From an uncultured Paracoccaceae bacterium (GTDB taxonomy: Bacteria; Pseudomonadota; Alphaproteobacteria; Rhodobacterales; Rhodobacteraceae): 64,000 bases of DNA. The stretch spans positions 1 to 64,000 of the forward strand of contig CANLEQ010000019.1 of assembly GCA_947489705.1 (NCBI GenBank). The letters run 5' to 3'. The position numbers and the translations under genes were made by a program. The notes under the pieces were generated by a model, which saw nothing but the letters and a program-made list of their open reading frames with translations, did not search any database and was not told the origin of the DNA. Below are positions 1-64,000 of the stretch, one piece after another; position 1 is the first letter of the stretch, and the number at the start of each line of letters is the position of its first letter.

Positions 1-106
1 AGGTTGGTTGTCGCAACCCGACCCTACCGGGAAACCCGATGGCCACCGCCAGCTACACCACGTGGCGGGACACGACGGACCTCAGGCGAACATCACAATT
101 GGATCA

Positions 107-181
107 TGGCTGGGGTGGTAGGATTCGAACCTACGATACACGATACCAAAAACCGATGCCTTACCGCTTGGCTACACCCCA
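107..181 (-). tRNA. tRNA-Gln (anticodon TTG)
   Basis: Read on the minus strand this is a complete 75-nt cloverleaf. It has the acceptor arm TGGGGTG/CACCCCA, a D arm, the anticodon loop TTTTGGT carrying anticodon TTG, the T arm GTAGG-TTCGAAT-CCTAC, discriminator G and an encoded CCA. The outermost anticodon-stem pair looks like a T·T mismatch; the other four pairs form, one of them as a G·T wobble. The TTG anticodon and the U1 acceptor start are typical of glutamine tRNA. A promoter lies just upstream at 193–221. Confidence 0.96.
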
Positions 182-192
182 ACGCGAGATGG

Positions 193-221
193 GTTCTAGG
201 CAGGGGGCGGCGGGGGTGCAA
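193..221 (-). promoter_or_regulatory. Promoter of tRNA-Gln
   Basis: The minus strand reads TTGCAC (216–221), a 17-nt spacer, then TAGAAC (193–198). Transcription would start near 186, a few bases before the mature tRNA 5' end at 181. Spacing and hexamers fit the housekeeping sigma factor of alphaproteobacteria. Confidence 0.75.
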
Positions 222-390
222 GCCCATTTCCGCGAAAAGCATCGTGAAAATGCTGAAAACTTCTCCGCGCGTGAGACGGAGCCCGACTTGGACGGGCAGG
301 CGCGGGGGCTGCCGAGGCCGATGGGTCGCGGCGATCCCTGACAGCCGTCGCGGGCTTGCGCGTGACGGGAGGAGGCGTAGAGGGGGGGGC

Positions 391-975
391 ATGTCCGACC
401 TTCGCATAAGGCTTTCCGCCTGCACGATATGCGCCGAACGGTTCGCCGCGACGGCGACGGGGCACCGGCCCAACCCGGTCGTGTGGTTCCGAGATGGTGC
501 GCGCATCCTCATTGCCTCCCAAGCGCCCGGCATACGGGTTCACGAGGCCAATACGCCATTCTGGGACCAATCCGGCAAGCGTCTGCGCGACTGGCTGGGG
601 ATGGATGAGGAGACGTTCTACGATCGCGCGCGCGTCGCGATCGTGCCGATGGCGTTCTGCTTCCCCGGGTACAACGCCGCAGGATCCGACCTTCCGCCGC
701 CGGCGGTCTGCGCAAGGACCTGGCGGCAGTCGACGCTGGATTATGTCGGCCATGTCGATCTGACCGTGCTGATCGGTGGCTACGCCCAGAAATGGCATCT
801 CGGGACCAGGGGGAGCGTGACCGAAACCGTGGCCGGCTGGCGCGACCATGCGCCCCGCATCTTTCCCTTGCCGCATCCGAGCTGGCGCAATACCGCTTGG
901 CTCAAGCGCAATCCGTGGTTCGAGGCCGAGCTCGTTCCGGCCCTGCGTGCCCGCGTGACAGAGGTGCTGACATGA
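391..975 (+). CDS. Uracil-DNA glycosylase family protein, probable Fe-S type
   Basis: A 194-aa protein of the uracil-DNA glycosylase superfamily. The water-activating/DNA-binding motif appears as SQAPGIRVHE at residues 43–52 and the C-terminal motif as PHPSWRN at 161–167. Four cysteines at C11, C14, C90 and C107 follow the C-x2-C…C…C pattern that ligates a [4Fe-4S] cluster in family 4/5 enzymes, so a cluster is inferred. The family removes uracil or related lesions from DNA, but this branch is poorly characterised and the exact substrate is unknown. The ATG at 391 was chosen because homology-like sequence starts there; the frame stays open upstream into the tRNA, which cannot be coding. Its stop overlaps the next gene by 4 nt (ATGA). 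Confidence 0.85.
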   Translation: MSDLRIRLSACTICAERFAATATGHRPNPVVWFRDGARILIASQAPGIRVHEANTPFWDQSGKRLRDWLGMDEETFYDRARVAIVPMAFCFPGYNAAGSDLPPPAVCARTWRQSTLDYVGHVDLTVLIGGYAQKWHLGTRGSVTETVAGWRDHAPRIFPLPHPSWRNTAWLKRNPWFEAELVPALRARVTEVLT

Positions 976-1745
976 CCCCGCTCGATACTGCCCATGCGGC
1001 AATGGAGGCCGCGCCGGAAGACGATGCGGTGCGGCTGGCCTTCTACGAGCGTCTGGCGGATGCGGAGCTTTACCTGCTTCTCACCGCCGAACCGGAGGGA
1101 GCGGCGCTCGATCCGCGCATCTTCGAAACGTCGCAGGGCACGTTCGTTCTGGTCTTCGACCGGGCGGAGCGGCTTGCGGAATTCGCCGAGGGAGAGGCGC
1201 CGTTCGCGGCCCTGTCGGGACGTGTCCTGACGGGGATGCTCCAAGGGCAGGGGGTCGGAATGGCCCTCAATCCAGGGGTGGCCTCCTCGTCGTTCCTGCT
1301 GCCCGCGGCTTCGGTGGACTGGCTCGTCGAGACGCTGGCCGATGCGCCCGACGAGGTGGAGGCGCGGCCGACCGAATTGCGCGTGCCGCACGACCTGCCC
1401 GAACGGCTGCTGACCGCGCTGGATGCGAAGCTTGCCACCGCCACGGGACTGGCGCGGATGGCCTATCTCGTCGAGGCGACATTCGAAGGCGGCGGCGTCT
1501 CGCATCTGCTGGCTTTCATCGATGCGACGAAGGGGGCCGAGGGCGCGCTTTCGCGGGCCGTTCGCGAGGTTCTGGTCTTCTCGGGGCTCGAGGCCGGCGC
1601 GCTCGACGTGGCGTTCTTCGATGCGAGCGATTCGATGGCTGCAAGGCTTGCTCGGGTCGGTCTGCGGTTCGACCTGCCGAGATTCGAACCGCCGGAACGC
1701 GCCGCCCCGGGCAGCGATCCCGAAAAACCTCCGAAGCTCCGCTGA
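972..1745 (+). CDS. SseB family protein
   Basis: A 257-aa soluble protein resembling the SseB N-terminal domain family. It shows the typical opening with an acidic 'LYLLL' strand near residue 35, followed by a segment on setting or checking values ('FVLVFD', 'GVGMALNPG'). The biochemical function of the family is not established; members occur next to many housekeeping genes. It overlaps the preceding glycosylase gene by ATGA at 972–975, so the two are probably co-translated. The C-terminus is charged and proline-rich (ends EKPPKLR). It converges with the mre operon, with a gap of only 16 nt. Confidence 0.75.
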   Translation: MTPLDTAHAAMEAAPEDDAVRLAFYERLADAELYLLLTAEPEGAALDPRIFETSQGTFVLVFDRAERLAEFAEGEAPFAALSGRVLTGMLQGQGVGMALNPGVASSSFLLPAASVDWLVETLADAPDEVEARPTELRVPHDLPERLLTALDAKLATATGLARMAYLVEATFEGGGVSHLLAFIDATKGAEGALSRAVREVLVFSGLEAGALDVAFFDASDSMAARLARVGLRFDLPRFEPPERAAPGSDPEKPPKLR

Positions 1746-1761
1746 ACGGCGGCGCGGCGGC

Positions 1762-2700
1762 TCAATATCCCGAGCCGCGATCCACGACATGATGCATCTG
1801 CTCGCCGCGCTCGGCGCGGGCGATATTGGCCACGACCGTCCGCGCCGCGCTGGCCGGCCGGGTCGCCGAGGCGATATGCGGCGTCACCGTGACGTTTGGA
1901 TGGCTCCAGAACGGGTGATCCGCCGGCAACGGCTCGGTGCGGAACGTGTCGAGCGTTGCGTGGGAGAGTTGCCCCGTCTCAAGCGCCGCGAGCGTCGCGG
2001 TCTCGTCGATCAGACCTCCGCGACCGGGATTGATGAGCACAGCGCCCCGGGGCATCTGCGCCAGCGTGCGGGCATTCATGAGGGCCTCGGTTGCCGATGT
2101 GAGCGGCAGCAGCAGCACCGTAATTTCGCCGTGGGCGAGCGCGGCGCCGAGCCCGTCTCCCCCGTGATGCGTGGTGATGCCGTCGATGGTCTTGGGGGAC
2201 CGGCTCCAGCCCGCCACGTCGAAGTTCAGCGCCGTCAGCGCCGCGGCGCAGGCTGCGCCCAGCGCGCCGAGCCCTAGAACAGTGACGCGGCGGTCGCGCG
2301 CCAGCGGCGGTTTGACGGGCGACCATGCCCCGTCCTGCCCCTTGATCTGGACATCCATCCCGAGGTGATGGCGAAGCACGTGGCCCGTCACGTATTCGAC
2401 CATACCCTCGGTCAGGCCGGGATCGACCATGCGCGCGAGAGGTACGTTCAAGGTCTCGTTGGCCACGATACCCTCGACGCCGGCCCAAAGGCTCAGAACG
2501 GCCTTGAGCCGTGGAAAACGACCGAAATCCTCGACATGCGCCTTGTTCGCGTGGATGATGTACTCGACGTTCTCGGGGGGATGATCCTGCGCCAGATCCG
2601 CCTCGAGGCCGGTTTCGGACAGAGCGGTCTCGAGAGGGTCGCGATAGGCCTCCCATCTCTCTCCCGTGGCGGCGAACAGGATCGTGATCTTGCGGGGCAT
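1762..2700 (-). CDS. ghrA: D-2-hydroxyacid dehydrogenase, glyoxylate/hydroxypyruvate reductase A type
   Basis: A 312-aa NAD(P)-dependent dehydrogenase expected to reduce glyoxylate or hydroxypyruvate. The Rossmann fold motif GLGALG lies at residues 143–148. The catalytic Arg sits in NPGRGGLIDE and the C-terminal catalytic His in TPHIAS, both in the usual order for this family. Length matches GhrA-type enzymes. It is the last gene of the mreBCD-mrdA-rodA run; its ATG overlaps the rodA stop by one base (TGATG), so translation is coupled to rodA although the job is metabolic, not morphogenetic. The exact 2-oxoacid preference cannot be read from the sequence. Confidence 0.87.
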   Translation of the reverse strand: MPRKITILFAATGERWEAYRDPLETALSETGLEADLAQDHPPENVEYIIHANKAHVEDFGRFPRLKAVLSLWAGVEGIVANETLNVPLARMVDPGLTEGMVEYVTGHVLRHHLGMDVQIKGQDGAWSPVKPPLARDRRVTVLGLGALGAACAAALTALNFDVAGWSRSPKTIDGITTHHGGDGLGAALAHGEITVLLLPLTSATEALMNARTLAQMPRGAVLINPGRGGLIDETATLAALETGQLSHATLDTFRTEPLPADHPFWSHPNVTVTPHIASATRPASAARTVVANIARAERGEQMHHVVDRGSGY

Positions 2701-3845
2701 CAGCGGCTCCTCGGGCGGTGGACATGCGCGGACTGCGCGAGGCCGAAGCCGGCCATCAGGACCAGCATCGCCGACCCGCCATAGCTGACCAGGGGCAGGG
2801 GGACGCCGACGACCGGGGCGAGCCCCATCACCATCGCCATGTTGACCGCGAAGAAAAGAAAGAACGTGGCGCCGATCCCCATCGTCACGAGCGATCCGAA
2901 CCGGTCGCGATTGCGCATCGCGGAGACCACGCAGAAGAACACGACGAGCACGTAGAGCGACAGAAGCGAAATGGCCCCGACGAAGCCGAATTCCTCCGCC
3001 AGCGTGGTGAAGATGAAATCGGTGTGCTTCTCGGGCAGGAAGTTCAGGCGCGATTGCGTGCCCTGCATGAAGCCGCGGCCGGTCCAGCCGCCGGATCCGA
3101 GCGCGATCTTGGATTGGGTGATATGGTAGCCCGACCCCAACGGGTCCGACGCCGGATCGAGGAACGTGTCGATCCGGCGATACTGGTAATCCTTGAGCAA
3201 CTGCCAGTCGGTCCCCCGGGATGACAGCACCGCGCTCACCGTGCCGATGCCGGCGCCGATCACGACGATGAAGTACCACCAGCTCACGCCTGCGAGGAAC
3301 ATGATGATCCCGCCGCCTGTGACCAGCAGGATCGCCGTGCCGAGATCGGGCTGGCGCAGCACGAGATAGGTGGGCAATGCGATCAGCAAAAGCGGTATCA
3401 GCACCCAGAGCGGCCGCGACGTCTTGCGGATGTCGAGCCAGTCGTAGAAGGCCGCAAGGATCATCACCAGCGTGATCTTCATCAGCTCGGAAGGTTGCAG
3501 GCGGATCACCCCGAGATCGATCCAGCGTTGCGCGCCCATCCCCGTCTCGCCGAAGAACTCGACCCCGAGAAGAAGCGCCAGCGACACGCCGTAGGCGAGC
3601 CCGGCCATGTTGCGCCAGAACCAGATGGGCACCATCGCGACGGTGAACATGACCGCAAGACCCAGCGCGAAGCGCTTCATCTGCGGCTCGGCCCAGGGCT
3701 CCAGCGATCCGCCGGCCACGGAAAACAGCATGAGAAAGCCGACCGACGCGACGGTGCTGAGCAAGAGCGCGAGGGGCCAGTTGAGATAGAGGATCTTGGA
3801 GGGGCCCGTCGGCACGAGCTTCACGTTATGCTCGAGATAGCTCAC
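2700..3845 (-). CDS. rodA: Rod shape-determining SEDS glycosyltransferase RodA
   Basis: A 381-aa polytopic membrane protein of the SEDS family, which polymerises lipid II glycan strands in the elongasome together with PBP2. About ten hydrophobic segments are visible, with family landmarks GAQRWIDLG (extracellular side), the PSELMK motif, LRQPDLGTA, and PLPLVSYGGSAML near the C-terminus. The start is the GTG at 3845, which overlaps the mrdA stop as GTGA; no ATG is available before the first conserved residues. Its partner mrdA lies immediately upstream, the classic pairing. Confidence 0.96.
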   Translation of the reverse strand: MSYLEHNVKLVPTGPSKILYLNWPLALLLSTVASVGFLMLFSVAGGSLEPWAEPQMKRFALGLAVMFTVAMVPIWFWRNMAGLAYGVSLALLLGVEFFGETGMGAQRWIDLGVIRLQPSELMKITLVMILAAFYDWLDIRKTSRPLWVLIPLLLIALPTYLVLRQPDLGTAILLVTGGGIIMFLAGVSWWYFIVVIGAGIGTVSAVLSSRGTDWQLLKDYQYRRIDTFLDPASDPLGSGYHITQSKIALGSGGWTGRGFMQGTQSRLNFLPEKHTDFIFTTLAEEFGFVGAISLLSLYVLVVFFCVVSAMRNRDRFGSLVTMGIGATFFLFFAVNMAMVMGLAPVVGVPLPLVSYGGSAMLVLMAGFGLAQSAHVHRPRSR

Positions 3846-5764
3846 GCGCGGCCGCTCCCTTCGGTCGGACGGAAATCCTGACGAAGCTCCAGCTCGCTCA
3901 GGAACTGGTCGATGCGGCTGCGTTGCGACGAGGGATAGCTTTCGGGCGGCGGAAGCGTGCCGTGCAGCGCATAGAGCATGATGTCGCGCGCGATCGGTGC
4001 CGCGACCGACGAGCCGCCCCCGCCATGCTCGACCACGACGGATACGGCCAGGTGCGGATCGTCGTAGGGCGCGAACCCGACGAAGAGCGCGTGGTCGCGC
4101 TCTTCCCAGGGCACATCCTGGTTGCGCACGACGACGCTGCGAACCTGGCTGGTGCCGGTCTTGCCGGCGATGCGCTTGTCGCCCGCCTCGATGCGCGAGC
4201 TGTAGGCGGTGCCGCGCCGCGAGTTGCTGACGGCGTTCATGCCGGCGCGAACGATCCGAAGATGCTCCGGAGCGAAGCCCAGCGGCTCGAGCCCCTTGGG
4301 TTCGAGCTCGACGCCGCCGACCGACTTGACCAGTCTGGGCTCGATCCGCGTGCCGGAGGCGAGCCGCGCCGTCATGACCGCCAGTTGCAGCGGCGTGCTC
4401 AGGACGTATCCCTGACCGATCGACGCGTTGAGGCTGTCTCCCACGCGCCACGGCTGATCGTAGCTCTCGCGCAGCCAGGCCTTGTCGGGCATGACGCCGG
4501 CGCTCACCGCGGACATCGGCAGGTCGAAGCGCTCGCCGTGGCCGAAGCGCCGCGCGGTTTCGGCGATCTTGTCGATGCCAACCCGCTGCGCCAGCTCGTA
4601 GTAGTAGACGTCGCAGGATTGCTCGAGCGACTTCTCGAGATCCACCCAGCCATGACCGCCGCGTTTCCAGCAATGGAACCGCCTGTTGCCGAGCTTGTGG
4701 TAGCCGCCGCAATAGAATGTCTCACCGGGGCTGAGCTGCCCTGCATCGAGCGCCGCAAGACTTACCATCATCTTGAACGTCGACCCGGGCGGGTAGGCGC
4801 CCTGAACCGCCTTGTTCGACAGCGGGCGATAGATGTTGTTGGTGAGATCGCCGTAATCGGCCACCGTAATGCCGCGCACGAACTTGTTGGGATCGAAGGA
4901 CGGTGCGTTGCCGACGGCCAGAAGGTCACCGTTTCGCGTGTCCATGACGACGGCCGCCGCCGACAGCGCCGGTGCGAGCCGCGCCTCGACGAAATTCTGC
5001 AGCCGGCTCTCGACCGTCAGCTGGATGTCGGCCCCCGGAACGCCGGGATCGCGGCCGAGCTCCCGCATCACGCGCCCGGCCGCGTTCACCTCGATCCGGC
5101 GGGTTCCGGCCTTGCCGCGCAGCTCTCGTTCGAATTTCTGCTCGACGCCGGTCTTGCCGATCTGGAACTTCGGGATCTGCAGCAGCGGATCGTCGTCGTC
5201 GATGCGCGCCAGGTCGTAATCGCTGACCGGGCCGACATAGCCGATGATATGTGCGTAATCCTCGACCAGCGGATAGTTCCTCGTGAGGCCGACATCGGGC
5301 GTGATGCCCGGAAGCGCCGGCGCGTTGACGGCGACCGTCGCGATATCCTCCCAGCTGCGCTGGTCGGTCAGCGTCACCGGAACGAAGGGCGAGCGGCGCA
5401 GGATCTCCTTGCGGGCACGATCGAGCTCGACCGGATCGAGATATATGAGCTGCGCGAGCCGGTCGATCACCGCATCGACATCGCCCGCATCCTCGCGAAC
5501 GATGACGATACGGTAGTTCTGGGCGTTCTCGGCCAGCGGGATCCCGCTGCGGTCGAAGATCAATCCCCTCGCGGGCGCGATGAGCCGCATGTTGATGCGG
5601 TTCTCCTCGGCCAGGAGACGGAATTCGTCGGCTTGCTCGACCTGCATCTGGCGCATCCGCCAGCCCAGCACACCGGCGAAACCGAGCTGCAAACCACCCA
5701 GGACGAGTCCCCGGCGCGAAATCTTGCGCTGGCTCGTCGCGGTATCGCGGGGGGTGCGTTTCAT
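3842..5764 (-). CDS. mrdA: Peptidoglycan D,D-transpeptidase PBP2
   Basis: A 640-aa class B penicillin-binding protein that cross-links peptidoglycan during lateral wall growth, periplasmic with one N-terminal anchor (about residues 17–37). The PBP dimerisation domain covers roughly 60–230. The transpeptidase domain carries the active-site STFK at 328–331 (catalytic Ser328), SCD at 383–385 in place of SxN, and KTG at 535–537. The ATG at 5764 overlaps the mreD stop as ATGA, and the mrdA stop overlaps the rodA GTG as GTGA, so the three products are coupled translationally. It works with RodA, MreC and MreD in the elongasome. Confidence 0.97.
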   Translation of the reverse strand: MKRTPRDTATSQRKISRRGLVLGGLQLGFAGVLGWRMRQMQVEQADEFRLLAEENRINMRLIAPARGLIFDRSGIPLAENAQNYRIVIVREDAGDVDAVIDRLAQLIYLDPVELDRARKEILRRSPFVPVTLTDQRSWEDIATVAVNAPALPGITPDVGLTRNYPLVEDYAHIIGYVGPVSDYDLARIDDDDPLLQIPKFQIGKTGVEQKFERELRGKAGTRRIEVNAAGRVMRELGRDPGVPGADIQLTVESRLQNFVEARLAPALSAAAVVMDTRNGDLLAVGNAPSFDPNKFVRGITVADYGDLTNNIYRPLSNKAVQGAYPPGSTFKMMVSLAALDAGQLSPGETFYCGGYHKLGNRRFHCWKRGGHGWVDLEKSLEQSCDVYYYELAQRVGIDKIAETARRFGHGERFDLPMSAVSAGVMPDKAWLRESYDQPWRVGDSLNASIGQGYVLSTPLQLAVMTARLASGTRIEPRLVKSVGGVELEPKGLEPLGFAPEHLRIVRAGMNAVSNSRRGTAYSSRIEAGDKRIAGKTGTSQVRSVVVRNQDVPWEERDHALFVGFAPYDDPHLAVSVVVEHGGGGSSVAAPIARDIMLYALHGTLPPPESYPSSQRSRIDQFLSELELRQDFRPTEGSGRA

Positions 5765-6294
5765 GCGCGCGATCCTTCTCGATCGACGGGGGAGGAGGGT
5801 CTGACGCCCATGACGAAGGCGCTGAAGGCCACGACCACGGGATAGGCAGCGGCCGTGATGAAGACGTGGACGAGGCTGTCGGTGAAGGGCGGCTGCGGTA
5901 CCATCAGCAGCGCCTGGACCGCGCCGTTGAAAAGCGCCATCGAGAAGAGAACTGCCGTCACCAGCATCCATTCGACGGGAAAGGGCAATTCCAGGCTCAC
6001 GTTGCGGCGGACCCGCAGGAACTCGAGCCCGAGCAGGACGAGCGCGGTCCAGAGGCCCGGCGGGCGCATGAAGAGAATGTCGGCCATCAGGATCACCGCG
6101 CCGATCAGAAGAACGGGTACGTAATCGGGGCGTCGCAGGACCCAGGCGAAGGCCAGCAGCACGAGAAAGTCCGGTGCGGGCAGCGTGTCGGCCGAGATAT
6201 GGAAGGGCAGGATCTGAACGAACACGATCGTCGCGGAGATCGCGGCGAAAGCGGCCCAGTACATCCACCGGCGCAGGGTCAGCGGATCAACCAT
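5761..6294 (-). CDS. mreD: Rod shape-determining protein MreD
   Basis: A 177-aa inner-membrane protein with five to six hydrophobic helices, no catalytic motif, and the position between mreC and mrdA that defines mreD. MreD helps connect cytoplasmic MreB filaments to the wall synthases. The ATG at 6294 lies inside the end of mreC (8-nt overlap), and its stop overlaps mrdA by ATGA. Sequence conservation in this family is low, so the call leans on topology and operon position. Confidence 0.9.
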   Translation of the reverse strand: MVDPLTLRRWMYWAAFAAISATIVFVQILPFHISADTLPAPDFLVLLAFAWVLRRPDYVPVLLIGAVILMADILFMRPPGLWTALVLLGLEFLRVRRNVSLELPFPVEWMLVTAVLFSMALFNGAVQALLMVPQPPFTDSLVHVFITAAAYPVVVAFSAFVMGVRPSSPVDREGSRA

Positions 6295-7192
6295 CGACGG
6301 CCTCCGGTGCCTGAGCGACCGTCGCCGGAGCGCGATCGGGTACCACGAGCGCGCCGGGGTCGGTGACGGGCGCTCCGGGATGCGAGCGCAGGACCCGCAG
6401 GAATTCGAGACGTTCGTAATCTGCGGCGAGTCGGACCCGAAGCCGCCGGTCCGTCCCCTCGACGACCTGCCCCACCAGAAGCCCGGCGGGCAGCACGCCG
6501 CCGTCGCCGGAGCTTACCACGCGGTCGCCGGGACGGACCGCGTCCGCGGCTTCCACGAAGTCGAGCGGCGGAAGCTTGGAATTGTCGCCCGAAAGGATCG
6601 CGCGCTGTCCGGAGGGCTGAACCATGACGGGTACGCGGCTGTTGCTGTCGGTCATCAGGATCACCCGGCTGGACGATTGCCCGACGCCGGAAACACGGCC
6701 GACGAGCCCCAGCCCGTCGGTCGTGGCCCACCCGTCGCGGATGCCGTCCCGATGCCCGAGATTGAGCAGCACGGATTGACGGAACGGAGATCCGCTATCG
6801 GCAAGGACGACGCCGGTGATGAAAGTCAGCTTGGGATCGAGGCGTACCTTGTTGAGATCCAGCAGCTTGGCGTTCTCCTGCTCGAGCTGGAGCGCGGCCT
6901 CCTTCCAGGCCTTCATGCGCTGCAATTCGCGACGCAGGTCCTGGTTCTGCTCGTAGATGCGCGAATAGCTCTGGAAATTCTCGACCATGCCGGCAAGCTT
7001 CGTGACGGGGACAAGGGCCCAGTCGACGCTCGGCACGACCTGATCCACGATCTGCGCGCGGACACGTTCGGCGCGCGGGCTGTCGATCCTCCAGAACAGG
7101 AATATCCCCAACAGGAACACGACCGCGATTCCCGTCAGGATTCGCCTGACCGGACGGACGAAATCATCCGATGTGTGTCTGTCAGTTGCCAT
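6287..7192 (-). CDS. mreC: Rod shape-determining protein MreC
   Basis: A 301-aa periplasmic scaffold protein of the elongasome. An N-terminal membrane anchor (about residues 15–35) is followed by a coiled-coil stretch (about 65–110) and the beta-barrel MreC domain with landmarks such as NLGHRDGIRDGW and LVGRVSGVG. The C-terminus is proline/alanine-rich. MreC activates PBP2 by direct contact in the periplasm. It lies 43 nt downstream of mreB and overlaps mreD by 8 nt. Confidence 0.95.
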   Translation of the reverse strand: MATDRHTSDDFVRPVRRILTGIAVVFLLGIFLFWRIDSPRAERVRAQIVDQVVPSVDWALVPVTKLAGMVENFQSYSRIYEQNQDLRRELQRMKAWKEAALQLEQENAKLLDLNKVRLDPKLTFITGVVLADSGSPFRQSVLLNLGHRDGIRDGWATTDGLGLVGRVSGVGQSSSRVILMTDSNSRVPVMVQPSGQRAILSGDNSKLPPLDFVEAADAVRPGDRVVSSGDGGVLPAGLLVGQVVEGTDRRLRVRLAADYERLEFLRVLRSHPGAPVTDPGALVVPDRAPATVAQAPEAVDG

Positions 7193-7235
7193 ATCGTCCC
7201 TTTGACCGCGACGTTTGTGGCGCGGCCCGCAAGGT

Positions 7236-8384
<1,149 letters not shown>

Positions 8385-8510
8385 TTATGCCGGGAAACGG
8401 ACCGCGAGGGCGCCATGTCGGGCGTGCAAAGTTGCAGTTTGTAAAGTGAAGGCCGGAATGGGCCCGCCGGTGACGCCGGAATGTCGCGAAAGTGCTCATT
8501 TCGGATTTTC

Positions 8511-8557
8511 GGCATAGCGTTCCCTCAGCCCAACGGGGGCCTTCCGAACGCTATGCC
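8511..8557. repeat. 12-bp perfect inverted repeat downstream of leuA
   Basis: GGCATAGCGTTC (8511–8522) is matched exactly by its reverse complement at 8546–8557. The 23-nt loop itself can form a smaller GC-rich hairpin. It begins 10 nt past the leuA stop, where a terminator is expected, but neither strand has a T-run after the stem. A Rho-assisted or 3'-end-stabilising structure is possible. The rest of the mreB–leuA intergenic region (8274–8567) holds nothing else I can support. Confidence 0.6.
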
Positions 8558-8567
8558 CCGCGCTTTC

Positions 8568-10151
8568 TCAACCGGCGTCCTTGTAGCTTACGGCTTTCGT
8601 GTCGCTGCCCGGTTCGGTGGTGCGCCGCTTCACGAGCAGCCGGTTCAGAGCCGAAATATAGGCCCTGGCACTTGCCACGACGGTGTCGGTATCGGCCGAT
8701 TGCCCGGTCACGATGCGGCCTGCTTCCTCGATCCGGACGGTGACGGTTGCCTGCGCGTCGGTGCCTTCGGTCACGGCGTGTACCTGATAAAGTTGCAGAC
8801 GCCCCTCATGGGGGACGAGGGCCTTGACGGCATTGAAGGCCGCGTCGACCGGGCCGTCGCCCTGCGCCGTGACCTGGCGATCCTGGCCGTCGATCCGCAG
8901 CGTCATGTCTGCCGATTGCGGTGCCTCCGTGCCGCAGATGACGCGGAGGAACTTGAGCTGCACGGCCTCTTCGGCGGCGCCCTGGGCCCGCACGAGCGCC
9001 TCGATATCCTCGTCGTAGACCTCTTTCTTGCGATCGGCGAGGTCCTTGAACCGGACGAAGACATCGGCAAGCTGATTGTCGGCGACCTCGAAGCCCAGCT
9101 CTTTGAGCTTGGACCGCAGCGCGGCGCGCCCCGAATGCTTGCCCATGACCAGCGAGGTCTCCTTCAGGCCCACATCAGCGGGGCGCATGATCTCGAAGGT
9201 CTCGGCATTCTTCAGCATACCGTCCTGGTGGATGCCCGATTCGTGCGCGAAGGCGTTCTTGCCGACGATCGCCTTGTTGAACTGAACCGGAAAGCCGCTG
9301 ATCGTCGCCACGCGGCGCGAGATATTCATCAACCGCGTCGAATCCACGCCCGTCGACCAGGGCATGATGTCGTGACGGACCTTGAGCGCCATCACGATCT
9401 CTTCGAGGGCCGTGTTGCCGGCACGTTCGCCAAGCCCGTTGATCGTGCATTCGATCTGCCGCGCGCCGCCTTCGACCGCAGCGAGGCTGTTGGCCGTCGC
9501 CATGCCCAGATCGTTGTGGCAATGCGTGGCGAAAATCACCTCGTCCCCGCCCTCCACCTCGGCGATCAGGCGCCGGATCAACTCGGCGGATTCGACCGGC
9601 GCGGTATATCCGACCGTGTCGGGAATGTTGATCGTCGTGGCACCCGCCTTGATCGCGATCTCGACTGTCCGCTTGAGAAAGTCCCACTCGGTCCGGGTCG
9701 CGTCCATCGGTGACCATTGCACATTGTCGCAGAGGTTGCGGGCATGGGTGACGGTCTCGTGGATGCGCTCGGCCATCTGGTCCATGTCGAGATTCGGGAT
9801 CGCGCGGTGCAGGGGCGAGGTGCCGATGAAGGTATGGATGCGCGGGCTTCTGGCCGGCTTCACCGCTTCCCAGGCGCGGTCGATATCCTTGATGTTGGCG
9901 CGGCTGAGGCCGCAGATCGTCGCGTTCTTCGTGATCTCGGCGATCGCATTGACGGCTGCGAAATCACCCTCGGATGCGATCGGGAATCCGGCCTCGATCA
10001 CATCGACGCCCATTTCGTCGAGCAATTCGGCGATCTCGAGCTTTTCGCGGTGGCTCATCGTAGCGCCGGGAGATTGCTCGCCGTCGCGCAAGGTCGTGTC
10101 GAAGATCAAGACGCGGCCGTCATCGGCCTTCTGCAAATCCTGATTGGTCAT
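8568..10151 (-). CDS. leuA: 2-isopropylmalate synthase
   Basis: A 527-aa enzyme that condenses acetyl-CoA with 2-oxoisovalerate, the committed step of leucine synthesis. The N-terminal TIM barrel opens with DTTLRDGEQSPGA at about residues 19–31, and the metal-binding HCHND motif follows near 205. The C-terminal third is the LeuA regulatory domain, which binds leucine for feedback inhibition. The ATG at 10151 has an AGGAAAG ribosome site about 12 nt upstream. It is preceded by a Leu-rich leader peptide and alternative hairpins (10189–10301), so expression is probably also tuned by attenuation. leu genes other than leuA are not in the window. Confidence 0.97.
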   Translation of the reverse strand: MTNQDLQKADDGRVLIFDTTLRDGEQSPGATMSHREKLEIAELLDEMGVDVIEAGFPIASEGDFAAVNAIAEITKNATICGLSRANIKDIDRAWEAVKPARSPRIHTFIGTSPLHRAIPNLDMDQMAERIHETVTHARNLCDNVQWSPMDATRTEWDFLKRTVEIAIKAGATTINIPDTVGYTAPVESAELIRRLIAEVEGGDEVIFATHCHNDLGMATANSLAAVEGGARQIECTINGLGERAGNTALEEIVMALKVRHDIMPWSTGVDSTRLMNISRRVATISGFPVQFNKAIVGKNAFAHESGIHQDGMLKNAETFEIMRPADVGLKETSLVMGKHSGRAALRSKLKELGFEVADNQLADVFVRFKDLADRKKEVYDEDIEALVRAQGAAEEAVQLKFLRVICGTEAPQSADMTLRIDGQDRQVTAQGDGPVDAAFNAVKALVPHEGRLQLYQVHAVTEGTDAQATVTVRIEEAGRIVTGQSADTDTVVASARAYISALNRLLVKRRTTEPGSDTKAVSYKDAG

Positions 10152-10188
10152 GGTGCGGGGTCTTTCCTGTCCGTTGCTTTCCTTCGAT

Positions 10189-10242
10189 CCTTCGGCGCTG
10201 GTCCACCCCTGAGCGGTCGCGCCGAGAAGGCACGCTCAGAGG
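10189..10242 (-). promoter_or_regulatory. Mutually exclusive hairpins of the leuA leader (attenuator)
   Basis: Read on the minus strand, CCTCTGAGCG (10242–10233, spanning the leader stop codon) pairs over 10 bp with CGCTCAGGGG (10215–10206). The loop of that hairpin contains CCTTCTCGGCGC (10230–10219), which can instead pair with GCGCCGAAGG (10198–10189) with a 2-nt bulge. The two folds cannot coexist as nested structures. A ribosome stalled on the Leu codons (10265–10248) would cover the first arm of the upstream hairpin. No U-tract follows, so whether the outcome is transcription termination, Rho access or occlusion of the leuA ribosome site is open. Confidence 0.6.
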
Positions 10243-10301
10243 CGCGTAAGGAGGAGAAGCAGCAGACCGCGCGGGTCATTATGGAGGATGCGCGTTTTCA
10301 T
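10236..10301 (-). CDS. leuL: leuA leader peptide with six consecutive leucines
   Basis: A 21-codon open frame, ATG at 10301 to TGA at 10236, encoding a peptide that contains six leucines in a row at residues 13–18 (CTG CTG CTT CTC CTC CTT) and two more at residues 6 and 21. It lies 84 nt upstream of leuA on the same strand and its stop codon sits in one arm of an alternative hairpin. Leader peptides rich in the regulated amino acid, followed by competing hairpins, are the hallmark of ribosome-mediated attenuation of amino-acid operons. The peptide itself is expected to be a sensor of charged tRNA-Leu, with no function as a product. Confidence 0.78.
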   Translation of the reverse strand: MKTRILHNDPRGLLLLLLTRL

Positions 10302-10343
10302 GGCCCCGACAATAGCCGCGATTCGGCAAATGAAAACCCCCGA

Positions 10344-10371
10344 TTGACGCAGCCGATCCGGCCGCTAGCTC
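10344..10371 (+). promoter_or_regulatory. Candidate promoter of the SDR gene, leaderless
   Basis: TTGACG (10344–10349), 16-nt spacer, TAGCTC (10366–10371). The predicted start of transcription, about 10378–10379, coincides with the ATG at 10379. No Shine-Dalgarno sequence is visible before that ATG. A leaderless transcript is the simplest reading, though the -10 box is only moderate. Confidence 0.45.
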
Positions 10372-10378
10372 GGTTGGC

Positions 10379-11092
10379 ATGGCAATGGAACATCGACAGG
10401 CGCTGGTGACCGGCGGCGCGAACGGGATCGGTCAGGGCATCGTGTCCCACCTTCTCAACCAGGGATGGAAGGTGGTCGCGCTGGACCGCGACCGGGAGGG
10501 CCTCGATCGACTCAAGGACAATCCGAAGCTGACGCGCATCGCCGCCGACGTGAGCGCCGAGGACGAGGTCCGCACGGCTTTGGGCGGGCTTAATGCGCTC
10601 GACCTTCTGGTGTGCAATGCGGGGATCGCGAGCCCGGTCAATGGCCCCATGGAGGAACTGGATCTCGACAATTGGAACGCGTGGCTGAGCACGAACCTCA
10701 CCGGGACGTTCCTCATGGCGAAGCATGCAATCCCGCTCCTGCGCAGATCGAAGGGTTGCATCGTCACGATGTCGTCGACGAGGGCCTTCATGTCCGAGCC
10801 GGAGACCGAGGCCTATGCCGCCACCAAGGGCGGGCTCGTCGCGCTGACCCATGCGATGGCGGTGTCGCTCGGCCCCGAGATCCGGGTGAACGGGATCGCG
10901 CCGGGATGGATCGTGACGGGCGACCCGGCCGCGTTGCGCCCCGAGGATCACGCACAACACCCCGCGGGCAGAGCGGGACGGCCGCAGGACGTGGCAGAGG
11001 CCGTCGGCTATCTCGCGGATGCGGGGTTCGTCACCGGGCAGATCCTGACCCTCGACGGCGGCATGACCCGCAAGATGATCTACGAAGAATGA
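10379..11092 (+). CDS. SDR family oxidoreductase
   Basis: A 237-aa classical short-chain dehydrogenase/reductase. It has the nucleotide-binding TGGANGIG at residues 11–18, the NAG motif (CNAGIAS), the Ser of the SS(T) strand, and the catalytic YAATK (Tyr-x3-Lys). The C-terminal IDGG-like signature reads LTLDGGMTRK. Substrate is unknown. An alternative ATG lies two codons downstream (10385). It starts a three-gene run with another SDR protein and a cryptochrome/photolyase gene; only 4 nt separate it from the next start. The gene diverges from the leuA leader. Confidence 0.86.
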   Translation: MAMEHRQALVTGGANGIGQGIVSHLLNQGWKVVALDRDREGLDRLKDNPKLTRIAADVSAEDEVRTALGGLNALDLLVCNAGIASPVNGPMEELDLDNWNAWLSTNLTGTFLMAKHAIPLLRRSKGCIVTMSSTRAFMSEPETEAYAATKGGLVALTHAMAVSLGPEIRVNGIAPGWIVTGDPAALRPEDHAQHPAGRAGRPQDVAEAVGYLADAGFVTGQILTLDGGMTRKMIYEE

Positions 11093-11096
11093 TTGC

Positions 11097-11759
11097 ATGA
11101 AAAAGGCACTCGTGATCGGTGCATCCGGCGGAATCGGACAGGCGATTGTGGGAGAATTGCAATCGCGGCAGATCGCCGTGACGCAGCTGTCGCGCCGCGC
11201 CGACCGGATCGACCTCGCCGACGAAGCCTCCGTCGTCTCTGCTCTGGATCGGGTCGACGGGGAGGTCGATCTGGTCATGGTGGCGACCGGCGCGCTTACT
11301 TCGACACGCCCCGACCCGGAAAAGGCACTCGCGGATCTGACCCCGCAGGAGCTCTTGGCGCAGGTGACGCTCAACGCCCTCGGTCCCGCGCTGGTCCTCA
11401 AGCATTGGAAGGAGCGTATCCCGCGAAATCGACGTTTCGTCTTTGCCGCCCTGTCGGCCCGGGTGGGCTCCATCGGCGACAACCGGCTCGGCGGCTGGTA
11501 TTCCTACAGGACATCGAAGGCCGCTCTCAATGCGCTGTTGCACGGTGCGGCGGTCGAGTTGGGGCGCACCCACCGGCAGGCGATCGTGGCCTGCCTCCAT
11601 CCAGGCACGGTGGCGACCGAGTTTACCGCCCGTTACCCCGGTCACGACAAGGTTCTGCCAGGTGCTGCGGCAAAGAACGTCCTCGATGTGATCGAAGGGT
11701 TGTCGCCGGAGCAATCGGGCGGCTTCTTCGACTATGCCGGCCGGGAGATCCCGTGGTGA
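11097..11759 (+). CDS. SDR family protein (CsgA/C-factor-like), partner of the photolyase gene
   Basis: A 220-aa short-chain dehydrogenase-like protein with GASGGIG at residues 8–14 and the catalytic Tyr-x3-Lys as YRTSK. It resembles the C-factor-like branch of SDR proteins, for which no clear substrate is known. Its stop overlaps the GTG start of the cryptochrome/photolyase gene (GTGA at 11756–11759), so the two are translationally coupled. It differs clearly from the upstream SDR protein, so this pair is not a recent duplication. A role linked to flavin or pterin cofactor supply for the photolyase is only conjecture. Confidence 0.82.
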   Translation: MKKALVIGASGGIGQAIVGELQSRQIAVTQLSRRADRIDLADEASVVSALDRVDGEVDLVMVATGALTSTRPDPEKALADLTPQELLAQVTLNALGPALVLKHWKERIPRNRRFVFAALSARVGSIGDNRLGGWYSYRTSKAALNALLHGAAVELGRTHRQAIVACLHPGTVATEFTARYPGHDKVLPGAAAKNVLDVIEGLSPEQSGGFFDYAGREIPW

Positions 11760-13279
11760 GCCGCCTCATCCTCGTTCTGGGCGACCAGCTGAACCGCGAC
11801 GTCGCGGCGCTGCGCGCGGCGCAACCGGACGACCTGATCGTCATGGCCGAGGTCGCCGACGAAGCGTCTTACGTACCGCATCACCCCAAGAAAATCGCAT
11901 TCCTCTTCGCTGCCATGCGAAAGTTCGCGGCCGGCCTGCGGGAGGATGGCTGGCGCGTGGCCTACACGCCGCTCGACGACGCCGGGAATGCCGGCTCGAT
12001 CGTGGGCGAGCTGCTCCGCCACGCAGAGGCATCCGGCGCGACCGAGGTCATCGCGACCGAACCCGGCGAATGGCGCCTGATCGACGCGCTGAACGATTGT
12101 CCGCTCAAGGTCACGCAGCTTCCCGACAACCGGTTCCTCGCTTCCCACGCCGAGTTCGACAGATGGGCCGCGTGTCGCAAGGAGCTCCGGATGGAGTGGT
12201 TCTATCGCGATATGCGGCGCAAGACGGGCCTCCTGATGGACGAAGGCGAACCTGTGGGCGGCAAGTGGAACTTCGACCACGACAACCGCAAACCCGCCCC
12301 CGATGAGGTCGCGTTCGGCGGGCCCATGCAATTCACCCCCGACGAGGTGGTCGAGGAGGTGCTCGATCTCGTCGAGCGGCGCTTCGGCAACAATTTCGGC
12401 GATCTGCGACCCTTCTGGTTCGCGACCGACCAAGGCCAGGCGCGCCGCGCGCTCACGCATTTCGTCAAGGGCGCGCTGCCGAAGTTCGGCGACTACCAGG
12501 ATGCGATGCTGGCGGGTGACAGCTTTCTCTATCACGGGGTCCTGTCGCTTTACCTCAACGCGGGGCTGCTCACGCCGATGGAGATCTGCCGCGCGGCCGA
12601 GGAAGCGTACGAGCAGGGTCACGCGCCCATCAACGCAGTCGAGGGCTTCATCCGGCAGATCATCGGTTGGCGGGAATACATGCGCGGGATCTATTTCCGC
12701 GAGGGCCCCGATTACGCGTCTCGCAACGCTCTTGGGCACGGGCGATCCCTGCCGGGGTTCTACTGGGGCGCCGAGACGCGGATGGCGTGCATCTCGCACA
12801 CCGTGGCCCAGACCAAGTCCGAAGCCTATGCGCACCATATCCAGCGGCTGATGGTCACCGGCAATTTCGCATTGCTGGCCGGCATCTCGCCACAGGAGGT
12901 GCAGCATTGGTACATGTCGGTCTATGCCGACGCCTACGAATGGGTGATGAGTGCCAACGTCATCGGCATGAGCCAGTTCGCCGATGGCGGCATCGTCGGC
13001 TCCAAACCCTATGTCTCGTCGGGCAATTACATCGACAGGATGTCGGATTATTGCGGCGATTGCGCCTATTCGGTGAAGACGAAGGTGGGCGAGGGTGCCT
13101 GTCCCTTCAACCTGCTCTACTGGGCCTTCATGGAACGGCACCGCGACCGGTTCGAGAGCAATCCGCGCATGGCGCAGATGTATGCGACCTGGGACCGGAT
13201 GGACGAGGACAAACGCGCCCAGATCCTGTCGGAGGCCGAGACGTTCCTTGGCCGCATGTCCCAGGGCGCCCTGGTCTGA
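11756..13279 (+). CDS. Fe-S cryptochrome/(6-4) photolyase family protein (CryB/PhrB type)
   Basis: A 507-aa flavoprotein of the FeS-BCP group, related to Rhodobacter CryB and Agrobacterium PhrB. These bind FAD, a lumazine-type antenna and a [4Fe-4S] cluster, and repair (6-4) photoproducts or act as light sensors. The four cluster cysteines are present at C345, C433, C436 and C449; their spacing (88, 3, 13) is the same as I recall for PhrB. The N-terminal alpha/beta domain opens with LILVLGDQLN. The start is the GTG at 11756, coupled by GTGA to the upstream SDR gene. Whether this copy repairs DNA or signals cannot be decided from sequence. Confidence 0.93.
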   Translation: MSRLILVLGDQLNRDVAALRAAQPDDLIVMAEVADEASYVPHHPKKIAFLFAAMRKFAAGLREDGWRVAYTPLDDAGNAGSIVGELLRHAEASGATEVIATEPGEWRLIDALNDCPLKVTQLPDNRFLASHAEFDRWAACRKELRMEWFYRDMRRKTGLLMDEGEPVGGKWNFDHDNRKPAPDEVAFGGPMQFTPDEVVEEVLDLVERRFGNNFGDLRPFWFATDQGQARRALTHFVKGALPKFGDYQDAMLAGDSFLYHGVLSLYLNAGLLTPMEICRAAEEAYEQGHAPINAVEGFIRQIIGWREYMRGIYFREGPDYASRNALGHGRSLPGFYWGAETRMACISHTVAQTKSEAYAHHIQRLMVTGNFALLAGISPQEVQHWYMSVYADAYEWVMSANVIGMSQFADGGIVGSKPYVSSGNYIDRMSDYCGDCAYSVKTKVGEGACPFNLLYWAFMERHRDRFESNPRMAQMYATWDRMDEDKRAQILSEAETFLGRMSQGALV

Positions 13280-13281
13280 GA

Positions 13282-14277
13282 TCAGGCGGCGGCGCGCGAC
13301 CCCAGATCGGCGAGCACGTCCGCCGCGATCTCGAAGGAACGGGCGCGCGCCTGCGGATCGTGGATCTGACCGGTCAGGATCATCTCGTCCGGCTGGTGTT
13401 CGGCGATCATCGCGGAAAGCTGGGCGCGCACCTGATCGCGCGTGCCCGTCGCGGTGACCCTCAGCGCGTGATCGACACCGCGCCGGATCTCCGGACCGAT
13501 CTCCGCGTCGATATCGTCGACGGGCCGGGGGAGCTTGCCGGGATTGCCTGTCCTGAGCCGCGCGAAGGCCTGTTGCATCGAGGTGCGCAAACGAACGGCC
13601 TCGGCCTCGGTATCGGCGGCAAAGACATTCGCGGCCAACATGAAATGCGGCTGGGCAAGCTGCTCGGAGGGCTGGAACCGGGAGCGATAGATGTCGCGGG
13701 CCTGCTCCAGCGCATCGGGTGCGAAATGCGACGCAAAGGCGTAGGGCAGTCCGAGATGCGCGGCAAGCTGCGCACCGTAGAGCGACGAGCCGAGGATCCA
13801 GATCGGCACATGCGTGCCTTCGCCCGGGACCGCGCGGATCGCCGCGGCGGGATCGGGCGCTCCGAAATAGGCCTGCAATTCCATGACGTCCCGCGGGAAA
13901 TCGTCGCCGCCGCCGCGACGGAACGCGCGCATCACCGCCATGTCGCCACCGGGCGCCCGCCCGAGTCCCAGATCGATCCGGTCGCCATGGATCGTGGCGA
14001 GCGTGCCGAATTGTTCGGCGATGGCGATGGGTGCGTGGTTGGGCAGCATGATGCCGCCCGCGCCGACCCGGATCCGTCGTGTGGCGCTGGCGATATGCCC
14101 GATGAGGACGCTGGTCGCGGCACTCGCGATGCCCGGCATGTTGTGATGCTCGGCCAGCCAGTAGCGGTGATAGCCCCATTCCTCGGCCTTGCGGGCAAGT
14201 GCGACCGAGTTCTCGATTGCGGTCCTGGCGTCCGCCCCTTCGGGGACGGGAGCGAGATCCAGAATGGAATGGCGCAT
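13282..14277 (-). CDS. LLM class flavin-dependent oxidoreductase
   Basis: A 331-aa luciferase-like monooxygenase with the TIM-barrel landmarks of the group: [13 protein letters not shown] near residues 39–51, [23 protein letters not shown] and [13 protein letters not shown]. It resembles the YhbW-type branch, which uses reduced flavin; the natural substrate is not known. It converges with the photolyase gene with only 2 nt between stop codons. The 123 nt upstream (14278–14400), before the MORN gene end, shows no gene. Confidence 0.85.
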
Positions 14278-14400
14278 GACGAAAATCCTGTTCCTTGGTC
14301 GCGAGGCGAGAACGCCGCGCTCGGTCTAATGGACGCGCACCGAGATACGCGTGCCTCCGTACCTCTCATGTGGGTACGGGGGAGCCGGAGGGAAAGCCCC

Positions 14401-15855
14401 TTACTCCGTCTCAGCCTCTCCGGCCTGCGGCTCCGCCTCCGCTTCCGGGGTCGCTTCGGCGTCGGTCGTCAGCGCGCCGTTGCGCCATTCGCCGCTGGCT
14501 TCCTCGCCGCTGGCATAGCGCAGCGTGCCTTCGCCCTGACGCCGGCCATCGACGAAGTTGCCTTCGTAGACGTCGCCGCCGGGATAGGTCGCGACACCTT
14601 CGCCTTCGATCACGCCCTCGGACCATTCCCCCTCGTAGGTGCTGCCGTCGGGGTAGGTGATCCGCCCGGTGCCGTCGCGCGCGCCGTCCGTGAATCCGCC
14701 GCTGTAGACCGTGCCGTCGGGATAGGTGATGGTTCCCTCGCCGTCGCGCCGGCCGTCTTCCCACATGCCTTCATAGACCATTCCGTCGGGATAGGTCATC
14801 GTGCCCTGGCCCTCGTTGCGGGCATCGACGAAGTTGCCCTCGTAGACCGCGCCGTTGGCATAGGTGGCGACGCCTTCCCCCTCGATCACGCCCGCGGACC
14901 ATTCCCCTTCGTACCTGTTGCCGTCGGGATAGGTGATCTCGCCGGTCCCTTCGGGCAGATCGTCGCGGAACTGTCCTTCGTAGACGGCGCCGTCGGGATA
15001 GACCACCATGCCTTGCCCCTCGATCCGGCCGGCGACCCAGGCGCCGGTATAGCGATAGCCGTCGGGCCGGGTGAGCGTGCCTTGGCCCTCGCGCCGGTTG
15101 GCGCGGAATGCGCCCTCGTAGACATCGCCGTCCGCATAGGTCTCGCGGCCCTCTCCCTGGCGTTCGCCGGCCACGAGGTCGCCCTCGTAGACGTCGCCAC
15201 CCGGCCGGGTGAGCGTGCCGCGGCCGGTGATCTGACCCGCCAGCCATTCGCCCTCGTAGGTCAGGCCGTCGGGCATCGTCAGCTTGCCCATCCCCTCGCG
15301 CAGGCCGCCGGCCATCTCGCCCTCGTAGACGGCCCCGTCGGGATAGGTGATGGTGCCGTCGCCCGCCTTTTCGCCATCCACCCAATCGCCCTCGTAGACA
15401 TAGCCCGAGGGGGTCTCCATCCGGCCGATCCCGTGGTGGCGGGCGTTGCGAAATCCACCCTCATAGCGCGTGCCGTCCGCGGAGACGGCGACGCCCTCGC
15501 CGTTGATTGTCCCGTTCGACCACTCGCCTTCGTAGGTGCCGCCATCGGCGAAGGTGATCTGTCCCTGCCCCTCCGGCTTGCCCTGGGCGAACTGCCCTTC
15601 GTAGACCGATCCGTTGGGAAAGCGCGCGACCCCCTGGCCCGCGATCTCGCCGTCGGCCCATTCGCCGGAATACTCGTATCCGTTCGGCAGCCGATAGGTC
15701 CCGGTGCCGTCCTGCCGCCCGTCGACGAACGTTCCCTCGTAGACGCCGCCATCCTCGTATTGCTTGGTCTGGACCTCGCCCCCCGACTGGGCATGCGCCA
15801 CCGCGCCGATCCCGAAAGAGGTAAGGCCTGCAAGGATGAGGAAGGTCTGCCGCAT
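14401..15855 (-). CDS. Exported MORN-repeat protein with 18 repeats
   Basis: A 484-aa protein with an N-terminal signal peptide (about residues 1–23, ending AHAQ), a short spacer, and then 18 MORN repeats of exactly 23 residues (39–452) with consensus YEGxWxxGxxxGxGxxxYPDG. A degenerate nineteenth repeat and an acidic Glu/Ala/Pro tail close the protein. MORN repeats form extended beta-hairpin ribbons and are common in eukaryotic junction proteins; in bacteria they occur in exported proteins of unknown role. The start at 15855 is chosen because the signal peptide begins there. It diverges from the sulP gene and has no obvious partner. Confidence 0.88.
   Translation of the reverse strand: MRQTFLILAGLTSFGIGAVAHAQSGGEVQTKQYEDGGVYEGTFVDGRQDGTGTYRLPNGYEYSGEWADGEIAGQGVARFPNGSVYEGQFAQGKPEGQGQITFADGGTYEGEWSNGTINGEGVAVSADGTRYEGGFRNARHHGIGRMETPSGYVYEGDWVDGEKAGDGTITYPDGAVYEGEMAGGLREGMGKLTMPDGLTYEGEWLAGQITGRGTLTRPGGDVYEGDLVAGERQGEGRETYADGDVYEGAFRANRREGQGTLTRPDGYRYTGAWVAGRIEGQGMVVYPDGAVYEGQFRDDLPEGTGEITYPDGNRYEGEWSAGVIEGEGVATYANGAVYEGNFVDARNEGQGTMTYPDGMVYEGMWEDGRRDGEGTITYPDGTVYSGGFTDGARDGTGRITYPDGSTYEGEWSEGVIEGEGVATYPGGDVYEGNFVDGRRQGEGTLRYASGEEASGEWRNGALTTDAEATPEAEAEPQAGEAETE
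14500..15741 (-). repeat. Tandem 69-bp coding repeat, 18 units
   Basis: Eighteen consecutive 69-bp units encode the 23-residue MORN repeats without a single insertion or deletion between them. The units differ at many bases but share runs such as the codons for PDG and YEG. Codon-level divergence shows this is an old, selected array and not a recent slippage product. Confidence 0.9.
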
Positions 15856-16185
15856 GGATAGCTCCTGTCGCACGGGTCCTCGATGGCCGGACCCGCGGTT
15901 TCGGATGAATGGCGAATTTAGCGTCCCGGCCATGAGGTCGCAACGCCTTTCCCGAAGGGCGCCTTGCCGTTCCGGCGCTTGCGTCTTGGCAGGTCCGGGG
16001 CCGTGGCGGCACCGCGGGGGTTGCGCTCGCATGGGGCCCGGCATACTAGGCGGTGACCGTCTGGACCCGGGTGAGATTCCCGGGTGGCTCTCCCGGCCGC
16101 TGATCCGCCGGGGCAATTGTCAAAACCTGGAACGACGACCTGCGGCCTGCCCGTCGGGCGGGACAGGAACGGGACATTTATCCAA
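15856..16185. other. 330-bp divergent intergenic region, MORN gene / sulP
   Basis: No gene is visible here. The left part (15856–16040) should hold the promoter of the MORN gene, but I cannot pick one with confidence. The right part (16049–16167) contains strong hairpins on the sulP side, listed separately as a candidate structured leader. Confidence 0.6.
16049..16167 (+). ncRNA. Candidate structured 5' leader / riboswitch-like element of sulP
   Basis: A closing stem GGCGG (16049–16053) / CCGCC (16105–16109) encloses a 7-bp hairpin ACCCGGG (16065–16071) / CCCGGGT (16079–16085) with loop TGAGATT. A second hairpin just before the start codon pairs CCTG+CCCG (from about 16146) with CGGG+CAGG (to 16167) around one bulged A, close to the ribosome site (AGGAACGGGAC). 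A candidate 'sul1' RNA motif has been described upstream of sulfate-transporter genes in alphaproteobacteria; I could not compare this sequence with it, so identity is a guess. Confidence 0.42.
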
Positions 16186-17667
16186 ATGAATATCAACGCC
16201 TATCGCCATCAATGGCTCGGCAACGTGCGCGGCGATCTGCTTTCCGGCATCGTCGTCGCACTTGCCCTCATTCCCGAGGCCATCGCCTTCTCGATCATCG
16301 CGGGCGTGGACCCCAAGGTCGGGCTCTACGCCTCCTTCTCCATCGCTGTCGTCACCGCCATCGCGGGCGGCCGTCCGGGCATGATCTCGGCGGCGACCGC
16401 TGCGACCGCCGTGCTGATGGTGACGCTCGTGGCCGATCACGGGCTGGAATACCTGCTCGCGACGACGGTTCTGGCCGGCCTGTTGCAGATCGGCGCCGGT
16501 TTCGCGCGTCTGGGACAGCTCATGCGCTTCGTCTCGCGATCGGTCATGACCGGCTTCGTCAACGCGCTCGCCATCCTGATCTTCATGTCGCAGATCCCCG
16601 AACTGATCGACGTGCCTTGGCTGACCTATCCGCTGGTCGCCGCGGGCCTCGCGATCATCTATCTCTTTCCCTACCTCACGAAGGCCGTGCCGTCACCGCT
16701 CGTCACGATCATCGTGCTCTCGTCGCTGGTCATGCTCATGGGCTGGGAAGTGCGGACCGTGGGCGACATGGGCGAGTTGCCGGACACGCTTCCGGTCTTC
16801 CTGATCCCCAACATCCCGCTCAACTTCGAGACGCTGACGATCATCTTTCCCTATGCGGCCGCCGTGGCCGTGGTGGGCCTGCTCGAGAGCCTGATGACCC
16901 AGAACATCGTCGACGACCTGACCGATACGCCGTCCGACCGGAACCAGGAATGCGTGGGGCAGGGCCTCGCCAATGCCGCCACCGGCTTCATCGGCGGCAT
17001 GGCGGGTTGCGCGATGATCGGGCAGTCGATGATCAACGTGAAGTCCGGCGGCCGCGGACGGCTTTCGTGCTTCGTCGCCGGCGTCTTCCTGCTGTTTCTC
17101 GTGGTGGTGCTCGGCGATCTGGTGGCCCGGATCCCGATGGCCGCGCTCGTCGCGATCATGATCATGGTCTCGATCGGGACGTTCTCGTGGTCGTCGATCA
17201 AGGATCTCAGGACGCATCCGCGGTCCTCCTCGATCGTGATGCTGGCGACCGTCGGTGTGGTGGTCTACACGCACAACCTCGCGATCGGCGTCCTGGTGGG
17301 CGTCCTGCTTTCGGGGCTGTTCTTCGCGGGCAAGATCTCGCAGCTTTTCCGCGTCACCACCTCGCTTTCGCAGGACGGTCGCGTCCGGACCTATCATGTG
17401 GAGGGGCAACTCTTCTTCGCTTCGGCCGAGAACTTCATGGCGGCGTTCGACTTCCGCGAAGCGACCGACCGGATCGTGATCGACGTGAGCCGCGCGCATA
17501 TCTGGGACATCTCGTCGGTTGCGGCGCTCGACATGGCCGTGCTCAAGTTCCGCCGCGACGGCTCCGAGGTCGAGATCGTCGGCATGAACGAGGCGTCCGA
17601 GACGATCGTCGACAGGCTTGCCATCCACGACAAGCCCGGCGCCATGGACCAGCTTGCGACGCATTGA
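16186..17667 (+). CDS. SulP family anion transporter with STAS domain
   Basis: A 493-aa membrane protein of the SulP/SLC26 family: about 10–12 hydrophobic segments over residues 10–395, with the family-typical region [22 protein letters not shown] near the N-terminus, followed by a C-terminal cytoplasmic STAS domain (about 400–493, containing [11 protein letters not shown] and [11 protein letters not shown]-like strands). SulP proteins carry sulfate, bicarbonate or other anions, often with Na+ or H+; the substrate here cannot be inferred. The ATG at 16186 follows AGGAACGGGAC. It is 13 nt ahead of a universal stress protein gene, so the two form an operon, with the structured leader upstream. 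Confidence 0.92.
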
Positions 17668-17680
17668 GGGAGGACGCGAC

Positions 17681-18532
17681 ATGACCAGCAAGATCATCGC
17701 CCTGGTGGACGGATCCGCCTATTCGAAAAGCATCTGCGACCACGCCGCCTGGATCGCAGGTCGCGCCGGGTACGAGGTCGAACTCATGCACGTGCTCGGC
17801 CGGCGCGAGGGCGGGGTCGGCTCCGACCTCTCGGGCGCGATCTCGCTCGGCGCGCGGTCCTCGCTCCTCAAGGAGCTTTCGGGCCTCGACGAACAGCGCG
17901 CCAAGCTGGCCGTGCATCGGGGCCGTGCCATCCTCGAGGATGCCCGCGCGCTGCTCGAGGACGCGGATGTCCGGGCGACCGAACATCTGCGCCATGGCGA
18001 TCTTCTGGAGGCGATCTCCGAGAAGGAGCAGGGCGCCGACATGATCCTGATCGGCAAGCGCGGGGAAGCGATGGACTTCGCGAAGGACCACCTCGGGTCC
18101 AATCTCGAACGGGTGATGCGCGCCACCTCGAAACCGCTCTTCGTGGTCTCGCGCGCCTTCAAGCCGATCAGCCGCATTCTCGTCGCCTATGACGGCAGCG
18201 CAAGTGCCATGCGCGCGGTGGATTACGTGGCGCAGAGCGCACTCTACGCGGGGCTGTCGGCGACCGTCGTCACCGTCGGGGCCGACAGCGAACAGGCGCG
18301 CAAGGGGCTCGAAGATGCGGCGGCGCGGCTCGGGCGAGCGGGGATCGACGCCACGACCGAGATCGTTTCTGGCGAGCCCGAGGAAGCGCTCGCGGAGCTC
18401 GTGGAGGCGGCACCCTACGAGCATCTTGTGATGGGCGCCTCGGGCCATTCACGGTTGCGCGCCCTCTTCGTGGGCTCGACGAGCCTCGAGATGATGCGGA
18501 CCTGCAAGGTGCCGATCCTGCTGGTACGCTGA
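17681..18532 (+). CDS. Tandem-domain universal stress protein
   Basis: A 283-aa protein made of two UspA domains (about residues 1–150 and 160–283). The second domain shows the ATP-binding pattern G-2x-G-9x-G-S as GASGHSRLRALFVGS and opens with ILVAYDGSASA; the first has a related GKRGEAMDFAKDHLGS. Usp proteins bind ATP and modulate partner proteins under stress. Its placement directly behind a SulP transporter is common and suggests it modulates that transporter. A GAGGGAGG-type ribosome site precedes the ATG at 17681. A terminator follows at 18567. Confidence 0.92.
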   Translation: MTSKIIALVDGSAYSKSICDHAAWIAGRAGYEVELMHVLGRREGGVGSDLSGAISLGARSSLLKELSGLDEQRAKLAVHRGRAILEDARALLEDADVRATEHLRHGDLLEAISEKEQGADMILIGKRGEAMDFAKDHLGSNLERVMRATSKPLFVVSRAFKPISRILVAYDGSASAMRAVDYVAQSALYAGLSATVVTVGADSEQARKGLEDAAARLGRAGIDATTEIVSGEPEEALAELVEAAPYEHLVMGASGHSRLRALFVGSTSLEMMRTCKVPILLVR

Positions 18533-18566
18533 GACCCGCGGAGGGCTCCGCAGGAGGTATGCGTCA

Positions 18567-18598
18567 GGGGCCGGCCGGATGCGCCGGCCCTTCCTTTG
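18567..18598 (+). terminator. Terminator of sulP-usp
   Basis: GGGCCGGC (18568–18575) pairs with GCCGGCCC (18583–18590), loop CGGATGC, followed by TTCCTTTG. It is 35 nt past the usp stop. Confidence 0.8.
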
Positions 18599-18600
18599 CG

Positions 18601-18637
18601 CAAAGAAAACCCGCCGGGACGCGGGGTCCCGGCGGGT
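18601..18637 (-). terminator. Terminator of the Bax-inhibitor-like gene
   Basis: On the minus strand a 12-bp stem ACCCGCCGGGAC/GTCCCGGCGGGT (18626–18637 with 18609–18620) is followed by TTTTCTTTG. It faces the usp terminator, giving two converging intrinsic terminators within 70 bp. Confidence 0.88.
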
Positions 18638-18666
18638 ATGTCAGTCAAACGGCGTCTTTCGGACGC

Positions 18667-19410
18667 TTATTCCCGGTTGCCCATGAAGCTCAGCAGGAAC
18701 ATGAAGAGGTTGATGAAGTCGAGATAGAGGTGCAGCGCACCCATGATCGCCGATTTCTGCAGCCATTCGTCGTTCATCGAACGTGCATGCTGGATGTACT
18801 CGGTTTTGATCCGCTGCGTGTCGTAGGCCGTCAGGCCCGCGAAGATCAGCACGCCGAGCGCAGAGATCGCGAACATGATCGCGGGCGACGCCAGGAAGAT
18901 GTTGACGATCGAGGCTACGATCAGGCCGATGACGCCCATGATGAGGAAGCTTCCCCACCCGGAGATGTCCTTCTTGGTCGTGTAGCCCCAGAGCGACAGA
19001 CCGGCGAAGGCGACAGCCGTCACGAGGAACGTCTGAACGATCGAGAAGCCGGTGTAGATCAGGAAGATCGAGCTGATCGAAAGCCCCATCAGCGCGGCAA
19101 ACGTGTAGAAAAAGAGCTGGGCACCCGAGGCGGAAATGCGGTTGATCATCGCTCCGAACGCGAAGACCATGATCAGAGGGGCGAACATGATCAGCCATTT
19201 CAACGGCGATGCGTAGATCGCCTGACCGAACTGCGTCAGTTGACCCGCATCGTTGACCGCAAGACCCGAAATGGCCCACGCGGCCAGAGCCGTGATCACC
19301 ATGCCCACGGACATCATGCCGTAGACCTTGTTCATGTGGGCGCGAAGACCCTGGTCGATCGCGCCGGACCGGACACCAGAGCCGGTGCGGATCGTCTGTT
19401 GTTCAGCCAT
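18667..19410 (-). CDS. Bax inhibitor-1/YccA family membrane protein
   Basis: A 247-aa protein with seven hydrophobic helices and the BI-1 family features: a short charged N-terminus, the helix AISALGVLIFAGLTAYDTQR (family landmark near the sixth helix, with the conserved Tyr-Asp-Thr-Gln), and a C-terminal segment LYLDFINLFMFLL. Bacterial members act as pH- or Ca2+-sensitive leak pathways or help FtsH-dependent turnover of membrane proteins. A strong ribosome site (GGAGGCGAT) precedes the ATG at 19410. It lies downstream of the DUF1127 gene on the same strand, 118 nt apart. Confidence 0.93.
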   Translation of the reverse strand: MAEQQTIRTGSGVRSGAIDQGLRAHMNKVYGMMSVGMVITALAAWAISGLAVNDAGQLTQFGQAIYASPLKWLIMFAPLIMVFAFGAMINRISASGAQLFFYTFAALMGLSISSIFLIYTGFSIVQTFLVTAVAFAGLSLWGYTTKKDISGWGSFLIMGVIGLIVASIVNIFLASPAIMFAISALGVLIFAGLTAYDTQRIKTEYIQHARSMNDEWLQKSAIMGALHLYLDFINLFMFLLSFMGNRE

Positions 19411-19528
19411 ATATCGCCTCCAAGCGGTATCTAAACCGGGCCGTCATCGCGGCCCTTACACGCAATATATTTGGGTTCTGCGCCCGTCATTCAAGACTAT
19501 TGCGCGCTTGCGCTCGGAAATTTGCACA

Positions 19529-19738
19529 TCAGCCATACCAGTGCCGCGGCGCGTCCCAAGACATTCTGGCCGCCTCTGCCCGCGCTTCTTTGGCACTCAC
19601 GCCGATGTCCAGCAAACGCGCATCGAGTTGCCCAAGATCCCGGCGTTGCCGGGCCAAGGCACGCATCTCCGATAGCCGTTCCCAGAAAGGCCGGCGAGGG
19701 TGCCGATCCGCTGCGGGGTGTTCGAGGGTCATAGCCAT
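19529..19738 (-). CDS. DUF1127 domain small protein
   Basis: A 69-aa arginine-rich protein whose second half matches the DUF1127 pattern (RRDLGQLDARLLDIGVS, then an Ala-rich helix). In Rhodobacter and Agrobacterium such small proteins bind RNA and affect sRNA maturation or phosphate uptake; a similar role is possible here. The start at 19738 is set by the strong AAAGGAGAT ribosome site; the frame remains open upstream but lacks a better start. It diverges from the LysR gene across 102 bp. Confidence 0.85.
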   Translation of the reverse strand: MAMTLEHPAADRHPRRPFWERLSEMRALARQRRDLGQLDARLLDIGVSAKEARAEAARMSWDAPRHWYG

Positions 19739-19840
19739 GGCGCAATCTCCTTTGTGATATGTCTCGTCGATAGGATCATGATTGCGAATATGATTGGCGG
19801 CGGTATATGTTGGAAACGAATGTTCTTGACGAAATCCATC

Positions 19841-20734
19841 ATGGATACTGATATGGCCAGAAATCTTGACCTGACTGCCCTGCGTTCTTTCGTGACTGTG
19901 GCGGAAGTGGGCGGCGTCACCCGCGCCGCGGGGCACCTGCACCTCACACAATCCGCCGTCTCGATGCAGCTCAAGCGGCTCGAGGATTCGCTGGGACTGT
20001 CGCTCATCGACCGGTCAGCGCGCACGGTGCAACTGACGCCGACGGGCGAGCAATTGCTGTCCTATGCGCGGCGGATGCTGGTGCTCAACGACGAGGCCGT
20101 CGCCCGGCTTACCGACGACGGGTACGAGGGCGAGATCGTGCTGGGCGTGCCGCACGACATCCTCTATCCGGCCATTCCGCCGTCACTCGCAGGCTTCGCC
20201 AAGCTCTATCCACGGCTTCGCGTGCGGCTCCTGTCGCTGCCGACGCGCACGTTGAAGACCATGTTCGCGCGCGGCGAATGTGACGCGATCCTGACGACCG
20301 AGGAAACCATGGGCGAGAGGGGCGAAACGCTGCTGACGCTGCCACTGGTCTGGGCCGGGGCGAGCGGCGGCAGCGCGTATCGCAATCGGCCTCTGCCCTT
20401 TGCCTTCTGCCGCAACTGCATCTTCAGCCCGATCGCTCGTCAGATGCTCGACGCCGCGGGCATCGAGTGGGTCTCGGTGGTGGACGCCGCTTCGGACCGG
20501 GCCTCCGAGGTGGCGGTGATGGCCGATCTCGCGGTCTACGTGATCCTCGACCAGACGCTTCCGCAAGGCGTGTCGCGGATCCCCTCCGGCGCGGACCTTC
20601 CGGCATTGCCGGACCAGAACATCAATCTCTACCGCTCCTCCGCCATGCGGCCGGATGTTTCCGATGCCCTCGCGGTGATCCTGCGCGACAATTACGCACG
20701 CCTGACCGCCCCGAGCCGTCTCGCCGCGGAATGA
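19841..20734 (+). CDS. LysR family transcriptional regulator
   Basis: A 297-aa regulator with an N-terminal winged helix-turn-helix (LTALRSFVTVAEVGGVTRAA… LTQSAVSMQLKRLE, about residues 8–60) and a C-terminal LysR effector-binding domain. Candidate starts are ATG 19841 and ATG 19853; 19841 is used here because no ribosome site separates them clearly. It diverges from the DUF1127/Bax-inhibitor pair and converges with the quinone oxidoreductase gene (15 nt between stops). Effector and targets are unknown; LysR proteins often control the divergent neighbour. Confidence 0.88.
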   Translation: MDTDMARNLDLTALRSFVTVAEVGGVTRAAGHLHLTQSAVSMQLKRLEDSLGLSLIDRSARTVQLTPTGEQLLSYARRMLVLNDEAVARLTDDGYEGEIVLGVPHDILYPAIPPSLAGFAKLYPRLRVRLLSLPTRTLKTMFARGECDAILTTEETMGERGETLLTLPLVWAGASGGSAYRNRPLPFAFCRNCIFSPIARQMLDAAGIEWVSVVDAASDRASEVAVMADLAVYVILDQTLPQGVSRIPSGADLPALPDQNINLYRSSAMRPDVSDALAVILRDNYARLTAPSRLAAE

Positions 20735-20749
20735 GCCGATCTGCCGCGA

Positions 20750-21712
20750 TCAATTCATCGTGATCACAACTTTACCGGTTGAGGTGCGATTTCGCAGCAG
20801 GTCGAACCCCTCAGCGGTCCGTTCGAGCGGCAGACGATGGCTGATATGGGGCGAAATACGTCCTTCGGTATACCAACTGAAAAGCGTTCGGAGCGAGCTT
20901 CTCACGCGCTCGGGCGCGAAGCTCATGTAGCCACCCCAGTAGAAGCCGAGAAGGCTGGTATTCTTCACCAGAAGGTGGTTCGCGGGGTGGCTCGGGACGT
21001 TTCCGCTCGCAAAGCCGACCACGATCACACGCGCTTCGGGTCGGAGCGCGCGCATCGCCGCGCGCGCGGGGTCGCCTCCGACCGGATCGAAGACCACGTC
21101 CGCGCCGCCCAACCGCTTCAGTGTATCCCGCAAATCGTCCCTGTCGCTGTCGATCAGGTGATCGGCTCCCGCCGCCCGCGCCACGGCGAGCTTTTGCGCG
21201 CCTCGCGCGACGGCGACGATTTCGGCCCCCATGAGCTTGCCGATCTCGATTGCCGTGAGGCCCACGCCGCCCGAGGCGCCCAGAACCACGAGGCGTTCCC
21301 CCGGGGCCAACTGCGCCCGGTGCGCCAATGCCAGATGCGACGTCCCGTAGGCGACCTGAAAGGCGGCGGCATGGTAGAACGGCATGCCCTCGGGCAGGAT
21401 CGTCGCGCGGGTCGCATCGAAAACGCCCCATTCCGCAAGGCCGCCATGTCCCGAGAAGACCGCCACGCGGGTGCCCGATTCGAACCCCCGCACGTCTTCG
21501 CCGATCGCATCGACGGTCCCGGCAAGCTCCATTCCGGGAGTGAAGGGGAGGGCGGGCAGTTCCTGATAGGTTCCCTTCGCCATCAGGAGGTCCGCGAAGT
21601 TCAGGGCGCTCGCGGCGATCCGGACGCGGATCTGGCCGGGGCCCGGCTCCGGGCGCGGACAATCCTCGAGCGAGGGCGGACGGGTATGGTCGGTGATCCT
21701 GAACGCGCGCAT
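20750..21712 (-). CDS. NADPH:quinone oxidoreductase family protein (zinc-free MDR)
   Basis: A 320-aa medium-chain dehydrogenase/reductase of the quinone oxidoreductase type. It has the GroES-like N-terminal half (PGMELAGTVDAIGEDV near residues 58–75) and a Rossmann fold motif VVLGASGGVGLTAIEIGK in the middle. Structural zinc cysteines are absent, as expected for the quinone-reductase branch. It probably reduces quinones or activated alkenes with NADPH. It diverges from the XRE regulator gene over 168 bp. Confidence 0.88.
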   Translation of the reverse strand: MRAFRITDHTRPPSLEDCPRPEPGPGQIRVRIAASALNFADLLMAKGTYQELPALPFTPGMELAGTVDAIGEDVRGFESGTRVAVFSGHGGLAEWGVFDATRATILPEGMPFYHAAAFQVAYGTSHLALAHRAQLAPGERLVVLGASGGVGLTAIEIGKLMGAEIVAVARGAQKLAVARAAGADHLIDSDRDDLRDTLKRLGGADVVFDPVGGDPARAAMRALRPEARVIVVGFASGNVPSHPANHLLVKNTSLLGFYWGGYMSFAPERVRSSLRTLFSWYTEGRISPHISHRLPLERTAEGFDLLRNRTSTGKVVITMN

Positions 21713-21790
21713 AAGGGTGCCTTTCGTCTTTTGCAGGCCATGGTTAATCGATTTGGCCCCACAAAATCAGCGATTTTTGAAGGTGGAATA

Positions 21791-21845
21791 TGGTATAATC
21801 GTCCTACCTGTCCAATTGGTCAGGTTGCGCGACAGGTTGTTTTTG
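21791..21845 (+). promoter_or_regulatory. Extended -10 promoter and dyads before the XRE regulator gene
   Basis: A perfect extended -10 TGGTATAAT lies at 21791–21799 without a clear -35 box. Just downstream are overlapping inverted repeats: ACCTG/CAGGT, and the longer ACCTGTC … GACAGGT. The dyads sit where a repressor would block clearance, so they are candidate operators, perhaps for autoregulation by the XRE protein. Confidence 0.55.
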
Positions 21846-21880
21846 CTGCATCTCCTTCAACCATAGTGAGATAGGTGGTA

Positions 21881-22264
21881 ATGAATATGAAGCATCCAGT
21901 GGATGTCCATGTCGGCAAACGCGTTCGTCAAAGACGCTGGATGTTGAACATGACTCAACAGCAATTGGCCGAAAAGGTCGGGATCAAGTTTCAACAGATC
22001 CAGAAATACGAGACGGGCATGAACCGCGTCAGCGCGTCCCGCCTTTGGGACATTGCCGATGCGCTGGAAGTTCCGGTCGCGTTTTTCTTCGAGGGATTGA
22101 CCGAGGACGACGCGGATCCGGATGCGGCGAAAGGCGAACGCCAACGCGCCGACATCCTGTCGGACAAGGAGGCTCTGGAACTCGTCCGGTCTTATTACGC
22201 GATTCCGGAAAATCAGCGTCGACGCCTTTTCGAATTGGCCCGCGTCCTGAGCGACGTCGCCTGA
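21881..22264 (+). CDS. XRE family helix-turn-helix regulator
   Basis: A 127-aa protein with an N-terminal Cro/C1-type HTH (about residues 10–68: VGKRVRQRRWMLNMTQQQLAEKVG is the first part, then QQIQKYETGMNRVSASRLWDIA) and a helical C-terminal tail of about 50 residues. Similar short XRE proteins occur throughout Rhodobacterales, often in more than one copy; targets are not known. Possible starts are GTG 21875, ATG 21881 and ATG 21887; the one used has AGGTGG nearby. The region upstream is AT-rich compared with its neighbours and carries candidate operators. Confidence 0.88.
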   Translation: MNMKHPVDVHVGKRVRQRRWMLNMTQQQLAEKVGIKFQQIQKYETGMNRVSASRLWDIADALEVPVAFFFEGLTEDDADPDAAKGERQRADILSDKEALELVRSYYAIPENQRRRLFELARVLSDVA

Positions 22265-22328
22265 AAGGCGCCTTGACTGCTGATGCCTTCGAAGGATAGC
22301 GCCGGGGGATATATCCTCCGGAGCCGCG

Positions 22329-23135
22329 ATGCCCACGCTTTCCGCCCCCCTTCTGAATGATCTTCGCGACACGGCAATGGCTCTGGCCGATGCCGCGCGA
22401 CCCCAGACCTTGCGCCATTTCCGTCAGGCGTCCCTTGCGGCCGACAACAAGCGCGACGTCGGCTTCGACCCCGTTACCGAGGGGGATCGCGGGGCCGAAC
22501 GCGCCATGCGTGACGTACTCGCCCGGCGCCGCCCCGATGACGGCATCACCGGCGAGGAATACGGCTCCAGCCAGGGACGTTCCGGCCTCACATGGGTTCT
22601 CGACCCGATCGACGGCACGCGGGCCTACCTTGCGGGGGCGACCAGCTGGGGCGTCCTCGCTGCCGTAGGTGACGAGGACGGTCCGATCCTGGGCCTGATC
22701 GACCAGCCCTATTTGGAAGAGCGTTTCTACGGCGGCCCCGACGGCGCGTGGCTCGAAACCCGGACCGGCCGGCGCGCGCTCGGAACGCGGTCGACCGCGA
22801 CGCTGGATCGGGCCATTCTCTGCACCACATTTCCCGAGATCGGAACGCCCGACGAACGCAAGGCTTTCGAGAGTGTGCGCGACCGGGTCATGCTGACCCG
22901 ATACGGCCTCGACTGCTATGCCTACGCGCTTCTCGCTCTGGGGCAGATCGACCTTGTGATCGAAGCGGGGCTCAACGCCTATGACATTCAGGGACCGATG
23001 GCCCTCGTGCAGGCGGCAGGGGGGATCGTGACAGATTGGCAGGGCGGGCCGGCGCATCGCGGCGGTCAGGTGATCGCGGCGGCGAATGCCGAACTGCACG
23101 CCCTGGCCCTCGAACTGTTGGGCTCGCCTGGGTGA
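22329..23135 (+). CDS. hisN: Inositol monophosphatase family protein, probable histidinol-phosphatase
   Basis: A 268-aa Mg2+-dependent phosphatase of the IMPase fold. The metal-binding Glu is in GEEYGSS (about residue 78), the signature WVLDPIDGTRAYLAGATSWG covers about 90–108, and the second signature contains AYDIQGPMALVQAAGG. Alphaproteobacteria commonly use this type (HisN) to dephosphorylate histidinol phosphate; a general inositol-phosphate role cannot be excluded. Its TGA overlaps the GTG of the following deaminase gene (GTGA). Confidence 0.85.
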   Translation: MPTLSAPLLNDLRDTAMALADAARPQTLRHFRQASLAADNKRDVGFDPVTEGDRGAERAMRDVLARRRPDDGITGEEYGSSQGRSGLTWVLDPIDGTRAYLAGATSWGVLAAVGDEDGPILGLIDQPYLEERFYGGPDGAWLETRTGRRALGTRSTATLDRAILCTTFPEIGTPDERKAFESVRDRVMLTRYGLDCYAYALLALGQIDLVIEAGLNAYDIQGPMALVQAAGGIVTDWQGGPAHRGGQVIAAANAELHALALELLGSPG

Positions 23136-24484
23136 GCGGGCATTGCCTGATCCGCAACGCCGACCTCGTCGTGACGATGGACGATGCGGGATCGGAGCAT
23201 CCCGCCACCGACCTGCGCCTTCGGGATGGCGTGATCGCGGAAATCGGACGGAATCTGCCGCCGGAGGGGGCCGAGATCGTGGATGCACGCGGTTGTCTCG
23301 TGACGCCGGGGCTCGTCAACACCCACCATCACCTTTTCCAGACGATGACGCGGGCGGTGCCGGGGGCGCAGGATGCCGCCCTCTTCGGCTGGCTCAAGAC
23401 CCTCTATCCGATCTGGGCGCGGATGGGGCCCGAGCATATGCGCGTCTCGGCGCTGGCGGGGCTCGCCGAACTGGCGCTTTCGGGGTGCACGCTCAGCTCC
23501 GATCATCTCTATCTTTTCCCGAACGGCGCTCGGCTCGACGACACGATCGACGCCGCGACCGAGATCGGGCTACGCTTTCACCCGACCCGCGGCGCGATGA
23601 GCATCGGCGAAAGCCGCGGCGGCCTGCCGCCCGATGCGCTCGTCGAGGACGAACGGGCGATCCTCGAGGATTGCATCCGCGTGATCGACGCACATCACGA
23701 TCCCGCCCCCGGCGCGATGGTGCGTGTGGGGGTGGCACCCTGTTCGCCGTTCTCTGTCAGCCGCGAGCTGATGCGCGACGCGGCGCTGCTTGCCCGCGAC
23801 AAGGGCGTGCGGCTCCATACCCATCTGGCCGAGAACGACGAGGACGTAGCCTACAGCCTCGCGACCTTCGGGTGCAGGCCGGGGCAATATGCCGAGGATC
23901 TCGGCTGGACCGGCGATGACGTGTGGCACGCGCATTGCGTGAAGCTCGACCGAGGTGAAATCGACCTGTTCGCGCACTCGCGGACGGGGGTGGCGCATTG
24001 CCCGTGCTCGAACTGCCGGCTCGCCTCGGGGATCGCGCCTGTCCGTGCCATGCTCGATGCGGGGATGCGCGTCGGTCTCGGCGTCGACGGATCGGCCAGC
24101 AACGACGCCGGCAATATCGTCGCCGAGGCGCGGCAGGCCATGCTTCTCCAGCGTGTCGCCTCAGGGCCGGAGGCGATGTCGTCACGCGCCGCGCTGAGGC
24201 TCGCCACGCGCGGCGGCGCCGAGGTGCTCGGCCGCCACGATTGCGGCCAGATCGCGACGGGCTTCCGCGCCGACATCGCCCTATGGGACATGGGCGGGAT
24301 CGAGGCGGCGGGGTCCTGGGATCCGGCGGCCCTGTTCCTGGCGGGCCCCACCAAGGTGCGCGATCTCTTCGTCGAGGGGCGGCGGATCGTGTCGCAGGGC
24401 CGGATCGTCACGATCGACCTCGACCGGCTGCTGTCGCGGCAACGCGCGCTCGCGGTCGCTCTCGCCGATCAAGTGCGACCTTAG
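23132..24484 (+). CDS. 8-oxoguanine deaminase
   Basis: A 450-aa amidohydrolase expected to convert 8-oxoguanine to urate by deamination. The N-terminal zinc motif NTHHHLFQT (about 66–74), the metal/catalytic motif LHTHLAEND (about 230), the CPCSNCRLASG segment and the zinc Asp in LGVDGSASNDAGN are all present in the order of the 8-oxoguanine deaminase / TrzA-like group. The CPCSN stretch is characteristic of that subgroup as I know it. The start GTG at 23132 is coupled to hisN by GTGA. A guanine deaminase lies about 3.4 kb further on. Confidence 0.87.
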   Translation: MSGHCLIRNADLVVTMDDAGSEHPATDLRLRDGVIAEIGRNLPPEGAEIVDARGCLVTPGLVNTHHHLFQTMTRAVPGAQDAALFGWLKTLYPIWARMGPEHMRVSALAGLAELALSGCTLSSDHLYLFPNGARLDDTIDAATEIGLRFHPTRGAMSIGESRGGLPPDALVEDERAILEDCIRVIDAHHDPAPGAMVRVGVAPCSPFSVSRELMRDAALLARDKGVRLHTHLAENDEDVAYSLATFGCRPGQYAEDLGWTGDDVWHAHCVKLDRGEIDLFAHSRTGVAHCPCSNCRLASGIAPVRAMLDAGMRVGLGVDGSASNDAGNIVAEARQAMLLQRVASGPEAMSSRAALRLATRGGAEVLGRHDCGQIATGFRADIALWDMGGIEAAGSWDPAALFLAGPTKVRDLFVEGRRIVSQGRIVTIDLDRLLSRQRALAVALADQVRP

Positions 24485-24548
24485 GTTGTGTTTTGACCTC
24501 CGCGCTCTCGCTGCTAGGCTGAAGCCGATCCAGGACAGGACTTGCCCC

Positions 24549-25004
24549 ATGCTCGCAAAAGCCGCGCTCTTCTCCAGCCTTGTCGCCTTGACCGGATGTG
24601 TTCCCGGGCCCGGCGGGGGCGGGGATGTCGCGACCGGACAGGCAATTCCTCCCGGAGGGCGCGGCATCAACGAATATCGCCGCGATGCGGGCATCGCGCC
24701 CGTCGCGCGGTCCTCCCGTCTCGACGCGGCGGCGCGGGTCCATGCGAACGACATGGCCCAACGCCGCTTCTTCGGCCATCGCGGTTCGGACGGATCGACC
24801 CATACCCGCCGGATCCGAGCACAGGGGTGCGGCGGTGGCGCCGAAAACCTCGCCGAAGGGCCCTACGATGCGAGGTCGGTGATGTCGGCCTGGATGGGAT
24901 CGCTCGGCCACCGCGCCAACATCCTGCGCCCCGCCGTCACGCATTACGGCCTCGCGAATGCGGGCAACAAATGGGTCCTGACGCTGTCGCGCAACTGCCC
25001 CTAG
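24549..25004 (+). CDS. CAP/SCP domain lipoprotein
   Basis: A 151-aa exported protein: signal peptide with lipobox LTGC (Cys17 predicted lipidated), a Gly/Pro-rich linker, then a short CAP (SCP/PR1-like) domain with INEYRRDAGIAP, FFGHRGSDG, GAENLAEGP and GHRANIL, all family landmarks. Bacterial CAP proteins are secreted or envelope-bound and of unknown activity. It follows the deaminase by 64 nt. Its TAG overlaps the end of the YmdB-like gene on the other strand by 4 nt. Confidence 0.88.
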   Translation: MLAKAALFSSLVALTGCVPGPGGGGDVATGQAIPPGGRGINEYRRDAGIAPVARSSRLDAAARVHANDMAQRRFFGHRGSDGSTHTRRIRAQGCGGGAENLAEGPYDARSVMSAWMGSLGHRANILRPAVTHYGLANAGNKWVLTLSRNCP

Positions 25005-25813
25005 GGTCCCGCGGGCTCCAGCCGTCCGCCCTCGCGCACCATGGCGATGCGCTTGGCGCGCCCCGTCGCGTCGTCGGTCTCGACGAATACGCCCGACAAT
25101 GTGGCCGCCGCGCGGGCGGGCTCGAACCGTTGCCGGGGCATGCCGGTGATGAACCGGTTCAAGGGTTCCGCCTTGTCCATGCCGATCACGCTGTCGTAAT
25201 CGCCGCACATGCCCGCATCGGTCAGGTAGGCGGTCCCCCGCGGCAGGATCTGCGCATCCGCAGTCGGCACATGGGTATGGGTTCCCGCGACGAGGGTGGC
25301 GCGCCCGTCGCAGAAATGCCCCATCGCCATCTTTTCCGAGGTTGCCTCGCAATGCATGTCGACGATCGAGGCCTGCACGGCACCGCCGAGGGGTGCATTG
25401 CGCAGGACGGGCTCGATCGCCGAGAACGGATCGTCGAAGGGCCGTTTCATGAAGACCTGTCCCAGCACCTGCGCCACCAGGACGCGGCGCCCGCCCGGGG
25501 CCTCGAACACGCGCGCGCCCTTGCCGGGTGCCGCCTTGGAAAAGTTCAGCGGCCGGATCACGCGCGGTTCGGACTCGACGAATTGCAGCATGTCGCGCTG
25601 GTCGAAGGCATGATCCCCCAGCGTCACGACATCGGCCCCGGCGGCGAGGATCGCCTGCGCGTGACCGGCCGAGAGCCCCGCCCCGTGGGTCGCGTTCTCG
25701 CCATTGACCACCACGAAATCGAGGCGCCACTCCGTGCGCAGTTTCGCCAGCCGTTCGGTGATCGCGGTGCGCCCGGATCGCCCCATGACGTCGCCTAGAA
25801 AGAGTATCCTCAT
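25001..25813 (-). CDS. TIGR00282 family metallophosphoesterase (YmdB-like)
   Basis: A 270-aa metallophosphoesterase of the YmdB group, whose characterised members hydrolyse cyclic nucleotides. Motifs in order: FLGDVMGRSGR (start), VNGENATHGAG (about 40–50), LGDHAFDQRD (about 69–78), and AGTHTHVPTAD (about 180). In many members the third motif reads GNH; here Asp replaces Asn, which may be normal in this lineage. It is the last gene of the mgtE–cycloligase–YmdB run, 40 nt after the cycloligase stop. Confidence 0.87.
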   Translation of the reverse strand: MRILFLGDVMGRSGRTAITERLAKLRTEWRLDFVVVNGENATHGAGLSAGHAQAILAAGADVVTLGDHAFDQRDMLQFVESEPRVIRPLNFSKAAPGKGARVFEAPGGRRVLVAQVLGQVFMKRPFDDPFSAIEPVLRNAPLGGAVQASIVDMHCEATSEKMAMGHFCDGRATLVAGTHTHVPTADAQILPRGTAYLTDAGMCGDYDSVIGMDKAEPLNRFITGMPRQRFEPARAAATLSGVFVETDDATGRAKRIAMVREGGRLEPAGP

Positions 25814-25853
25814 GGCGTAGCCCTAGGCTTGGCCGCGCGGCGAGGCAAGAGGC

Positions 25854-26414
25854 TCAGGGTTCCGGGGCAATGATGCCTCGCTCGGTCACCACGAGATCCA
25901 GCGGCTGGTCCGTCGACTCCAGCGGCAGGCGCGCGACCTGCTGCGCGGCGAAGGCGAAGCCGATCGCGATCGTGGGGCCCGCCGCGCGAAGCGCCTCGAG
26001 CGTCCGGTCGTAATAGCCTCCGCCGTACCCCACTCGCCCGCCATGCCGGTCGAAGGCCAGAAGCGGCACGATCAGGACTTCGGGCGTGATCCACCCGCCT
26101 TGGGCCGGGATATGCACACCGAAGGGCCCCTCGGTCATCTTGCAACCGGGGAGCCATTGCCGGAACCGCAACGGCCGCGCCGCTCCTTCCATGACCGGAA
26201 GGGCGACCGGACCGTGGCGCGCGGCCGCCCTCATCGCGGGCATGGGGTCGATCTCGGTCCGCATCGGGGCATAGCCCGCAATCGGCCGCCCCAGATGCGC
26301 CTCGAGCGCGACGGCCAGATGCGCGGCGTGATCCGCGCCAGCCTCGGCATGGGCGATTGCGCGCGCCGCCACTGCCCGCCGGCGAAGTTCGGACTTCGAT
26401 GCCTCCTGCGTCAA
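25854..26414 (-). CDS. 5-formyltetrahydrofolate cyclo-ligase
   Basis: A 186-aa enzyme that converts 5-formyl-THF to 5,10-methenyl-THF with ATP, returning stored folate to the one-carbon pool. The C-terminal signature VGYGGGYYDRTL is clear, and PLLAFDRHGGRVG precedes it. No ATG precedes the conserved start; the TTG at 26414 fits homologue length and overlaps the mgtE stop as TTGA. An internal GTG at residue 15 is the alternative. Folate partners elsewhere in the window are gcvT, folK and fmt. Confidence 0.88.
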   Translation of the reverse strand: MTQEASKSELRRRAVAARAIAHAEAGADHAAHLAVALEAHLGRPIAGYAPMRTEIDPMPAMRAAARHGPVALPVMEGAARPLRFRQWLPGCKMTEGPFGVHIPAQGGWITPEVLIVPLLAFDRHGGRVGYGGGYYDRTLEALRAAGPTIAIGFAFAAQQVARLPLESTDQPLDLVVTERGIIAPEP

Positions 26415-27799
26415 AGCAGCAGGATCCCCGCGAGGCCCAGGAAGGCGAAGAACCCGACCACGTCGGTGACGGTGGTGACGAAAGTGCCCGAGGCCAAAGC
26501 CGGATCGATCCCGACCTTGCCCAGCAGCAGCGGCACGAGAACCCCCGAAAGCCCCGCGACGATCAGGTTGATGATCATCGCGAGCCCGAGCACCACGCCC
26601 AGCATCACTGTCCCGAACCACAGATATCCCAGCACGCCCATGATCACCGCGAAGAGAATCCCGTTGAGAAGGGCCGCCGTGACTTCGCGTCGGACCACGC
26701 GCAGCGCATTGGCCCCGGTAAGGTCGCGCGTGGCGAGACCGCGCACCGCCACCGTCATCGACTGCGTTCCTGCATTGCCCCCCATCGAGGCCACGATCGG
26801 CATCAGGACGGCAAGCGCGACGATGGCCTCGATGGTCGATTCGAATTGCGAGATGACCAGCGACGCGAGGATTGCGGTGCCCAGATTGACCAGCAGCCAC
26901 GGGAATCGCTGCCGCACGATCTGCATCGTCCGGTCCGAGATCGATTCGTCGCCCACGCCCGCGAGGAGCAGCAGGTCCTCCTCGTTCTCGCGGCTGAGCG
27001 CGGCCATGGCGTCGTCGATGGTGATGACCCCCACGAGGCGGCCGTCGTCGTCGACCACCGGCGCCGAGATCAGGTGGTACTGGTTGAACGCATATGCCAC
27101 GTCCTCCTCGTCCTGATCGCCGGGGATCGTGCGGAAGCTCGGCTCGCTGAGTTCGGCGAGGGGGGTGACCCGGTCCGACGACATCACCTTGCCCAGCGTC
27201 ACGTGACCGCTCGGCCTGTGGCGCGGGTCGACCAGCACGATATGGTAGAACTGCTCGGGCAGGTCGAGGCTCGCCCGCATGAAGTCGATCGCGTCGCCCA
27301 CGTTCCAGTGCTCGGGCGCCGTCACGACCTCGCGCTGCATGAGGCGACCGGCCGACCCGTCGGGAAAGCTCAGCGCGCGCTCGATCGCGACGCGGTCGCG
27401 CCGTTCGAGGATCTGCAGGATCAGCTTCTGCTGATCCTCCTCGAGATCCTCGAGAAGATCGACCACGTCGTCGGATTCGAGGCTCCGGACGGCCTCGGTC
27501 AGGACGTCGGGCGACAGCGCGGCGATCACGTCCTCGCGGATCGATTCGTCGAGTTCCGACAGGATCTCGCCGTCGAATTCGGAGCCGTAGAGCGTGATGA
27601 GCCGGTGCCGCGGCTCACGGTCCATCTGCTCCAGAAGGTCGGCGATGTCGGCGGGGTGCAACGGGTCGAGCGCGGCGATCAGCGCCTCGCGATCCTCCGT
27701 CTCGACGGCCTCGCGGATCTCGCGGATCGTTTCGTCGCGCAGGGCATAGGCATCGTCCTCGATCGCGCGGTCGGGCAGGATCTCGATCGGTTCGGCCAT
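26411..27799 (-). CDS. mgtE: Magnesium transporter MgtE
   Basis: A 462-aa Mg2+ channel. An N-terminal acidic MgtE_N domain (about 30–135, repeated LHPADIADLLEQM-like helices), two CBS domains (about 140–260) and a five-helix pore domain (about 285–462) are visible. The pore helices contain MGGNAGTQSMT-like selectivity sequence and the final Asp-rich region TDVVGFF. The cytosolic domains sense Mg2+ and gate the channel. It is the first gene of a three-gene run with the folate cycloligase and YmdB-like genes and diverges from guaD. Confidence 0.95.
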   Translation of the reverse strand: MAEPIEILPDRAIEDDAYALRDETIREIREAVETEDREALIAALDPLHPADIADLLEQMDREPRHRLITLYGSEFDGEILSELDESIREDVIAALSPDVLTEAVRSLESDDVVDLLEDLEEDQQKLILQILERRDRVAIERALSFPDGSAGRLMQREVVTAPEHWNVGDAIDFMRASLDLPEQFYHIVLVDPRHRPSGHVTLGKVMSSDRVTPLAELSEPSFRTIPGDQDEEDVAYAFNQYHLISAPVVDDDGRLVGVITIDDAMAALSRENEEDLLLLAGVGDESISDRTMQIVRQRFPWLLVNLGTAILASLVISQFESTIEAIVALAVLMPIVASMGGNAGTQSMTVAVRGLATRDLTGANALRVVRREVTAALLNGILFAVIMGVLGYLWFGTVMLGVVLGLAMIINLIVAGLSGVLVPLLLGKVGIDPALASGTFVTTVTDVVGFFAFLGLAGILLL

Positions 27800-27908
27800 G
27801 CAAGGCTCCTTTCCGCTACGCGTTCGCGCGGAACCTAGGTCAATTCCGACGGGCCTGCCAGTGGCTGGAAAACTGTGGCATAGACAGGCACCGGAAGAGG
27901 AGAGGCCG

Positions 27909-29189
27909 ATGGCGGAACTGGTGTTGGGATGCGTGCTCGATTTTGTCGCGGATCCGTTCGAGGTGCCGCCCGACGCGGCCGCGCGTCTGCATGGCGGCGT
28001 GCTGATCGAAGGCGGGCGGATCGCGGCGCTGGGCGCGGCTGCGGATCTGCGTCGGGCCCATCCGGAGGCGGCGGTGACCGATCTCGGGTCGGCGCTGATC
28101 CTGCCGGGCTTCGTCGATGCGCACATGCACTATCCCCAGACCGGCATGATCGCGAGTTGGGGCAAGCGCCTGATCGACTGGCTCGAAACCTACACGTTTC
28201 CCGAAGAGATGAAGTTCGGCGACGCGGCCTATGCCCGGCAGCAGGCCGATCTGACGCTGGGTCTGGCGCTGGCGAACGGCACCACGACGCTCGCCTCCTT
28301 CTGCACGATCCACCCGCAAAGCGTCGACGCGCTTTTCGAGGCGGCGGAGGCGCGCGGAATGGCGGTCGTGGCGGGCAAGACCTGCATGGACCGCAATGCC
28401 CCCGATGGGCTGCGCGACGATCCGCGATCGGCCTATGACGACAGCGCGCGCCTGCTGCGCCGCTGGCACGGGCGCGGGCGGGCGCTTTACGCGATCACGC
28501 CGCGCTTCTCCCCCACGTCGAGCCCCGAGCAGCTCGCGGCGCTGGGCGCGCTCTGGGCCGAGTATCCCGATTGCCTGATGCAGACCCATCTGAGCGAGCA
28601 GGTGGACGAGGTCGCCTGGGTCCGGGATCTTTATCCGGATGCGCGCGACTATCTCGACACCTACGAGGCGCAAGGGCTGCTGGGGGCTCGCGGGCTCTAC
28701 GGCCATGCCATCCACCTCGATCCACGGGAGCGTGACCGGCTGCGCGAGGTCGGGGCGGGGCTCGTCCATTGCCCGACCTCGAACACCTTCATCGGGTCGG
28801 GGCTCTTCGACATGGGCGCACGGATCGCCGAAGGCCAGCGGGTCGGGCTCGCCACCGACACGGGCGGCGGCTCGTCGTTCTCGATGCTGCGCGTGATGGC
28901 CGCCGCCTACGAGATCGGCCAGCTCACCGGAACGCCGCTTCACCCCGCGCAGCTGCTCTGGCTTGCCACGACGGGATCGGCGCGGCTTCTGCATTGCGAG
29001 GACCGGATCGGAACGATGGGCATCGGCACGGTGGCGGATCTGGTCGCGCTCGACCTCGGCGCGACGCCGGCCATCGCGCAGCGATCCGCCCGTGCCCAGG
29101 ATATCTGGGAGGCGGTGTTTCCGACCGTCATGATGGGCGACGACCGCGCGACGGCGGGCGTCTGGGTCGAGGGACGGCGCGCGATCTGA
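27909..29189 (+). CDS. guaD: Guanine deaminase
   Basis: A 426-aa amidohydrolase that deaminates guanine to xanthine. Family motifs: zinc-binding DAHMHYPQTGM (about 71–81), ASFCTIHPQS, QTHLSEQVDE (about 225), and LATDTGGGSSFSML. These match GuaD rather than the 8-oxoguanine enzyme upstream. The ATG at 27909 follows GGAAGAGGAGAGG, a strong ribosome site. It diverges from mgtE (109 bp) and converges with the yebC gene. Confidence 0.94.
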   Translation: MAELVLGCVLDFVADPFEVPPDAAARLHGGVLIEGGRIAALGAAADLRRAHPEAAVTDLGSALILPGFVDAHMHYPQTGMIASWGKRLIDWLETYTFPEEMKFGDAAYARQQADLTLGLALANGTTTLASFCTIHPQSVDALFEAAEARGMAVVAGKTCMDRNAPDGLRDDPRSAYDDSARLLRRWHGRGRALYAITPRFSPTSSPEQLAALGALWAEYPDCLMQTHLSEQVDEVAWVRDLYPDARDYLDTYEAQGLLGARGLYGHAIHLDPRERDRLREVGAGLVHCPTSNTFIGSGLFDMGARIAEGQRVGLATDTGGGSSFSMLRVMAAAYEIGQLTGTPLHPAQLLWLATTGSARLLHCEDRIGTMGIGTVADLVALDLGATPAIAQRSARAQDIWEAVFPTVMMGDDRATAGVWVEGRRAI

Positions 29190-29206
29190 GCGCCGCCCCG
29201 CGGCGA

Positions 29207-29947
29207 TCAGAGCTGTTCCATGACCTCGTCGGAAGTCTCGAAATTGGCGGTGACGTTCTGCACGTCGTCGTCGTCGTCGAGCGCGTCCATCAGCTTCATC
29301 AGCTTCTGCATCCCGTCGAGATCCATCTCGGTCGTGGTCTGCGGCCGCCAGACGAGCTTGGTATGCTCCGATTCGCCCAGCTGCTCCTCGAGCTTGGTGG
29401 CCACTTCGGCCAGATCCGTATCGGCGCACCAGACGACGTGCCCCTCGTCGGAGCTTTCGACATCCTCGGCACCGGCCTCGATCGCCGCCATCATCACGTC
29501 ATCGGGATCGCCGGCGCTCGCAGGATAGGTGACCTGACCCTTGCGGTCGAACATGAAGCTGACCGATCCCGTCTCGCCCAGATTGCCGCCGTTCTTGGAA
29601 AAGGTCGATCGCACGGTCGAGGCGGTGCGGTTGCGGTTGTCGGTCATCGCCTCGACGATGATCGCCACGCCGTTGGGGCCGTAGCCCTCGTAGCGGATCT
29701 CCTCGTAATTCTCCATGTCGCCGCCCTGAGACTTCTTGATGGCGCGGTCGATCACGTCCTTCGGGACCGAGACCGCCTTGGCCTCCTTTACGGCGAGACG
29801 CAGGCGGGGATTCTTTTCAGGGTCGGGGTCGCCCATCTTGGCGGCCACGGTAATTTCCTTGGCCAGTTTCGAAAACAGCTTCGACCGGGCGGCATCCTGG
29901 CGGCCCTTGCGATGCTGGATATTGGCCCATTTCGAATGGCCCGCCAT
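29207..29947 (-). CDS. yebC: YebC/PmpR family regulator or translation factor
   Basis: A 246-aa protein starting with the family hallmark [17 protein letters not shown] and running through three YebC domains, including [14 protein letters not shown] in the middle and an acidic Asp-rich C-terminal patch near residues 222–230. The family was described as transcriptional regulators; recent work links it to relief of ribosome stalling at proline runs. It is last in the DksA-like / SLC13 / lipoprotein / yebC stretch on this strand, 59 nt after the lipoprotein stop. Confidence 0.96.
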
Positions 29948-30006
29948 AGCTCACCTCATCATGTCTTACGGATCGCACGGCATATAGGCGGAACCGCCCT
30001 TGCGCA

Positions 30007-30345
30007 TCAAGTCCCCACGCGCGGGCCGAAGCCCAGCACAGGCGCACCCGGCGGGCTCAATTTGACCCAAGGCGCGCCCGGCGCCGCGATCAGCGGCAGG
30101 CGCGGCCGTTCGGTGGGGCGCAGCACCGCCACCGGCCAGCGATGCGCGCACCCGGCAAGTTCGGTGCGCCACGGGCCCGCCCGGCCCGGCCGCACGCCGG
30201 TGCAAAGGCTGCCGTCGGGCATCTCGACCGTCACCGTATCGCGGTAGAGCGTCACCGCGCGCGGCGCCGGATCTTCTATCACGGGCGTGCCCGGCGCCGC
30301 CGCGCAGGCCGCCAGAAGCAGGGCGGGAAGCAGCCGCGCGATCAC
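30007..30345 (-). CDS. Small lipoprotein of unknown function
   Basis: A 112-aa protein with a short signal sequence and lipobox LAAC (Cys14). The mature part is Pro-rich with two further cysteines in SLCTGVRPG and AGCAHRWPV that could form a disulfide in the periplasm. I do not recognise the family beyond a general alphaproteobacterial lipoprotein. The GTG start at 30345 overlaps the stop of the upstream SLC13 transporter gene (GTGA), so it is translated with that transporter. Confidence 0.68.
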   Translation of the reverse strand: MIARLLPALLLAACAAAPGTPVIEDPAPRAVTLYRDTVTVEMPDGSLCTGVRPGRAGPWRTELAGCAHRWPVAVLRPTERPRLPLIAAPGAPWVKLSPPGAPVLGFGPRVGT

Positions 30346-32120
30346 AGCGGCCAGACCATCGGGATGGTGAGGGTGGCCGTCACGGCCAGCAGGATGTTCA
30401 TGGGTATGCCGACCTTCAGGTAATCGGTGAAGCGATAGCCGCCGGGCCCGTAGACCAGCATGTTGGTCTGGTACCCGATCGGCGTGGAAAAGGCGGCCGA
30501 GGCCGCGAACATGACGGCCACGACCAGCGGCCGCGGGTCGATCCCGAGCGATACGCCCAACTGGATCGCGATGGGCGTGAGGATCACGCCCACGGCGTTG
30601 TTCGACACCATTTCCGTCAGGACGCTCGACAGAACGTAGACGCAGAAAAGCACGGCGACGGGCGGCAGGTCCGCGAGAAACGGCGCGATCCAGGTGACGA
30701 GCTGGGCCACGGCCCCCGATGCCTCGAGCCCCGCGCCGACCGCGAGCATGGCAAAGATCAGGGCGAGCAGCCGCCCGTCGATGAACGAGAACGCCTCGTC
30801 CGCATCGATGCAGCGCGCCAGCAGGATGACCGCGACCGCCATCACCGCGAGCGCGAGGATCGGCGCGATCCCGAGGGTCGCGAGCACGACGACCGCGGCG
30901 AGCGCGCCCACCGCCACCGGGGCGAGCGTGCGCCGGTAACCCTGATCGGTGGGGCGCGAGATGTCGAGAAGCTCCATGTCCTGCGCCAGCCGCTGGATGT
31001 CCTCGCCCGCCCCTTCGAGCAGCAGGGTATCGCCCACGCGCACCACGACCTCGTCGAGCTGGCGGCCGATATTCTGGTTCCGGCGGTGCACGGCGAGCGG
31101 ATAGACGCCATACCGGCGGCGCAGCCGCAGCCCGCCCAGCGACCGGCCGATCATCCGGCATCCCGGCGAGATCAGGACCTCGACCGTTTCCGTCTCGACC
31201 GAGCTCAGCTTGTCGACGCTGCGCAGGTCGGGGTTCTGCTGCAAGCTCAGGAGTTCCGCCATCTCGGTGCGCAGCACCACGCGGTCGCCCGCGCGAAGCT
31301 CCACGGGTTCGAGATCGCGCCTGAGCGAGGCGTCGCCGCGCAACACGTCAATGACGCGTCCGCCCTCGCGCTTGAACAGTTCCACGTCAAGCACGCGGCG
31401 TCCGATCAGTCCCGAATCCTGCGGCACCGCCACTTCGGTGAAGTATTTCATCCGCCGCCGGTCGCTGAGCATCCCGCTGAGCGATTGACGGTCGGGAAGC
31501 AGGCGACGGCCGACAAGCGCCATGAAGGCCCCGCCCGCGATGACCTGCACGATGCCGAGGGGCGCGATCTCGAAGATCGAGAACGGCTCGAGCCCCTGCG
31601 ACCGCGCCACGCCGTCGACCAGAAGGTTCGTCGAGGTTCCGATCAGGGTGATCGTGCCCCCGAGGATCGCGGCATAGGAAAGCGGGATCAGCACCTTCGA
31701 GGGCGACACGCCGAGCCGGGAGGCGAGCTGCACGAAGACGGGGATCATCACGACGACCACCGGGGTGTTGTTCATGAAGGCCGAGCCGACGGCCACGGCG
31801 ACGAGCGACACGACCAGCACCATCCGGGGATGCGTTCCCGCATGGCTGTCGGCGAGCGCCGTCAGCGCCTGCAACGCGCCGGTACGCACGAGGCCGCCCA
31901 TGATCAGGAACATCGCCGCGATGGTCCAGGGCGCCGGGTTCGACAGGATCTCGAGCGCCGCATCGTAGGGCAGGAGGCCCAGCGCGAACATCAGCGCCGC
32001 CCCGGCGATGGCCACGACCTCGGTCGGATATGTTTCGCGCGCGAACAGCGCGAACATGATGATCACGACGGCGAAGCTCAGGATGGCCTGCATCGTGGGG
32101 TCGAGGGAAAGCGAAATCAT
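30342..32120 (-). CDS. SLC13 family permease with RCK_C (TrkA-C) domains
   Basis: A 592-aa inner-membrane transporter. Two membrane halves (about 1–200 and 400–592) flank a cytosolic insert (about 205–385) holding two TrkA_C/RCK_C-type domains. Landmarks include SAFMNNTPVVVVMIPV and TEMVSNNAVGVILTPIA, the paired re-entrant motifs of the ion-transporter superfamily. Members of this architecture carry sulfate, di- or tricarboxylates; the substrate here is unknown. A small lipoprotein gene is coupled to its stop codon. Confidence 0.9.
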   Translation of the reverse strand: MISLSLDPTMQAILSFAVVIIMFALFARETYPTEVVAIAGAALMFALGLLPYDAALEILSNPAPWTIAAMFLIMGGLVRTGALQALTALADSHAGTHPRMVLVVSLVAVAVGSAFMNNTPVVVVMIPVFVQLASRLGVSPSKVLIPLSYAAILGGTITLIGTSTNLLVDGVARSQGLEPFSIFEIAPLGIVQVIAGGAFMALVGRRLLPDRQSLSGMLSDRRRMKYFTEVAVPQDSGLIGRRVLDVELFKREGGRVIDVLRGDASLRRDLEPVELRAGDRVVLRTEMAELLSLQQNPDLRSVDKLSSVETETVEVLISPGCRMIGRSLGGLRLRRRYGVYPLAVHRRNQNIGRQLDEVVVRVGDTLLLEGAGEDIQRLAQDMELLDISRPTDQGYRRTLAPVAVGALAAVVVLATLGIAPILALAVMAVAVILLARCIDADEAFSFIDGRLLALIFAMLAVGAGLEASGAVAQLVTWIAPFLADLPPVAVLFCVYVLSSVLTEMVSNNAVGVILTPIAIQLGVSLGIDPRPLVVAVMFAASAAFSTPIGYQTNMLVYGPGGYRFTDYLKVGIPMNILLAVTATLTIPMVWPL

Positions 32121-32209
32121 GCGGAGCGGTCACTCGGCCCGGTCGGGAAAATCGCGCAACACTATGCGGCGCGAGACCGGTGGCGCAACCTCTCGCATGT
32201 CGCCGCGGA

Positions 32210-32479
32210 TTATTTGAGCTGGCTGTCCTTGCTGCCCCGGCGGTTGATTCCGCCGCGCGCGTTGAAGCCGCCGTCGCGTTCCTGCTGGCATTCGGTGCAA
32301 AGCTGCACGCCCGGAACCGCCGCCCGCCGGCGTTCCGGGATCGGTTCCTCGCATTCCGCGCAATGGGTGCGGCTTTCTCTGGCGCGGCCCTGCTGTGCCT
32401 TGAGCCGCTTCAGCTCGTCCGAGATCGACGCCTCGATCTGTTCGTTCACGGCGCCGTCGCGCGTCCATCCTCCGGCCAT
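32210..32479 (-). CDS. DksA/TraR-type C4 zinc finger protein
   Basis: An 89-aa protein with a short N-terminal helix and a C4 zinc finger, CAEC (about 40–43) and CTEC (about 62–65), of the TraR/DksA type (YbiI-like). It lacks the long coiled coil of DksA, so it resembles short TraR-like proteins that can bind the RNA polymerase secondary channel. Function in this lineage is unproven. It lies 89 nt upstream of the SLC13/RCK gene on the same strand. Confidence 0.88.
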   Translation of the reverse strand: MAGGWTRDGAVNEQIEASISDELKRLKAQQGRARESRTHCAECEEPIPERRRAAVPGVQLCTECQQERDGGFNARGGINRRGSKDSQLK

Positions 32480-32623
32480 GACATCCTCCTGTGCGGGGCG
32501 CCCCGTCCCGCGCCCGGTGAGTCAACAAAGGCATTCCCCGCCCGATATGCAATGCCCGCGACGGCTTGCGGCACCGCGCGCCCTCCGTCAGGTTCATCGG
32601 AACTCTTTACGAAAGGTGCACCG

Positions 32624-34216
32624 ATGAACGAGACCCAGGATCGCTCGGGCGGAGACGATTTTGCGACATCCCAAGAGCCGGGGACCCAAAGCGCCCGATT
32701 CGTGTGGATCACGCGCTTGGCCGGATTGCTGGCCGCGGCTGCGGTATGGCTCCTGCTCGGAGGATCCGAGAACCTCTCGCCGGATGCGAGATGGGTCGCG
32801 GCTATCGGCACGCTGATGGCGATCTGGTGGATGACCGAGGCGATCCCGCTCTCCGCGACGGCGCTGCTGCCGATCGTGCTCATCCCCGCGCTGACGGATC
32901 AGACCGTCGGCCAGGCGACGGCGCCCTATGCCAGCTCGATCGTGTTCCTCTTCCTAGGCGGGTTCCTCATCGCCATCGCGATGGAGAAGTGGAACCTGCA
33001 CCGGCGCGTCGCGCTGATGACGCTCGCGAAGGTCGGGGTGGAGCCGCGGCGGATCGTGCTCGGCATGATGATCGCCACCGGATTCCTGTCGATGTGGGTG
33101 TCGAACACCGCGACGACGCTGATGATGCTGCCGATCGGGCTTTCGGTCCTGACGCTGGTGGCGGAACGCTCGGCGAAGAAGGGCGATCCGGACGCGGATG
33201 TGGGCGACGATCTTCAGGCGGGGGGAAAGATTTCCGACGTCATCACCGATCCGGACATCAAGCGGTTCGGCGTCTGCCTCGTCCTCGCCATCGCCTGGGC
33301 CGCATCGATGGGCGGCCTCGGCACGCTTCTGGGCAGCCCGCCCAATGCCATCGTCGCGGGCTATGCCGCCGACGAGCTCGGTCGCGAGATCGGCTTTCTG
33401 GAATGGATGATGGTCGGGCTTCCCCTGGCCGCTGTCTTCATCGCGATAGGCTGGCTGCTGATGACGCGTGTCCTCTATCGGTTCGACCTTGCCGAAATTC
33501 CGGGCGGCCGGCAGATGATCCAGGATCAGATCACGGAACTGGGCCGTCTGTCGCAGGGCGAGAAGGCGGTGATGGTCGTTTTCGTGTCGGCCGCCTTCCT
33601 GTGGGTGATCCCGGGGCTGCTGGCCTCGATCCCGGGGCTCGGGTTCCTCGATGTGTTCGACGATACCGCGATCGCGATCGCGGCCGGCCTCGCCATGTTT
33701 CTCATTCCCGGAGAGGGGCGGAGCCGCATGGTGCTCGACTGGAGCGATGCCGAGAACGGGCTCCCCTGGGGGGTGCTGCTGCTCTTCGGGGGCGGGCTGA
33801 GCCTGGCGAGCGCCGTGGCCGCCACCGGCCTCGACGCGTGGTTCGGCGAACAGGTGAGCGGTCTCGGCGCGCTGCCGGGGATCCTGCTGGTCGCGGCGAT
33901 CGTGACGATCGTCCTCTTCCTGACCGAGATCACGTCGAACACGGCCACGGCCGCGACGTTCATCCCGGTGCTGGGCGGCGTGGCGCTGGGGATCGGGGCC
34001 GATCCGCTGGGCCTGCTGATCCCCGCGGCCTTCGCGGCGACCTGCGCGTTCATGCTTCCCGTGGGCACGCCCCCCAACGCCATCGTCTTCGGCACCGGCA
34101 CCGTGACCATCGCCCAGATGGTCCGCGGCGGCGCGGTTCTGAACGTGGTGGGCGTCGTGCTGATCACGCTCTTTTGCTACACGATCGGGTCGTGGGTGTT
34201 CGGCTACGGCTTCTGA
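32624..34216 (+). CDS. DASS/SLC13 family sodium:anion symporter
   Basis: A 530-aa transporter of the divalent anion:Na+ symporter family, likely carrying dicarboxylates or sulfate. A hydrophilic N-terminal tail of about 25 residues precedes about eleven helices. The two SNT sodium/substrate motifs are SNTATTLMMLPIGLS (first repeat) and SNTATAATFIPVLGG (second repeat). It differs in architecture from the RCK-containing SLC13 protein next door, which lacks these motifs. It diverges from the DksA-like gene. Confidence 0.93.
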   Translation: MNETQDRSGGDDFATSQEPGTQSARFVWITRLAGLLAAAAVWLLLGGSENLSPDARWVAAIGTLMAIWWMTEAIPLSATALLPIVLIPALTDQTVGQATAPYASSIVFLFLGGFLIAIAMEKWNLHRRVALMTLAKVGVEPRRIVLGMMIATGFLSMWVSNTATTLMMLPIGLSVLTLVAERSAKKGDPDADVGDDLQAGGKISDVITDPDIKRFGVCLVLAIAWAASMGGLGTLLGSPPNAIVAGYAADELGREIGFLEWMMVGLPLAAVFIAIGWLLMTRVLYRFDLAEIPGGRQMIQDQITELGRLSQGEKAVMVVFVSAAFLWVIPGLLASIPGLGFLDVFDDTAIAIAAGLAMFLIPGEGRSRMVLDWSDAENGLPWGVLLLFGGGLSLASAVAATGLDAWFGEQVSGLGALPGILLVAAIVTIVLFLTEITSNTATAATFIPVLGGVALGIGADPLGLLIPAAFAATCAFMLPVGTPPNAIVFGTGTVTIAQMVRGGAVLNVVGVVLITLFCYTIGSWVFGYGF

Positions 34217-34259
34217 CGCGCGGCTTGCGGGTCTGCGCGAAGCGGGGTAGCTGAGCGGG

Positions 34260-34856
34260 ATGTCCGCCCTCCTCGCCGGCTTCGCGCTCGGCCTTTCCCT
34301 GATCCTGGCCATCGGTGCGCAGAACGCCTTCGTCCTGCGGCAGGGATTGCGCCGGTCGCATGTCCTGCCGGTGGTGATGACCTGCGCCGCGAGCGACGCG
34401 ATCCTCGTGACCGCCGGGGTCGCGGGGTTCGGATGGCTCGTGACCGGCGCGCCCTGGGTCGCGCCCGTCTTCACCTGGGGCGGGGCGGCCTTCCTCATCG
34501 TCTACGGTGGCATCGCGTTTTGCAACGCGTGGCGCGGTGGCGAGACGATGCAGCTCGAGCAGGGCACGCGCGAGAGCCTGCGCTCGGCCGTGCTGACCTG
34601 CCTCGCGCTCACTTGGCTCAACCCGCATGTCTATCTCGACACGGTCGTGCTTCTGGGCTCGGTCGCGTCGGGGTCGGAGAACCGTCCGCTCTTCGGGATC
34701 GGGGCCGTCGCCGCGTCGTTCGTGTTCTTCTTCACGCTGGGCTACGGCGCGCGCCTTCTGGCGCCGCTCTTCGCGCGGGCATCGTCATGGCGCATCCTCG
34801 ATCTGGTCGTGGGGGCGGTGATGTGGGCCATTGCCGCCAAGCTCGTGCTGGCATGA
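34260..34856 (+). CDS. LysE/ArgO family amino-acid exporter
   Basis: A 198-aa protein with six hydrophobic helices. The start GFALGLSLILAIGAQNAFVLRQGLRRSH is the LysE/ArgO signature, including GAQNAFVLRQG near residue 19. WLNPHVYLDTVVLLG is the second landmark. It should export basic amino acids such as arginine or lysine; the particular substrate is inferred from family only. It overlaps the next exporter gene by ATGA. Confidence 0.93.
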   Translation: MSALLAGFALGLSLILAIGAQNAFVLRQGLRRSHVLPVVMTCAASDAILVTAGVAGFGWLVTGAPWVAPVFTWGGAAFLIVYGGIAFCNAWRGGETMQLEQGTRESLRSAVLTCLALTWLNPHVYLDTVVLLGSVASGSENRPLFGIGAVAASFVFFFTLGYGARLLAPLFARASSWRILDLVVGAVMWAIAAKLVLA

Positions 34857-35746
34857 GCGCGCGGCAGGACCGACCACTGGCAGGCGCGCTCTGGATGCTG
34901 CTGACGGGGCTGCTCTTCGTGGCGGTCACCGCCGCGGTCAAGCATCTTGGCACACGGGTGCCCGCACCTCAGGCCGCGTTCCTGCGCTACGTGCTGGGGC
35001 TCGTGTTCCTTCTGCCGATGCTGGGCAGCTTGCGCCGGGCGCATCTGGGTGCGCGGGCCTACAGGCTCTTCGCAATGCGCGGTGGGGTCCATGCGCTGGG
35101 CGTGATGCTGTGGTTCTACGCGATGACGCAGATCCCGCTCGCCGAGGTCACGGCGATGAACTACCTGTCGCCGGTCTACGTGACGCTCGGCGCGGCGCTT
35201 TTCCTGGGCGAGCGGTTGCGCTGGCCGCGGATGGCCGCGATCCTCGTCGCCCTCATCGGCGTGGCGGTGATCCTGCGCCCGGGTTTCCGCGAGATCAGCC
35301 CCGGCCATCTGGCGATGCTGGGCACCGCGGTGTTCTTCGCGGCCTCCTATCTCATCGCCAAGCTGATGGCCGACGAGGTGGCGCCGTCGCTCGTGGTGGC
35401 GATGCTGTCGATCTGGGTCACGGCGGGACTCTTTCCCTTCGCGCTGGCCGTCTGGGTCTGGCCCACATGGTCGGAACTCGGATGGCTGTTCCTGGTCGCC
35501 ACGATCGCGACCAGCGGACATCTGAGCATGACGATGGCGTTCCGCGCCGCGCCCATCACGGTGACGCAGCCGGTCACGTTCCTGCAGCTCATCTGGGCCA
35601 CGATGCTGGGCGCCCTGGTCTTCGGCGAGGGGGTGGATGCCTATGTGGTGGCGGGCGGCGTGATCATCGTGTCGGCCGTCCTCGTCATCACGATCCGCGA
35701 GGCGCGGGCCAAGAAGGCCGCGCAGCAGCCGCCCATCGCGCCCTGA
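34853..35746 (+). CDS. EamA/DMT family transporter
   Basis: A 297-aa protein with ten predicted helices arranged as two EamA repeats (about 10–135 and 150–285), typical of drug/metabolite exporters. The ATG at 34853 overlaps the LysE-type exporter stop (ATGA). The pairing suggests two exporters made together, perhaps for related amino-acid or metabolite efflux. Substrate unknown. Followed by a convergent gamma-glutamylcyclotransferase gene after 7 nt. Confidence 0.9.
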   Translation: MSARQDRPLAGALWMLLTGLLFVAVTAAVKHLGTRVPAPQAAFLRYVLGLVFLLPMLGSLRRAHLGARAYRLFAMRGGVHALGVMLWFYAMTQIPLAEVTAMNYLSPVYVTLGAALFLGERLRWPRMAAILVALIGVAVILRPGFREISPGHLAMLGTAVFFAASYLIAKLMADEVAPSLVVAMLSIWVTAGLFPFALAVWVWPTWSELGWLFLVATIATSGHLSMTMAFRAAPITVTQPVTFLQLIWATMLGALVFGEGVDAYVVAGGVIIVSAVLVITIREARAKKAAQQPPIAP

Positions 35747-35753
35747 CGGAGGC

Positions 35754-36341
35754 TCAGCCCGCGTGCCCGAGCTCGGTCTCGGCCAGGTCGATCCGCGGGC
35801 ATCCCATCCGGTCGAGCCAGAGATCCGTCAGCGCCAGCACCTCGCCCCCGACATCCTGCGCCCGGGGATAGAGCGGTGCGTCGCGGTCGTCGACATGGGC
35901 GACCTCCCAGCCGTCGGTGGTCTGCATGAAGCGGGTCACGCCCGCCTCGCCGAACTGGTCGAGATAGCCTTTCACCACGACGTCAAGATAGCTCAGCAGG
36001 ATGGGACAGCGAACGTCGGCGGCGGGCGTGCGCTCGGGGATGGCATAGACCGCCACCTGTGCGTCGGGGCCGAGATCGTGCGCGAGACCCGCCGCCTCGA
36101 CGCGGTCGTACCCGCCCTCGCGCAGATCGAGCGCGGCCCAGTCGGCGCCGGGCACGGGCGCGACGAGGCCCTCGATCTCGATGCCGGGCTCGGGCACGCC
36201 GGTGAGGAACGCGGCCGGACGCAGATGCGTCGCCCGCCAGCGCCGCCGCCATCCCCGCAGGATCGCGCGCGAAGTGGGGCCGTAGGCATGGCTGCCCACA
36301 TTGACGAGGCTGCCATAGCCGAAGAAATAGGGATCGCTCAT
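35754..36341 (-). CDS. Gamma-glutamylcyclotransferase family protein
   Basis: A 195-aa protein opening with FFGYGSLVN (about residues 6–14), the substrate-binding YGSL loop of the AIG2/BtrG-like gamma-glutamylcyclotransferase fold. The fold cyclises gamma-glutamyl amines to 5-oxoproline, but members vary widely in substrate. The start at 36341 is chosen so that the YGSL loop sits near the N-terminus, as in homologues; the frame stays open further upstream. It diverges from the glycine riboswitch. Confidence 0.82.
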   Translation of the reverse strand: MSDPYFFGYGSLVNVGSHAYGPTSRAILRGWRRRWRATHLRPAAFLTGVPEPGIEIEGLVAPVPGADWAALDLREGGYDRVEAAGLAHDLGPDAQVAVYAIPERTPAADVRCPILLSYLDVVVKGYLDQFGEAGVTRFMQTTDGWEVAHVDDRDAPLYPRAQDVGGEVLALTDLWLDRMGCPRIDLAETELGHAG

Positions 36342-36370
36342 GGAACGCGATTTGACGCGTGGCATCGGGC

Positions 36371-36399
36371 TTGGCAACCCCGGCGGATCGTGGCATGAC
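36371..36399 (+). promoter_or_regulatory. Candidate promoter of the gcv operon
   Basis: TTGGCA (36371–36376), 17-nt spacer, CATGAC (36394–36399). Transcription would begin near 36406, just at the first riboswitch helix. An alternative -35 TTGACG lies at 36347–36352. Confidence 0.4.
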
Positions 36400-36404
36400 A
36401 CACG

Positions 36405-36562
36405 AGCGACGGGAGAAGCCGGTTCATTCCGGTGCCGAAGGAGCAACCGCCCCGGTAAACTCTCAGGCAAAAGGACCGCCGCGGCAAAGAACTCTGGAGA
36501 GTGGTGCGCAGAGCCGTGCCCGCCGACGGGATAACGATCTCAGGCGCAAGGGACAGAGGGGG
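36405..36562 (+). promoter_or_regulatory. Tandem glycine riboswitch
   Basis: Two glycine aptamers in series precede gcvT. Aptamer 1 (about 36405–36482) contains the conserved runs GCCGAAGGAGCAA, AAACTCTCAGGCAAAAGGACC. Aptamer 2 (about 36492–36560) runs from CTCTGG through CGCCGACGGGATAACG and ATCTCAGGCGCAAGG to GGACAGAGGGG; its closing stem pairs CTCTG with CAGAG. A short linker (AAAGAA) separates them. Tandem glycine riboswitches turn on glycine-cleavage genes when glycine is high. The expression platform lies in 36563–36608. Confidence 0.95.
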
Positions 36563-36608
36563 CATCAGGCGCGGGTTCCCGCGCGATACCGATGCCGGAG
36601 GGCCCGTC

Positions 36609-37742
36609 ATGGCCGAAGACCTTTCGAAGACGCCGCTCGACGCGCTGCACCGCGAACTCGGTGCGCGCATGGTGCCGTTCGCGGGCTACGAGATGCCCGT
36701 GCAGTATTCCGCGGGCGTGATGAAGGAACACCTGCATTGCCGGGCCGCCGCGGGCCTCTTCGATGTCAGCCATATGGGGCAGGTGATCCTGCGGCCACGG
36801 TCCGGCGATCTGGCCGATGCGGCCCGCGCGCTCGAGACGCTGGTGCCGCAAAGCGTGCTCGCCCTCAAGGAAGAGCGCCAGCGTTACGGACTTTTCACCG
36901 ATGACGAAGGCGGCATCCTCGATGACCTGATGATCGCGAACCGGGGCGATCACCTCTTTCTGGTCGTCAACGCGGCCTGCAAGGCCTGCGACATCGCTCA
37001 CATGCGCGCGCATCTCTCGGATGCCTGCGAGGTCGAGCCGGTGGAGGACCGCGCGCTCATTGCGCTACAGGGCCCCGCGGCCGAGGATGCGCTCGATGCC
37101 CTGGCCCCCGGCGCGCGCGACATGTCGTTCATGGACGTGACGACGCTCGAGAGCGGGTTCGGCGACCTCTGGGTCTCGCGGTCGGGCTATACCGGCGAGG
37201 ACGGGTTCGAGATCTCGGTCGCGAGCGCCTCTGCCGAAGAATTCGCCCGCGCGCTTCTGGCGCATGAGAACGTCGCTCCGATCGGCCTCGGCGCACGCGA
37301 TTCGCTGCGGCTCGAGGCGGGGCTCTGCCTCTACGGCAACGATATCGACCGGACCACGAACCCGGTCGAGGCCAACCTGCTCTGGTCGATCCAGAAGGCG
37401 CGGCGCGAAGGCGGCGAACGAGCCGGCGGCTTTCCGGGTGCCGGCGCCATCCTCGCGAGGATCGCGGACGGCCCCGAGCGGTTGCGCGTCGGGCTCCTGC
37501 CCGAGGGGCGCGCGCCGATGCGTCAGGGCACCGAGCTTTTCGCGGACGAGCACGACGACACGCCAATCGGTGCCGTCACATCCGGCGCGTTCGGACCCAG
37601 CATCGAACGGCCGCTCGCCATGGGCTATGTTGCCATTGACCAATCGGCCCTCGGCACGAAATTGTGGGGCGCGGTGCGCGGCAAGAGACTGCCCGTCACC
37701 GTGGCTGCCATGCCGTTCCGCCCGGCCACATACAAACGCTGA
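36609..37742 (+). CDS. gcvT: Aminomethyltransferase (glycine cleavage T protein)
   Basis: A 377-aa folate enzyme that takes the aminomethyl group from lipoylated GcvH, releases ammonia and forms 5,10-methylene-THF. Landmarks: [15 protein letters not shown] near residue 21–35, FDVSHMGQ, and [11 protein letters not shown] for folate and substrate binding. Length is near the family norm. It sits directly downstream of the glycine riboswitch and upstream of gcvH and gcvP, the standard operon. Confidence 0.97.
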
Positions 37743-37759
37743 AGAGGATGCCCCCCGAA

Positions 37760-38125
37760 ATGAAGTTCACAGAAGAGCACGAATGGCTGCGCCCCGAGGA
37801 CGACGAGGAAAACGTCGTGACCGTGGGCATCACCGAGCATGCCGCCGAACAGCTGGGCGATCTGGTCTTCGTCGAGCTGCCCGAGGAGGGCAAGACGGTC
37901 GCGAAAGAGGACGAGGTCGTCGTCATCGAATCGGTCAAGGCGGCATCGGACATCATGGCGCCCGTCGATGGCGAGATCATCGAGGTGAACACCGCGCTCG
38001 AGGAAAACCCGGCGCTCGTCAACGAGGACCCGCTGGGCGCGGGCTGGTTCTTCAAGATGCGCGTGGCCGACATGGCCGATCTCGACGCGCTGATGGACGA
38101 GGCCGCGTACAAGAAATTCATCTGA
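37760..38125 (+). CDS. gcvH: Glycine cleavage system H protein
   Basis: A 121-aa lipoyl carrier that shuttles the aminomethyl intermediate between P, T and L proteins. The lipoylated lysine is K60 in the context IESVKAASD. The N-terminus KFTEEHEWL is typical, which favours the ATG at 37760 over the upstream in-frame ATG at 37748; the only ribosome-like site (GAGGA) also fits 37760 better. It lies 17 nt after gcvT. Confidence 0.96.
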
Positions 38126-38164
38126 TCCCGGGGCGACATTCCAGACCCCAGGAGTGCCCGGGAT
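38125..38164 (+). repeat. Hairpin between gcvH and gcvP
   Basis: ATCCCGGG (38125–38132) pairs with CCCGGGAT (38157–38164) across a 24-nt loop, in the 81-nt gap between the gcvH stop and gcvP start. It could slow polymerase, protect the upstream mRNA or set different expression of gcvP. No T-run of note follows. Confidence 0.45.
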
Positions 38165-38206
38165 TTCCGACCAAATCCTGCGCTCGCGGCAACGAGAGGT
38201 ATCGCC

Positions 38207-41044
38207 ATGGCGTTTCAACCGACCGATTACGACCCCTATGATTTCGCCAACCGGCGCCATATCGGCCCGTCTCCCTCCGAGATGGCCGATATGCTCGGTC
38301 TGCTGGGTGTCGACACGCTCGATCAGCTGATCGACGAGACGGTTCCCGAAGGCATCCGCCAGTCGCAACCGCTCGATTTCGGACCGGCGCTCTCGGAACG
38401 CGAGCTGCTCTGGCGCATGCGACAGACGGCCAAGAAGAACCAGGTCTTCTCGACCATGATCGGGCAGGGATATCACGGCACGGTCACGCCGCCCGCGATC
38501 CAGCGCAACATCCTCGAGAACCCGGCCTGGTACACAGCCTACACGCCCTATCAGCCCGAAATCAGCCAGGGCCGGCTCGAGGCGCTGCTGAACTACCAGA
38601 CCATGGTCTGCGACCTCACCGGGCTCGACATCGCGAACGCGTCGCTGCTCGACGAGGCCACCGCAGCGGCGGAAGCCGTCACGATGGCGCAGCGGACCGC
38701 CAAGTCGAAGGCGCGGGCCGTCTTCGTCGACGAGAACTGCCATCCGCAGAACATCGACGTGATCCGCACCCGCTGCGCCCCGCTCGATCTCGAGGTCATC
38801 GTGGGCGCGCCGGCGGATATGGATGCGAGCGCCGTGTTCGCCGCGGTGTTCCAGTATCCAGGCACGCATGGCGGGCTGACCGATTTCACGGGCCTCATCG
38901 CTGCGTTGCACGAACAATCGGCGCTCGGCATCGTCATTGCCGATCCGATGGCGCTCACGCTGCTGAAGGAGCCCGGCGCGATGGGCGCCGACATCGCCGT
39001 GGGCTCGACCCAGCGGTTCGGCGTGCCGATGGGATATGGCGGGCCGCACGCCGCCTACATGGCCTGCCGCGACGGGCTCAAGCGCGCCATGCCGGGCCGC
39101 ATCGTCGGCGTGAGCATCGACGCCCGCGGCAACCAGGCCTATCGCCTCAGCCTGCAGACCCGCGAGCAGCATATCCGCCGCGAGAAGGCCACCAGCAACG
39201 TCTGCACCGCGCAGGCGCTTCTGGCCGTGATGGCGAGCTTCTACGCCGTGTTCCACGGGCCCGAGGGGCTCAAGGCCATCGCGCAGCGCATCCACGCTAA
39301 GGCGGTCCATGTCGCCGAAGCGCTTGCGGGCGCGGGCTACGAGGTTCAGCCCGACGATTTCTTCGACACGATCACGGTCGAGGTCGGCGCGCTGCAAGGC
39401 ACGATCTTCGCCGAGGCCGCCCGCCAGCGGATCAACCTGCGCCGGGTGGGCCGGACCCGTCTCGGGATCGCACTCGACGAGACGACGCGGTACGAGACGA
39501 TCGCGCGGCTTCTGGAATGTTTCGGCATCGAGGATGCGCCGGCCGACATGCCGACCCATGCGCGGTTCCCCGACGGGCTCGCGCGGACGAGCCGGTATCT
39601 CGACCACCCGGTCTTCCACATGAACCGCGCCGAGACCGAGATGATGCGCTACATGCGGCGCCTGTCGGACCGCGACCTCGCACTCGATCGCGCAATGATT
39701 CCACTCGGATCGTGCACGATGAAGCTCAACGCGGCCGTGGAGATGGCGCCGATCACCTGGCCCGAATTCGCGATGATGCATCCCTTCGCGCCCGCCGACC
39801 AGACGGAAGGCTACGCCGAGATGCTGGGCGATCTCTCGGCCAAGCTTTGCGAGATCACCGGCTACGACGCGATGTCGATGCAGCCCAATTCCGGCGCTCA
39901 GGGGGAATATGCGGGGCTCCTGACCATTCAGCGCTATCATCAGGCGCAAGGGCAGGGGCATCGCCGTATCTGTCTTATCCCGGTCAACGCGCACGGAACC
40001 AACCCGGCCTCGGCGCAGATGTGCGGGATGAAGGTCGTGGTGGTGAAATGCACCGCGCGCGGCGATGTCGACGTCGACGATTTCCGCGCCAAGGCCGAGG
40101 CGGCGGGCGACGATCTCGCCGCCTGCATGATCACCTATCCGTCGACCCACGGCGTCTTCGAGGACACCGTGCGCGAGGTCTGCGACATCACGCACCGATA
40201 TGGCGGCCAGGTCTATCTCGACGGGGCCAACCTCAACGCGATGGTGGGCCTGTCGAAGCCCGGCGAAATCGGCTCGGACGTGTCGCACCTGAACCTTCAC
40301 AAGACCTTCTGCATCCCGCATGGCGGGGGCGGGCCCGGCATGGGGCCCATCGGCGTCAAGGCACATCTGACCGAGCATCTGCCCGGCTTCGGCGAGCATG
40401 GCGGCGCGGTTTCGGCGGCGCCCTTCGGCTCGGCGTCGATCCTGCCGATCTCCTGGGCCTATTGCCTGCTGATGGGCGGGGCGGGGCTGACGCAGGCCAC
40501 CAAGGTCGCGATCCTCAACGCCAACTACATCGCCAAGCGCCTCGAAGGGGCATATGACGTCCTCTACAAGGGCCAGAACGGACGCATTGCGCATGAATGC
40601 ATCCTCGATACGCGGCCATTCGACAAATCGGCGCATGTGACGGTCGACGACGTGGCCAAGCGGCTCATCGACAACGGGTTCCATGCGCCAACGATGAGCT
40701 GGCCGGTCTCCGGCACCCTGATGGTCGAGCCGACCGAGAGCGAGACCAAGTCCGAGCTCGACCGGTTCTGCAACGCGATGCTGTCGATCCGCGACGAGAT
40801 CCGCGCGATCGAGGAGGGCGGCGATGCCGCGAACAATCCGCTCAAGCATGCGCCGCACACGGTCGAGGATCTGGTCGGAGAGTGGGACCGTCCCTATAGC
40901 CGCGAGCAGGGTTGCTACCCCGCGGGCGCGTTCCGGGTCGACAAGTACTGGCCGCCGGTCAACCGTGTCGACAACGTCTATGGCGACCGGAACCTGATCT
41001 GCACCTGTCCTCCGCTGGAAGAGTATCTCGACGCGGCGGAATAG
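38207..41044 (+). CDS. gcvP: Glycine dehydrogenase (decarboxylating), P protein
   Basis: A 945-aa single-chain PLP enzyme that decarboxylates glycine and loads the aminomethyl group on GcvH. Both homologous halves are fused, as in enteric GcvP. The PLP lysine is K699 in [16 protein letters not shown]. Other landmarks are the N-terminal RRHIGPS and [10 protein letters not shown] in the second half. It completes gcvTHP; the L protein (lipoamide dehydrogenase) is encoded elsewhere. The stop is 24 nt from the convergent DUF2254 gene. Confidence 0.98.
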
Positions 41045-41068
41045 GGCCAGACGCCCCAACCGCCGGGT

Positions 41069-42400
41069 TCAGGCCCCGGCGGGCGGCCCTGGCGGGCTCT
41101 CGTCGCCGAGCACGTCGCTCACCCGGTGCTCGGGTTCTCCCGCGGAGGTCGTGGCCATGTGGCCAGCCGGCGCGACCTTGGCGATCCGCTGCAGATCCTC
41201 GATCAGCGAGACACCCTCGCGCGCATAGCTCAAAGCGCGGGCAGACAGCGCAATGGCTGCATCGGCGGTCGCGCGGTCGCGATGCTCGGCCAGGAGCGCG
41301 TAGGCGCGTTGCACCGACAGCTGAACCTCGACGAAATTCTTGCCGTCGCGCGCGATCGGGTCGAGCGTGTCGAGCAGGATCTCGCGCGTGTCGAGGCGGC
41401 GGCAATAGATCGCGGGCGCAGGGGGCGCGTCGTCTTCGCGCTCGGGCGGCATCTCGGCGATCATCTTGGTCAGGCGGCCCACGACGTCGAGCGCGGTGCG
41501 CGGATCGTTGATGCCGGGCGACAGCGCGCGCTCGGCGATCTCGGCCAGCACGTTGAGTGCGAACGCCGCGTCCTGGTCGTATTCGCGCCGGTCACCGACC
41601 GCGATCGCGGCGCACAGCGCGTTTTCCTGAGTCTCGTCGAGGGTCTCGACATCCACATAGCCCATCACCCGCCCGGCACCGACCCATTCGCCGGGCGCGA
41701 CGGTGACGAAGATGCGCGCGGCCCAGGCGCTCGCATGCTTGTTGAGCTGTTCGACGTCGATATTCTGGACATACCCGAACGTCGCCGCGTGGAACGCCGG
41801 AGCGCTTTCGGGAATGTCCACGCCATCGATATCGCGGCCGCCGAGGAACGGGCGCGACGCTCTGGCGCGCAGGCAGGCTTCGGCCCTTTCCTGCACCCGC
41901 GCGATCGTCGCTTCGACGGATCCGAGCCCCGCGAGATGGGCGACCCAACGCAGGATCGCCACGATGAGCAAGGCAAGAACCGCGACGGTGATGATGTAGA
42001 TGATCGCGTAGCTCTCGGACCAGAAAAAGCCGAGGTTAAGCATCACGGTCATCGTCACCGCATAGATGAACGCCCCGATGAAGGTCGCGATGACCGTCTG
42101 CGTACGCCCGTCCTGCTGCAACAACCGGTGCGCACGCGGCGTCGCGTTACCTCCGGCCGCCAGATGTGCCGAAACCATGATCGACAGCGAGAACGTCGTG
42201 ACCGCCAGCATCGAGTTGTTGAGGATCGACAAAAGATCCTCGAGGGTGTCCTCGTCGATCTCCGTCGACAGGTCGATCGGCAGATAATGAGAAAACGGCG
42301 CAAGGGCGGCGGCGACGATCGCAAGGCAGGAAACGAGGGCTGCGCGAACCCAGAACTTCCGGGCGAAAATACGGATTTTCCACAATACGGATCTGAACAT
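41069..42400 (-). CDS. DUF2254 domain membrane protein
   Basis: A 443-aa protein with four hydrophobic helices in the first 180 residues and a long soluble C-terminal region. It matches the DUF2254 layout ([19 protein letters not shown], and [17 protein letters not shown] in the soluble part). No biochemical function is known for the family; predicted inner-membrane protein with a cytosolic domain. The ATG at 42400 is the first Met before the first helix. It diverges from tRNA-Ala. Confidence 0.85.
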
Positions 42401-42440
42401 GCGATGGAACGCCGCGTGACTGGCACGGTTCCACGGCCGG

Positions 42441-42469
42441 TTGACAAGAGCGCGGGGACGCGGCAATAC
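42441..42469 (+). promoter_or_regulatory. Promoter of tRNA-Ala
   Basis: A consensus TTGACA (42441–42446), 17-nt spacer and CAATAC (42464–42469). Transcription would start near 42476, six bases ahead of the mature tRNA. Confidence 0.75.
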
Positions 42470-42481
42470 CGCACCGCATAT

Positions 42482-42557
<76 letters not shown>

Positions 42558-42601
42558 GATGTCCTCCGAACGCGCCTGTCCCCGCCATGCGGTCTTGCCT
42601 T

Positions 42602-42621
42602 GGCCCGAAACCGTTCGGGCC
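42602..42621 (+). terminator. GC-rich hairpin between tRNA-Ala and dipeptidase gene
   Basis: GGCCCGAA (42602–42609) pairs perfectly with TTCGGGCC (42614–42621), loop ACCG. There is no T-run, so it may be a weak terminator or a processing signal separating tRNA from downstream mRNA. Confidence 0.4.
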
Positions 42622-42644
42622 CCCGGCCGGAAAAGGAACGCCGC

Positions 42645-43688
42645 ATGCAGACACCTGTCGTTTTCGATGGTCATAACGACCTGCTGACCCGACTCTTCGG
42701 TGCGCCCGACGGGCCCGAAAGCGTCGCGGGCGAAGGCCAGGGCGCCATCTTCGCGCCTGCGGCGCGGGCCGGCGGGTTCAAGGGCGGGTTCTTTGCGCTC
42801 TGGGTACCGTCGCCCGGCGATGTCGTGGCACGGATGGCGGCGATGCAGGGGGACGGCTACGACATGCCGCTGCCCGACATGATCGCGCCGGAGGAGGCAC
42901 GACAGGTCGTCGAGGCGCAGATCGCGATCTTCGAGGAGCTCGTGCGGCTGGGGCATCTGGTGCATTGCCGCGACGTCGCCGCGATTCGCACGGCCCTCGA
43001 CGGCGATGCCATGGCGGCGATCCTCCACCTGGAGGGGGCGGAGGCGATCGGCCCCGATCTCGGCGAGCTCGACGGGTACTACGATCGCGGCCTGCGCTCG
43101 CTCGGGCCTGTCTGGAGCCGGGAGACGATCTTCGGTCACGGTGTTCCCTTCCGGTTCCCCTCGACCGGCGATACCGGGCCGGGCCTCACCGATGCCGGGC
43201 TTCGCCTCGTCAGGCGCTGCGACGAGCTGGGCATCATGCTCGACCTGTCGCACCTCAACGAAGCCGGCTTCTGGGACGTGGTGCGGACCACCACGCGGCC
43301 GCTGGTCGCGACCCATTCCAACGCCCATGCAATCAGCCCCCATGCCCGCAACCTCACTGACCGCCAGCTCGACGCCATCGCCGAGAGCGACGGTATGGTC
43401 GGTCTGAACTTCGCGGTGGCGTTCCTCAGGCCCGACGGAAGGATGCGCGCGGATGTCGGGCTCGACGTGATGCTGCGCCATCTCGACCATCTGATCGGTC
43501 GGCTCGGGGAGGATCGCGTGGGGCTAGGGTCGGATTACGACGGCGCGATGGTACCCGAAGGCCTGGCGAGCGTCGCCGACCTGCCGAAACTGCGCGCGGC
43601 GATGCGCGATCACGGCTTCGACGCCACCCTGATGGAGAAACTCTGCCACGGCAACTGGCTCAGGCTGCTGGAAAGAAGCTGGTCCTGA
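42645..43688 (+). CDS. Membrane dipeptidase (renal dipeptidase family)
   Basis: A 347-aa zinc metallopeptidase of the M19 family, which hydrolyses dipeptides, often with D-amino acids. The metal motif DGHND is at residues 9–13; the bridging Glu lies in [10 protein letters not shown] (about 127–136), and two later His motifs are [14 protein letters not shown] and VATHSNAHA. No signal peptide is visible, so it is probably cytoplasmic despite the family name. It converges with argE, 4 nt between stops. Confidence 0.93.
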
Positions 43689-43692
43689 GGGG

Positions 43693-44850
43693 TCAGCGCA
43701 GGCGGGTATCGAGCCGTTCGAGCATCGTGAGGCAGGCGTCGAGTTGATCGCGCGCGAGAAATTCGTCGGGCTTGTGGGCCTGCGCGATGTCACCCGGGCC
43801 GCAGACCACCGCATCCATGCCGAGATGCTGGAAAAGCCCCGCCTCGGTTCCGAAGGGCACGACGTCCGCACCGTTGGCCCCGGTCAGCTCGGCCACGATT
43901 CGGGCCGCCTCGTTGTCGTCGACGGGCTCGAGCCCCGCGACATCGCCGATCACGGCGGTATCGATCTTCGAACCTTGATGGACGGCGCGCATGGCCGGGA
44001 GCAGCGTCTCGTTGCAGTAATCTCGCATCGTGGCAGTCGCGAAGTCCTTGTCTGCGGCGGTGACCGGACGCAGCTCCCAATCGACCTCGGCGAGGCCGGC
44101 AATGACGTTATGCGCTACACCGCCCGCGATGCGCCCGACCTGAAGCGTGGTTCCGGGCGGGTCGAACCGGCTACCCCTAGGGGCCCGCTCCGCCAGTTCC
44201 GATCGAAGTTCCAGCAGTCGCGAGACGAACCGTGCTGCGTATTCCGTTGCGGACACGCCCAGCGCGGGGTTCGATCCGTGCCCTTCTAGACCGTGGAACG
44301 TCGTCGTGTATTCGCAGCAGCCCTTGTGGCCCTCGATGATGCGCATCGAAGTCGGCTCGCCGATCAGGGCGAGCGCGGGACGCATCTCCCACTTTGCCAT
44401 CTCGGCGACGAGGGCCTGCGCGCCGAGGCAGCCGACCTCCTCGTCATGGGTGAACGCGAAATGCACGGGCCGCGACAGGCGCCCCTCTGCATAGAGCGGG
44501 GCAACCGCAAGGCACGCCGCGATGAAGCCCTTCATGTCACAGGTGCCGCGCCCGTAGAGCAGGCCGTCCGCTTCATGCAGCGCGAACGGGTCGGAGTGCC
44601 AGTCCTGTCCGGCCACCGGCACCACGTCGGTATGGCCCGACAGCACGATGCCGCCCGAGATCTCGGGGCCGATCGTCGCGAAGAGCGTGGCCTTGGTGCC
44701 GGTCTCGTCGCCCACGATCTCGCAGCGCGCGCCACATGCGCCGAGCCGCGCCTCGAGGAACTCGATCATCGCGAGGTTGCTGTCTGACGAGATCGTCGGG
44801 AACGCGATCAGATCTCGGAGCAGGTCTACCGTCCGGTCGAGCCTGCTCAT
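43693..44850 (-). CDS. argE: Acetylornithine deacetylase
   Basis: A 385-aa M20 metallopeptidase-fold enzyme that removes acetate from N-acetylornithine in arginine synthesis. Metal-binding motifs in order: GHTDVVPV (about 72–79), GRGTCDMKGF, and the catalytic Glu pair in THDEEVGCLGA. The GEPT(S) segment and the late His region match ArgE rather than DapE. It is the last gene in a minus-strand stretch with MFS, pcaD, dehydratase and hydrolase genes, although a 140-bp gap precedes it. Confidence 0.9.
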   Translation of the reverse strand: MSRLDRTVDLLRDLIAFPTISSDSNLAMIEFLEARLGACGARCEIVGDETGTKATLFATIGPEISGGIVLSGHTDVVPVAGQDWHSDPFALHEADGLLYGRGTCDMKGFIAACLAVAPLYAEGRLSRPVHFAFTHDEEVGCLGAQALVAEMAKWEMRPALALIGEPTSMRIIEGHKGCCEYTTTFHGLEGHGSNPALGVSATEYAARFVSRLLELRSELAERAPRGSRFDPPGTTLQVGRIAGGVAHNVIAGLAEVDWELRPVTAADKDFATATMRDYCNETLLPAMRAVHQGSKIDTAVIGDVAGLEPVDDNEAARIVAELTGANGADVVPFGTEAGLFQHLGMDAVVCGPGDIAQAHKPDEFLARDQLDACLTMLERLDTRLR

Positions 44851-44990
44851 GTCGTCACCGGCGCGCGGCGGACGTGGGAGAGGGCGGAGCGAGGGGCGGT
44901 CGCGCAGTCGGGCATGGTCATCTCACCTGGTATCGTCACCCTAGGCGGACGCGAAATCGCCGTCGGGGTCAAGTGTCTCGCGACGCGGCG

Positions 44991-46223
44991 TCAGGGCGGT
45001 CCTCGCCGCCGGGTGGCGAGGACACGCGGCCGGCCGCGCGTCAGAAAGACGGCCGCGCAGGCGACAAGCAGCAGCATCGACAGCAGGAACGGCGCCCCGG
45101 GAAGATAGAACGGCGTGCTGTCGGCCGTGGCGAGCCAGAAGACCTGCGTCATCATCAGCGGAGAGATGATCATCGCAAGCGCCCCCGCGCTCGTCAGAAG
45201 CCCCTGGAGCCCCCCTTGGGCATTGTCGGGAATGGCGCGCGACATCAGGCCCTGGAGCGCGGGCGTCACGACCGCGCCGAGGGCGGCCATCGGCGTCAGG
45301 ATCAGGGCCACGGTGCCGCTGCTTACGAAGGCCAGGGCGATGAAGGCGACGCTGTTGAAGATCAGCCCGTAGATCACGGTGCCCCGGTCGCCGAGCCATC
45401 GCAGGATGTAGCGGATAAGCCATCCCTGCACGATCGCGAGGGCGATGCCGAAGGCGGCGAGCGAGATGCCGACCATGCGCGGGTCCCACCCGAACCGTGC
45501 CTTGGCGAAATAGACCCAGATCGCGGGATAGACGAAGAACGCCACCTGATAGAGGAAGAACATCAGGACGAGCCGCGTGACGCCGTCCATCCGCCCCAGA
45601 TCGAGCAGGGCCCCGAGCGGATTGGCCCGCTTCCACGAGAACGGTCGCCGGATCCGGTCGGTGACGGTTTCGGGCAGGATGAAATACCCGAAACAGAGGT
45701 TCAGGGCGGCAAGGGCGCTGGCCATGTAGAACGGCGCGCGGGTGCCGTATTCCGCCAGAACCCCGCCGATCAGCGGCCCGAGGACGAATCCCACGCCGAA
45801 CGACGCGCCCACCATGCCGAACCGTGCAGCCTTTTGCGCGGGTGTCGAGATGTCGGCAACATAGGCGGTGGCCGTCGATTGCGTCGAGGCAGCGATGCCG
45901 CCCACGATGCGGCCGGCCAGCAGCACCCAGATGCTGCCTGCGAGCGCGATCACCAGATAATCGAGGCTCATCACCAGAAGCGACAGGAGCAGGACCGGCC
46001 GCCGTCCGAACCGGTCGCTCAGCGATCCGAGCATCGGACCGCAGAGGAATTGCATGACGGCGAAGCTCGTCGAGAGGATCCCGCCCCAGAGCGCTGCTTC
46101 GGCAAGGGTGCCGCCGGACACTTGCTCGATGAGATCCGGCATGACCGGCAGGACCAGCCCGATGCCCATCGCGTCAATGATCAGCGTAATCATGATGAAT
46201 GTCAGGGGCAGGCGGTCGCGCAT
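44991..46223 (-). CDS. TetA-like MFS transporter
   Basis: A 410-aa major facilitator protein with 12 hydrophobic helices. The motif-A loop between helices 2 and 3 reads GSLSDRFGRRPV, and helix 5 contains the antiporter-type GASFGVGFVLGPLIGG, as in TetA/Bcr drug:H+ antiporters. It probably exports a small molecule; no resistance role can be claimed from sequence. The ATG at 46223 has GGAG eight bases upstream and lies next to the first helix. The 140 bp between it and argE (44851–44990) shows no gene. Confidence 0.87.
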   Translation of the reverse strand: MRDRLPLTFIMITLIIDAMGIGLVLPVMPDLIEQVSGGTLAEAALWGGILSTSFAVMQFLCGPMLGSLSDRFGRRPVLLLSLLVMSLDYLVIALAGSIWVLLAGRIVGGIAASTQSTATAYVADISTPAQKAARFGMVGASFGVGFVLGPLIGGVLAEYGTRAPFYMASALAALNLCFGYFILPETVTDRIRRPFSWKRANPLGALLDLGRMDGVTRLVLMFFLYQVAFFVYPAIWVYFAKARFGWDPRMVGISLAAFGIALAIVQGWLIRYILRWLGDRGTVIYGLIFNSVAFIALAFVSSGTVALILTPMAALGAVVTPALQGLMSRAIPDNAQGGLQGLLTSAGALAMIISPLMMTQVFWLATADSTPFYLPGAPFLLSMLLLVACAAVFLTRGRPRVLATRRRGPP

Positions 46224-46339
46224 CGGATCTCCGGGCAGGTCGCGGAGCGGGCCCACGAGCGCGCGTCATCGCGCGCCTGCGGGGGCGCTGTCAATCCCGC
46301 GCCGTTGCGGCAGGCCCAGCCCCGGCGGGGTGCGCCGGG

Positions 46340-47128
46340 TCAGGCGTGCCCGGTCCTCGCAATGAAGTCGCCAATCAGCCGCGCATATTCCTCGGGTTTC
46401 TCGACGCACGGAAGATGCCCCGCCCCGCGGATCAGCGCGAAATCCGAGCCCGGGATGAGCGCCACCGTCTCGCGCACCAGATCGGGTGGCGTGCTGCCGT
46501 CCTCGGACCCCGCGATCCCGAGCGTCGGCAGGCGCAGGGTCGCCGTCGACGCGTAGAAATCCGAGCCCGAGATGGCGGCCGAGCATCCGCCATAGCCATC
46601 GCGCGGCGTCCGGCAGAGCAGGTGTCGCCACTTGACGATTTCGTCGGTGGCGCGGAAGTCCGCGGAAAACCACCGCTCCATCACCGCATCGGCCAGCGCC
46701 TCGATCCCGCCGATCTTGAGCTGGTCGATCCGGTCCTTCCAGATGTCGGGTGTGCCGATCTTGGCGCCGGTATTCGACAGGACCATGGCGCGGATGAGGT
46801 CGGGTCGCTTGACCGCCAGACCCTGCGCGATCATGCCGCCGATCGACAGGCCCACGAACAGGCTGTCGCGGATGCCGAGATGGTCCATCAGCCGCTCGAC
46901 ATCGGTGATGAGCATTCCCATCGCGTAAGGCATCGGCGGGCAATCGCTGAGCCCGTGACCGCGCTTGTCGTAGCGGATGATCCTGAGGCCCGGCGGCAGC
47001 AACGGAAGGATGGCGTCCCAGAGCCGAAGATCGGTGCCGAGCGAATTGGCGAAGACCAGCGGTGCGCCCTCGGGATCGCCGCTTTCCTCGTAATGCAGAT
47101 GCAGACCGTCGAGCTTGGCTATGGGCAT
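46340..47128 (-). CDS. pcaD: 3-oxoadipate enol-lactonase
   Basis: A 262-aa alpha/beta hydrolase. The nucleophile elbow is GLSIGG (Ser about 95), the oxyanion region NSLGTDLRLWD, and the late catalytic His in RGAGHLPCVEKPEEY. These features and the length match PcaD, which opens the enol-lactone of the beta-ketoadipate pathway. No other pca gene is in the window, so this may be an isolated copy or a related lactonase. Confidence 0.86.
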   Translation of the reverse strand: MPIAKLDGLHLHYEESGDPEGAPLVFANSLGTDLRLWDAILPLLPPGLRIIRYDKRGHGLSDCPPMPYAMGMLITDVERLMDHLGIRDSLFVGLSIGGMIAQGLAVKRPDLIRAMVLSNTGAKIGTPDIWKDRIDQLKIGGIEALADAVMERWFSADFRATDEIVKWRHLLCRTPRDGYGGCSAAISGSDFYASTATLRLPTLGIAGSEDGSTPPDLVRETVALIPGSDFALIRGAGHLPCVEKPEEYARLIGDFIARTGHA

Positions 47129-47206
47129 GGGAATCCTCGGGTGATGTCGCGCCTCCGTCCTGGCGGCCGCGAACGGGCCTCCATCGCGTCCTGTCGCCGG
47201 ATGTCG

Positions 47207-48175
47207 TCACGCATCGGCGAACCGTTCCAGCGTCATGCGGAACGTCTCCGGATCGACATTGCCGCCAGATGCGACGCAGATCACGGTGTCGCCCTCGATC
47301 GCGTTGCCGTGAAAGAGTGCTGCGGCCAACGCGACGGCGCCGCCCGGCTCAAGGACGATCTTGAGCCGTTTGTGGGCGATGGCCATCGCGCGCAACGCCT
47401 CGTCATCCGTCACGGCGAGGCCGGGGCCGCAAAGCCGCTTCAGGATCGGAAAGGTCAGTTTCCCCGGCGCGGGCGTCACGATCGCGTCGCAGATGCTGCC
47501 CGAATTGCGATCGTTGCCGCGGATCTCGCCGGCGGCGAGCGACCGCGCCACATCGTCGAACCCCTCCGGCTCGACCGGGCGCACGCGCCATCCCGGCGCG
47601 CGTTCGGCCAGGGCGAGCGCGACGCCCGAGGTCAGGCCGCCGCCACCGCAGCAGACCAGAACATCGCCGGACCCGTCGGGCAGCTCGTCGGCGATCTCGA
47701 TGCCGCAGGAAGCCTGACCCGCGATGACCTGCGGATCGTCGTAGGGCCGGATCAGGATCAGTCCGCGTTCGCGCGCCAGGGCGTCGCCGATCTCCTCGCG
47801 GCTTTCCGCATCGCGGTCGTAGAGCACGATCTCGGCGCCATAGGCCCGGGTATTGGCAAGCTTGAGCGCGGGGGCGTCCGCCGGCATGACGATCACCGCC
47901 GGAATCCCGTGCATCCGGGCGGCGAGCGCCACGCCCTGCGCGTGATTGCCCGACGAATAGGCAAGCACGCCGCGCTGGCGGATGCCGTCGTCGAGCGCGC
48001 TGATCGCCGACCACGCGCCGCGGAACTTGAAGCTGCCGGTGAGTTGCAGGCATTCCGCCTTCACGAGCACCCTGCGGCCCGCGATCTCGTCAAGCAGCGG
48101 CGCCGAAAGGAGCGGCGTGCGGCGCACGTGACCTTCGAGCCGGCCCATCGCCGCATGGATGTCGGCGGGCGTCAC
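47207..48175 (-). CDS. Threonine/serine dehydratase (PLP fold type II)
   Basis: A 322-aa PLP enzyme. The Schiff-base lysine is in SFKFRGAWSA (about residue 50), the phosphate-binding loop CGGGGLTSG follows near 175, and YSSGNHAQGVA is present. It lacks the C-terminal ACT regulatory domain of biosynthetic IlvA, so it looks like the catabolic or racemase-like branch (threo-3-hydroxyaspartate dehydratase and serine racemase are related). The GTG start overlaps the upstream hydrolase stop (GTGA). Confidence 0.87.
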   Translation of the reverse strand: MTPADIHAAMGRLEGHVRRTPLLSAPLLDEIAGRRVLVKAECLQLTGSFKFRGAWSAISALDDGIRQRGVLAYSSGNHAQGVALAARMHGIPAVIVMPADAPALKLANTRAYGAEIVLYDRDAESREEIGDALARERGLILIRPYDDPQVIAGQASCGIEIADELPDGSGDVLVCCGGGGLTSGVALALAERAPGWRVRPVEPEGFDDVARSLAAGEIRGNDRNSGSICDAIVTPAPGKLTFPILKRLCGPGLAVTDDEALRAMAIAHKRLKIVLEPGGAVALAAALFHGNAIEGDTVICVASGGNVDPETFRMTLERFADA

Positions 48176-48987
48176 AACAGGGCCCGCCAGGCGGCGATCG
48201 CGGCAAGCGATTCCGGCTCGTCGAGGAACGGGACATGGCCCCGACCGGGTATCTCCGCCGCGATCATGTCCGGTCGCCGCCGCTGCATCTCGGCGAAGGT
48301 CTCGGCACTCAGGAGGTCCGAATTGGCGCCGCGGATCGCGGCGAGCGGCAACCCTTCGAGCGCGTCGAAGAGCGGCCAGATGTCGGAGGCGGGCTGACCG
48401 CCGGTCACGCGCAGGACATCGGCCAGGGCGGGATCGTAGTTGATGGTGAGGCCGTCCTCGGTCTCGATGTAGTGCTTGGCCACCTCGGCCTCCCAGCGCG
48501 TTTGCGGCACGTCGGCGAAGCCCGCCATCAATTCCGCCCGCATGGCGGCCGCCTCGGCGAGGGACCGCTGCGCCGGGTTGCGCCCGACGTAATCCATGAT
48601 CGCCTGCAATCCCTCCGGAGCGATCTCGGGGCCGATATCGTTCAGGCAGACGCCCGACAGACGGTCGTTCGCGGTCGCCGCCAGCATCATGGCGACGAGG
48701 CCGCCGCGCGACGTCCCGATGATGGGAACCCGGGCGATCTCCAAGTGGTCGAGAAGTTCGACGACGTCGCGCGCCTCGATCGGGATCGTGTAGGTGCTCG
48801 TTTCAGCCCAGTCCGACCGGCCACGACCGCGATAGTCAAGCGCGATCACGCGCGCATCGAGATGCGGCGTGACGTAGTCGAAATCGGTCGAGTTCCGTGT
48901 CAGCCCCGACAGGCACAGGATGGCCGGGCCGGTGCCCTCGTCGCTGTAATGGAGGTTCAGGCCGTCGGATGTGGTAAACTCACCCAT
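48172..48987 (-). CDS. Alpha/beta hydrolase
   Basis: A 271-aa alpha/beta hydrolase with nucleophile motif GTSRGG (Ser about 93), oxyanion region LSGLTRNSTDFD and terminal His in GRGHVPFLDEPE. It resembles PcaD-like and general esterase families; the substrate is unknown. The ATG at 48987 is preferred over a TTG three codons upstream. It heads the minus-strand stretch hydrolase–dehydratase–pcaD–MFS and is coupled by GTGA to the dehydratase gene. Confidence 0.85.
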   Translation of the reverse strand: MGEFTTSDGLNLHYSDEGTGPAILCLSGLTRNSTDFDYVTPHLDARVIALDYRGRGRSDWAETSTYTIPIEARDVVELLDHLEIARVPIIGTSRGGLVAMMLAATANDRLSGVCLNDIGPEIAPEGLQAIMDYVGRNPAQRSLAEAAAMRAELMAGFADVPQTRWEAEVAKHYIETEDGLTINYDPALADVLRVTGGQPASDIWPLFDALEGLPLAAIRGANSDLLSAETFAEMQRRRPDMIAAEIPGRGHVPFLDEPESLAAIAAWRALL

Positions 48988-49091
48988 AGGCAGCAATCCC
49001 GATCCGGAAGGTACGACCGTCCCTTGGTCCCGCGATGGTCGCGCCGTGCATGGAAGAGGGTGCGTGGCGCTTGCAGATACTCATCCGACAT
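48957..49091 (-). CDS. Possible small ORF with a strong ribosome site
   Basis: A 44-codon frame starts at ATG 49091 directly after GGGAGGAA, one of the best ribosome sites in the window, and ends at 48957, overlapping the alpha/beta hydrolase start by 31 nt in another frame. The peptide is basic with a Cys-Cys pair and resembles nothing I recognise. It could be an upstream regulatory ORF for the hydrolase, or chance. Confidence 0.3.
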   Translation of the reverse strand: MSDEYLQAPRTLFHARRDHRGTKGRSYLPDRDCCLWVSLPHPTA

Positions 49092-49396
49092 TTCCTCCCT
49101 CAAACCCGCATCCACTCCCGCGCAAGCGCTCGCGGGGCGGTGCCCTTTCGAACTGGCCGACAGGATGCCCGCTCCGGTCTGTCCATGCAAGTCAGACCGG
49201 TCCGAACGCCAGAAAGCCAGAGGGAAAACGCGAAATCGGTGCCCGGACGTAGATTTAGCCCGGTTTTCGCGCCGAATTTCCGGGTATGGGGTTTACACAT
49301 CGGCCCGAGGACCTAGGTCATTGCGCAAGACACAATGAGTACCCGCCGAGATTGGCGGCCTCGTTCAAATTTTCCCCGAAATCGAAGGAGTTCATC
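48988..49396. other. 409-bp intergenic region, hydrolase / FKBP gene
   Basis: No conventional gene is present. On the minus strand it holds the small ORF above and, upstream of it, two stable hairpins: CCGGTCTG/CAGACCGG (49174–49181 with 49193–49200) and a CCCCGCG/CGCGGG hairpin near 49116–49138. On the plus strand a weak promoter-like TTTACA…TAGGTC lies near 49293–49320 ahead of the FKBP gene. The hairpins could belong to an untranslated leader or a small RNA. Confidence 0.5.
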
Positions 49397-49831
49397 ATGA
49401 GCCAGGCAAAGGCAGGCGACACCGTCTCCATGCACTACACCGGCAGCCTCACGGACGGAACGCAGTTCGACAGCAGCCAGGGCCGCGAGCCGCTGGAATT
49501 CCAGCTCGGCACCGGCCAGATCATCCCGGGCCTCGACACCGCGCTGACCGGCATGGAAGTCGGCGACAAGAAGACCGTAACCGTCGCACCCGAAGAAGCC
49601 TACGGTCCGCGCGACCCGCAGCGTGTGCAGGCCGTTCCGCGTGGCCAGCTTCCCGATCACATCCCGACCGACCCGGGCACGCAGCTTCAGATGCAGACCC
49701 CCGACGGTCAGACGATCCCCGTCATGGTCGCCGAAGCGAACGAGACCGAGGTGATGCTCGACGCCAATCACCCGTTGGCGGGCCAGGAACTGACCTTCGA
49801 TGTCGAGTTGGTGGACATCAAGGCGGCCTGA
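49397..49831 (+). CDS. FKBP-type peptidyl-prolyl isomerase (SlyD/FkpB-like)
   Basis: A 144-aa FKBP with the short-loop form seen in SlyD and FkpB proteins: VSMHYTGSLTDGTQFDSS at the start, LGTGQIIPGLDTALTGM, and the EEAYGPRDPQ link into an inserted-flap domain. It lacks the His-rich tail of SlyD. It should speed prolyl isomerisation and act as a chaperone in the cytoplasm. The AAGGAG site before the ATG at 49397 is strong. A terminator follows. Confidence 0.94.
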   Translation: MSQAKAGDTVSMHYTGSLTDGTQFDSSQGREPLEFQLGTGQIIPGLDTALTGMEVGDKKTVTVAPEEAYGPRDPQRVQAVPRGQLPDHIPTDPGTQLQMQTPDGQTIPVMVAEANETEVMLDANHPLAGQELTFDVELVDIKAA

Positions 49832-49846
49832 ATTCCGAAAGACTAT

Positions 49847-49877
49847 GAAAGGCGCGGTCCCGCGCCTTTCCCTTGTT
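49847..49877 (+). terminator. Terminator of the FKBP gene
   Basis: AAAGGCGCG (49848–49856) pairs with CGCGCCTTT (49861–49869), loop GTCC, followed by CCCTTGTTT. A second hairpin just downstream (about 49879–49899, GAGCCGC/GCGGCTC) may serve the convergent fabI gene. Confidence 0.8.
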
Positions 49878-49907
49878 TACGAGCCGCCTTGTGCGGCTCG
49901 TTTGCGT

Positions 49908-50696
49908 TCAGAGGTGGTCCGGCTGCGGCATTCCGAGAATATGGAAGCCGCCGTCGACATGGATGATCTCGCCGCTGGTAAAGGCTCCGGCGTCGGATGC
50001 GAGATAGACGGCCGTGCCGCCCACCGCTTCAAGCGTCGCGTTGGCCCTGAGAGGCGCATTGAGCCCGGTATGCTTGTAGGTCTTGCGCGCCCCGCCGATG
50101 GCGGCACCGGCAAGCGTCTTCATCGGCCCCGGCGAGATCGCGTTGACCCGTATCCCGTCCGGTCCGAGGTCGTTCGCAAGGTAACGCACCGCGGATTCCA
50201 GTGCCGCCTTTGCCACGCCCATCACGTTGTAGAACGGCGTGACCTTGTTGGAGCCCTGATAGGTGAGCGTCAGCACGGTGCCGCCTTCGGTCATCAACTC
50301 CGACGCCCGGCGGGCCACATCGATCAGCGAGTAACAGCTGATCGCGAGCGAATTGCCGAAATTCGCGCGGGTCGTGTTGATGAACCGTCCGGTCAGTTCC
50401 GACTTGTCGGAAAATGCGATCGCGTGCACAACGAAATCGAGGCTGCCCCAACGGTCGTGCAATCGGGCAAAGCCCGCCTCCATGCTCGCATCGTCCGCCA
50501 CGTCCACGTCGATCAGGAAGTCGCTGCCCACCGACGCTGCCAGCGGCTCGACGCGTTTGCCGAACGCCTCGCCCTGATACGAAAAGGCGAGCTCGGCACC
50601 TTCGGCGGCCATGGCGCGCGCGATGCCCCACGCGATCGAATGATCGTTGGCGACGCCCATGATGAGGCCGCGCTTGCCCTTGAGAAGATCCGCCAT
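49908..50696 (-). CDS. fabI: Enoyl-[ACP] reductase FabI
   Basis: A 262-aa NADH-dependent enoyl-ACP reductase that completes each fatty-acid elongation cycle. The SDR-like core shows GVANDHSIAWGIA in the cofactor site and the Tyr-x6-Lys catalytic motif as YNVMGVAK. The N-terminal GKRGLIMGV is typical. It is the last gene in fabA-fabB-fabI, with 4 nt between fabB stop and fabI start. Confidence 0.97.
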   Translation of the reverse strand: MADLLKGKRGLIMGVANDHSIAWGIARAMAAEGAELAFSYQGEAFGKRVEPLAASVGSDFLIDVDVADDASMEAGFARLHDRWGSLDFVVHAIAFSDKSELTGRFINTTRANFGNSLAISCYSLIDVARRASELMTEGGTVLTLTYQGSNKVTPFYNVMGVAKAALESAVRYLANDLGPDGIRVNAISPGPMKTLAGAAIGGARKTYKHTGLNAPLRANATLEAVGGTAVYLASDAGAFTSGEIIHVDGGFHILGMPQPDHL

Positions 50697-50700
50697 GGTC

Positions 50701-51927
50701 CTAATCCTCGACTTTCGAGAGCAGCATCGACCCGTTGGTGCCGCCGAAGCCGAACGAGTTGGTCATCACGGTCCGAAGGCCAGCCGCCTCGACCAGTTCG
50801 GTCGCGATCTCGCCGGGACGGATCGCGGGATCGAGCGTTTCGACGTTGATCGAAGGCGCGATGAAGTCGTGTTCGAGCATCAGCAGGCAGTAGATCGCCT
50901 CCTGCGCGCCGGTGGCCCCCTGCGAATGCCCCGTCATCGACTTGGTCGAGCTGATGGGCGGGGTCGATCCCTCGCCGAAGACCCGCCGCACCGCCTCGAC
51001 CTCGCCCACGTCGCCTACGGGCGTCGAAGTGCCATGGGCGTTGATATATCCCACGTGGCCCGGCTCGTGATCCTTGAGCGCGAGCCGCATCGCCCGCTCG
51101 CCCCCCTCGCCGGAGGGCGCGACCATGTCGTGCCCGTCGCTCGTGGCGCCGAAGCCGGTGATCTCGGCGTAGATCTTCGCGCCGCGCGCCCGCGCATGTT
51201 CCAGATCCTCGAGCACCACCATGCCGCCGCCGCCGGCGATGACGAACCCGTCGCGATCCGCATCGAACGCCCGGCTCGCACGGTCCGGCGTGTCGTTGAA
51301 CCTCGACGACATCGCCCCCATCGCGTCGAAGAGGCACGAAAGTGTCCAGTCGAGCTCCTCTCCGCCGCCGGCGAACATGATGTCCTGCTGGCCCAGCGCG
51401 ATCTGCTGCGCCGCCATGCCGATGCAATGGAGCGACGTGGAGCAGGCCGAGGTGATGGAGAAGTTCATGCCCTTGATCGCGAAGGCCGTCGAGAGGTTCG
51501 CGCTCACCGTCGAGGACATCGTTTTCGGCACCGCGAAGGGCCCGATCCGCTTGGGGCTGCCCTTCTGCAGGACGGTCTGATGCGCCTCGAACATCGCGGA
51601 TGTCGAGGGCCCGCCGGACCCGGCAATGAGCCCCGTCGTGGGGTTCGACACCAGATCGTCGCCGAGGCCCGCATCCGCGATGGCCTGGCTCATGGCGATG
51701 TGGGCATAGGCGGCGCCTGGCCCCATGAACCTCAGGGTCCGCTTGTCGACATGATCGGCCACGTCGATCTTGAGCGTTCCGGCGACCCGGCTGCGAAATC
51801 CGTATTCGGCCATCTCGGCGCTGGCCTCGATGCCGGAGCGACCGGCCTTCAGCGCGGCGGTGACTTCCTCGGCGGAATTGCCGATGGGCGAGACGATACC
51901 CAGCCCGGTGACGACGACGCGGCGCAT
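50701..51927 (-). CDS. fabB: Beta-ketoacyl-ACP synthase I
   Basis: A 408-aa condensing enzyme required for unsaturated fatty-acid elongation. The catalytic Cys lies in SACSTSLH (about residue 160), and the two His are in [11 protein letters not shown] and [13 protein letters not shown]. The ATG at 51927 follows GGGAGAAC and starts with RRVVVTGLG; a further upstream start would add an unlikely tail. Adjacent fabA and downstream fabI make the standard anaerobic unsaturation operon of alphaproteobacteria. Confidence 0.96.
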
Positions 51928-51952
51928 GGCGTTCTCCCTCATTCTTTCTGGA

Positions 51953-52462
51953 TCAGCTTTCCGACAGGGCGACTTTCATCCCCGCCACCTGATAGATCAG
52001 TTCGCCATCGGCATGGACCGTTCCGTCCGCCACGCCCATGGTCAGGCGGCGCGACTGCACCGCCTTGGTGAAGTCGACCTCGTAGGTCAGCATCTTGCGG
52101 TCGGGCCGCACCATACCGGTCAGCTTGACCTCGCCGACGCCCAGCGCATAGCCGCGACCCTGCCAGCCGCGCCAGCCGAGGTTGAACCCCGTGAGCTGCC
52201 AGAGGCCGTCGAGGCCGAGGCATCCCGGCATGATCGGATTGCCGGGAAAGTGGCAGTCGAAGAACCACAGGTCCGGCTTGATGTCGAATTCGGCCCTCAC
52301 GTGGCCCTTGCCGTTGGCGCCGCCATCGGCGGAAATGTCGGTGATGCGGTCCATCATCAGCATGGGCGGCATGGGCAACTGCGCGTTGCCGGGGCCGAAG
52401 AGCTCGCCCTGCGCGCATCGGATCAGGTCATCGTAATCGAAGCTGGTGGGATAGCGCGTCAT
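51953..52462 (-). CDS. fabA: Bifunctional 3-hydroxydecanoyl-ACP dehydratase/isomerase
   Basis: A 169-aa hot-dog fold enzyme that dehydrates 3-hydroxydecanoyl-ACP and isomerises the product to the cis-3 double bond, committing carbon to unsaturated fatty acids. The active-site His region reads [15 protein letters not shown] (about 67–81). The start at 52462 is set by homologue length. It is first in fabA-fabB-fabI and divergent from irr, with its own promoter at 52506–52535. Confidence 0.97.
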
Positions 52463-52505
52463 GCAGGATGGTCCCCCCCTCGGGCACATTCTTGTTATCC
52501 CATGC

Positions 52506-52535
52506 GGTCTATCATCGTGCTATTCCCGCGTGCAA
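52506..52535 (-). promoter_or_regulatory. Candidate promoter of fabA-fabB-fabI
   Basis: On the minus strand TTGCAC (52530–52535), 18-nt spacer and TAGACC (52506–52511). Transcription would start near 52499, leaving a leader of about 37 nt with a GGGGGGGA ribosome site. Confidence 0.5.
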
Positions 52536-52560
52536 GTCCGGCAAGAGGCCGCATTGGCGA

Positions 52561-52590
52561 TTGAAAACCGGGGCTTTCGTGCCGTATAAC
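52561..52590 (+). promoter_or_regulatory. Promoter of irr, predicted leaderless
   Basis: TTGAAA (52561–52566), 18-nt spacer, TATAAC (52585–52590). The start site 7–8 nt later falls on 52597–52598, the A of the irr ATG. No Shine-Dalgarno is present in the intervening CCAGCCC. Confidence 0.58.
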
Positions 52591-52597
52591 CCAGCCC

Positions 52598-53035
52598 ATG
52601 ACCGATAGAGGCACCATTTTGGAAAAAGACTCCGTTGCCCGCGGCACGCAATGGCTGAACGCGGCGCGGCTCAGGCCGACACGTCAGCGCGTCTCGCTCG
52701 CCGCCCTTCTGGTGGGCGACGGGCACGATCGGCACGTCACCGCCGAAAGCCTGCACGCCGCCAGCCGCGACGCGGGCGAGGCCGTGTCGCTCGCGACGGT
52801 CTACAACACGTTGCGCGCGTTCTGCGATGCCGGCCTGATGCAGGAAGTCACGGTCGAAGGCTCGAAGAGCTATTTCGACACGCGGATGGACGACCATCCG
52901 CATTTCTACTGGGAAGACGACGGCCATCTCACCGACGCCCCGGCCGATCAGCTCAGGATCGAAAGCCTGCCCGCAGCGCCCGACGGCACTCGGATCAGCG
53001 CGGTGGACGTGGTCATAAGGCTGCGCCGCACCTGA
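52598..53035 (+). CDS. irr: Iron response regulator Irr (Fur family)
   Basis: A 145-aa Fur-family repressor/activator of the Irr type, which senses haem and controls iron genes in alphaproteobacteria. The winged helix covers about 15–90 with ATVYNTLRAFCDAGL as recognition region; HPHFYWEDDGH supplies the His-rich metal/haem site; the C-terminal CxxC of classical Fur is missing, as in Irr. Its position facing fabA is conserved in this class. If the ATG at 52598 is right, the mRNA appears to lack a leader. Confidence 0.93.
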   Translation: MTDRGTILEKDSVARGTQWLNAARLRPTRQRVSLAALLVGDGHDRHVTAESLHAASRDAGEAVSLATVYNTLRAFCDAGLMQEVTVEGSKSYFDTRMDDHPHFYWEDDGHLTDAPADQLRIESLPAAPDGTRISAVDVVIRLRRT

Positions 53036-53100
53036 TCCCGCCCGCCGGTCGCTCCCGGCGGGGCCGGACGTCACGACAGTCGCTTCGCGATCCCTGATGT

Positions 53101-53134
53101 GGATCGGGGCGCCCGATTCCGAGCGCCCCGATCC
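53101..53134. terminator. Bidirectional hairpin between irr and rhlE
   Basis: A 12-bp perfect stem GGATCGGGGCGC (53101–53112) / GCGCCCCGATCC (53123–53134) lies between two convergent genes. T-runs are weak on both sides, so termination strength is uncertain. Confidence 0.55.
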
Positions 53135-53140
53135 CGTATC

Positions 53141-54397
53141 TCACGCCGCGCGACGATTGCCGCCGGGCTTGCCCCGACCGCGCGGGCGGCGCGATTTTGC
53201 CGGGCCGCCCCGCCCGCCGCCGCCGGGTTTCCCGCCGCGGCCGCCTTGTTTCGGTGGCGGTGTATCCTCGGCCCAGGGCGCGCCCGAAGCGACTTCGACC
53301 TTGGTCTTGAGGACCTTCTCGATATCGCGCAGATACGACATCTCGTCGGGCGCGCAGAACGCCACCGCCCGTCCGTCGCGGCCCGCCCGAGCGGTGCGGC
53401 CGATCCGGTGCACGTAGTTCTCGGCTACGTTCGGGAGTTCGTAGTTGTAGACGAATTCCACCCCCGGAATGTCGATCCCGCGCGCGGCCACGTCGGTCGC
53501 GACAAGCACCTTGATGGTGCCTTCCTTGAAGCCCTGGATCGCGCGGTCGCGCTGCCCCTGGCTCTTGTTGCCGTGGATCGACGCCGCCTTGAAGCCGGCG
53601 CGGTCGAGCTGTTTCATCAGTCGCTCCGAGCCGTGCTTGGTGCGGCCGAAGACCAGCGCGCGTTCCTCGCGATGTCCGTTCAGGCATTCGACCAGAAGGT
53701 CCTGCTTGCCCTCCTTGGAGACGAAATGCACCTCCTGTTCCACCTTGTCGGCGGCCTGGCCGGGGCGGGCGACCTCGATGCGGACCGGGTTCTTGAGGTA
53801 CTTGCCCGCGATCTCGGACATCAGCTTGGGCATCGTCGCCGAGAACAGCATTGTCTGCCGTTCCTTGGCCAGCAACGGCTCGATCTGGCGCAGCGCATGG
53901 ATGAAACCCATGTCGAGCATCTGGTCCGCCTCGTCGAGGACCAGGAACCGCGTCTCGGTCAGGCGCACGGCCTTGCGATCCAGAAGGTCGATAAGCCGCC
54001 CCGGCGTCGCCACCAGCAGGTCGGTGCCGCGTTCCAGCCGGCCGATCTGGCGGTTGATCGACATGCCACCGACGACTACGGTGATCGTCAGATGCGAGCC
54101 GCCGGCAAAGCCGCGCAGGCTTTCGGCGATCTGGTTGGCGAGTTCGCGCGTGGGCGCGAGGATCAGGCCGCGCACCGAACGCGGCGCGGGTTTGGTGCCC
54201 TCGGAAGACAGCGCATGGATCAGCGGCAGTCCGAAGGCCGCCGTCTTGCCGGTGCCGGTCTGGGCGAGGCCCATCACGTCACGGCCGTTCATGGCATGGG
54301 GGATCGCCTGCGCCTGGATGGGCGTCGGGTCCTCGAGGCCGAGTTCGGTAAGGCGGGCGGTCATCTTGGGCGAGAAGCCCAGCATGTCGAAATCCAT
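53141..54397 (-). CDS. rhlE: DEAD-box RNA helicase RhlE
   Basis: A 418-aa DEAD-box helicase. Motifs in order: PTPIQAQAIP (Q motif), AQTGTGKT (Walker A), PTRELA, TPGRLID, DEAD, SAT, and in the second domain ARGIDIPGVEFV and HRIGRTARAGR. The last 50 residues are Gly/Arg/Lys-rich, typical of the RhlE RNA-binding tail. It should unwind structured RNA in ribosome assembly or mRNA decay. Convergent with irr. The 242 bp between this start and the lyase gene shows nothing recognisable. Confidence 0.95.
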   Translation of the reverse strand: MDFDMLGFSPKMTARLTELGLEDPTPIQAQAIPHAMNGRDVMGLAQTGTGKTAAFGLPLIHALSSEGTKPAPRSVRGLILAPTRELANQIAESLRGFAGGSHLTITVVVGGMSINRQIGRLERGTDLLVATPGRLIDLLDRKAVRLTETRFLVLDEADQMLDMGFIHALRQIEPLLAKERQTMLFSATMPKLMSEIAGKYLKNPVRIEVARPGQAADKVEQEVHFVSKEGKQDLLVECLNGHREERALVFGRTKHGSERLMKQLDRAGFKAASIHGNKSQGQRDRAIQGFKEGTIKVLVATDVAARGIDIPGVEFVYNYELPNVAENYVHRIGRTARAGRDGRAVAFCAPDEMSYLRDIEKVLKTKVEVASGAPWAEDTPPPKQGGRGGKPGGGGRGGPAKSRRPRGRGKPGGNRRAA

Positions 54398-54639
54398 CGA
54401 GTGGATCCTTTCGGGAAATAGGTCGGGGACCCGCAGCGAAATGCGGGCCGAGGCGTCAAGAGGATGCGCAAAGGAACTGACAGGAGCCGCATTGCTCCGA
54501 GGCCGCCCTGAACGCGTGCCTCCCCGCGTGATCTGGGAAACATTGCGCCGATCTCGTGGGACCCTTGGGCCCGTCTGCTCACGCGGCAGGGATCGACGTC
54601 TTGAGGGTGCGTATCGGGCGGATCGCCGCCATTGTCAAG

Positions 54640-55809
54640 CTATTGCAGATCCGCGAAGGCGGCTTGCAGCCGCGCGACCGCCTCCTCGACACGGGACCGG
54701 GGCGTGGCGATGTTGAACCGCAGGAACGTCTCGCCGCCCTTGCCGAAGGTCGGCCCATGATTGGCCGCGATCCGCGCGCCCTTTTGCACGCGCTCGGTGA
54801 TCTCCCTGGGCGACATGCCTGTTCCCGCGAAATCGACCCAGGAGAGATACGTGGCCTCGAGCGGCATCGACGACACGCCGGGGATCGCATTCACGCCCGC
54901 GTCGAAGATCCGCCGGTTCTCGTCGAGATAGGGGATCAGCGCGTCGACCCAGGCCGCGCCGTCGGGCGAATAGGCGGCCGTCGCCATGTGCATCCCGAAC
55001 GCGTTGGGCGAGATCCCCATGGCGGCCATCCGCGCCCCGAACCGCGCGCGCAGCGCATCGTCGGCGATGGTGACGTTGCCGACATGGCACCCCGCGATGT
55101 TGAAGGTCTTGGTCGTGGCCGTCATCATCACCAGGCGGTCCTCGACCCCCTCGATCAGCGCCATCGGCGTGTGGGCATGGCCCGGAAAGACGAGGTCGTG
55201 ATGGATCTCGTCGGAGACGAGCGCCAGGTCGTGGCGACGCGCGAATTCGGCGACGCCCTCAAGTTCGTCGCGGGTCCAGACGCGTCCGCCGGGGTTGTGC
55301 GGCGAGCACAGGACCAGCATCTTCTCCCGGCCCGTCATCTGCGCGTCGAACGCGTCGAAATCAAGCGTGTAGCGGCCGTCCACCACCGGCATCTCGCATT
55401 CCACGACCTCGCGCTTGGCCGCTTTGATCACCCGGGCGAAGGCGTGGTAGACGGGCGTGAAGAGCACGACGCCGTCGCCCGGCTCGGTGAAGGCGTCGAC
55501 GCACATCGCGGTGCCGTTCACCAGCCCGCCGGTGGTGAAGACATGGGCCGGGTCGACCTTCCAGCCGTGGCGCTCCTCCATCCACCGGCAGATCGCCGCC
55601 TTGTAGGCTGCGTCATCGCCGAAATAGCCGTAGACCCCGTGATCCTGCATCGCGGCCACCGCCGCTTCGACGCAGGCGGGCGGGCGGAAATCCATGTCCG
55701 CCACCCACATGGGCAGGCCCTCGTCGGCGGGCACACCGTAGATCGGTTCCATCATGTCCCATTTGACGGAATGCGTGTTCGCACGGTCGATGATTTGGTC
55801 GAATGACAT
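54640..55809 (-). CDS. MalY/PatB family C-S lyase (putative cystathionine beta-lyase)
   Basis: A 389-aa PLP enzyme, aminotransferase fold type I. The Schiff-base Lys is in TATTKTFNIAGCHVG (about residue 234), with SDEIHHDL and CSPHNPGGRVW around it. MalY/PatB proteins cleave C–S bonds of cystathionine or related substrates and some double as regulators. The assignment to cystathionine beta-lyase is by family only. Divergent from def over 109 bp. Confidence 0.88.
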   Translation of the reverse strand: MSFDQIIDRANTHSVKWDMMEPIYGVPADEGLPMWVADMDFRPPACVEAAVAAMQDHGVYGYFGDDAAYKAAICRWMEERHGWKVDPAHVFTTGGLVNGTAMCVDAFTEPGDGVVLFTPVYHAFARVIKAAKREVVECEMPVVDGRYTLDFDAFDAQMTGREKMLVLCSPHNPGGRVWTRDELEGVAEFARRHDLALVSDEIHHDLVFPGHAHTPMALIEGVEDRLVMMTATTKTFNIAGCHVGNVTIADDALRARFGARMAAMGISPNAFGMHMATAAYSPDGAAWVDALIPYLDENRRIFDAGVNAIPGVSSMPLEATYLSWVDFAGTGMSPREITERVQKGARIAANHGPTFGKGGETFLRFNIATPRSRVEEAVARLQAAFADLQ

Positions 55810-55918
55810 GGGCGCTCCTGATCTGCTGGCTGCAAGGTGCCAGATCGCGCGTCAGGCTCAAGGGCAAACGGTGCCGCGGGCGGCGAGCTTCGTTGCATAA
55901 AAGCGCGGACCGGATTAC

Positions 55919-56449
55919 ATGCCCCGCATGACGATACGCCCCATATTGCTCCACCCCGATCCGCGCCTGAAGAAGGCGGCCGCCCCCGTGGGCGAGATCA
56001 CCGACGAGATCCGTGTGCTGGCCGCGGACATGCTCCAGACGATGTACGACGCGCCCGGCATCGGGCTCGCCGCGCCGCAGGTCGGCGCGATGGTACGCGT
56101 GCTGGTGATGGATTGCGTGAAGGAGGAGGGCACGGATCCACGGCCCATGGCCCTCGTCGATCCCGAGATCACCTGGGCGTCCGAAGAGACCGCCATCTAT
56201 GAGGAGGGCTGCCTCTCGATCCCCGAGCATTACGCCGATGTCGAGCGCCCGAGCGAGGTCGAGGTGCGCTGGACCACCCTCGAAGGCGGGACCGCCACCG
56301 AACGGTTCGGCGGGCTCTGGGCCACCTGCGTCCAGCACGAGATCGACCATCTCGACGGCAAGCTCTTCATCGACTATCTCAAGCCGCTGCGGCGGCAGAT
56401 GATCACCCGCAAGATGGTCAAGCTGAAGCGCGAACAGGCGCGGGCGTGA
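55919..56449 (+). CDS. def: Peptide deformylase
   Basis: A 176-aa metal-dependent deformylase that removes the formyl group from nascent chains. The three motifs are intact: GIGLAAPQVG, EGCLSIPE (metal Cys) and QHEIDHLDG (HExxH). The start is ATG 55919 or ATG 55928, three codons later; both fit. It heads a cluster with a 149-aa protein, a degenerate deformylase and fmt. Its stop overlaps the next GTG by GTGA. Confidence 0.96.
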   Translation: MPRMTIRPILLHPDPRLKKAAAPVGEITDEIRVLAADMLQTMYDAPGIGLAAPQVGAMVRVLVMDCVKEEGTDPRPMALVDPEITWASEETAIYEEGCLSIPEHYADVERPSEVEVRWTTLEGGTATERFGGLWATCVQHEIDHLDGKLFIDYLKPLRRQMITRKMVKLKREQARA

Positions 56450-56895
56450 CCGCGCCGCCGGTCTATGCGCCGCGCCCGGTGCGATCGCTGCCGGTCTGGA
56501 CGATCGGTCCCATGCGCGTGAAGCCCTACCATATCGGACAATCCGAGCCCGCCGAAACGCTGCGCGAGTCCGCCCGGGTCGAAGCCTCACGGATCGAGGT
56601 CGAAAGCGCCGCCGAAGGGGGCGCGCACGATCTGGGCTTCGCCGTGCTTCACGAGGGGCAGGGGGGCGCTTGGCTCCTGCTCGACTGGTGGGCGCATGGC
56701 GATATTCTGTGCCAGCGACTGAGCCTCGACGGGGGGCAAGGCTTCGAGGCCGTCGATGCGCGGCCGCTCGTCGCCTGCGTCTGGGAATTGCCGGTCATCC
56801 TTCACGAGCGCGACGCCTGGGTGCGGCACATGATGCGGGAGCCGTCTTCGCCCGAAGGATACCTGTCCGACCGGCTTCGCGCCGGGGTGGTCTGA
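56446..56895 (+). CDS. Conserved protein of unknown function in the def-fmt cluster
   Basis: A 149-aa soluble protein I cannot assign. It starts at a GTG that overlaps the def stop (GTGA) and its own stop overlaps the second deformylase start (TGATG), so it is translated in step with both. Visible features are a Trp-rich central strand region (AWLLLDWWAHGD) and acidic and basic patches; no membrane segment, signal or metal motif. Similar genes between two def-like genes are, as I recall, a habit of Rhodobacteraceae. A role linked to N-terminal processing is inferred from position only. Confidence 0.72.
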   Translation: MTAPPVYAPRPVRSLPVWTIGPMRVKPYHIGQSEPAETLRESARVEASRIEVESAAEGGAHDLGFAVLHEGQGGAWLLLDWWAHGDILCQRLSLDGGQGFEAVDARPLVACVWELPVILHERDAWVRHMMREPSSPEGYLSDRLRAGVV

Positions 56896-57389
56896 TGGCC
56901 GTTCGCCCCTGCATTCCCTGGCCCGACCCGCGGCTGAGGCGGGCGGCTGCCGGGGCGGGAGAGATCACCGACGAGACATTGTCGATCTGGGACGACATGG
57001 TCGACACGATGGAGGCGATGCCGGGCGTCGGGCTCGCCGCGCCGCAGATCGGGGTGATGCTGCGGCTCGCCGTCGTCGATGCGTCGGATGCGCGCGGACA
57101 GGCGGTCCGGATGGCCGATCCGGAGATCCTGCACGCCTCCGTGCAGCCGAGGATTCACGAAGAGGCGTCGCCGAACCTGCCCGGCGTGTCGGCCAAGATC
57201 GCGAGGCCGCGCGCCGTTACCGTGCGGTTCCGCGACGAGACCGGCACGTGGCGGAAACGCGATTTCGTGGGCCTCTGGGCCACCAGCGTGCAGCACCAGA
57301 TCGACCATCTCGACGGGCGGATGTATTTCGACCGGCTCGGCCGGGTCAAACGCGACATGCTGCTCAGGCGTGCCGCAAAACGGAGGTAG
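56895..57389 (+). CDS. Peptide deformylase-like protein lacking catalytic residues
   Basis: A 164-aa homologue of the upstream deformylase. The first motif GVGLAAPQIG is intact, but the EGCLS motif is replaced by EEASPNLPG, so the metal-binding Cys is lost, and the HExxH motif reads HQIDH, so the catalytic Glu is a Gln. Catalysis as a deformylase is therefore unlikely; binding of formyl-peptide or ribosome remains possible. Its ATG overlaps the preceding gene (TGATG). It precedes fmt by 6 nt. Confidence 0.9.
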   Translation: MAVRPCIPWPDPRLRRAAAGAGEITDETLSIWDDMVDTMEAMPGVGLAAPQIGVMLRLAVVDASDARGQAVRMADPEILHASVQPRIHEEASPNLPGVSAKIARPRAVTVRFRDETGTWRKRDFVGLWATSVQHQIDHLDGRMYFDRLGRVKRDMLLRRAAKRR

Positions 57390-57395
57390 TCGGCC

Positions 57396-58316
57396 ATGCG
57401 AATCGTCTTCATGGGAACGCCGGACTTTTCGGTCCCGCCGCTCGAGGCGCTGGTCGATGCGGGCCACGAGATCGCGGCAGTCTATACCCAGCCGCCCCGC
57501 CCGGCGGGCCGCGGCAAGAAGCCCCGCTTGGGCGCCGTTCACGCCCGCGCCGAGGCGCTGGGCCTGCCGGTCCGGCATCCCACGAGCCTGCGCGATGCCG
57601 ATACCCGCGCCGAATTCGCGGCGCTCGACGCCGACATCGCGGTGGTGGTGGCCTACGGGCTGATCCTGCCGCAGGCGGTGCTCGACGCGCCCGCCCGAGG
57701 ATGCCTCAACATCCACGCCTCGTTGCTTCCGCGCTGGCGGGGTGCGGCGCCCATCCATCGCGCGATCCTCGAAGGCGATGCGAGCACGGGAATATGCGTC
57801 ATGCGGATGGAGGCGGGCCTCGATACCGGGCCGGTCCTCATGCGGCGCGAAACCGGCATCGCGGCGACCGAGACGACCGGCGACCTGCACGACCGGCTGT
57901 CGGATCTGGGCGCCGCGATGATCGTCGAGGCGCTGGACCGGCTCGACACCCTCGCTCCGGATCCGCAGCCCGACGCGGGGGTGAGCTATGCCGCCAAGAT
58001 CGACAAGGCCGAGGCGCAGGTGGACTGGACCGCCCCGGCCGCCGAGGTCGATCGCAAGATCCGCGGCCTCTCGCCGTTTCCGGGCGCGTGGTGCGACATC
58101 GCGGGCGAGCGGGTAAAACTGCTGCGCTCGCGCGCGGCAGAGGGGCAGGGAACACCGGGCGAAATCCTCGGCGGGTTCGTCGTCGCGTGCGGAGACGGGG
58201 CGGTCGAGGTTCTGGAGGTGCAGCGGCCGGGCAAGCGCGCGACCAGTGCCGGGGACGCGCTGCGCGGCATGAAGCTGCCCGCGCGCCTTGACTTGCGGCC
58301 TAACGGGCGGGCTTGA
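57396..58316 (+). CDS. fmt: Methionyl-tRNA formyltransferase
   Basis: A 306-aa enzyme that formylates initiator Met-tRNA with 10-formyl-THF. The N-terminal formyltransferase domain carries [16 protein letters not shown] with the catalytic residues, and [15 protein letters not shown] at the start; the C-terminal OB-fold is present. It follows the def-like genes in the usual def-fmt linkage. Its end overlaps rnhA by 17 nt on the opposite strand. Confidence 0.97.
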
Positions 58317-58758
58317 ACGGGGCCATGCCTTCGCGTGCCAGTTCGTCCGCACGCTCGTTCTCCGGATGGCCGGCATGGCCCTTGACCCATTCCCAGGTCA
58401 CGTCGTGCGTCGCCTGCGCCGCGTCGAGGCGCTTCCACAGGTCGTCGTTCTTCACGGGCTTCTTCGCGGAAGTCTTCCAGCCGTTGCGCTTCCAGCCGTG
58501 GATCCAGCTCGTCACGCCGTTCTTCACGTACTGGCTGTCGGTGACGATGGTGATCTGCGACGCGCGGTTGAGGCTTTCGAGCGCCGCGATCGCGGCCAGA
58601 AGCTCCATGCGATTGTTCGTCGTGCGCGCCTCGCCGCCCTGGAGATCGCGGGTCCGGACGACCGTGTCACCCTCGCGCGCGACCAGAAGCGTGCCCCAGC
58701 CTCCGGGGCCGGGATTTCCCGAACACGCACCGTCGGTATAGGCATAGAGTTTCGGCAT
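58300..58758 (-). CDS. rnhA: Ribonuclease HI
   Basis: A 152-aa enzyme that degrades RNA in RNA-DNA hybrids. The DEDD active site is recognisable: the first Asp in [11 protein letters not shown], Glu in RMELLAA, Asp in TDSQYV and the last Asp near the C-terminal ERADELAR. Length matches E. coli RNase HI. It converges with fmt, overlapping by 17 nt. Confidence 0.97.
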
Positions 58759-58829
58759 CGCGCGGGGTCCTCGGCAGGGCGTATCGCCCGCCTTCTAGGG
58801 CGCGCATCCCCCGCGCGCAATCCGGACGC

Positions 58830-59276
58830 CTAGAGGATGATGGGCAGAAGACACAGCACGACCACGATCGTTAGCATCACCCGCAGGACCATCCACCAGG
58901 GCGGTGCCAACCCCTGCCGCCAGAAGAGCCAGTCGAGCCCGAGGATGCCGATGAACCCCAGGCCCAGATAGATCGCCGCCGAAACGGGTCCGCCGCCGAC
59001 GAAGAAGAACGCCCAGAGCGCAGGGATCACCGAAAGCGCATAGCCGGTCGCGGCCACAGATCCGGTGGCGCGGGTCGCAAAGCCCCAGAGCGCCCCCGAC
59101 ATGAAGCTCAGGATCACCGTGCCGTAGGCGAGCTGCACGTAGGGCCCGATGAAGCGCGGCCCGATGGCCTGCGAGGCCCAGATCGCGAGCGACGGGAAGA
59201 GCATCGTCAGCGCGCCCCAGACGAATGGCAGAAGTCCGGCGAGGCCGAGGAGGAGGGGGGGCTTGGGTATGGTCAT
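58830..59276 (-). CDS. DUF3429 membrane protein
   Basis: A 148-aa protein with four to five hydrophobic helices, matching the DUF3429 family layout of small inner-membrane proteins (GLAGLLPF start, QLAYGTVILSFMSGALWG in the middle). No activity is known. The start at 59276 is the first Met before the first helix. It lies between rnhA and ispH on the same strand with no overlap. Confidence 0.82.
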   Translation of the reverse strand: MTIPKPPLLLGLAGLLPFVWGALTMLFPSLAIWASQAIGPRFIGPYVQLAYGTVILSFMSGALWGFATRATGSVAATGYALSVIPALWAFFFVGGGPVSAAIYLGLGFIGILGLDWLFWRQGLAPPWWMVLRVMLTIVVVLCLLPIIL

Positions 59277-59331
59277 GTGCGCGAAGATGGCCCGCCGGGA
59301 CCGCAAGGTCCAGCCGCGATCGGGATGTCGG

Positions 59332-60282
59332 CTAGGCCGGCTCCCGCAGGGCGCGGGGCACCTTGAACTCGACATTCTCGACGGCGGTCTCGACCATCTC
59401 GACGGTAACCTCGTAGCGGTCGTGGAAGGCGTTCACCACCTCGTCGATCAGCACTTCGGGCGCCGAGGCGCCCGCGGTGATGCCCATGCTGGAGATCCCG
59501 TCGAGTGCGCGCCAGTCGATGTCGGAGGCCCGCTGTACCAGCTGCGCATAGCCGCAGCCCGCCTTGGCGCCAACCTCGACCAGGCGCCGCGAATTGGACG
59601 AGTTGGGCGCCCCAACCACGAGCATCGCGTCGCATCTGGGCGCCATCGCCTTTACCGCTTCCTGCCGGTTGGTCGTGGCGTAGCAGATGTCTTCCTTGTG
59701 CGGTCCCACGATGGCAGGAAAGCGTGCCTTGAGGGCGGCGACGATATCGACGGTGTCGTCGACGCTCAAAGTCGTCTGCGTGATGAAGGCGAGGCGCTCG
59801 GGATCGCGCGGCTCGATCCGCGACACGTCCTCGGCGCTCTCGACCAGAATGACCTCGCCCTCGGGCAACTGGCCCATGGTTCCGAGCGTCTCGGGGTGGC
59901 CCGCGTGACCGATCATCACCATCTGAAGGCCGTTCGCGTGATGACGCTCGGCCTCGATATGGACCTTGCTGACTAGCGGGCAGGTCGCGTCGACGAACAC
60001 CATCTCGCGGGCACGCGCCTCGGCGGGAACGGCCTTGGGAACGCCATGGGCCGAGAAGATCACCGGCCGGTCCGACGGCGCCTCGTCCAGTTCCTCCACG
60101 AAGACGGCGCCCTTCTTGCGAAGATCGTCGACGACATAGCGGTTATGGACGATCTCGTGCCGCACGAAGACGGGGGATCCCCATTTCTCCAGCGCCATCT
60201 CGACGATCTTGATGGCGCGGTCCACGCCCGCGCAGAATCCGCGCGGTGCGGCCAGATAGAGTGTCAGGGGCGGCTTGGTCAT
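59332..60282 (-). CDS. ispH: 4-hydroxy-3-methylbut-2-enyl diphosphate reductase
   Basis: A 316-aa [4Fe-4S] enzyme, the last step of the MEP pathway, making IPP and DMAPP. The three cluster cysteines are in PRGFCAGV (C17), DATCPLVSK and [11 protein letters not shown]; the His and Glu of the active site are in AHGVP and HAGHPE. The start MTKPP at 60282 is chosen because the first Cys motif must be near the N-terminus. Confidence 0.97.
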
Positions 60283-60373
60283 GGAATCCCTCCTGTCGGG
60301 ACCAGAGGTAGGCACCATCCGCGCCCGGGTAAAGGCGCCCGACGGCACGTCGTCGGCAATATGCCGCGAAAAA

Positions 60374-60808
60374 TCACATCAGGCCTGCGGTTGCCGCCGC
60401 CAGTACGGCATAGCGTCCCGCCTTGGCGATGCCGACCAACGTGAGGAACAGCCACAAGGGGACGCGCAACATGCCGGCGACCACGGTGATGGCATCTCCG
60501 AACGGCGCCCAGCTCAGCAGAAGCGACCAGAACCCCCAGCGATTGTACCAGTCGCGCGCCTTCGCAAGCTGCGTCTCGCTCGCCGGGAACCAGCGGCGAT
60601 CGCGGAACCGGTCGATGAGGCGGCCCAGCACGTAATTCACGACGGCGCCCAGGACGTTGCCGACGCTCGCGACGATCAGCAGCACCGTCAGGGACGCCGC
60701 CTCGCGAAGCTGGAGCGTGACGAAGACGATCTCGGACTGGAAAGGCAGGATCGTCGCGGCACCGAAGGCCGCGGCAAAGAGCAGCGCGAGAGGCCCGAGG
60801 GTCTCCAA
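60374..60808 (-). CDS. YqaA-like DedA/SNARE-associated family membrane protein
   Basis: A 144-aa membrane protein with four hydrophobic helices. The short layout and [25 protein letters not shown] and [18 protein letters not shown] segments match the YqaA branch of the DedA (VTT domain) family. DedA proteins are linked to membrane lipid scrambling and pH homeostasis; function here is inferred. It lies between ispH and the NYN gene on the minus strand. Confidence 0.87.
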
Positions 60809-60824
60809 CGGCCCGGCTATTGCG

Positions 60825-61385
60825 TCACTCGTTCACGGCGCGCTGACTCGTATCTTCCCGCGGGGGACGTCCGACGATGTCGCGCAGCTCCTCCAGTTCG
60901 ATGAAATTGTCGGCCTGGCGGCGAAGCTCGTCGGCGATCATCGGCGGCTGGCTGCGGATCGTGGAGACCACCGAGACCCGGACGCCGGTCCGTTGCAGCG
61001 ATTCGACCAGCGGACGGAAATCGCCATCGCCGGAAAACAGCACCACGTGATCCAGCCGGGGCGCGAGTTCCATCGCATCCACGGTCAGTTCGATATCCAT
61101 GTTGCCCTTGACCTTGCGCCGGCCGTGGCTGTCGGTGAATTCCTTCGCGGGCTTCGTCACCATGGTGAAGCCGTTGTAATTCAACCAGTCGACAAGCGGG
61201 CGGATCGGCGAGTATTCGTCGTTCTCGAGCAAAGCTGTATAATAAAAGGCGCGCAGGAGTTTGCCGCGCCGCATGAATTCCTGGCGTAGCAGCTTGTAAT
61301 CGATGTCGAAGCCCAAAGCCTTGGCGGCAGCATACAAGTTCGAGCCATCAATGAACAACGCGAGACGTTCGTCGCGATAAAACAT
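60825..61385 (-). CDS. NYN domain (LabA/DUF88-like) protein
   Basis: A 186-aa protein with a PIN-like NYN fold. The first Asp motif is LFIDGSNLY (about residues 9–17), with further acidic residues in KGNMDIELTVDAM and VVLFSGDGDFRPLV. NYN domains are predicted metal-dependent ribonucleases; LabA-type members affect RNA or circadian output in cyanobacteria. The ATG at 61385 has AGGAA eight bases upstream. It diverges from folK over 109 bp. Confidence 0.9.
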   Translation of the reverse strand: MFYRDERLALFIDGSNLYAAAKALGFDIDYKLLRQEFMRRGKLLRAFYYTALLENDEYSPIRPLVDWLNYNGFTMVTKPAKEFTDSHGRRKVKGNMDIELTVDAMELAPRLDHVVLFSGDGDFRPLVESLQRTGVRVSVVSTIRSQPPMIADELRRQADNFIELEELRDIVGRPPREDTSQRAVNE

Positions 61386-61494
61386 CAAGTTTCCTTTTTA
61401 GGCTGCACCTCACGGAATCGCCTGAGGCGCGAATGTACAATTGTGATCAGACACATAATCTCCCTGCGAAAACGCGCAACAAGACATGACATAG

Positions 61495-62058
61495 ATGACG
61501 CAACGAAAGATCCACATCGCCCTGGGGGCGAACCTCCCCGGACCCGCGGGGACCCCCCTCGCAACCTTGCTGGCGGCTCTCAAGCACCTGAACAGGCGGG
61601 ATTTCATTCTTCATTCCGTCAGCGGGTTCAAACGTAGCGCAGCGGTTCCGGGGGGCAGCGGCCCCGACTTCGTGAATGCGGCCGCCACCTTCCTGAGCGG
61701 ATTGTCGCCTGACATGGTGCTGTCCCGGCTTCATTCGTGCGAAAGAAGTTTCGGCCGGTCCCGCTCAACCAGATGGGGACCGCGATGCGTCGATCTCGAC
61801 CTTATCGCGGTGGAACACGAGATCCTTCCGGATGTTCCCACGCTGCGCCGGTGGATCGATCTTCCGGTCGCGAGCCGAACGCGGCAGGCGCCGCGCCGGT
61901 TGATCCTGCCTCATCCCAGGTTGCAGGATCGCGCCTTCGTCCTGGTGCCGCTGGCCGAAATCGCGCGTGAGTGGCGGCATCCGCTGCTCGGGCGAACCGT
62001 CCCCCAGATGATCGCCGCCCTGCCGCCGGCCGAGGTCGCCGCGATCCTGCCTGCGTGA
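61495..62058 (+). CDS. folK: 2-amino-4-hydroxy-6-hydroxymethyldihydropteridine pyrophosphokinase
   Basis: A 187-aa enzyme that transfers pyrophosphate from ATP to the pterin in folate synthesis. HPPK motifs: [12 protein letters not shown] at the start, [13 protein letters not shown] (metal-binding Asp pair) and [20 protein letters not shown] near the end. The middle loop is slightly diverged from common forms. Another gene for the folate pool in this window, with the 5-formyl-THF cycloligase, gcvT and fmt. Upstream of rpoZ. Confidence 0.93.
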
Positions 62059-62083
62059 CATCGCAATTCGACCGCGGTCCGCC

Positions 62084-62112
62084 TTGTCAATCCCCCAAAG
62101 ATGGACTAGGTC
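62084..62112 (+). promoter_or_regulatory. Candidate promoter of rpoZ-rsh
   Basis: TTGTCA (62084–62089), 17-nt spacer and TAGGTC (62107–62112). Transcription near 62119 would give a 27-nt leader with an AAGAGGTG ribosome site before rpoZ. Confidence 0.6.
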
Positions 62113-62145
62113 CCTACTTTCTCATTTCCGACCAAGAGGTGCCCC

Positions 62146-62499
62146 ATGGCCCGCGTGACCGTCGAAGATTGTGTCGATAAAGTTCCCAACCGGTTCGAGC
62201 TGGTGATGCTCGCCGCCCATCGCGCACGCGAAATCACGGCCGGTTCGCCCCCGACCGTCGACCGGGACAACGACAAGAATCCGGTCGTGTCGCTGCGCGA
62301 GATCGCCGAGGAGACCCAGCAGGCCAACGATCTGCGCGAGCGGATGATCGAATCCTATCAGACCCAGATCGAGGTCGACGAGCCCGAAGAGGATTCGATG
62401 TCGCTCCTCATGGGCGGCGAGCCGGACAAGCCCGCCGAGGACGACATGTCCGAAGAGAAGCTGCTGCGGGCGCTGATGGAAGCGCAGGGCCAGGGCTGA
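62146..62499 (+). CDS. rpoZ: DNA-directed RNA polymerase omega subunit
   Basis: A 117-aa subunit that stabilises beta' and contributes to the ppGpp site of RNA polymerase. The N-terminal [29 protein letters not shown] is diagnostic, followed by a long acidic tail typical of alphaproteobacteria. It lies 28 nt ahead of the (p)ppGpp synthetase gene, matching the functional link. Confidence 0.97.
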
Positions 62500-62527
62500 A
62501 CTGCACGGCGCGGGAAAGACGGGCCTG

Positions 62528-64000
62528 ATGGATACCATTGACGGCCTGATCACCCGCGTCAAAGCCTATCATCCGCAGACTGACAGTGCGCTGATCGGCC
62601 GCGCCTATGCCTATGGCGCGCAGATGCACGAGGGCCAGTTCCGCCATTCCGGCGAGCCCTACATCTTTCATCCGCTCGCGGTCGCCTACATCCTCGCCGA
62701 ACAGCAGCTCGACGATTCGACCATCGTGACGGCCCTGCTGCACGACACGGTCGAGGATACCCGCGCCTCCGCCGAAGACCTCACGGAGAGGTTCGGTGCC
62801 GAAATCGCCGATCTCGTCGACGGCGTCACCAAGCTCACCAAGCTCCAGCTCAATTCCAACGAGACCAAGCAGGCGGAGAATTTCCGCAAGCTCTTCATGG
62901 CGATGAGCCGAGACATGCGGGTCATCCTGGTGAAGCTCGCCGATCGGCTGCACAACATGCGCACGATCAAGTCGATGAAGCCCGAAGGCCAGCAGCGCAA
63001 GGCACGCGAGACGATGGACATCTTCGCGCCGCTCGCCGGCCGCATGGGCATGCAGTGGATGCGCGAGGAGCTCGAGGATCTGGCGTTCTCCGTCCTCAAC
63101 CCCGAGGGGCGCAATTCCATCATCCGCCGCTTCGTCACGCTCCAGCGCGAGACCGGCGACGTGATCGACAAGATCACCAGCGACATCCGGACCGAGCTCG
63201 ACCGCGTGGGCATCGCGGGCGAGGTGCGCGGCCGCGCCAAGCGCCCGTTCTCGATCTGGCGCAAGATGGAGGAAAAGCAGATCGGTTTCTCCCGGTTGTC
63301 GGACATCTACGGCTTCCGCGTGATCGTCCAGACCGAGGAGGAATGCTACCGCGTACTGGGCGCGATCCACCAGCGATGGCGCGCGGTGCCGGGTCGGTTC
63401 AAGGATTACATCAGCCAGCCGAAATCCAACGGGTACCGTTCCATCCATACCTCGGTCTCGGGGCGCGACGGCAAGCGGGTGGAGGTTCAGATCCGCACCC
63501 GCCAGATGCACGAGGTCGCCGAGACGGGCGTGGCCGCGCACTGGTCCTACCGTGACGGCGAACGCGTCGAGAACCCGTTCGCCGTGGACCCGGCGGGGTG
63601 GATCGCGTCGCTGAACGAACAATTCGAATCGGCGCAGGATCACGACGAGTTCCTCGAGGCCGTGAAGCTCGAGATGTACCAGGACCAGGTCTTCTGTTTC
63701 ACACCCAAGGGCGAGGTCGTGAAACTCCCCAAGGGGGCGACGCCGCTCGACTTCGCCTATGCGATCCACACCCGGATCGGCGATGCCTGCGTGGGCGCCA
63801 AGGTCGATTCCGTACGCGTTCCGCTCTGGACCCGGCTCAGGAACGGGCAAAGCTGCGAGATCCTCACGGCCGAGGCGCAGCGCCCCCAGGCGACGTGGAT
63901 CGACATCGTCGTCACGGGCCGCGCCAAATCCGCGATCCGCCGGTCGCTGCGCGCGGCCGACCGCGACAAGTTCATCCGTCTGGGGACCGAGCTTGCCCGC
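62528..64000 (+). CDS. rsh: Bifunctional (p)ppGpp synthetase/hydrolase, partial at window edge
   Basis: The first 491 codons of a RelA/SpoT homologue; the gene continues beyond the window without a stop. The HD hydrolase domain shows HDTVEDT with the metal His/Asp pair (about residues 72–78) and an intact upstream His (about 53); the synthetase domain has RAKRPFSIWRKM and GYRSIHTSV; the TGS domain begins with FTPKGEVVKLPKGATPLDFAY. Both catalytic halves look intact, as in the single Rsh of alphaproteobacteria, so it makes and degrades (p)ppGpp. Immediately downstream of rpoZ. Confidence 0.96.
   Translation, partial: MDTIDGLITRVKAYHPQTDSALIGRAYAYGAQMHEGQFRHSGEPYIFHPLAVAYILAEQQLDDSTIVTALLHDTVEDTRASAEDLTERFGAEIADLVDGVTKLTKLQLNSNETKQAENFRKLFMAMSRDMRVILVKLADRLHNMRTIKSMKPEGQQRKARETMDIFAPLAGRMGMQWMREELEDLAFSVLNPEGRNSIIRRFVTLQRETGDVIDKITSDIRTELDRVGIAGEVRGRAKRPFSIWRKMEEKQIGFSRLSDIYGFRVIVQTEEECYRVLGAIHQRWRAVPGRFKDYISQPKSNGYRSIHTSVSGRDGKRVEVQIRTRQMHEVAETGVAAHWSYRDGERVENPFAVDPAGWIASLNEQFESAQDHDEFLEAVKLEMYQDQVFCFTPKGEVVKLPKGATPLDFAYAIHTRIGDACVGAKVDSVRVPLWTRLRNGQSCEILTAEAQRPQATWIDIVVTGRAKSAIRRSLRAADRDKFIRLGTELAR

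Follow-up and report, generated by a model that had tools for sequence, protein, structure and literature searches.

A leucine-rich leader with a candidate pseudoknot precedes leuA in Alphaproteobacteria and probably acts as a translational attenuator

The product of leuA carries out the committed step of leucine synthesis. In attenuators of the trp, his and leu type, which include the leucine leader catalogued in Rfam (RF00512), a leader peptide rich in the amino acid of the pathway has its stop codon near a stem, and in translational attenuators of the erm type a ribosome stalled in the leader frees the ribosome site of the next gene. The closest described counterpart of the locus reported here is the LEU element of Actinobacteria, predicted upstream of leuA in 2005 (Seliverstov et al., PMC1262725). 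It combines a leader containing a run of Leu codons, a pseudoknot and a base stem in which the Leu codons pair with the Shine–Dalgarno box of leuA, and the description includes an alternative hairpin that shares the base stem. The background of the same article mentions mutations in the S. coelicolor leuA leader that had some effect, inconsistent with classical attenuation; the conclusion states that mutations of the Leu codons do not influence regulation, and prefers a protein regulator to ribosome stalling. Elsewhere, trpL of Sinorhizobium meliloti is described as a leaderless small ORF that forms part of a transcription attenuator, alongside an attenuator sRNA (PMC10117765), and cg4015 of Corynebacterium glutamicum, detected by RNA-seq, as an expressed frame that is presumed to be a leuA leader and has four Leu codons in a row (PMC4046766).

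Here we describe an element of similar layout in Alphaproteobacteria. The open-access literature matches listed held no account of an alphaproteobacterial form, and the available portions of PMC10117765, PMC4833913, PMC1273637, PMC4117421, PMC4046766 and PMC4633059 do not describe the element for Alphaproteobacteria. The locus lies in a 64,000-nt stretch of DNA from an uncultured Paracoccaceae bacterium, referred to as the window. An initial annotation had reported, 84 nt ahead of leuA, a 21-codon frame with six consecutive Leu codons and two more, ending inside one arm of a 10-bp hairpin whose loop holds the 5′ arm of a second helix. Re-reading the minus strand from 10301 to 10236 recovers this frame, with 84 nt between its stop and the leuA ATG, and all of the arms could be located. 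We call the 10-bp stem P1 and the second helix P2, and use P3 for a further pairing, between the last Leu codons of the leader and sequence at or just 5′ of the Shine–Dalgarno site of the next gene. The features, in the order in which they would be transcribed, are as follows.

10331–10336, minus strand: −35-like hexamer TTTTCA, read from the sequence, with a 16-nt spacer to the −10-like hexamer.
10309–10314, minus strand: −10-like hexamer TATTGT, 7 nt upstream of the leader ATG.
10236–10301, minus strand: leader ORF, translated as MKTRILHNDPRGLLLLLLTRL and stop; conserved, with synonymous variation and, family-wide, rare Leu codons.
10248–10265, minus strand: six-Leu codon run CTG CTG CTT CTC CTC CTT, read from the sequence.
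10253–10267, minus strand: P3 5′ arm GUCUG-c-UGCUU-c-UCC, from the end of a Gly codon into the fifth Leu codon; minimum-energy fold and duplex.
10233–10242, minus strand: P1 5′ arm CCUCUGAGCG, which includes the leader stop UGA; covariation.
10219–10225, minus strand: P2 5′ arm UCGGCGC, within the P1 loop; sequence and family evidence.
10206–10215, minus strand: P1 3′ arm CGCUCAGGGG; covariation.
10192–10198, minus strand: P2 3′ arm GCGCCGA, complement of the P2 5′ arm; sequence and family evidence.
10169–10182, minus strand: P3 3′ arm GGA-AAGCA-a-CGGAC, directly 5′ of the leuA Shine–Dalgarno-like sequence; fold, duplex, family-wide and within-clade tests.
10162–10168, minus strand: leuA Shine–Dalgarno-like sequence AGGAAAG, read from the sequence.
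8568–10151, minus strand: leuA, 2-isopropylmalate synthase (527 amino acids), the putative regulated gene; over the cut-off for NCBIfam leuA_bact (TIGR00973).

The single-sequence fold energy of the whole leader is ordinary (z −1.52), so the case rests on comparison with relatives. None of the Rfam 15 covariance models matched window positions 10100–10400, even at E ≤ 5, and the leader peptide had no NCBIfam match. The TTTTCA and TATTGT boxes were not picked up in a scan of the window for TTGACA/TATAAT. Elsewhere in the window, Rfam matches at gathering score mark a sul1 RNA (RF03058; 16060–16117, plus strand) and a glycine riboswitch (RF00504; 36400–36488, plus strand).

A leader with a Leu run lies 5′ of leuA in 14/14 genomes of the same genus. 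The family draw comprised 120 genomes, 119 with a leuA match and 118 with a usable leuA upstream (L170 was left out). In 108 of the 118, a leader and P1 stem lie within 290 nt of leuA, including three (L108, L145 and L182) in which the script placed the stem in the wrong register. In five more (L110, L126, L150, L179 and L181) the element precedes a cupin-like gene that is itself 5′ of leuA, and in two (L185 and L192) it lies beyond 290 nt upstream of leuA, with an open frame after it (72 codons in L185, 68 in L192). This brings the total to 115/118; the leuA-upstream stretch examined contained no element in L131, L186 and L202. Sequence comparison thus confirms the observed leader and stem as real and conserved, beyond chance.

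Among 80 named leuA loci, 70 gave a leader call, which was weak in L060, L069 and L073, and loci labelled Rhizobium, Bradyrhizobium, Afipia, Bosea and Kaistia are among those with a call. The ten without one are L008, L018, L032, L047, L046, L054, L061, L062, L064 and L081; L047 had no upstream sequence, and in L008, L018 and L032 the element was found before a cupin gene instead. These three and the five family loci named above, all Rhodobacterales, have a cupin-like gene between element and leuA; it is 118–124 amino acids long where measured and was named by sequence reading, without a family search.

For the region we trained an RNA model on family sequences, giving it the pairs of P1 alone; at E ≤ 0.01 it matched 21/192 genomes drawn from the class and 12/150 drawn from the phylum, with four genomes common to both; the phylum-draw matches all fall in the class of the window. 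leuA is present at every matched locus (21/21 and 12/12), with the leader correctly placed by the script in 17/21 class loci and 10/12 phylum loci. The 171 class genomes without a match at this setting may lack the element or have been missed. The genome of the window holds a single copy of the element by this search, the second match (E 0.14) being without leuA. On a 17.9-kb plasmid of Phaeobacter inhibens (NZ_CP081282.1; L238:740-992), leuA is accompanied by a leader and, by eye, P1/P2-like arms, so gene and switch can travel together.

The leader is apparently coding and translated. In 113 distinct family and genus sequences, Leu occupies codon −4 in 113/113, codon −6 in 107, codon −5 in 96 and codon −7 in 91. 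Codons −7 to −4 deviate from the commonest codon 236 times and retain Leu in 191 of these cases, whereas at the same positions the other two frames retain the residue in only 3/225 and 2/240. Rare Leu codons are enriched in the leaders family-wide: CTA makes up 13.2% of leader Leu codons versus 0.6% in 38 leuA genes, and CTT 35.4% versus 7.7%. CTC is also commoner in leaders (32.6 versus 24.6%), and CTG and TTG are less common.

The 5′ end of the frame is marked as well. A −10-like box with a score of at least 8 lies 5′ of 98/113 leader ATGs versus 6/327 other ATGs, the leader value being the best among in-frame ATGs (mean of 1.8 candidates per sequence). In a fairer control, the best other ATG of each sequence reaches this score in 5/101, and leaders with a single candidate reach it in 46/52. 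The commonest gap between box and ATG is 7 nt (55/113), and a TTTTCA-like box (at least 5 of 6) lies 15–19 nt from the −10 in 72/113 family sequences. Shine–Dalgarno-like sequence precedes 2/113 leaders versus 43/113 leuA starts with one motif set, and still 2/113 versus 80/113 with a wider one. Because the −10-like box lies 7 nt upstream of the leader ATG, the leader mRNA is predicted to be leaderless or nearly so, with its start at or next to the leader AUG. A leuA transcription start downstream of 10236, which the initial annotation had named as a difficulty for its proposal, is not indicated by the sequence, as the promoter-like boxes lie 5′ of the leader.

Across the 113 sequences, 93.8% of alignment cells in P1 pair and 7 of its 11 pairs have double-sided changes; 0/500 shuffles were as good on any measure. 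The outermost pair is weak (formed in 49/113). Two leaders have a variant stop, one TAG and one TAA (L201 and L209), with compensating changes in the P1 3′ arm, and these were counted for P1. Relatives therefore show both the conserved Leu codons and the covarying arms that had been anticipated for a genuine leader of this kind.

Helix tests left out L100, L108, L145, L182, L190 and L194 (displaced, or with P1 mis-called) and duplicates. The P2 3′ arm was sought within 30 nt after P1, which bounds the loop L3. In Rhodobacterales, P2 arms pair better with their own than with swapped partners (−17.07 versus −15.14; 0/20000 shuffles), and swaps within clades of similar LeuA gave 11, 0 and 0 of 10000. 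Outside Rhodobacterales P2 is weakly supported: the test was not significant for 18 sequences (4634/20000 shuffles), and for 33 sequences it gave 778/20000 when the arm was sought within 30 nt after P1 and 102/20000 when it was sought as far as leuA −15.

The loops enclosed by these arms are short: L1 has a median of 7 nt (range 3–18), L2 has 0–4 nt, and L3 has 3–12 nt in 112/113 and 20 in the remaining one. The order of the arms and the lengths of the loops are compatible with an H-type pseudoknot, in which P1 and P2 could form together without competing. The two folds had been described as mutually exclusive, a reading that we reject on these grounds. The accompanying remark that no U-tract follows the hairpins holds across the family, with TTTTT in 0/113 and TTTT in 5/113 between the stem and leuA; a scan of the window for intrinsic terminators likewise found none on the minus strand, and we reject such a terminator before leuA. 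Classical transcription attenuation of the trp type, in which mutually exclusive hairpins control an intrinsic terminator, would account for a leader with regulatory codons that ends in a stem, but neither the compatible helices nor the missing T-tracts suit it, and we give it next to no credence. Of the ribosome-mediated attenuator put forward in the initial annotation, the conserved and apparently translated Leu-rich leader stands and the competing hairpins of the trp type fall.

Right after the P1 5′ arm, the tetranucleotide UGCC (window 10232–10229, alignment columns 31–34) is at least 90% conserved and mostly unpaired in the model. Its conservation exceeds what the pseudoknot alone needs and is left unexplained by the model that we favour. 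It would suit an element bound by a protein or ligand, the kind of control that the 2005 authors put forward for the actinobacterial LEU element, with a regulator on the pseudoknot and an incidental leader ORF; so would the lack of influence of the S. coelicolor Leu-codon mutations on regulation, as given in PMC1262725. That result stands against a stalling reading unless the mutants also altered P3. A bound regulator would leave unexplained the frame-specific synonymous change, the enrichment of rare Leu codons and the promoter-like box at the leader AUG. The protein proposed is said in PMC1262725 to be absent outside Actinobacteria, yet the layout occurs in Alphaproteobacteria. We consider regulation of this kind distinctly unlikely.

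P3 is new relative to the initial annotation and would offer the output missing from it. Examples among relatives are UCCUUAGCC with GGCUAAGGA, UCUUGGCU with AGCCAAGA, CUAAGCU with AGCUUAG and UGCUUCUG with CAGAAGCA. In Rhodobacterales, own partners again outdo swapped ones (−11.85 versus −9.54; 0/20000 shuffles, z −12.4). Two controls are also off chance, though less so than P3 or P2: one with earlier leader codons (89/20000, z −2.7) and one pairing the Leu run with the P2 region (3/20000). With swaps confined to clades of similar LeuA and a slightly wider P3 window, P3 stood at 36/10000 (56 rows), 0 (74 rows) and 0 (76 rows), and the earlier-leader control was flat (2517, 2074 and 2285 of 10000).

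Outside Rhodobacterales, RNAduplex on 18 sequences gave no significant P3 (2231/20000), with 226/20000 for the control of Leu run against P2 arm; one Rhodobacterales control in this comparison was spoilt by a short row. A set of 33 sequences, scored for contiguous helices in a narrower ribosome-site window, gave 4/20000 (control, 4992). The 33-sequence tests exclude the weak calls L060, L069 and L073 as well as L075, which is labelled Rhodobacteraceae; they differ from the 18-sequence tests in set and definition, and are second looks rather than independent confirmations. Covariation of CTT and CTA (31:0 versus 0:13; 28:0 versus 1:10 in the tree set, with one exception) was rejected as significant support, as it comes to about three changes on the tree and independent pairs cannot reach significance.

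A contiguous P3 helix of at least 6 bp is present in 86/113 family sequences. The window is among the 27 without one: its P3 is interrupted, adjoining AGGAAAG; no contiguous run exceeds 5 bp, and the longest is located elsewhere. Its P3 5′ arm has its own partner among the best 5–9% of partners.

Thirteen of the 86 family helices overlap the Shine–Dalgarno site, 58 end 0–12 nt 5′ of it and 15 lie elsewhere; outside Rhodobacterales, 15/25 such helices overlap it. Among leuA-first Rhodobacterales with a good helix, P3 thus mostly lies 5′ of the Shine–Dalgarno sequence; elsewhere it is more often over it. The 58 helices that leave the site free would agree with reinitiation, or hand-over, whereby P3 brings the leader stop beside the leuA ribosome site, a finishing ribosome restarts on leuA and control is exerted through the rate of leader translation. 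The 15 overlapping helices of other Alphaproteobacteria instead fit occlusion, and so do the cupin-first operons. There, P3 fits the ribosome site of the cupin gene better than that of leuA in 6/6 scored (L018, in which the cupin gene starts with GTG, was left out), although narrowly in L110 (−16.5 versus −13.9), and it ends 4–8 nt before the cupin ATG, covering an AGGA- or GGAG-like sequence. Reinitiation would also yield expression induced by leucine and not by starvation, and we hold it to be very unlikely. An output at the leuA ribosome site, one of the possibilities raised at the outset, is backed by both the P3 swap tests and the cupin-first operons.

We also modelled the opening of the leuA ribosome site, representing the ribosome footprint as a 30-nt unpaired stretch, folding from the last 60 nt of the leader onward and leaving out the pseudoknot. 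With a footprint at the first Leu codon of the run, leuA −30 to +5 costs less to open in 94/113 sequences (median change, −2.69 kcal/mol), and with one placed 30 nt earlier it does so in 62/113 (median, −0.04); opening of −16 to +5 is eased in 78/113 versus 56/113. A footprint at the leader stop has nearly the same effect (93/113), so discrimination would have to come from dwell time. In the window, masking barely alters the cost for −30 to +5 (7.78 to 7.36 kcal/mol) and raises that for −16 to +5 (3.13 to 5.28). The masking model supports the class and not the window singly, for which it is neutral to adverse.

The position of P3 at the cupin site in cupin-first operons, the coding signal of the leader, the complementarity in P1–P3 and the lack of a U-tract lead us to favour translational attenuation. 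The element is probably a translational attenuator of the LEU-element type, in which ribosomes stalled at Leu codons would free the leuA ribosome site. Transcription would begin at or next to the leader AUG, as the promoter-like boxes suggest, and a ribosome would translate the Leu-rich leader. When leucine is plentiful, the ribosome would finish quickly and depart; on the vacated leader P1 and P2 would fold into the H-type pseudoknot, and P3 would pair the run of Leu codons with sequence around the ribosome site of the next gene, making initiation on leuA less frequent. Under a shortage of Leu-tRNA, the ribosome would stay on the Leu codons and cover the P3 5′ arm but not P1 and P2, keeping the leuA ribosome site accessible and allowing LeuA synthesis. 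In this scheme the Leu codons themselves are the likely switch strand. From the sequence comparisons we infer the leaderless start, the co-formation of P1 and P2, the stalling, the direction of control and an output at the level of translation.

Rho attenuation could follow from this model, since Rho polarity would act on an untranslated leuA. As an explanation in its own right, Rho-dependent attenuation would have the leader ribosome released when leucine is plentiful, leuA left untranslated and transcription stopped by Rho in the 84-nt gap or early leuA, which stalling would prevent. It agrees with the fact that no intrinsic terminator was seen, but leaves unexplained the match of P3 to the ribosome site of the first gene and the loop lengths of P1 and P2; we consider it unlikely.

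With the element in 115/118 family upstreams, findings in one strain would bear on a large group. A simple mutation of the Leu codons may alter codon identity and P3 together.

Set against known systems, the locus shares with the RF00512 leucine leader and with trp-, his- and leu-type attenuators a leader rich in the amino acid of the pathway and a stop near a stem; those systems have a terminator–antiterminator pair and a U-tract, neither of which is seen here, and there is no Rfam match. As in erm-type attenuators, a stalled leader ribosome is proposed to free a ribosome site, but the signal would be amino-acid supply, the sensor codons would themselves form the anti-ribosome-site strand, and a pseudoknot would lie between. 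S. meliloti trpL, as described in PMC10117765, is likewise an alphaproteobacterial amino-acid leader, but no terminator is seen in the leuA element. C. glutamicum cg4015 differs in belonging to Actinobacteria, and the available portions of PMC4046766 describe no test of its mechanism.

A match in Nonomuraea gerenzanensis was rejected as an actinobacterial leuA: it is an acyltransferase-like gene of another kind, which has an Ile/Leu leader and a T-rich terminator. At that locus (L237:1351-1450) a hairpin and then a T-rich tract come after the short frame MFYGLLIIGRRAG, 5′ of the LeuA/CimA-like gene, and the arrangement looks like a classical Ile/Leu attenuator.

The sole actinobacterial example examined is the leuA of the Tsukamurella tyrosinosolvens plasmid NZ_LR134459.1 (L239:453-626). 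It has the leader MTYRGHLLLLPRHGGA, a P1 of 11 bp, a P2 of 8 bp, loops L1/L2/L3 of 11/1/9 nt and a P3 of 6 bp (UCCUUC with GAAGGA) that ends 6 nt before the ATG. In this one actinobacterial sequence the helix order is that of the window element and the helix sequences differ; the leader stop lies within the P1 5′ arm in the window element and within the P1 loop in the plasmid. A TAGGGT box stands 7 nt before the plasmid leader ATG, which suggests that this leader is also leaderless.

The LEU element, as PMC1262725 describes it, resembles the present one in its place upstream of leuA, its Leu-run leader, for Rhodobacterales its two-helix pseudoknot, and family-wide the stem between Leu run and ribosome site; its base stem lies on the Shine–Dalgarno box, whereas P3 of the family lies over the box in only 13/86. 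The two elements also come from different phyla, one from Actinobacteria and the other from Alphaproteobacteria. The actinobacterial leuA presumably belongs to a subfamily other than the leuA_bact (TIGR00973) of the window. A LEU-type layout outside Actinobacteria argues against a protein regulator confined to that group and reopens the mechanism of the LEU element. We are evenly divided on the wider reading, that this is an uncatalogued alphaproteobacterial leucine sensor, near-universal in the family, in which the Leu codons of a leaderless leader would form the anti-ribosome-site strand under an H-type pseudoknot and the pairing would follow the first gene of the operon; the same machine would stand before another type of leuA in Actinobacteria, through two origins or a transfer between phyla, and the sensor in both groups would be the ribosome rather than a dedicated protein.
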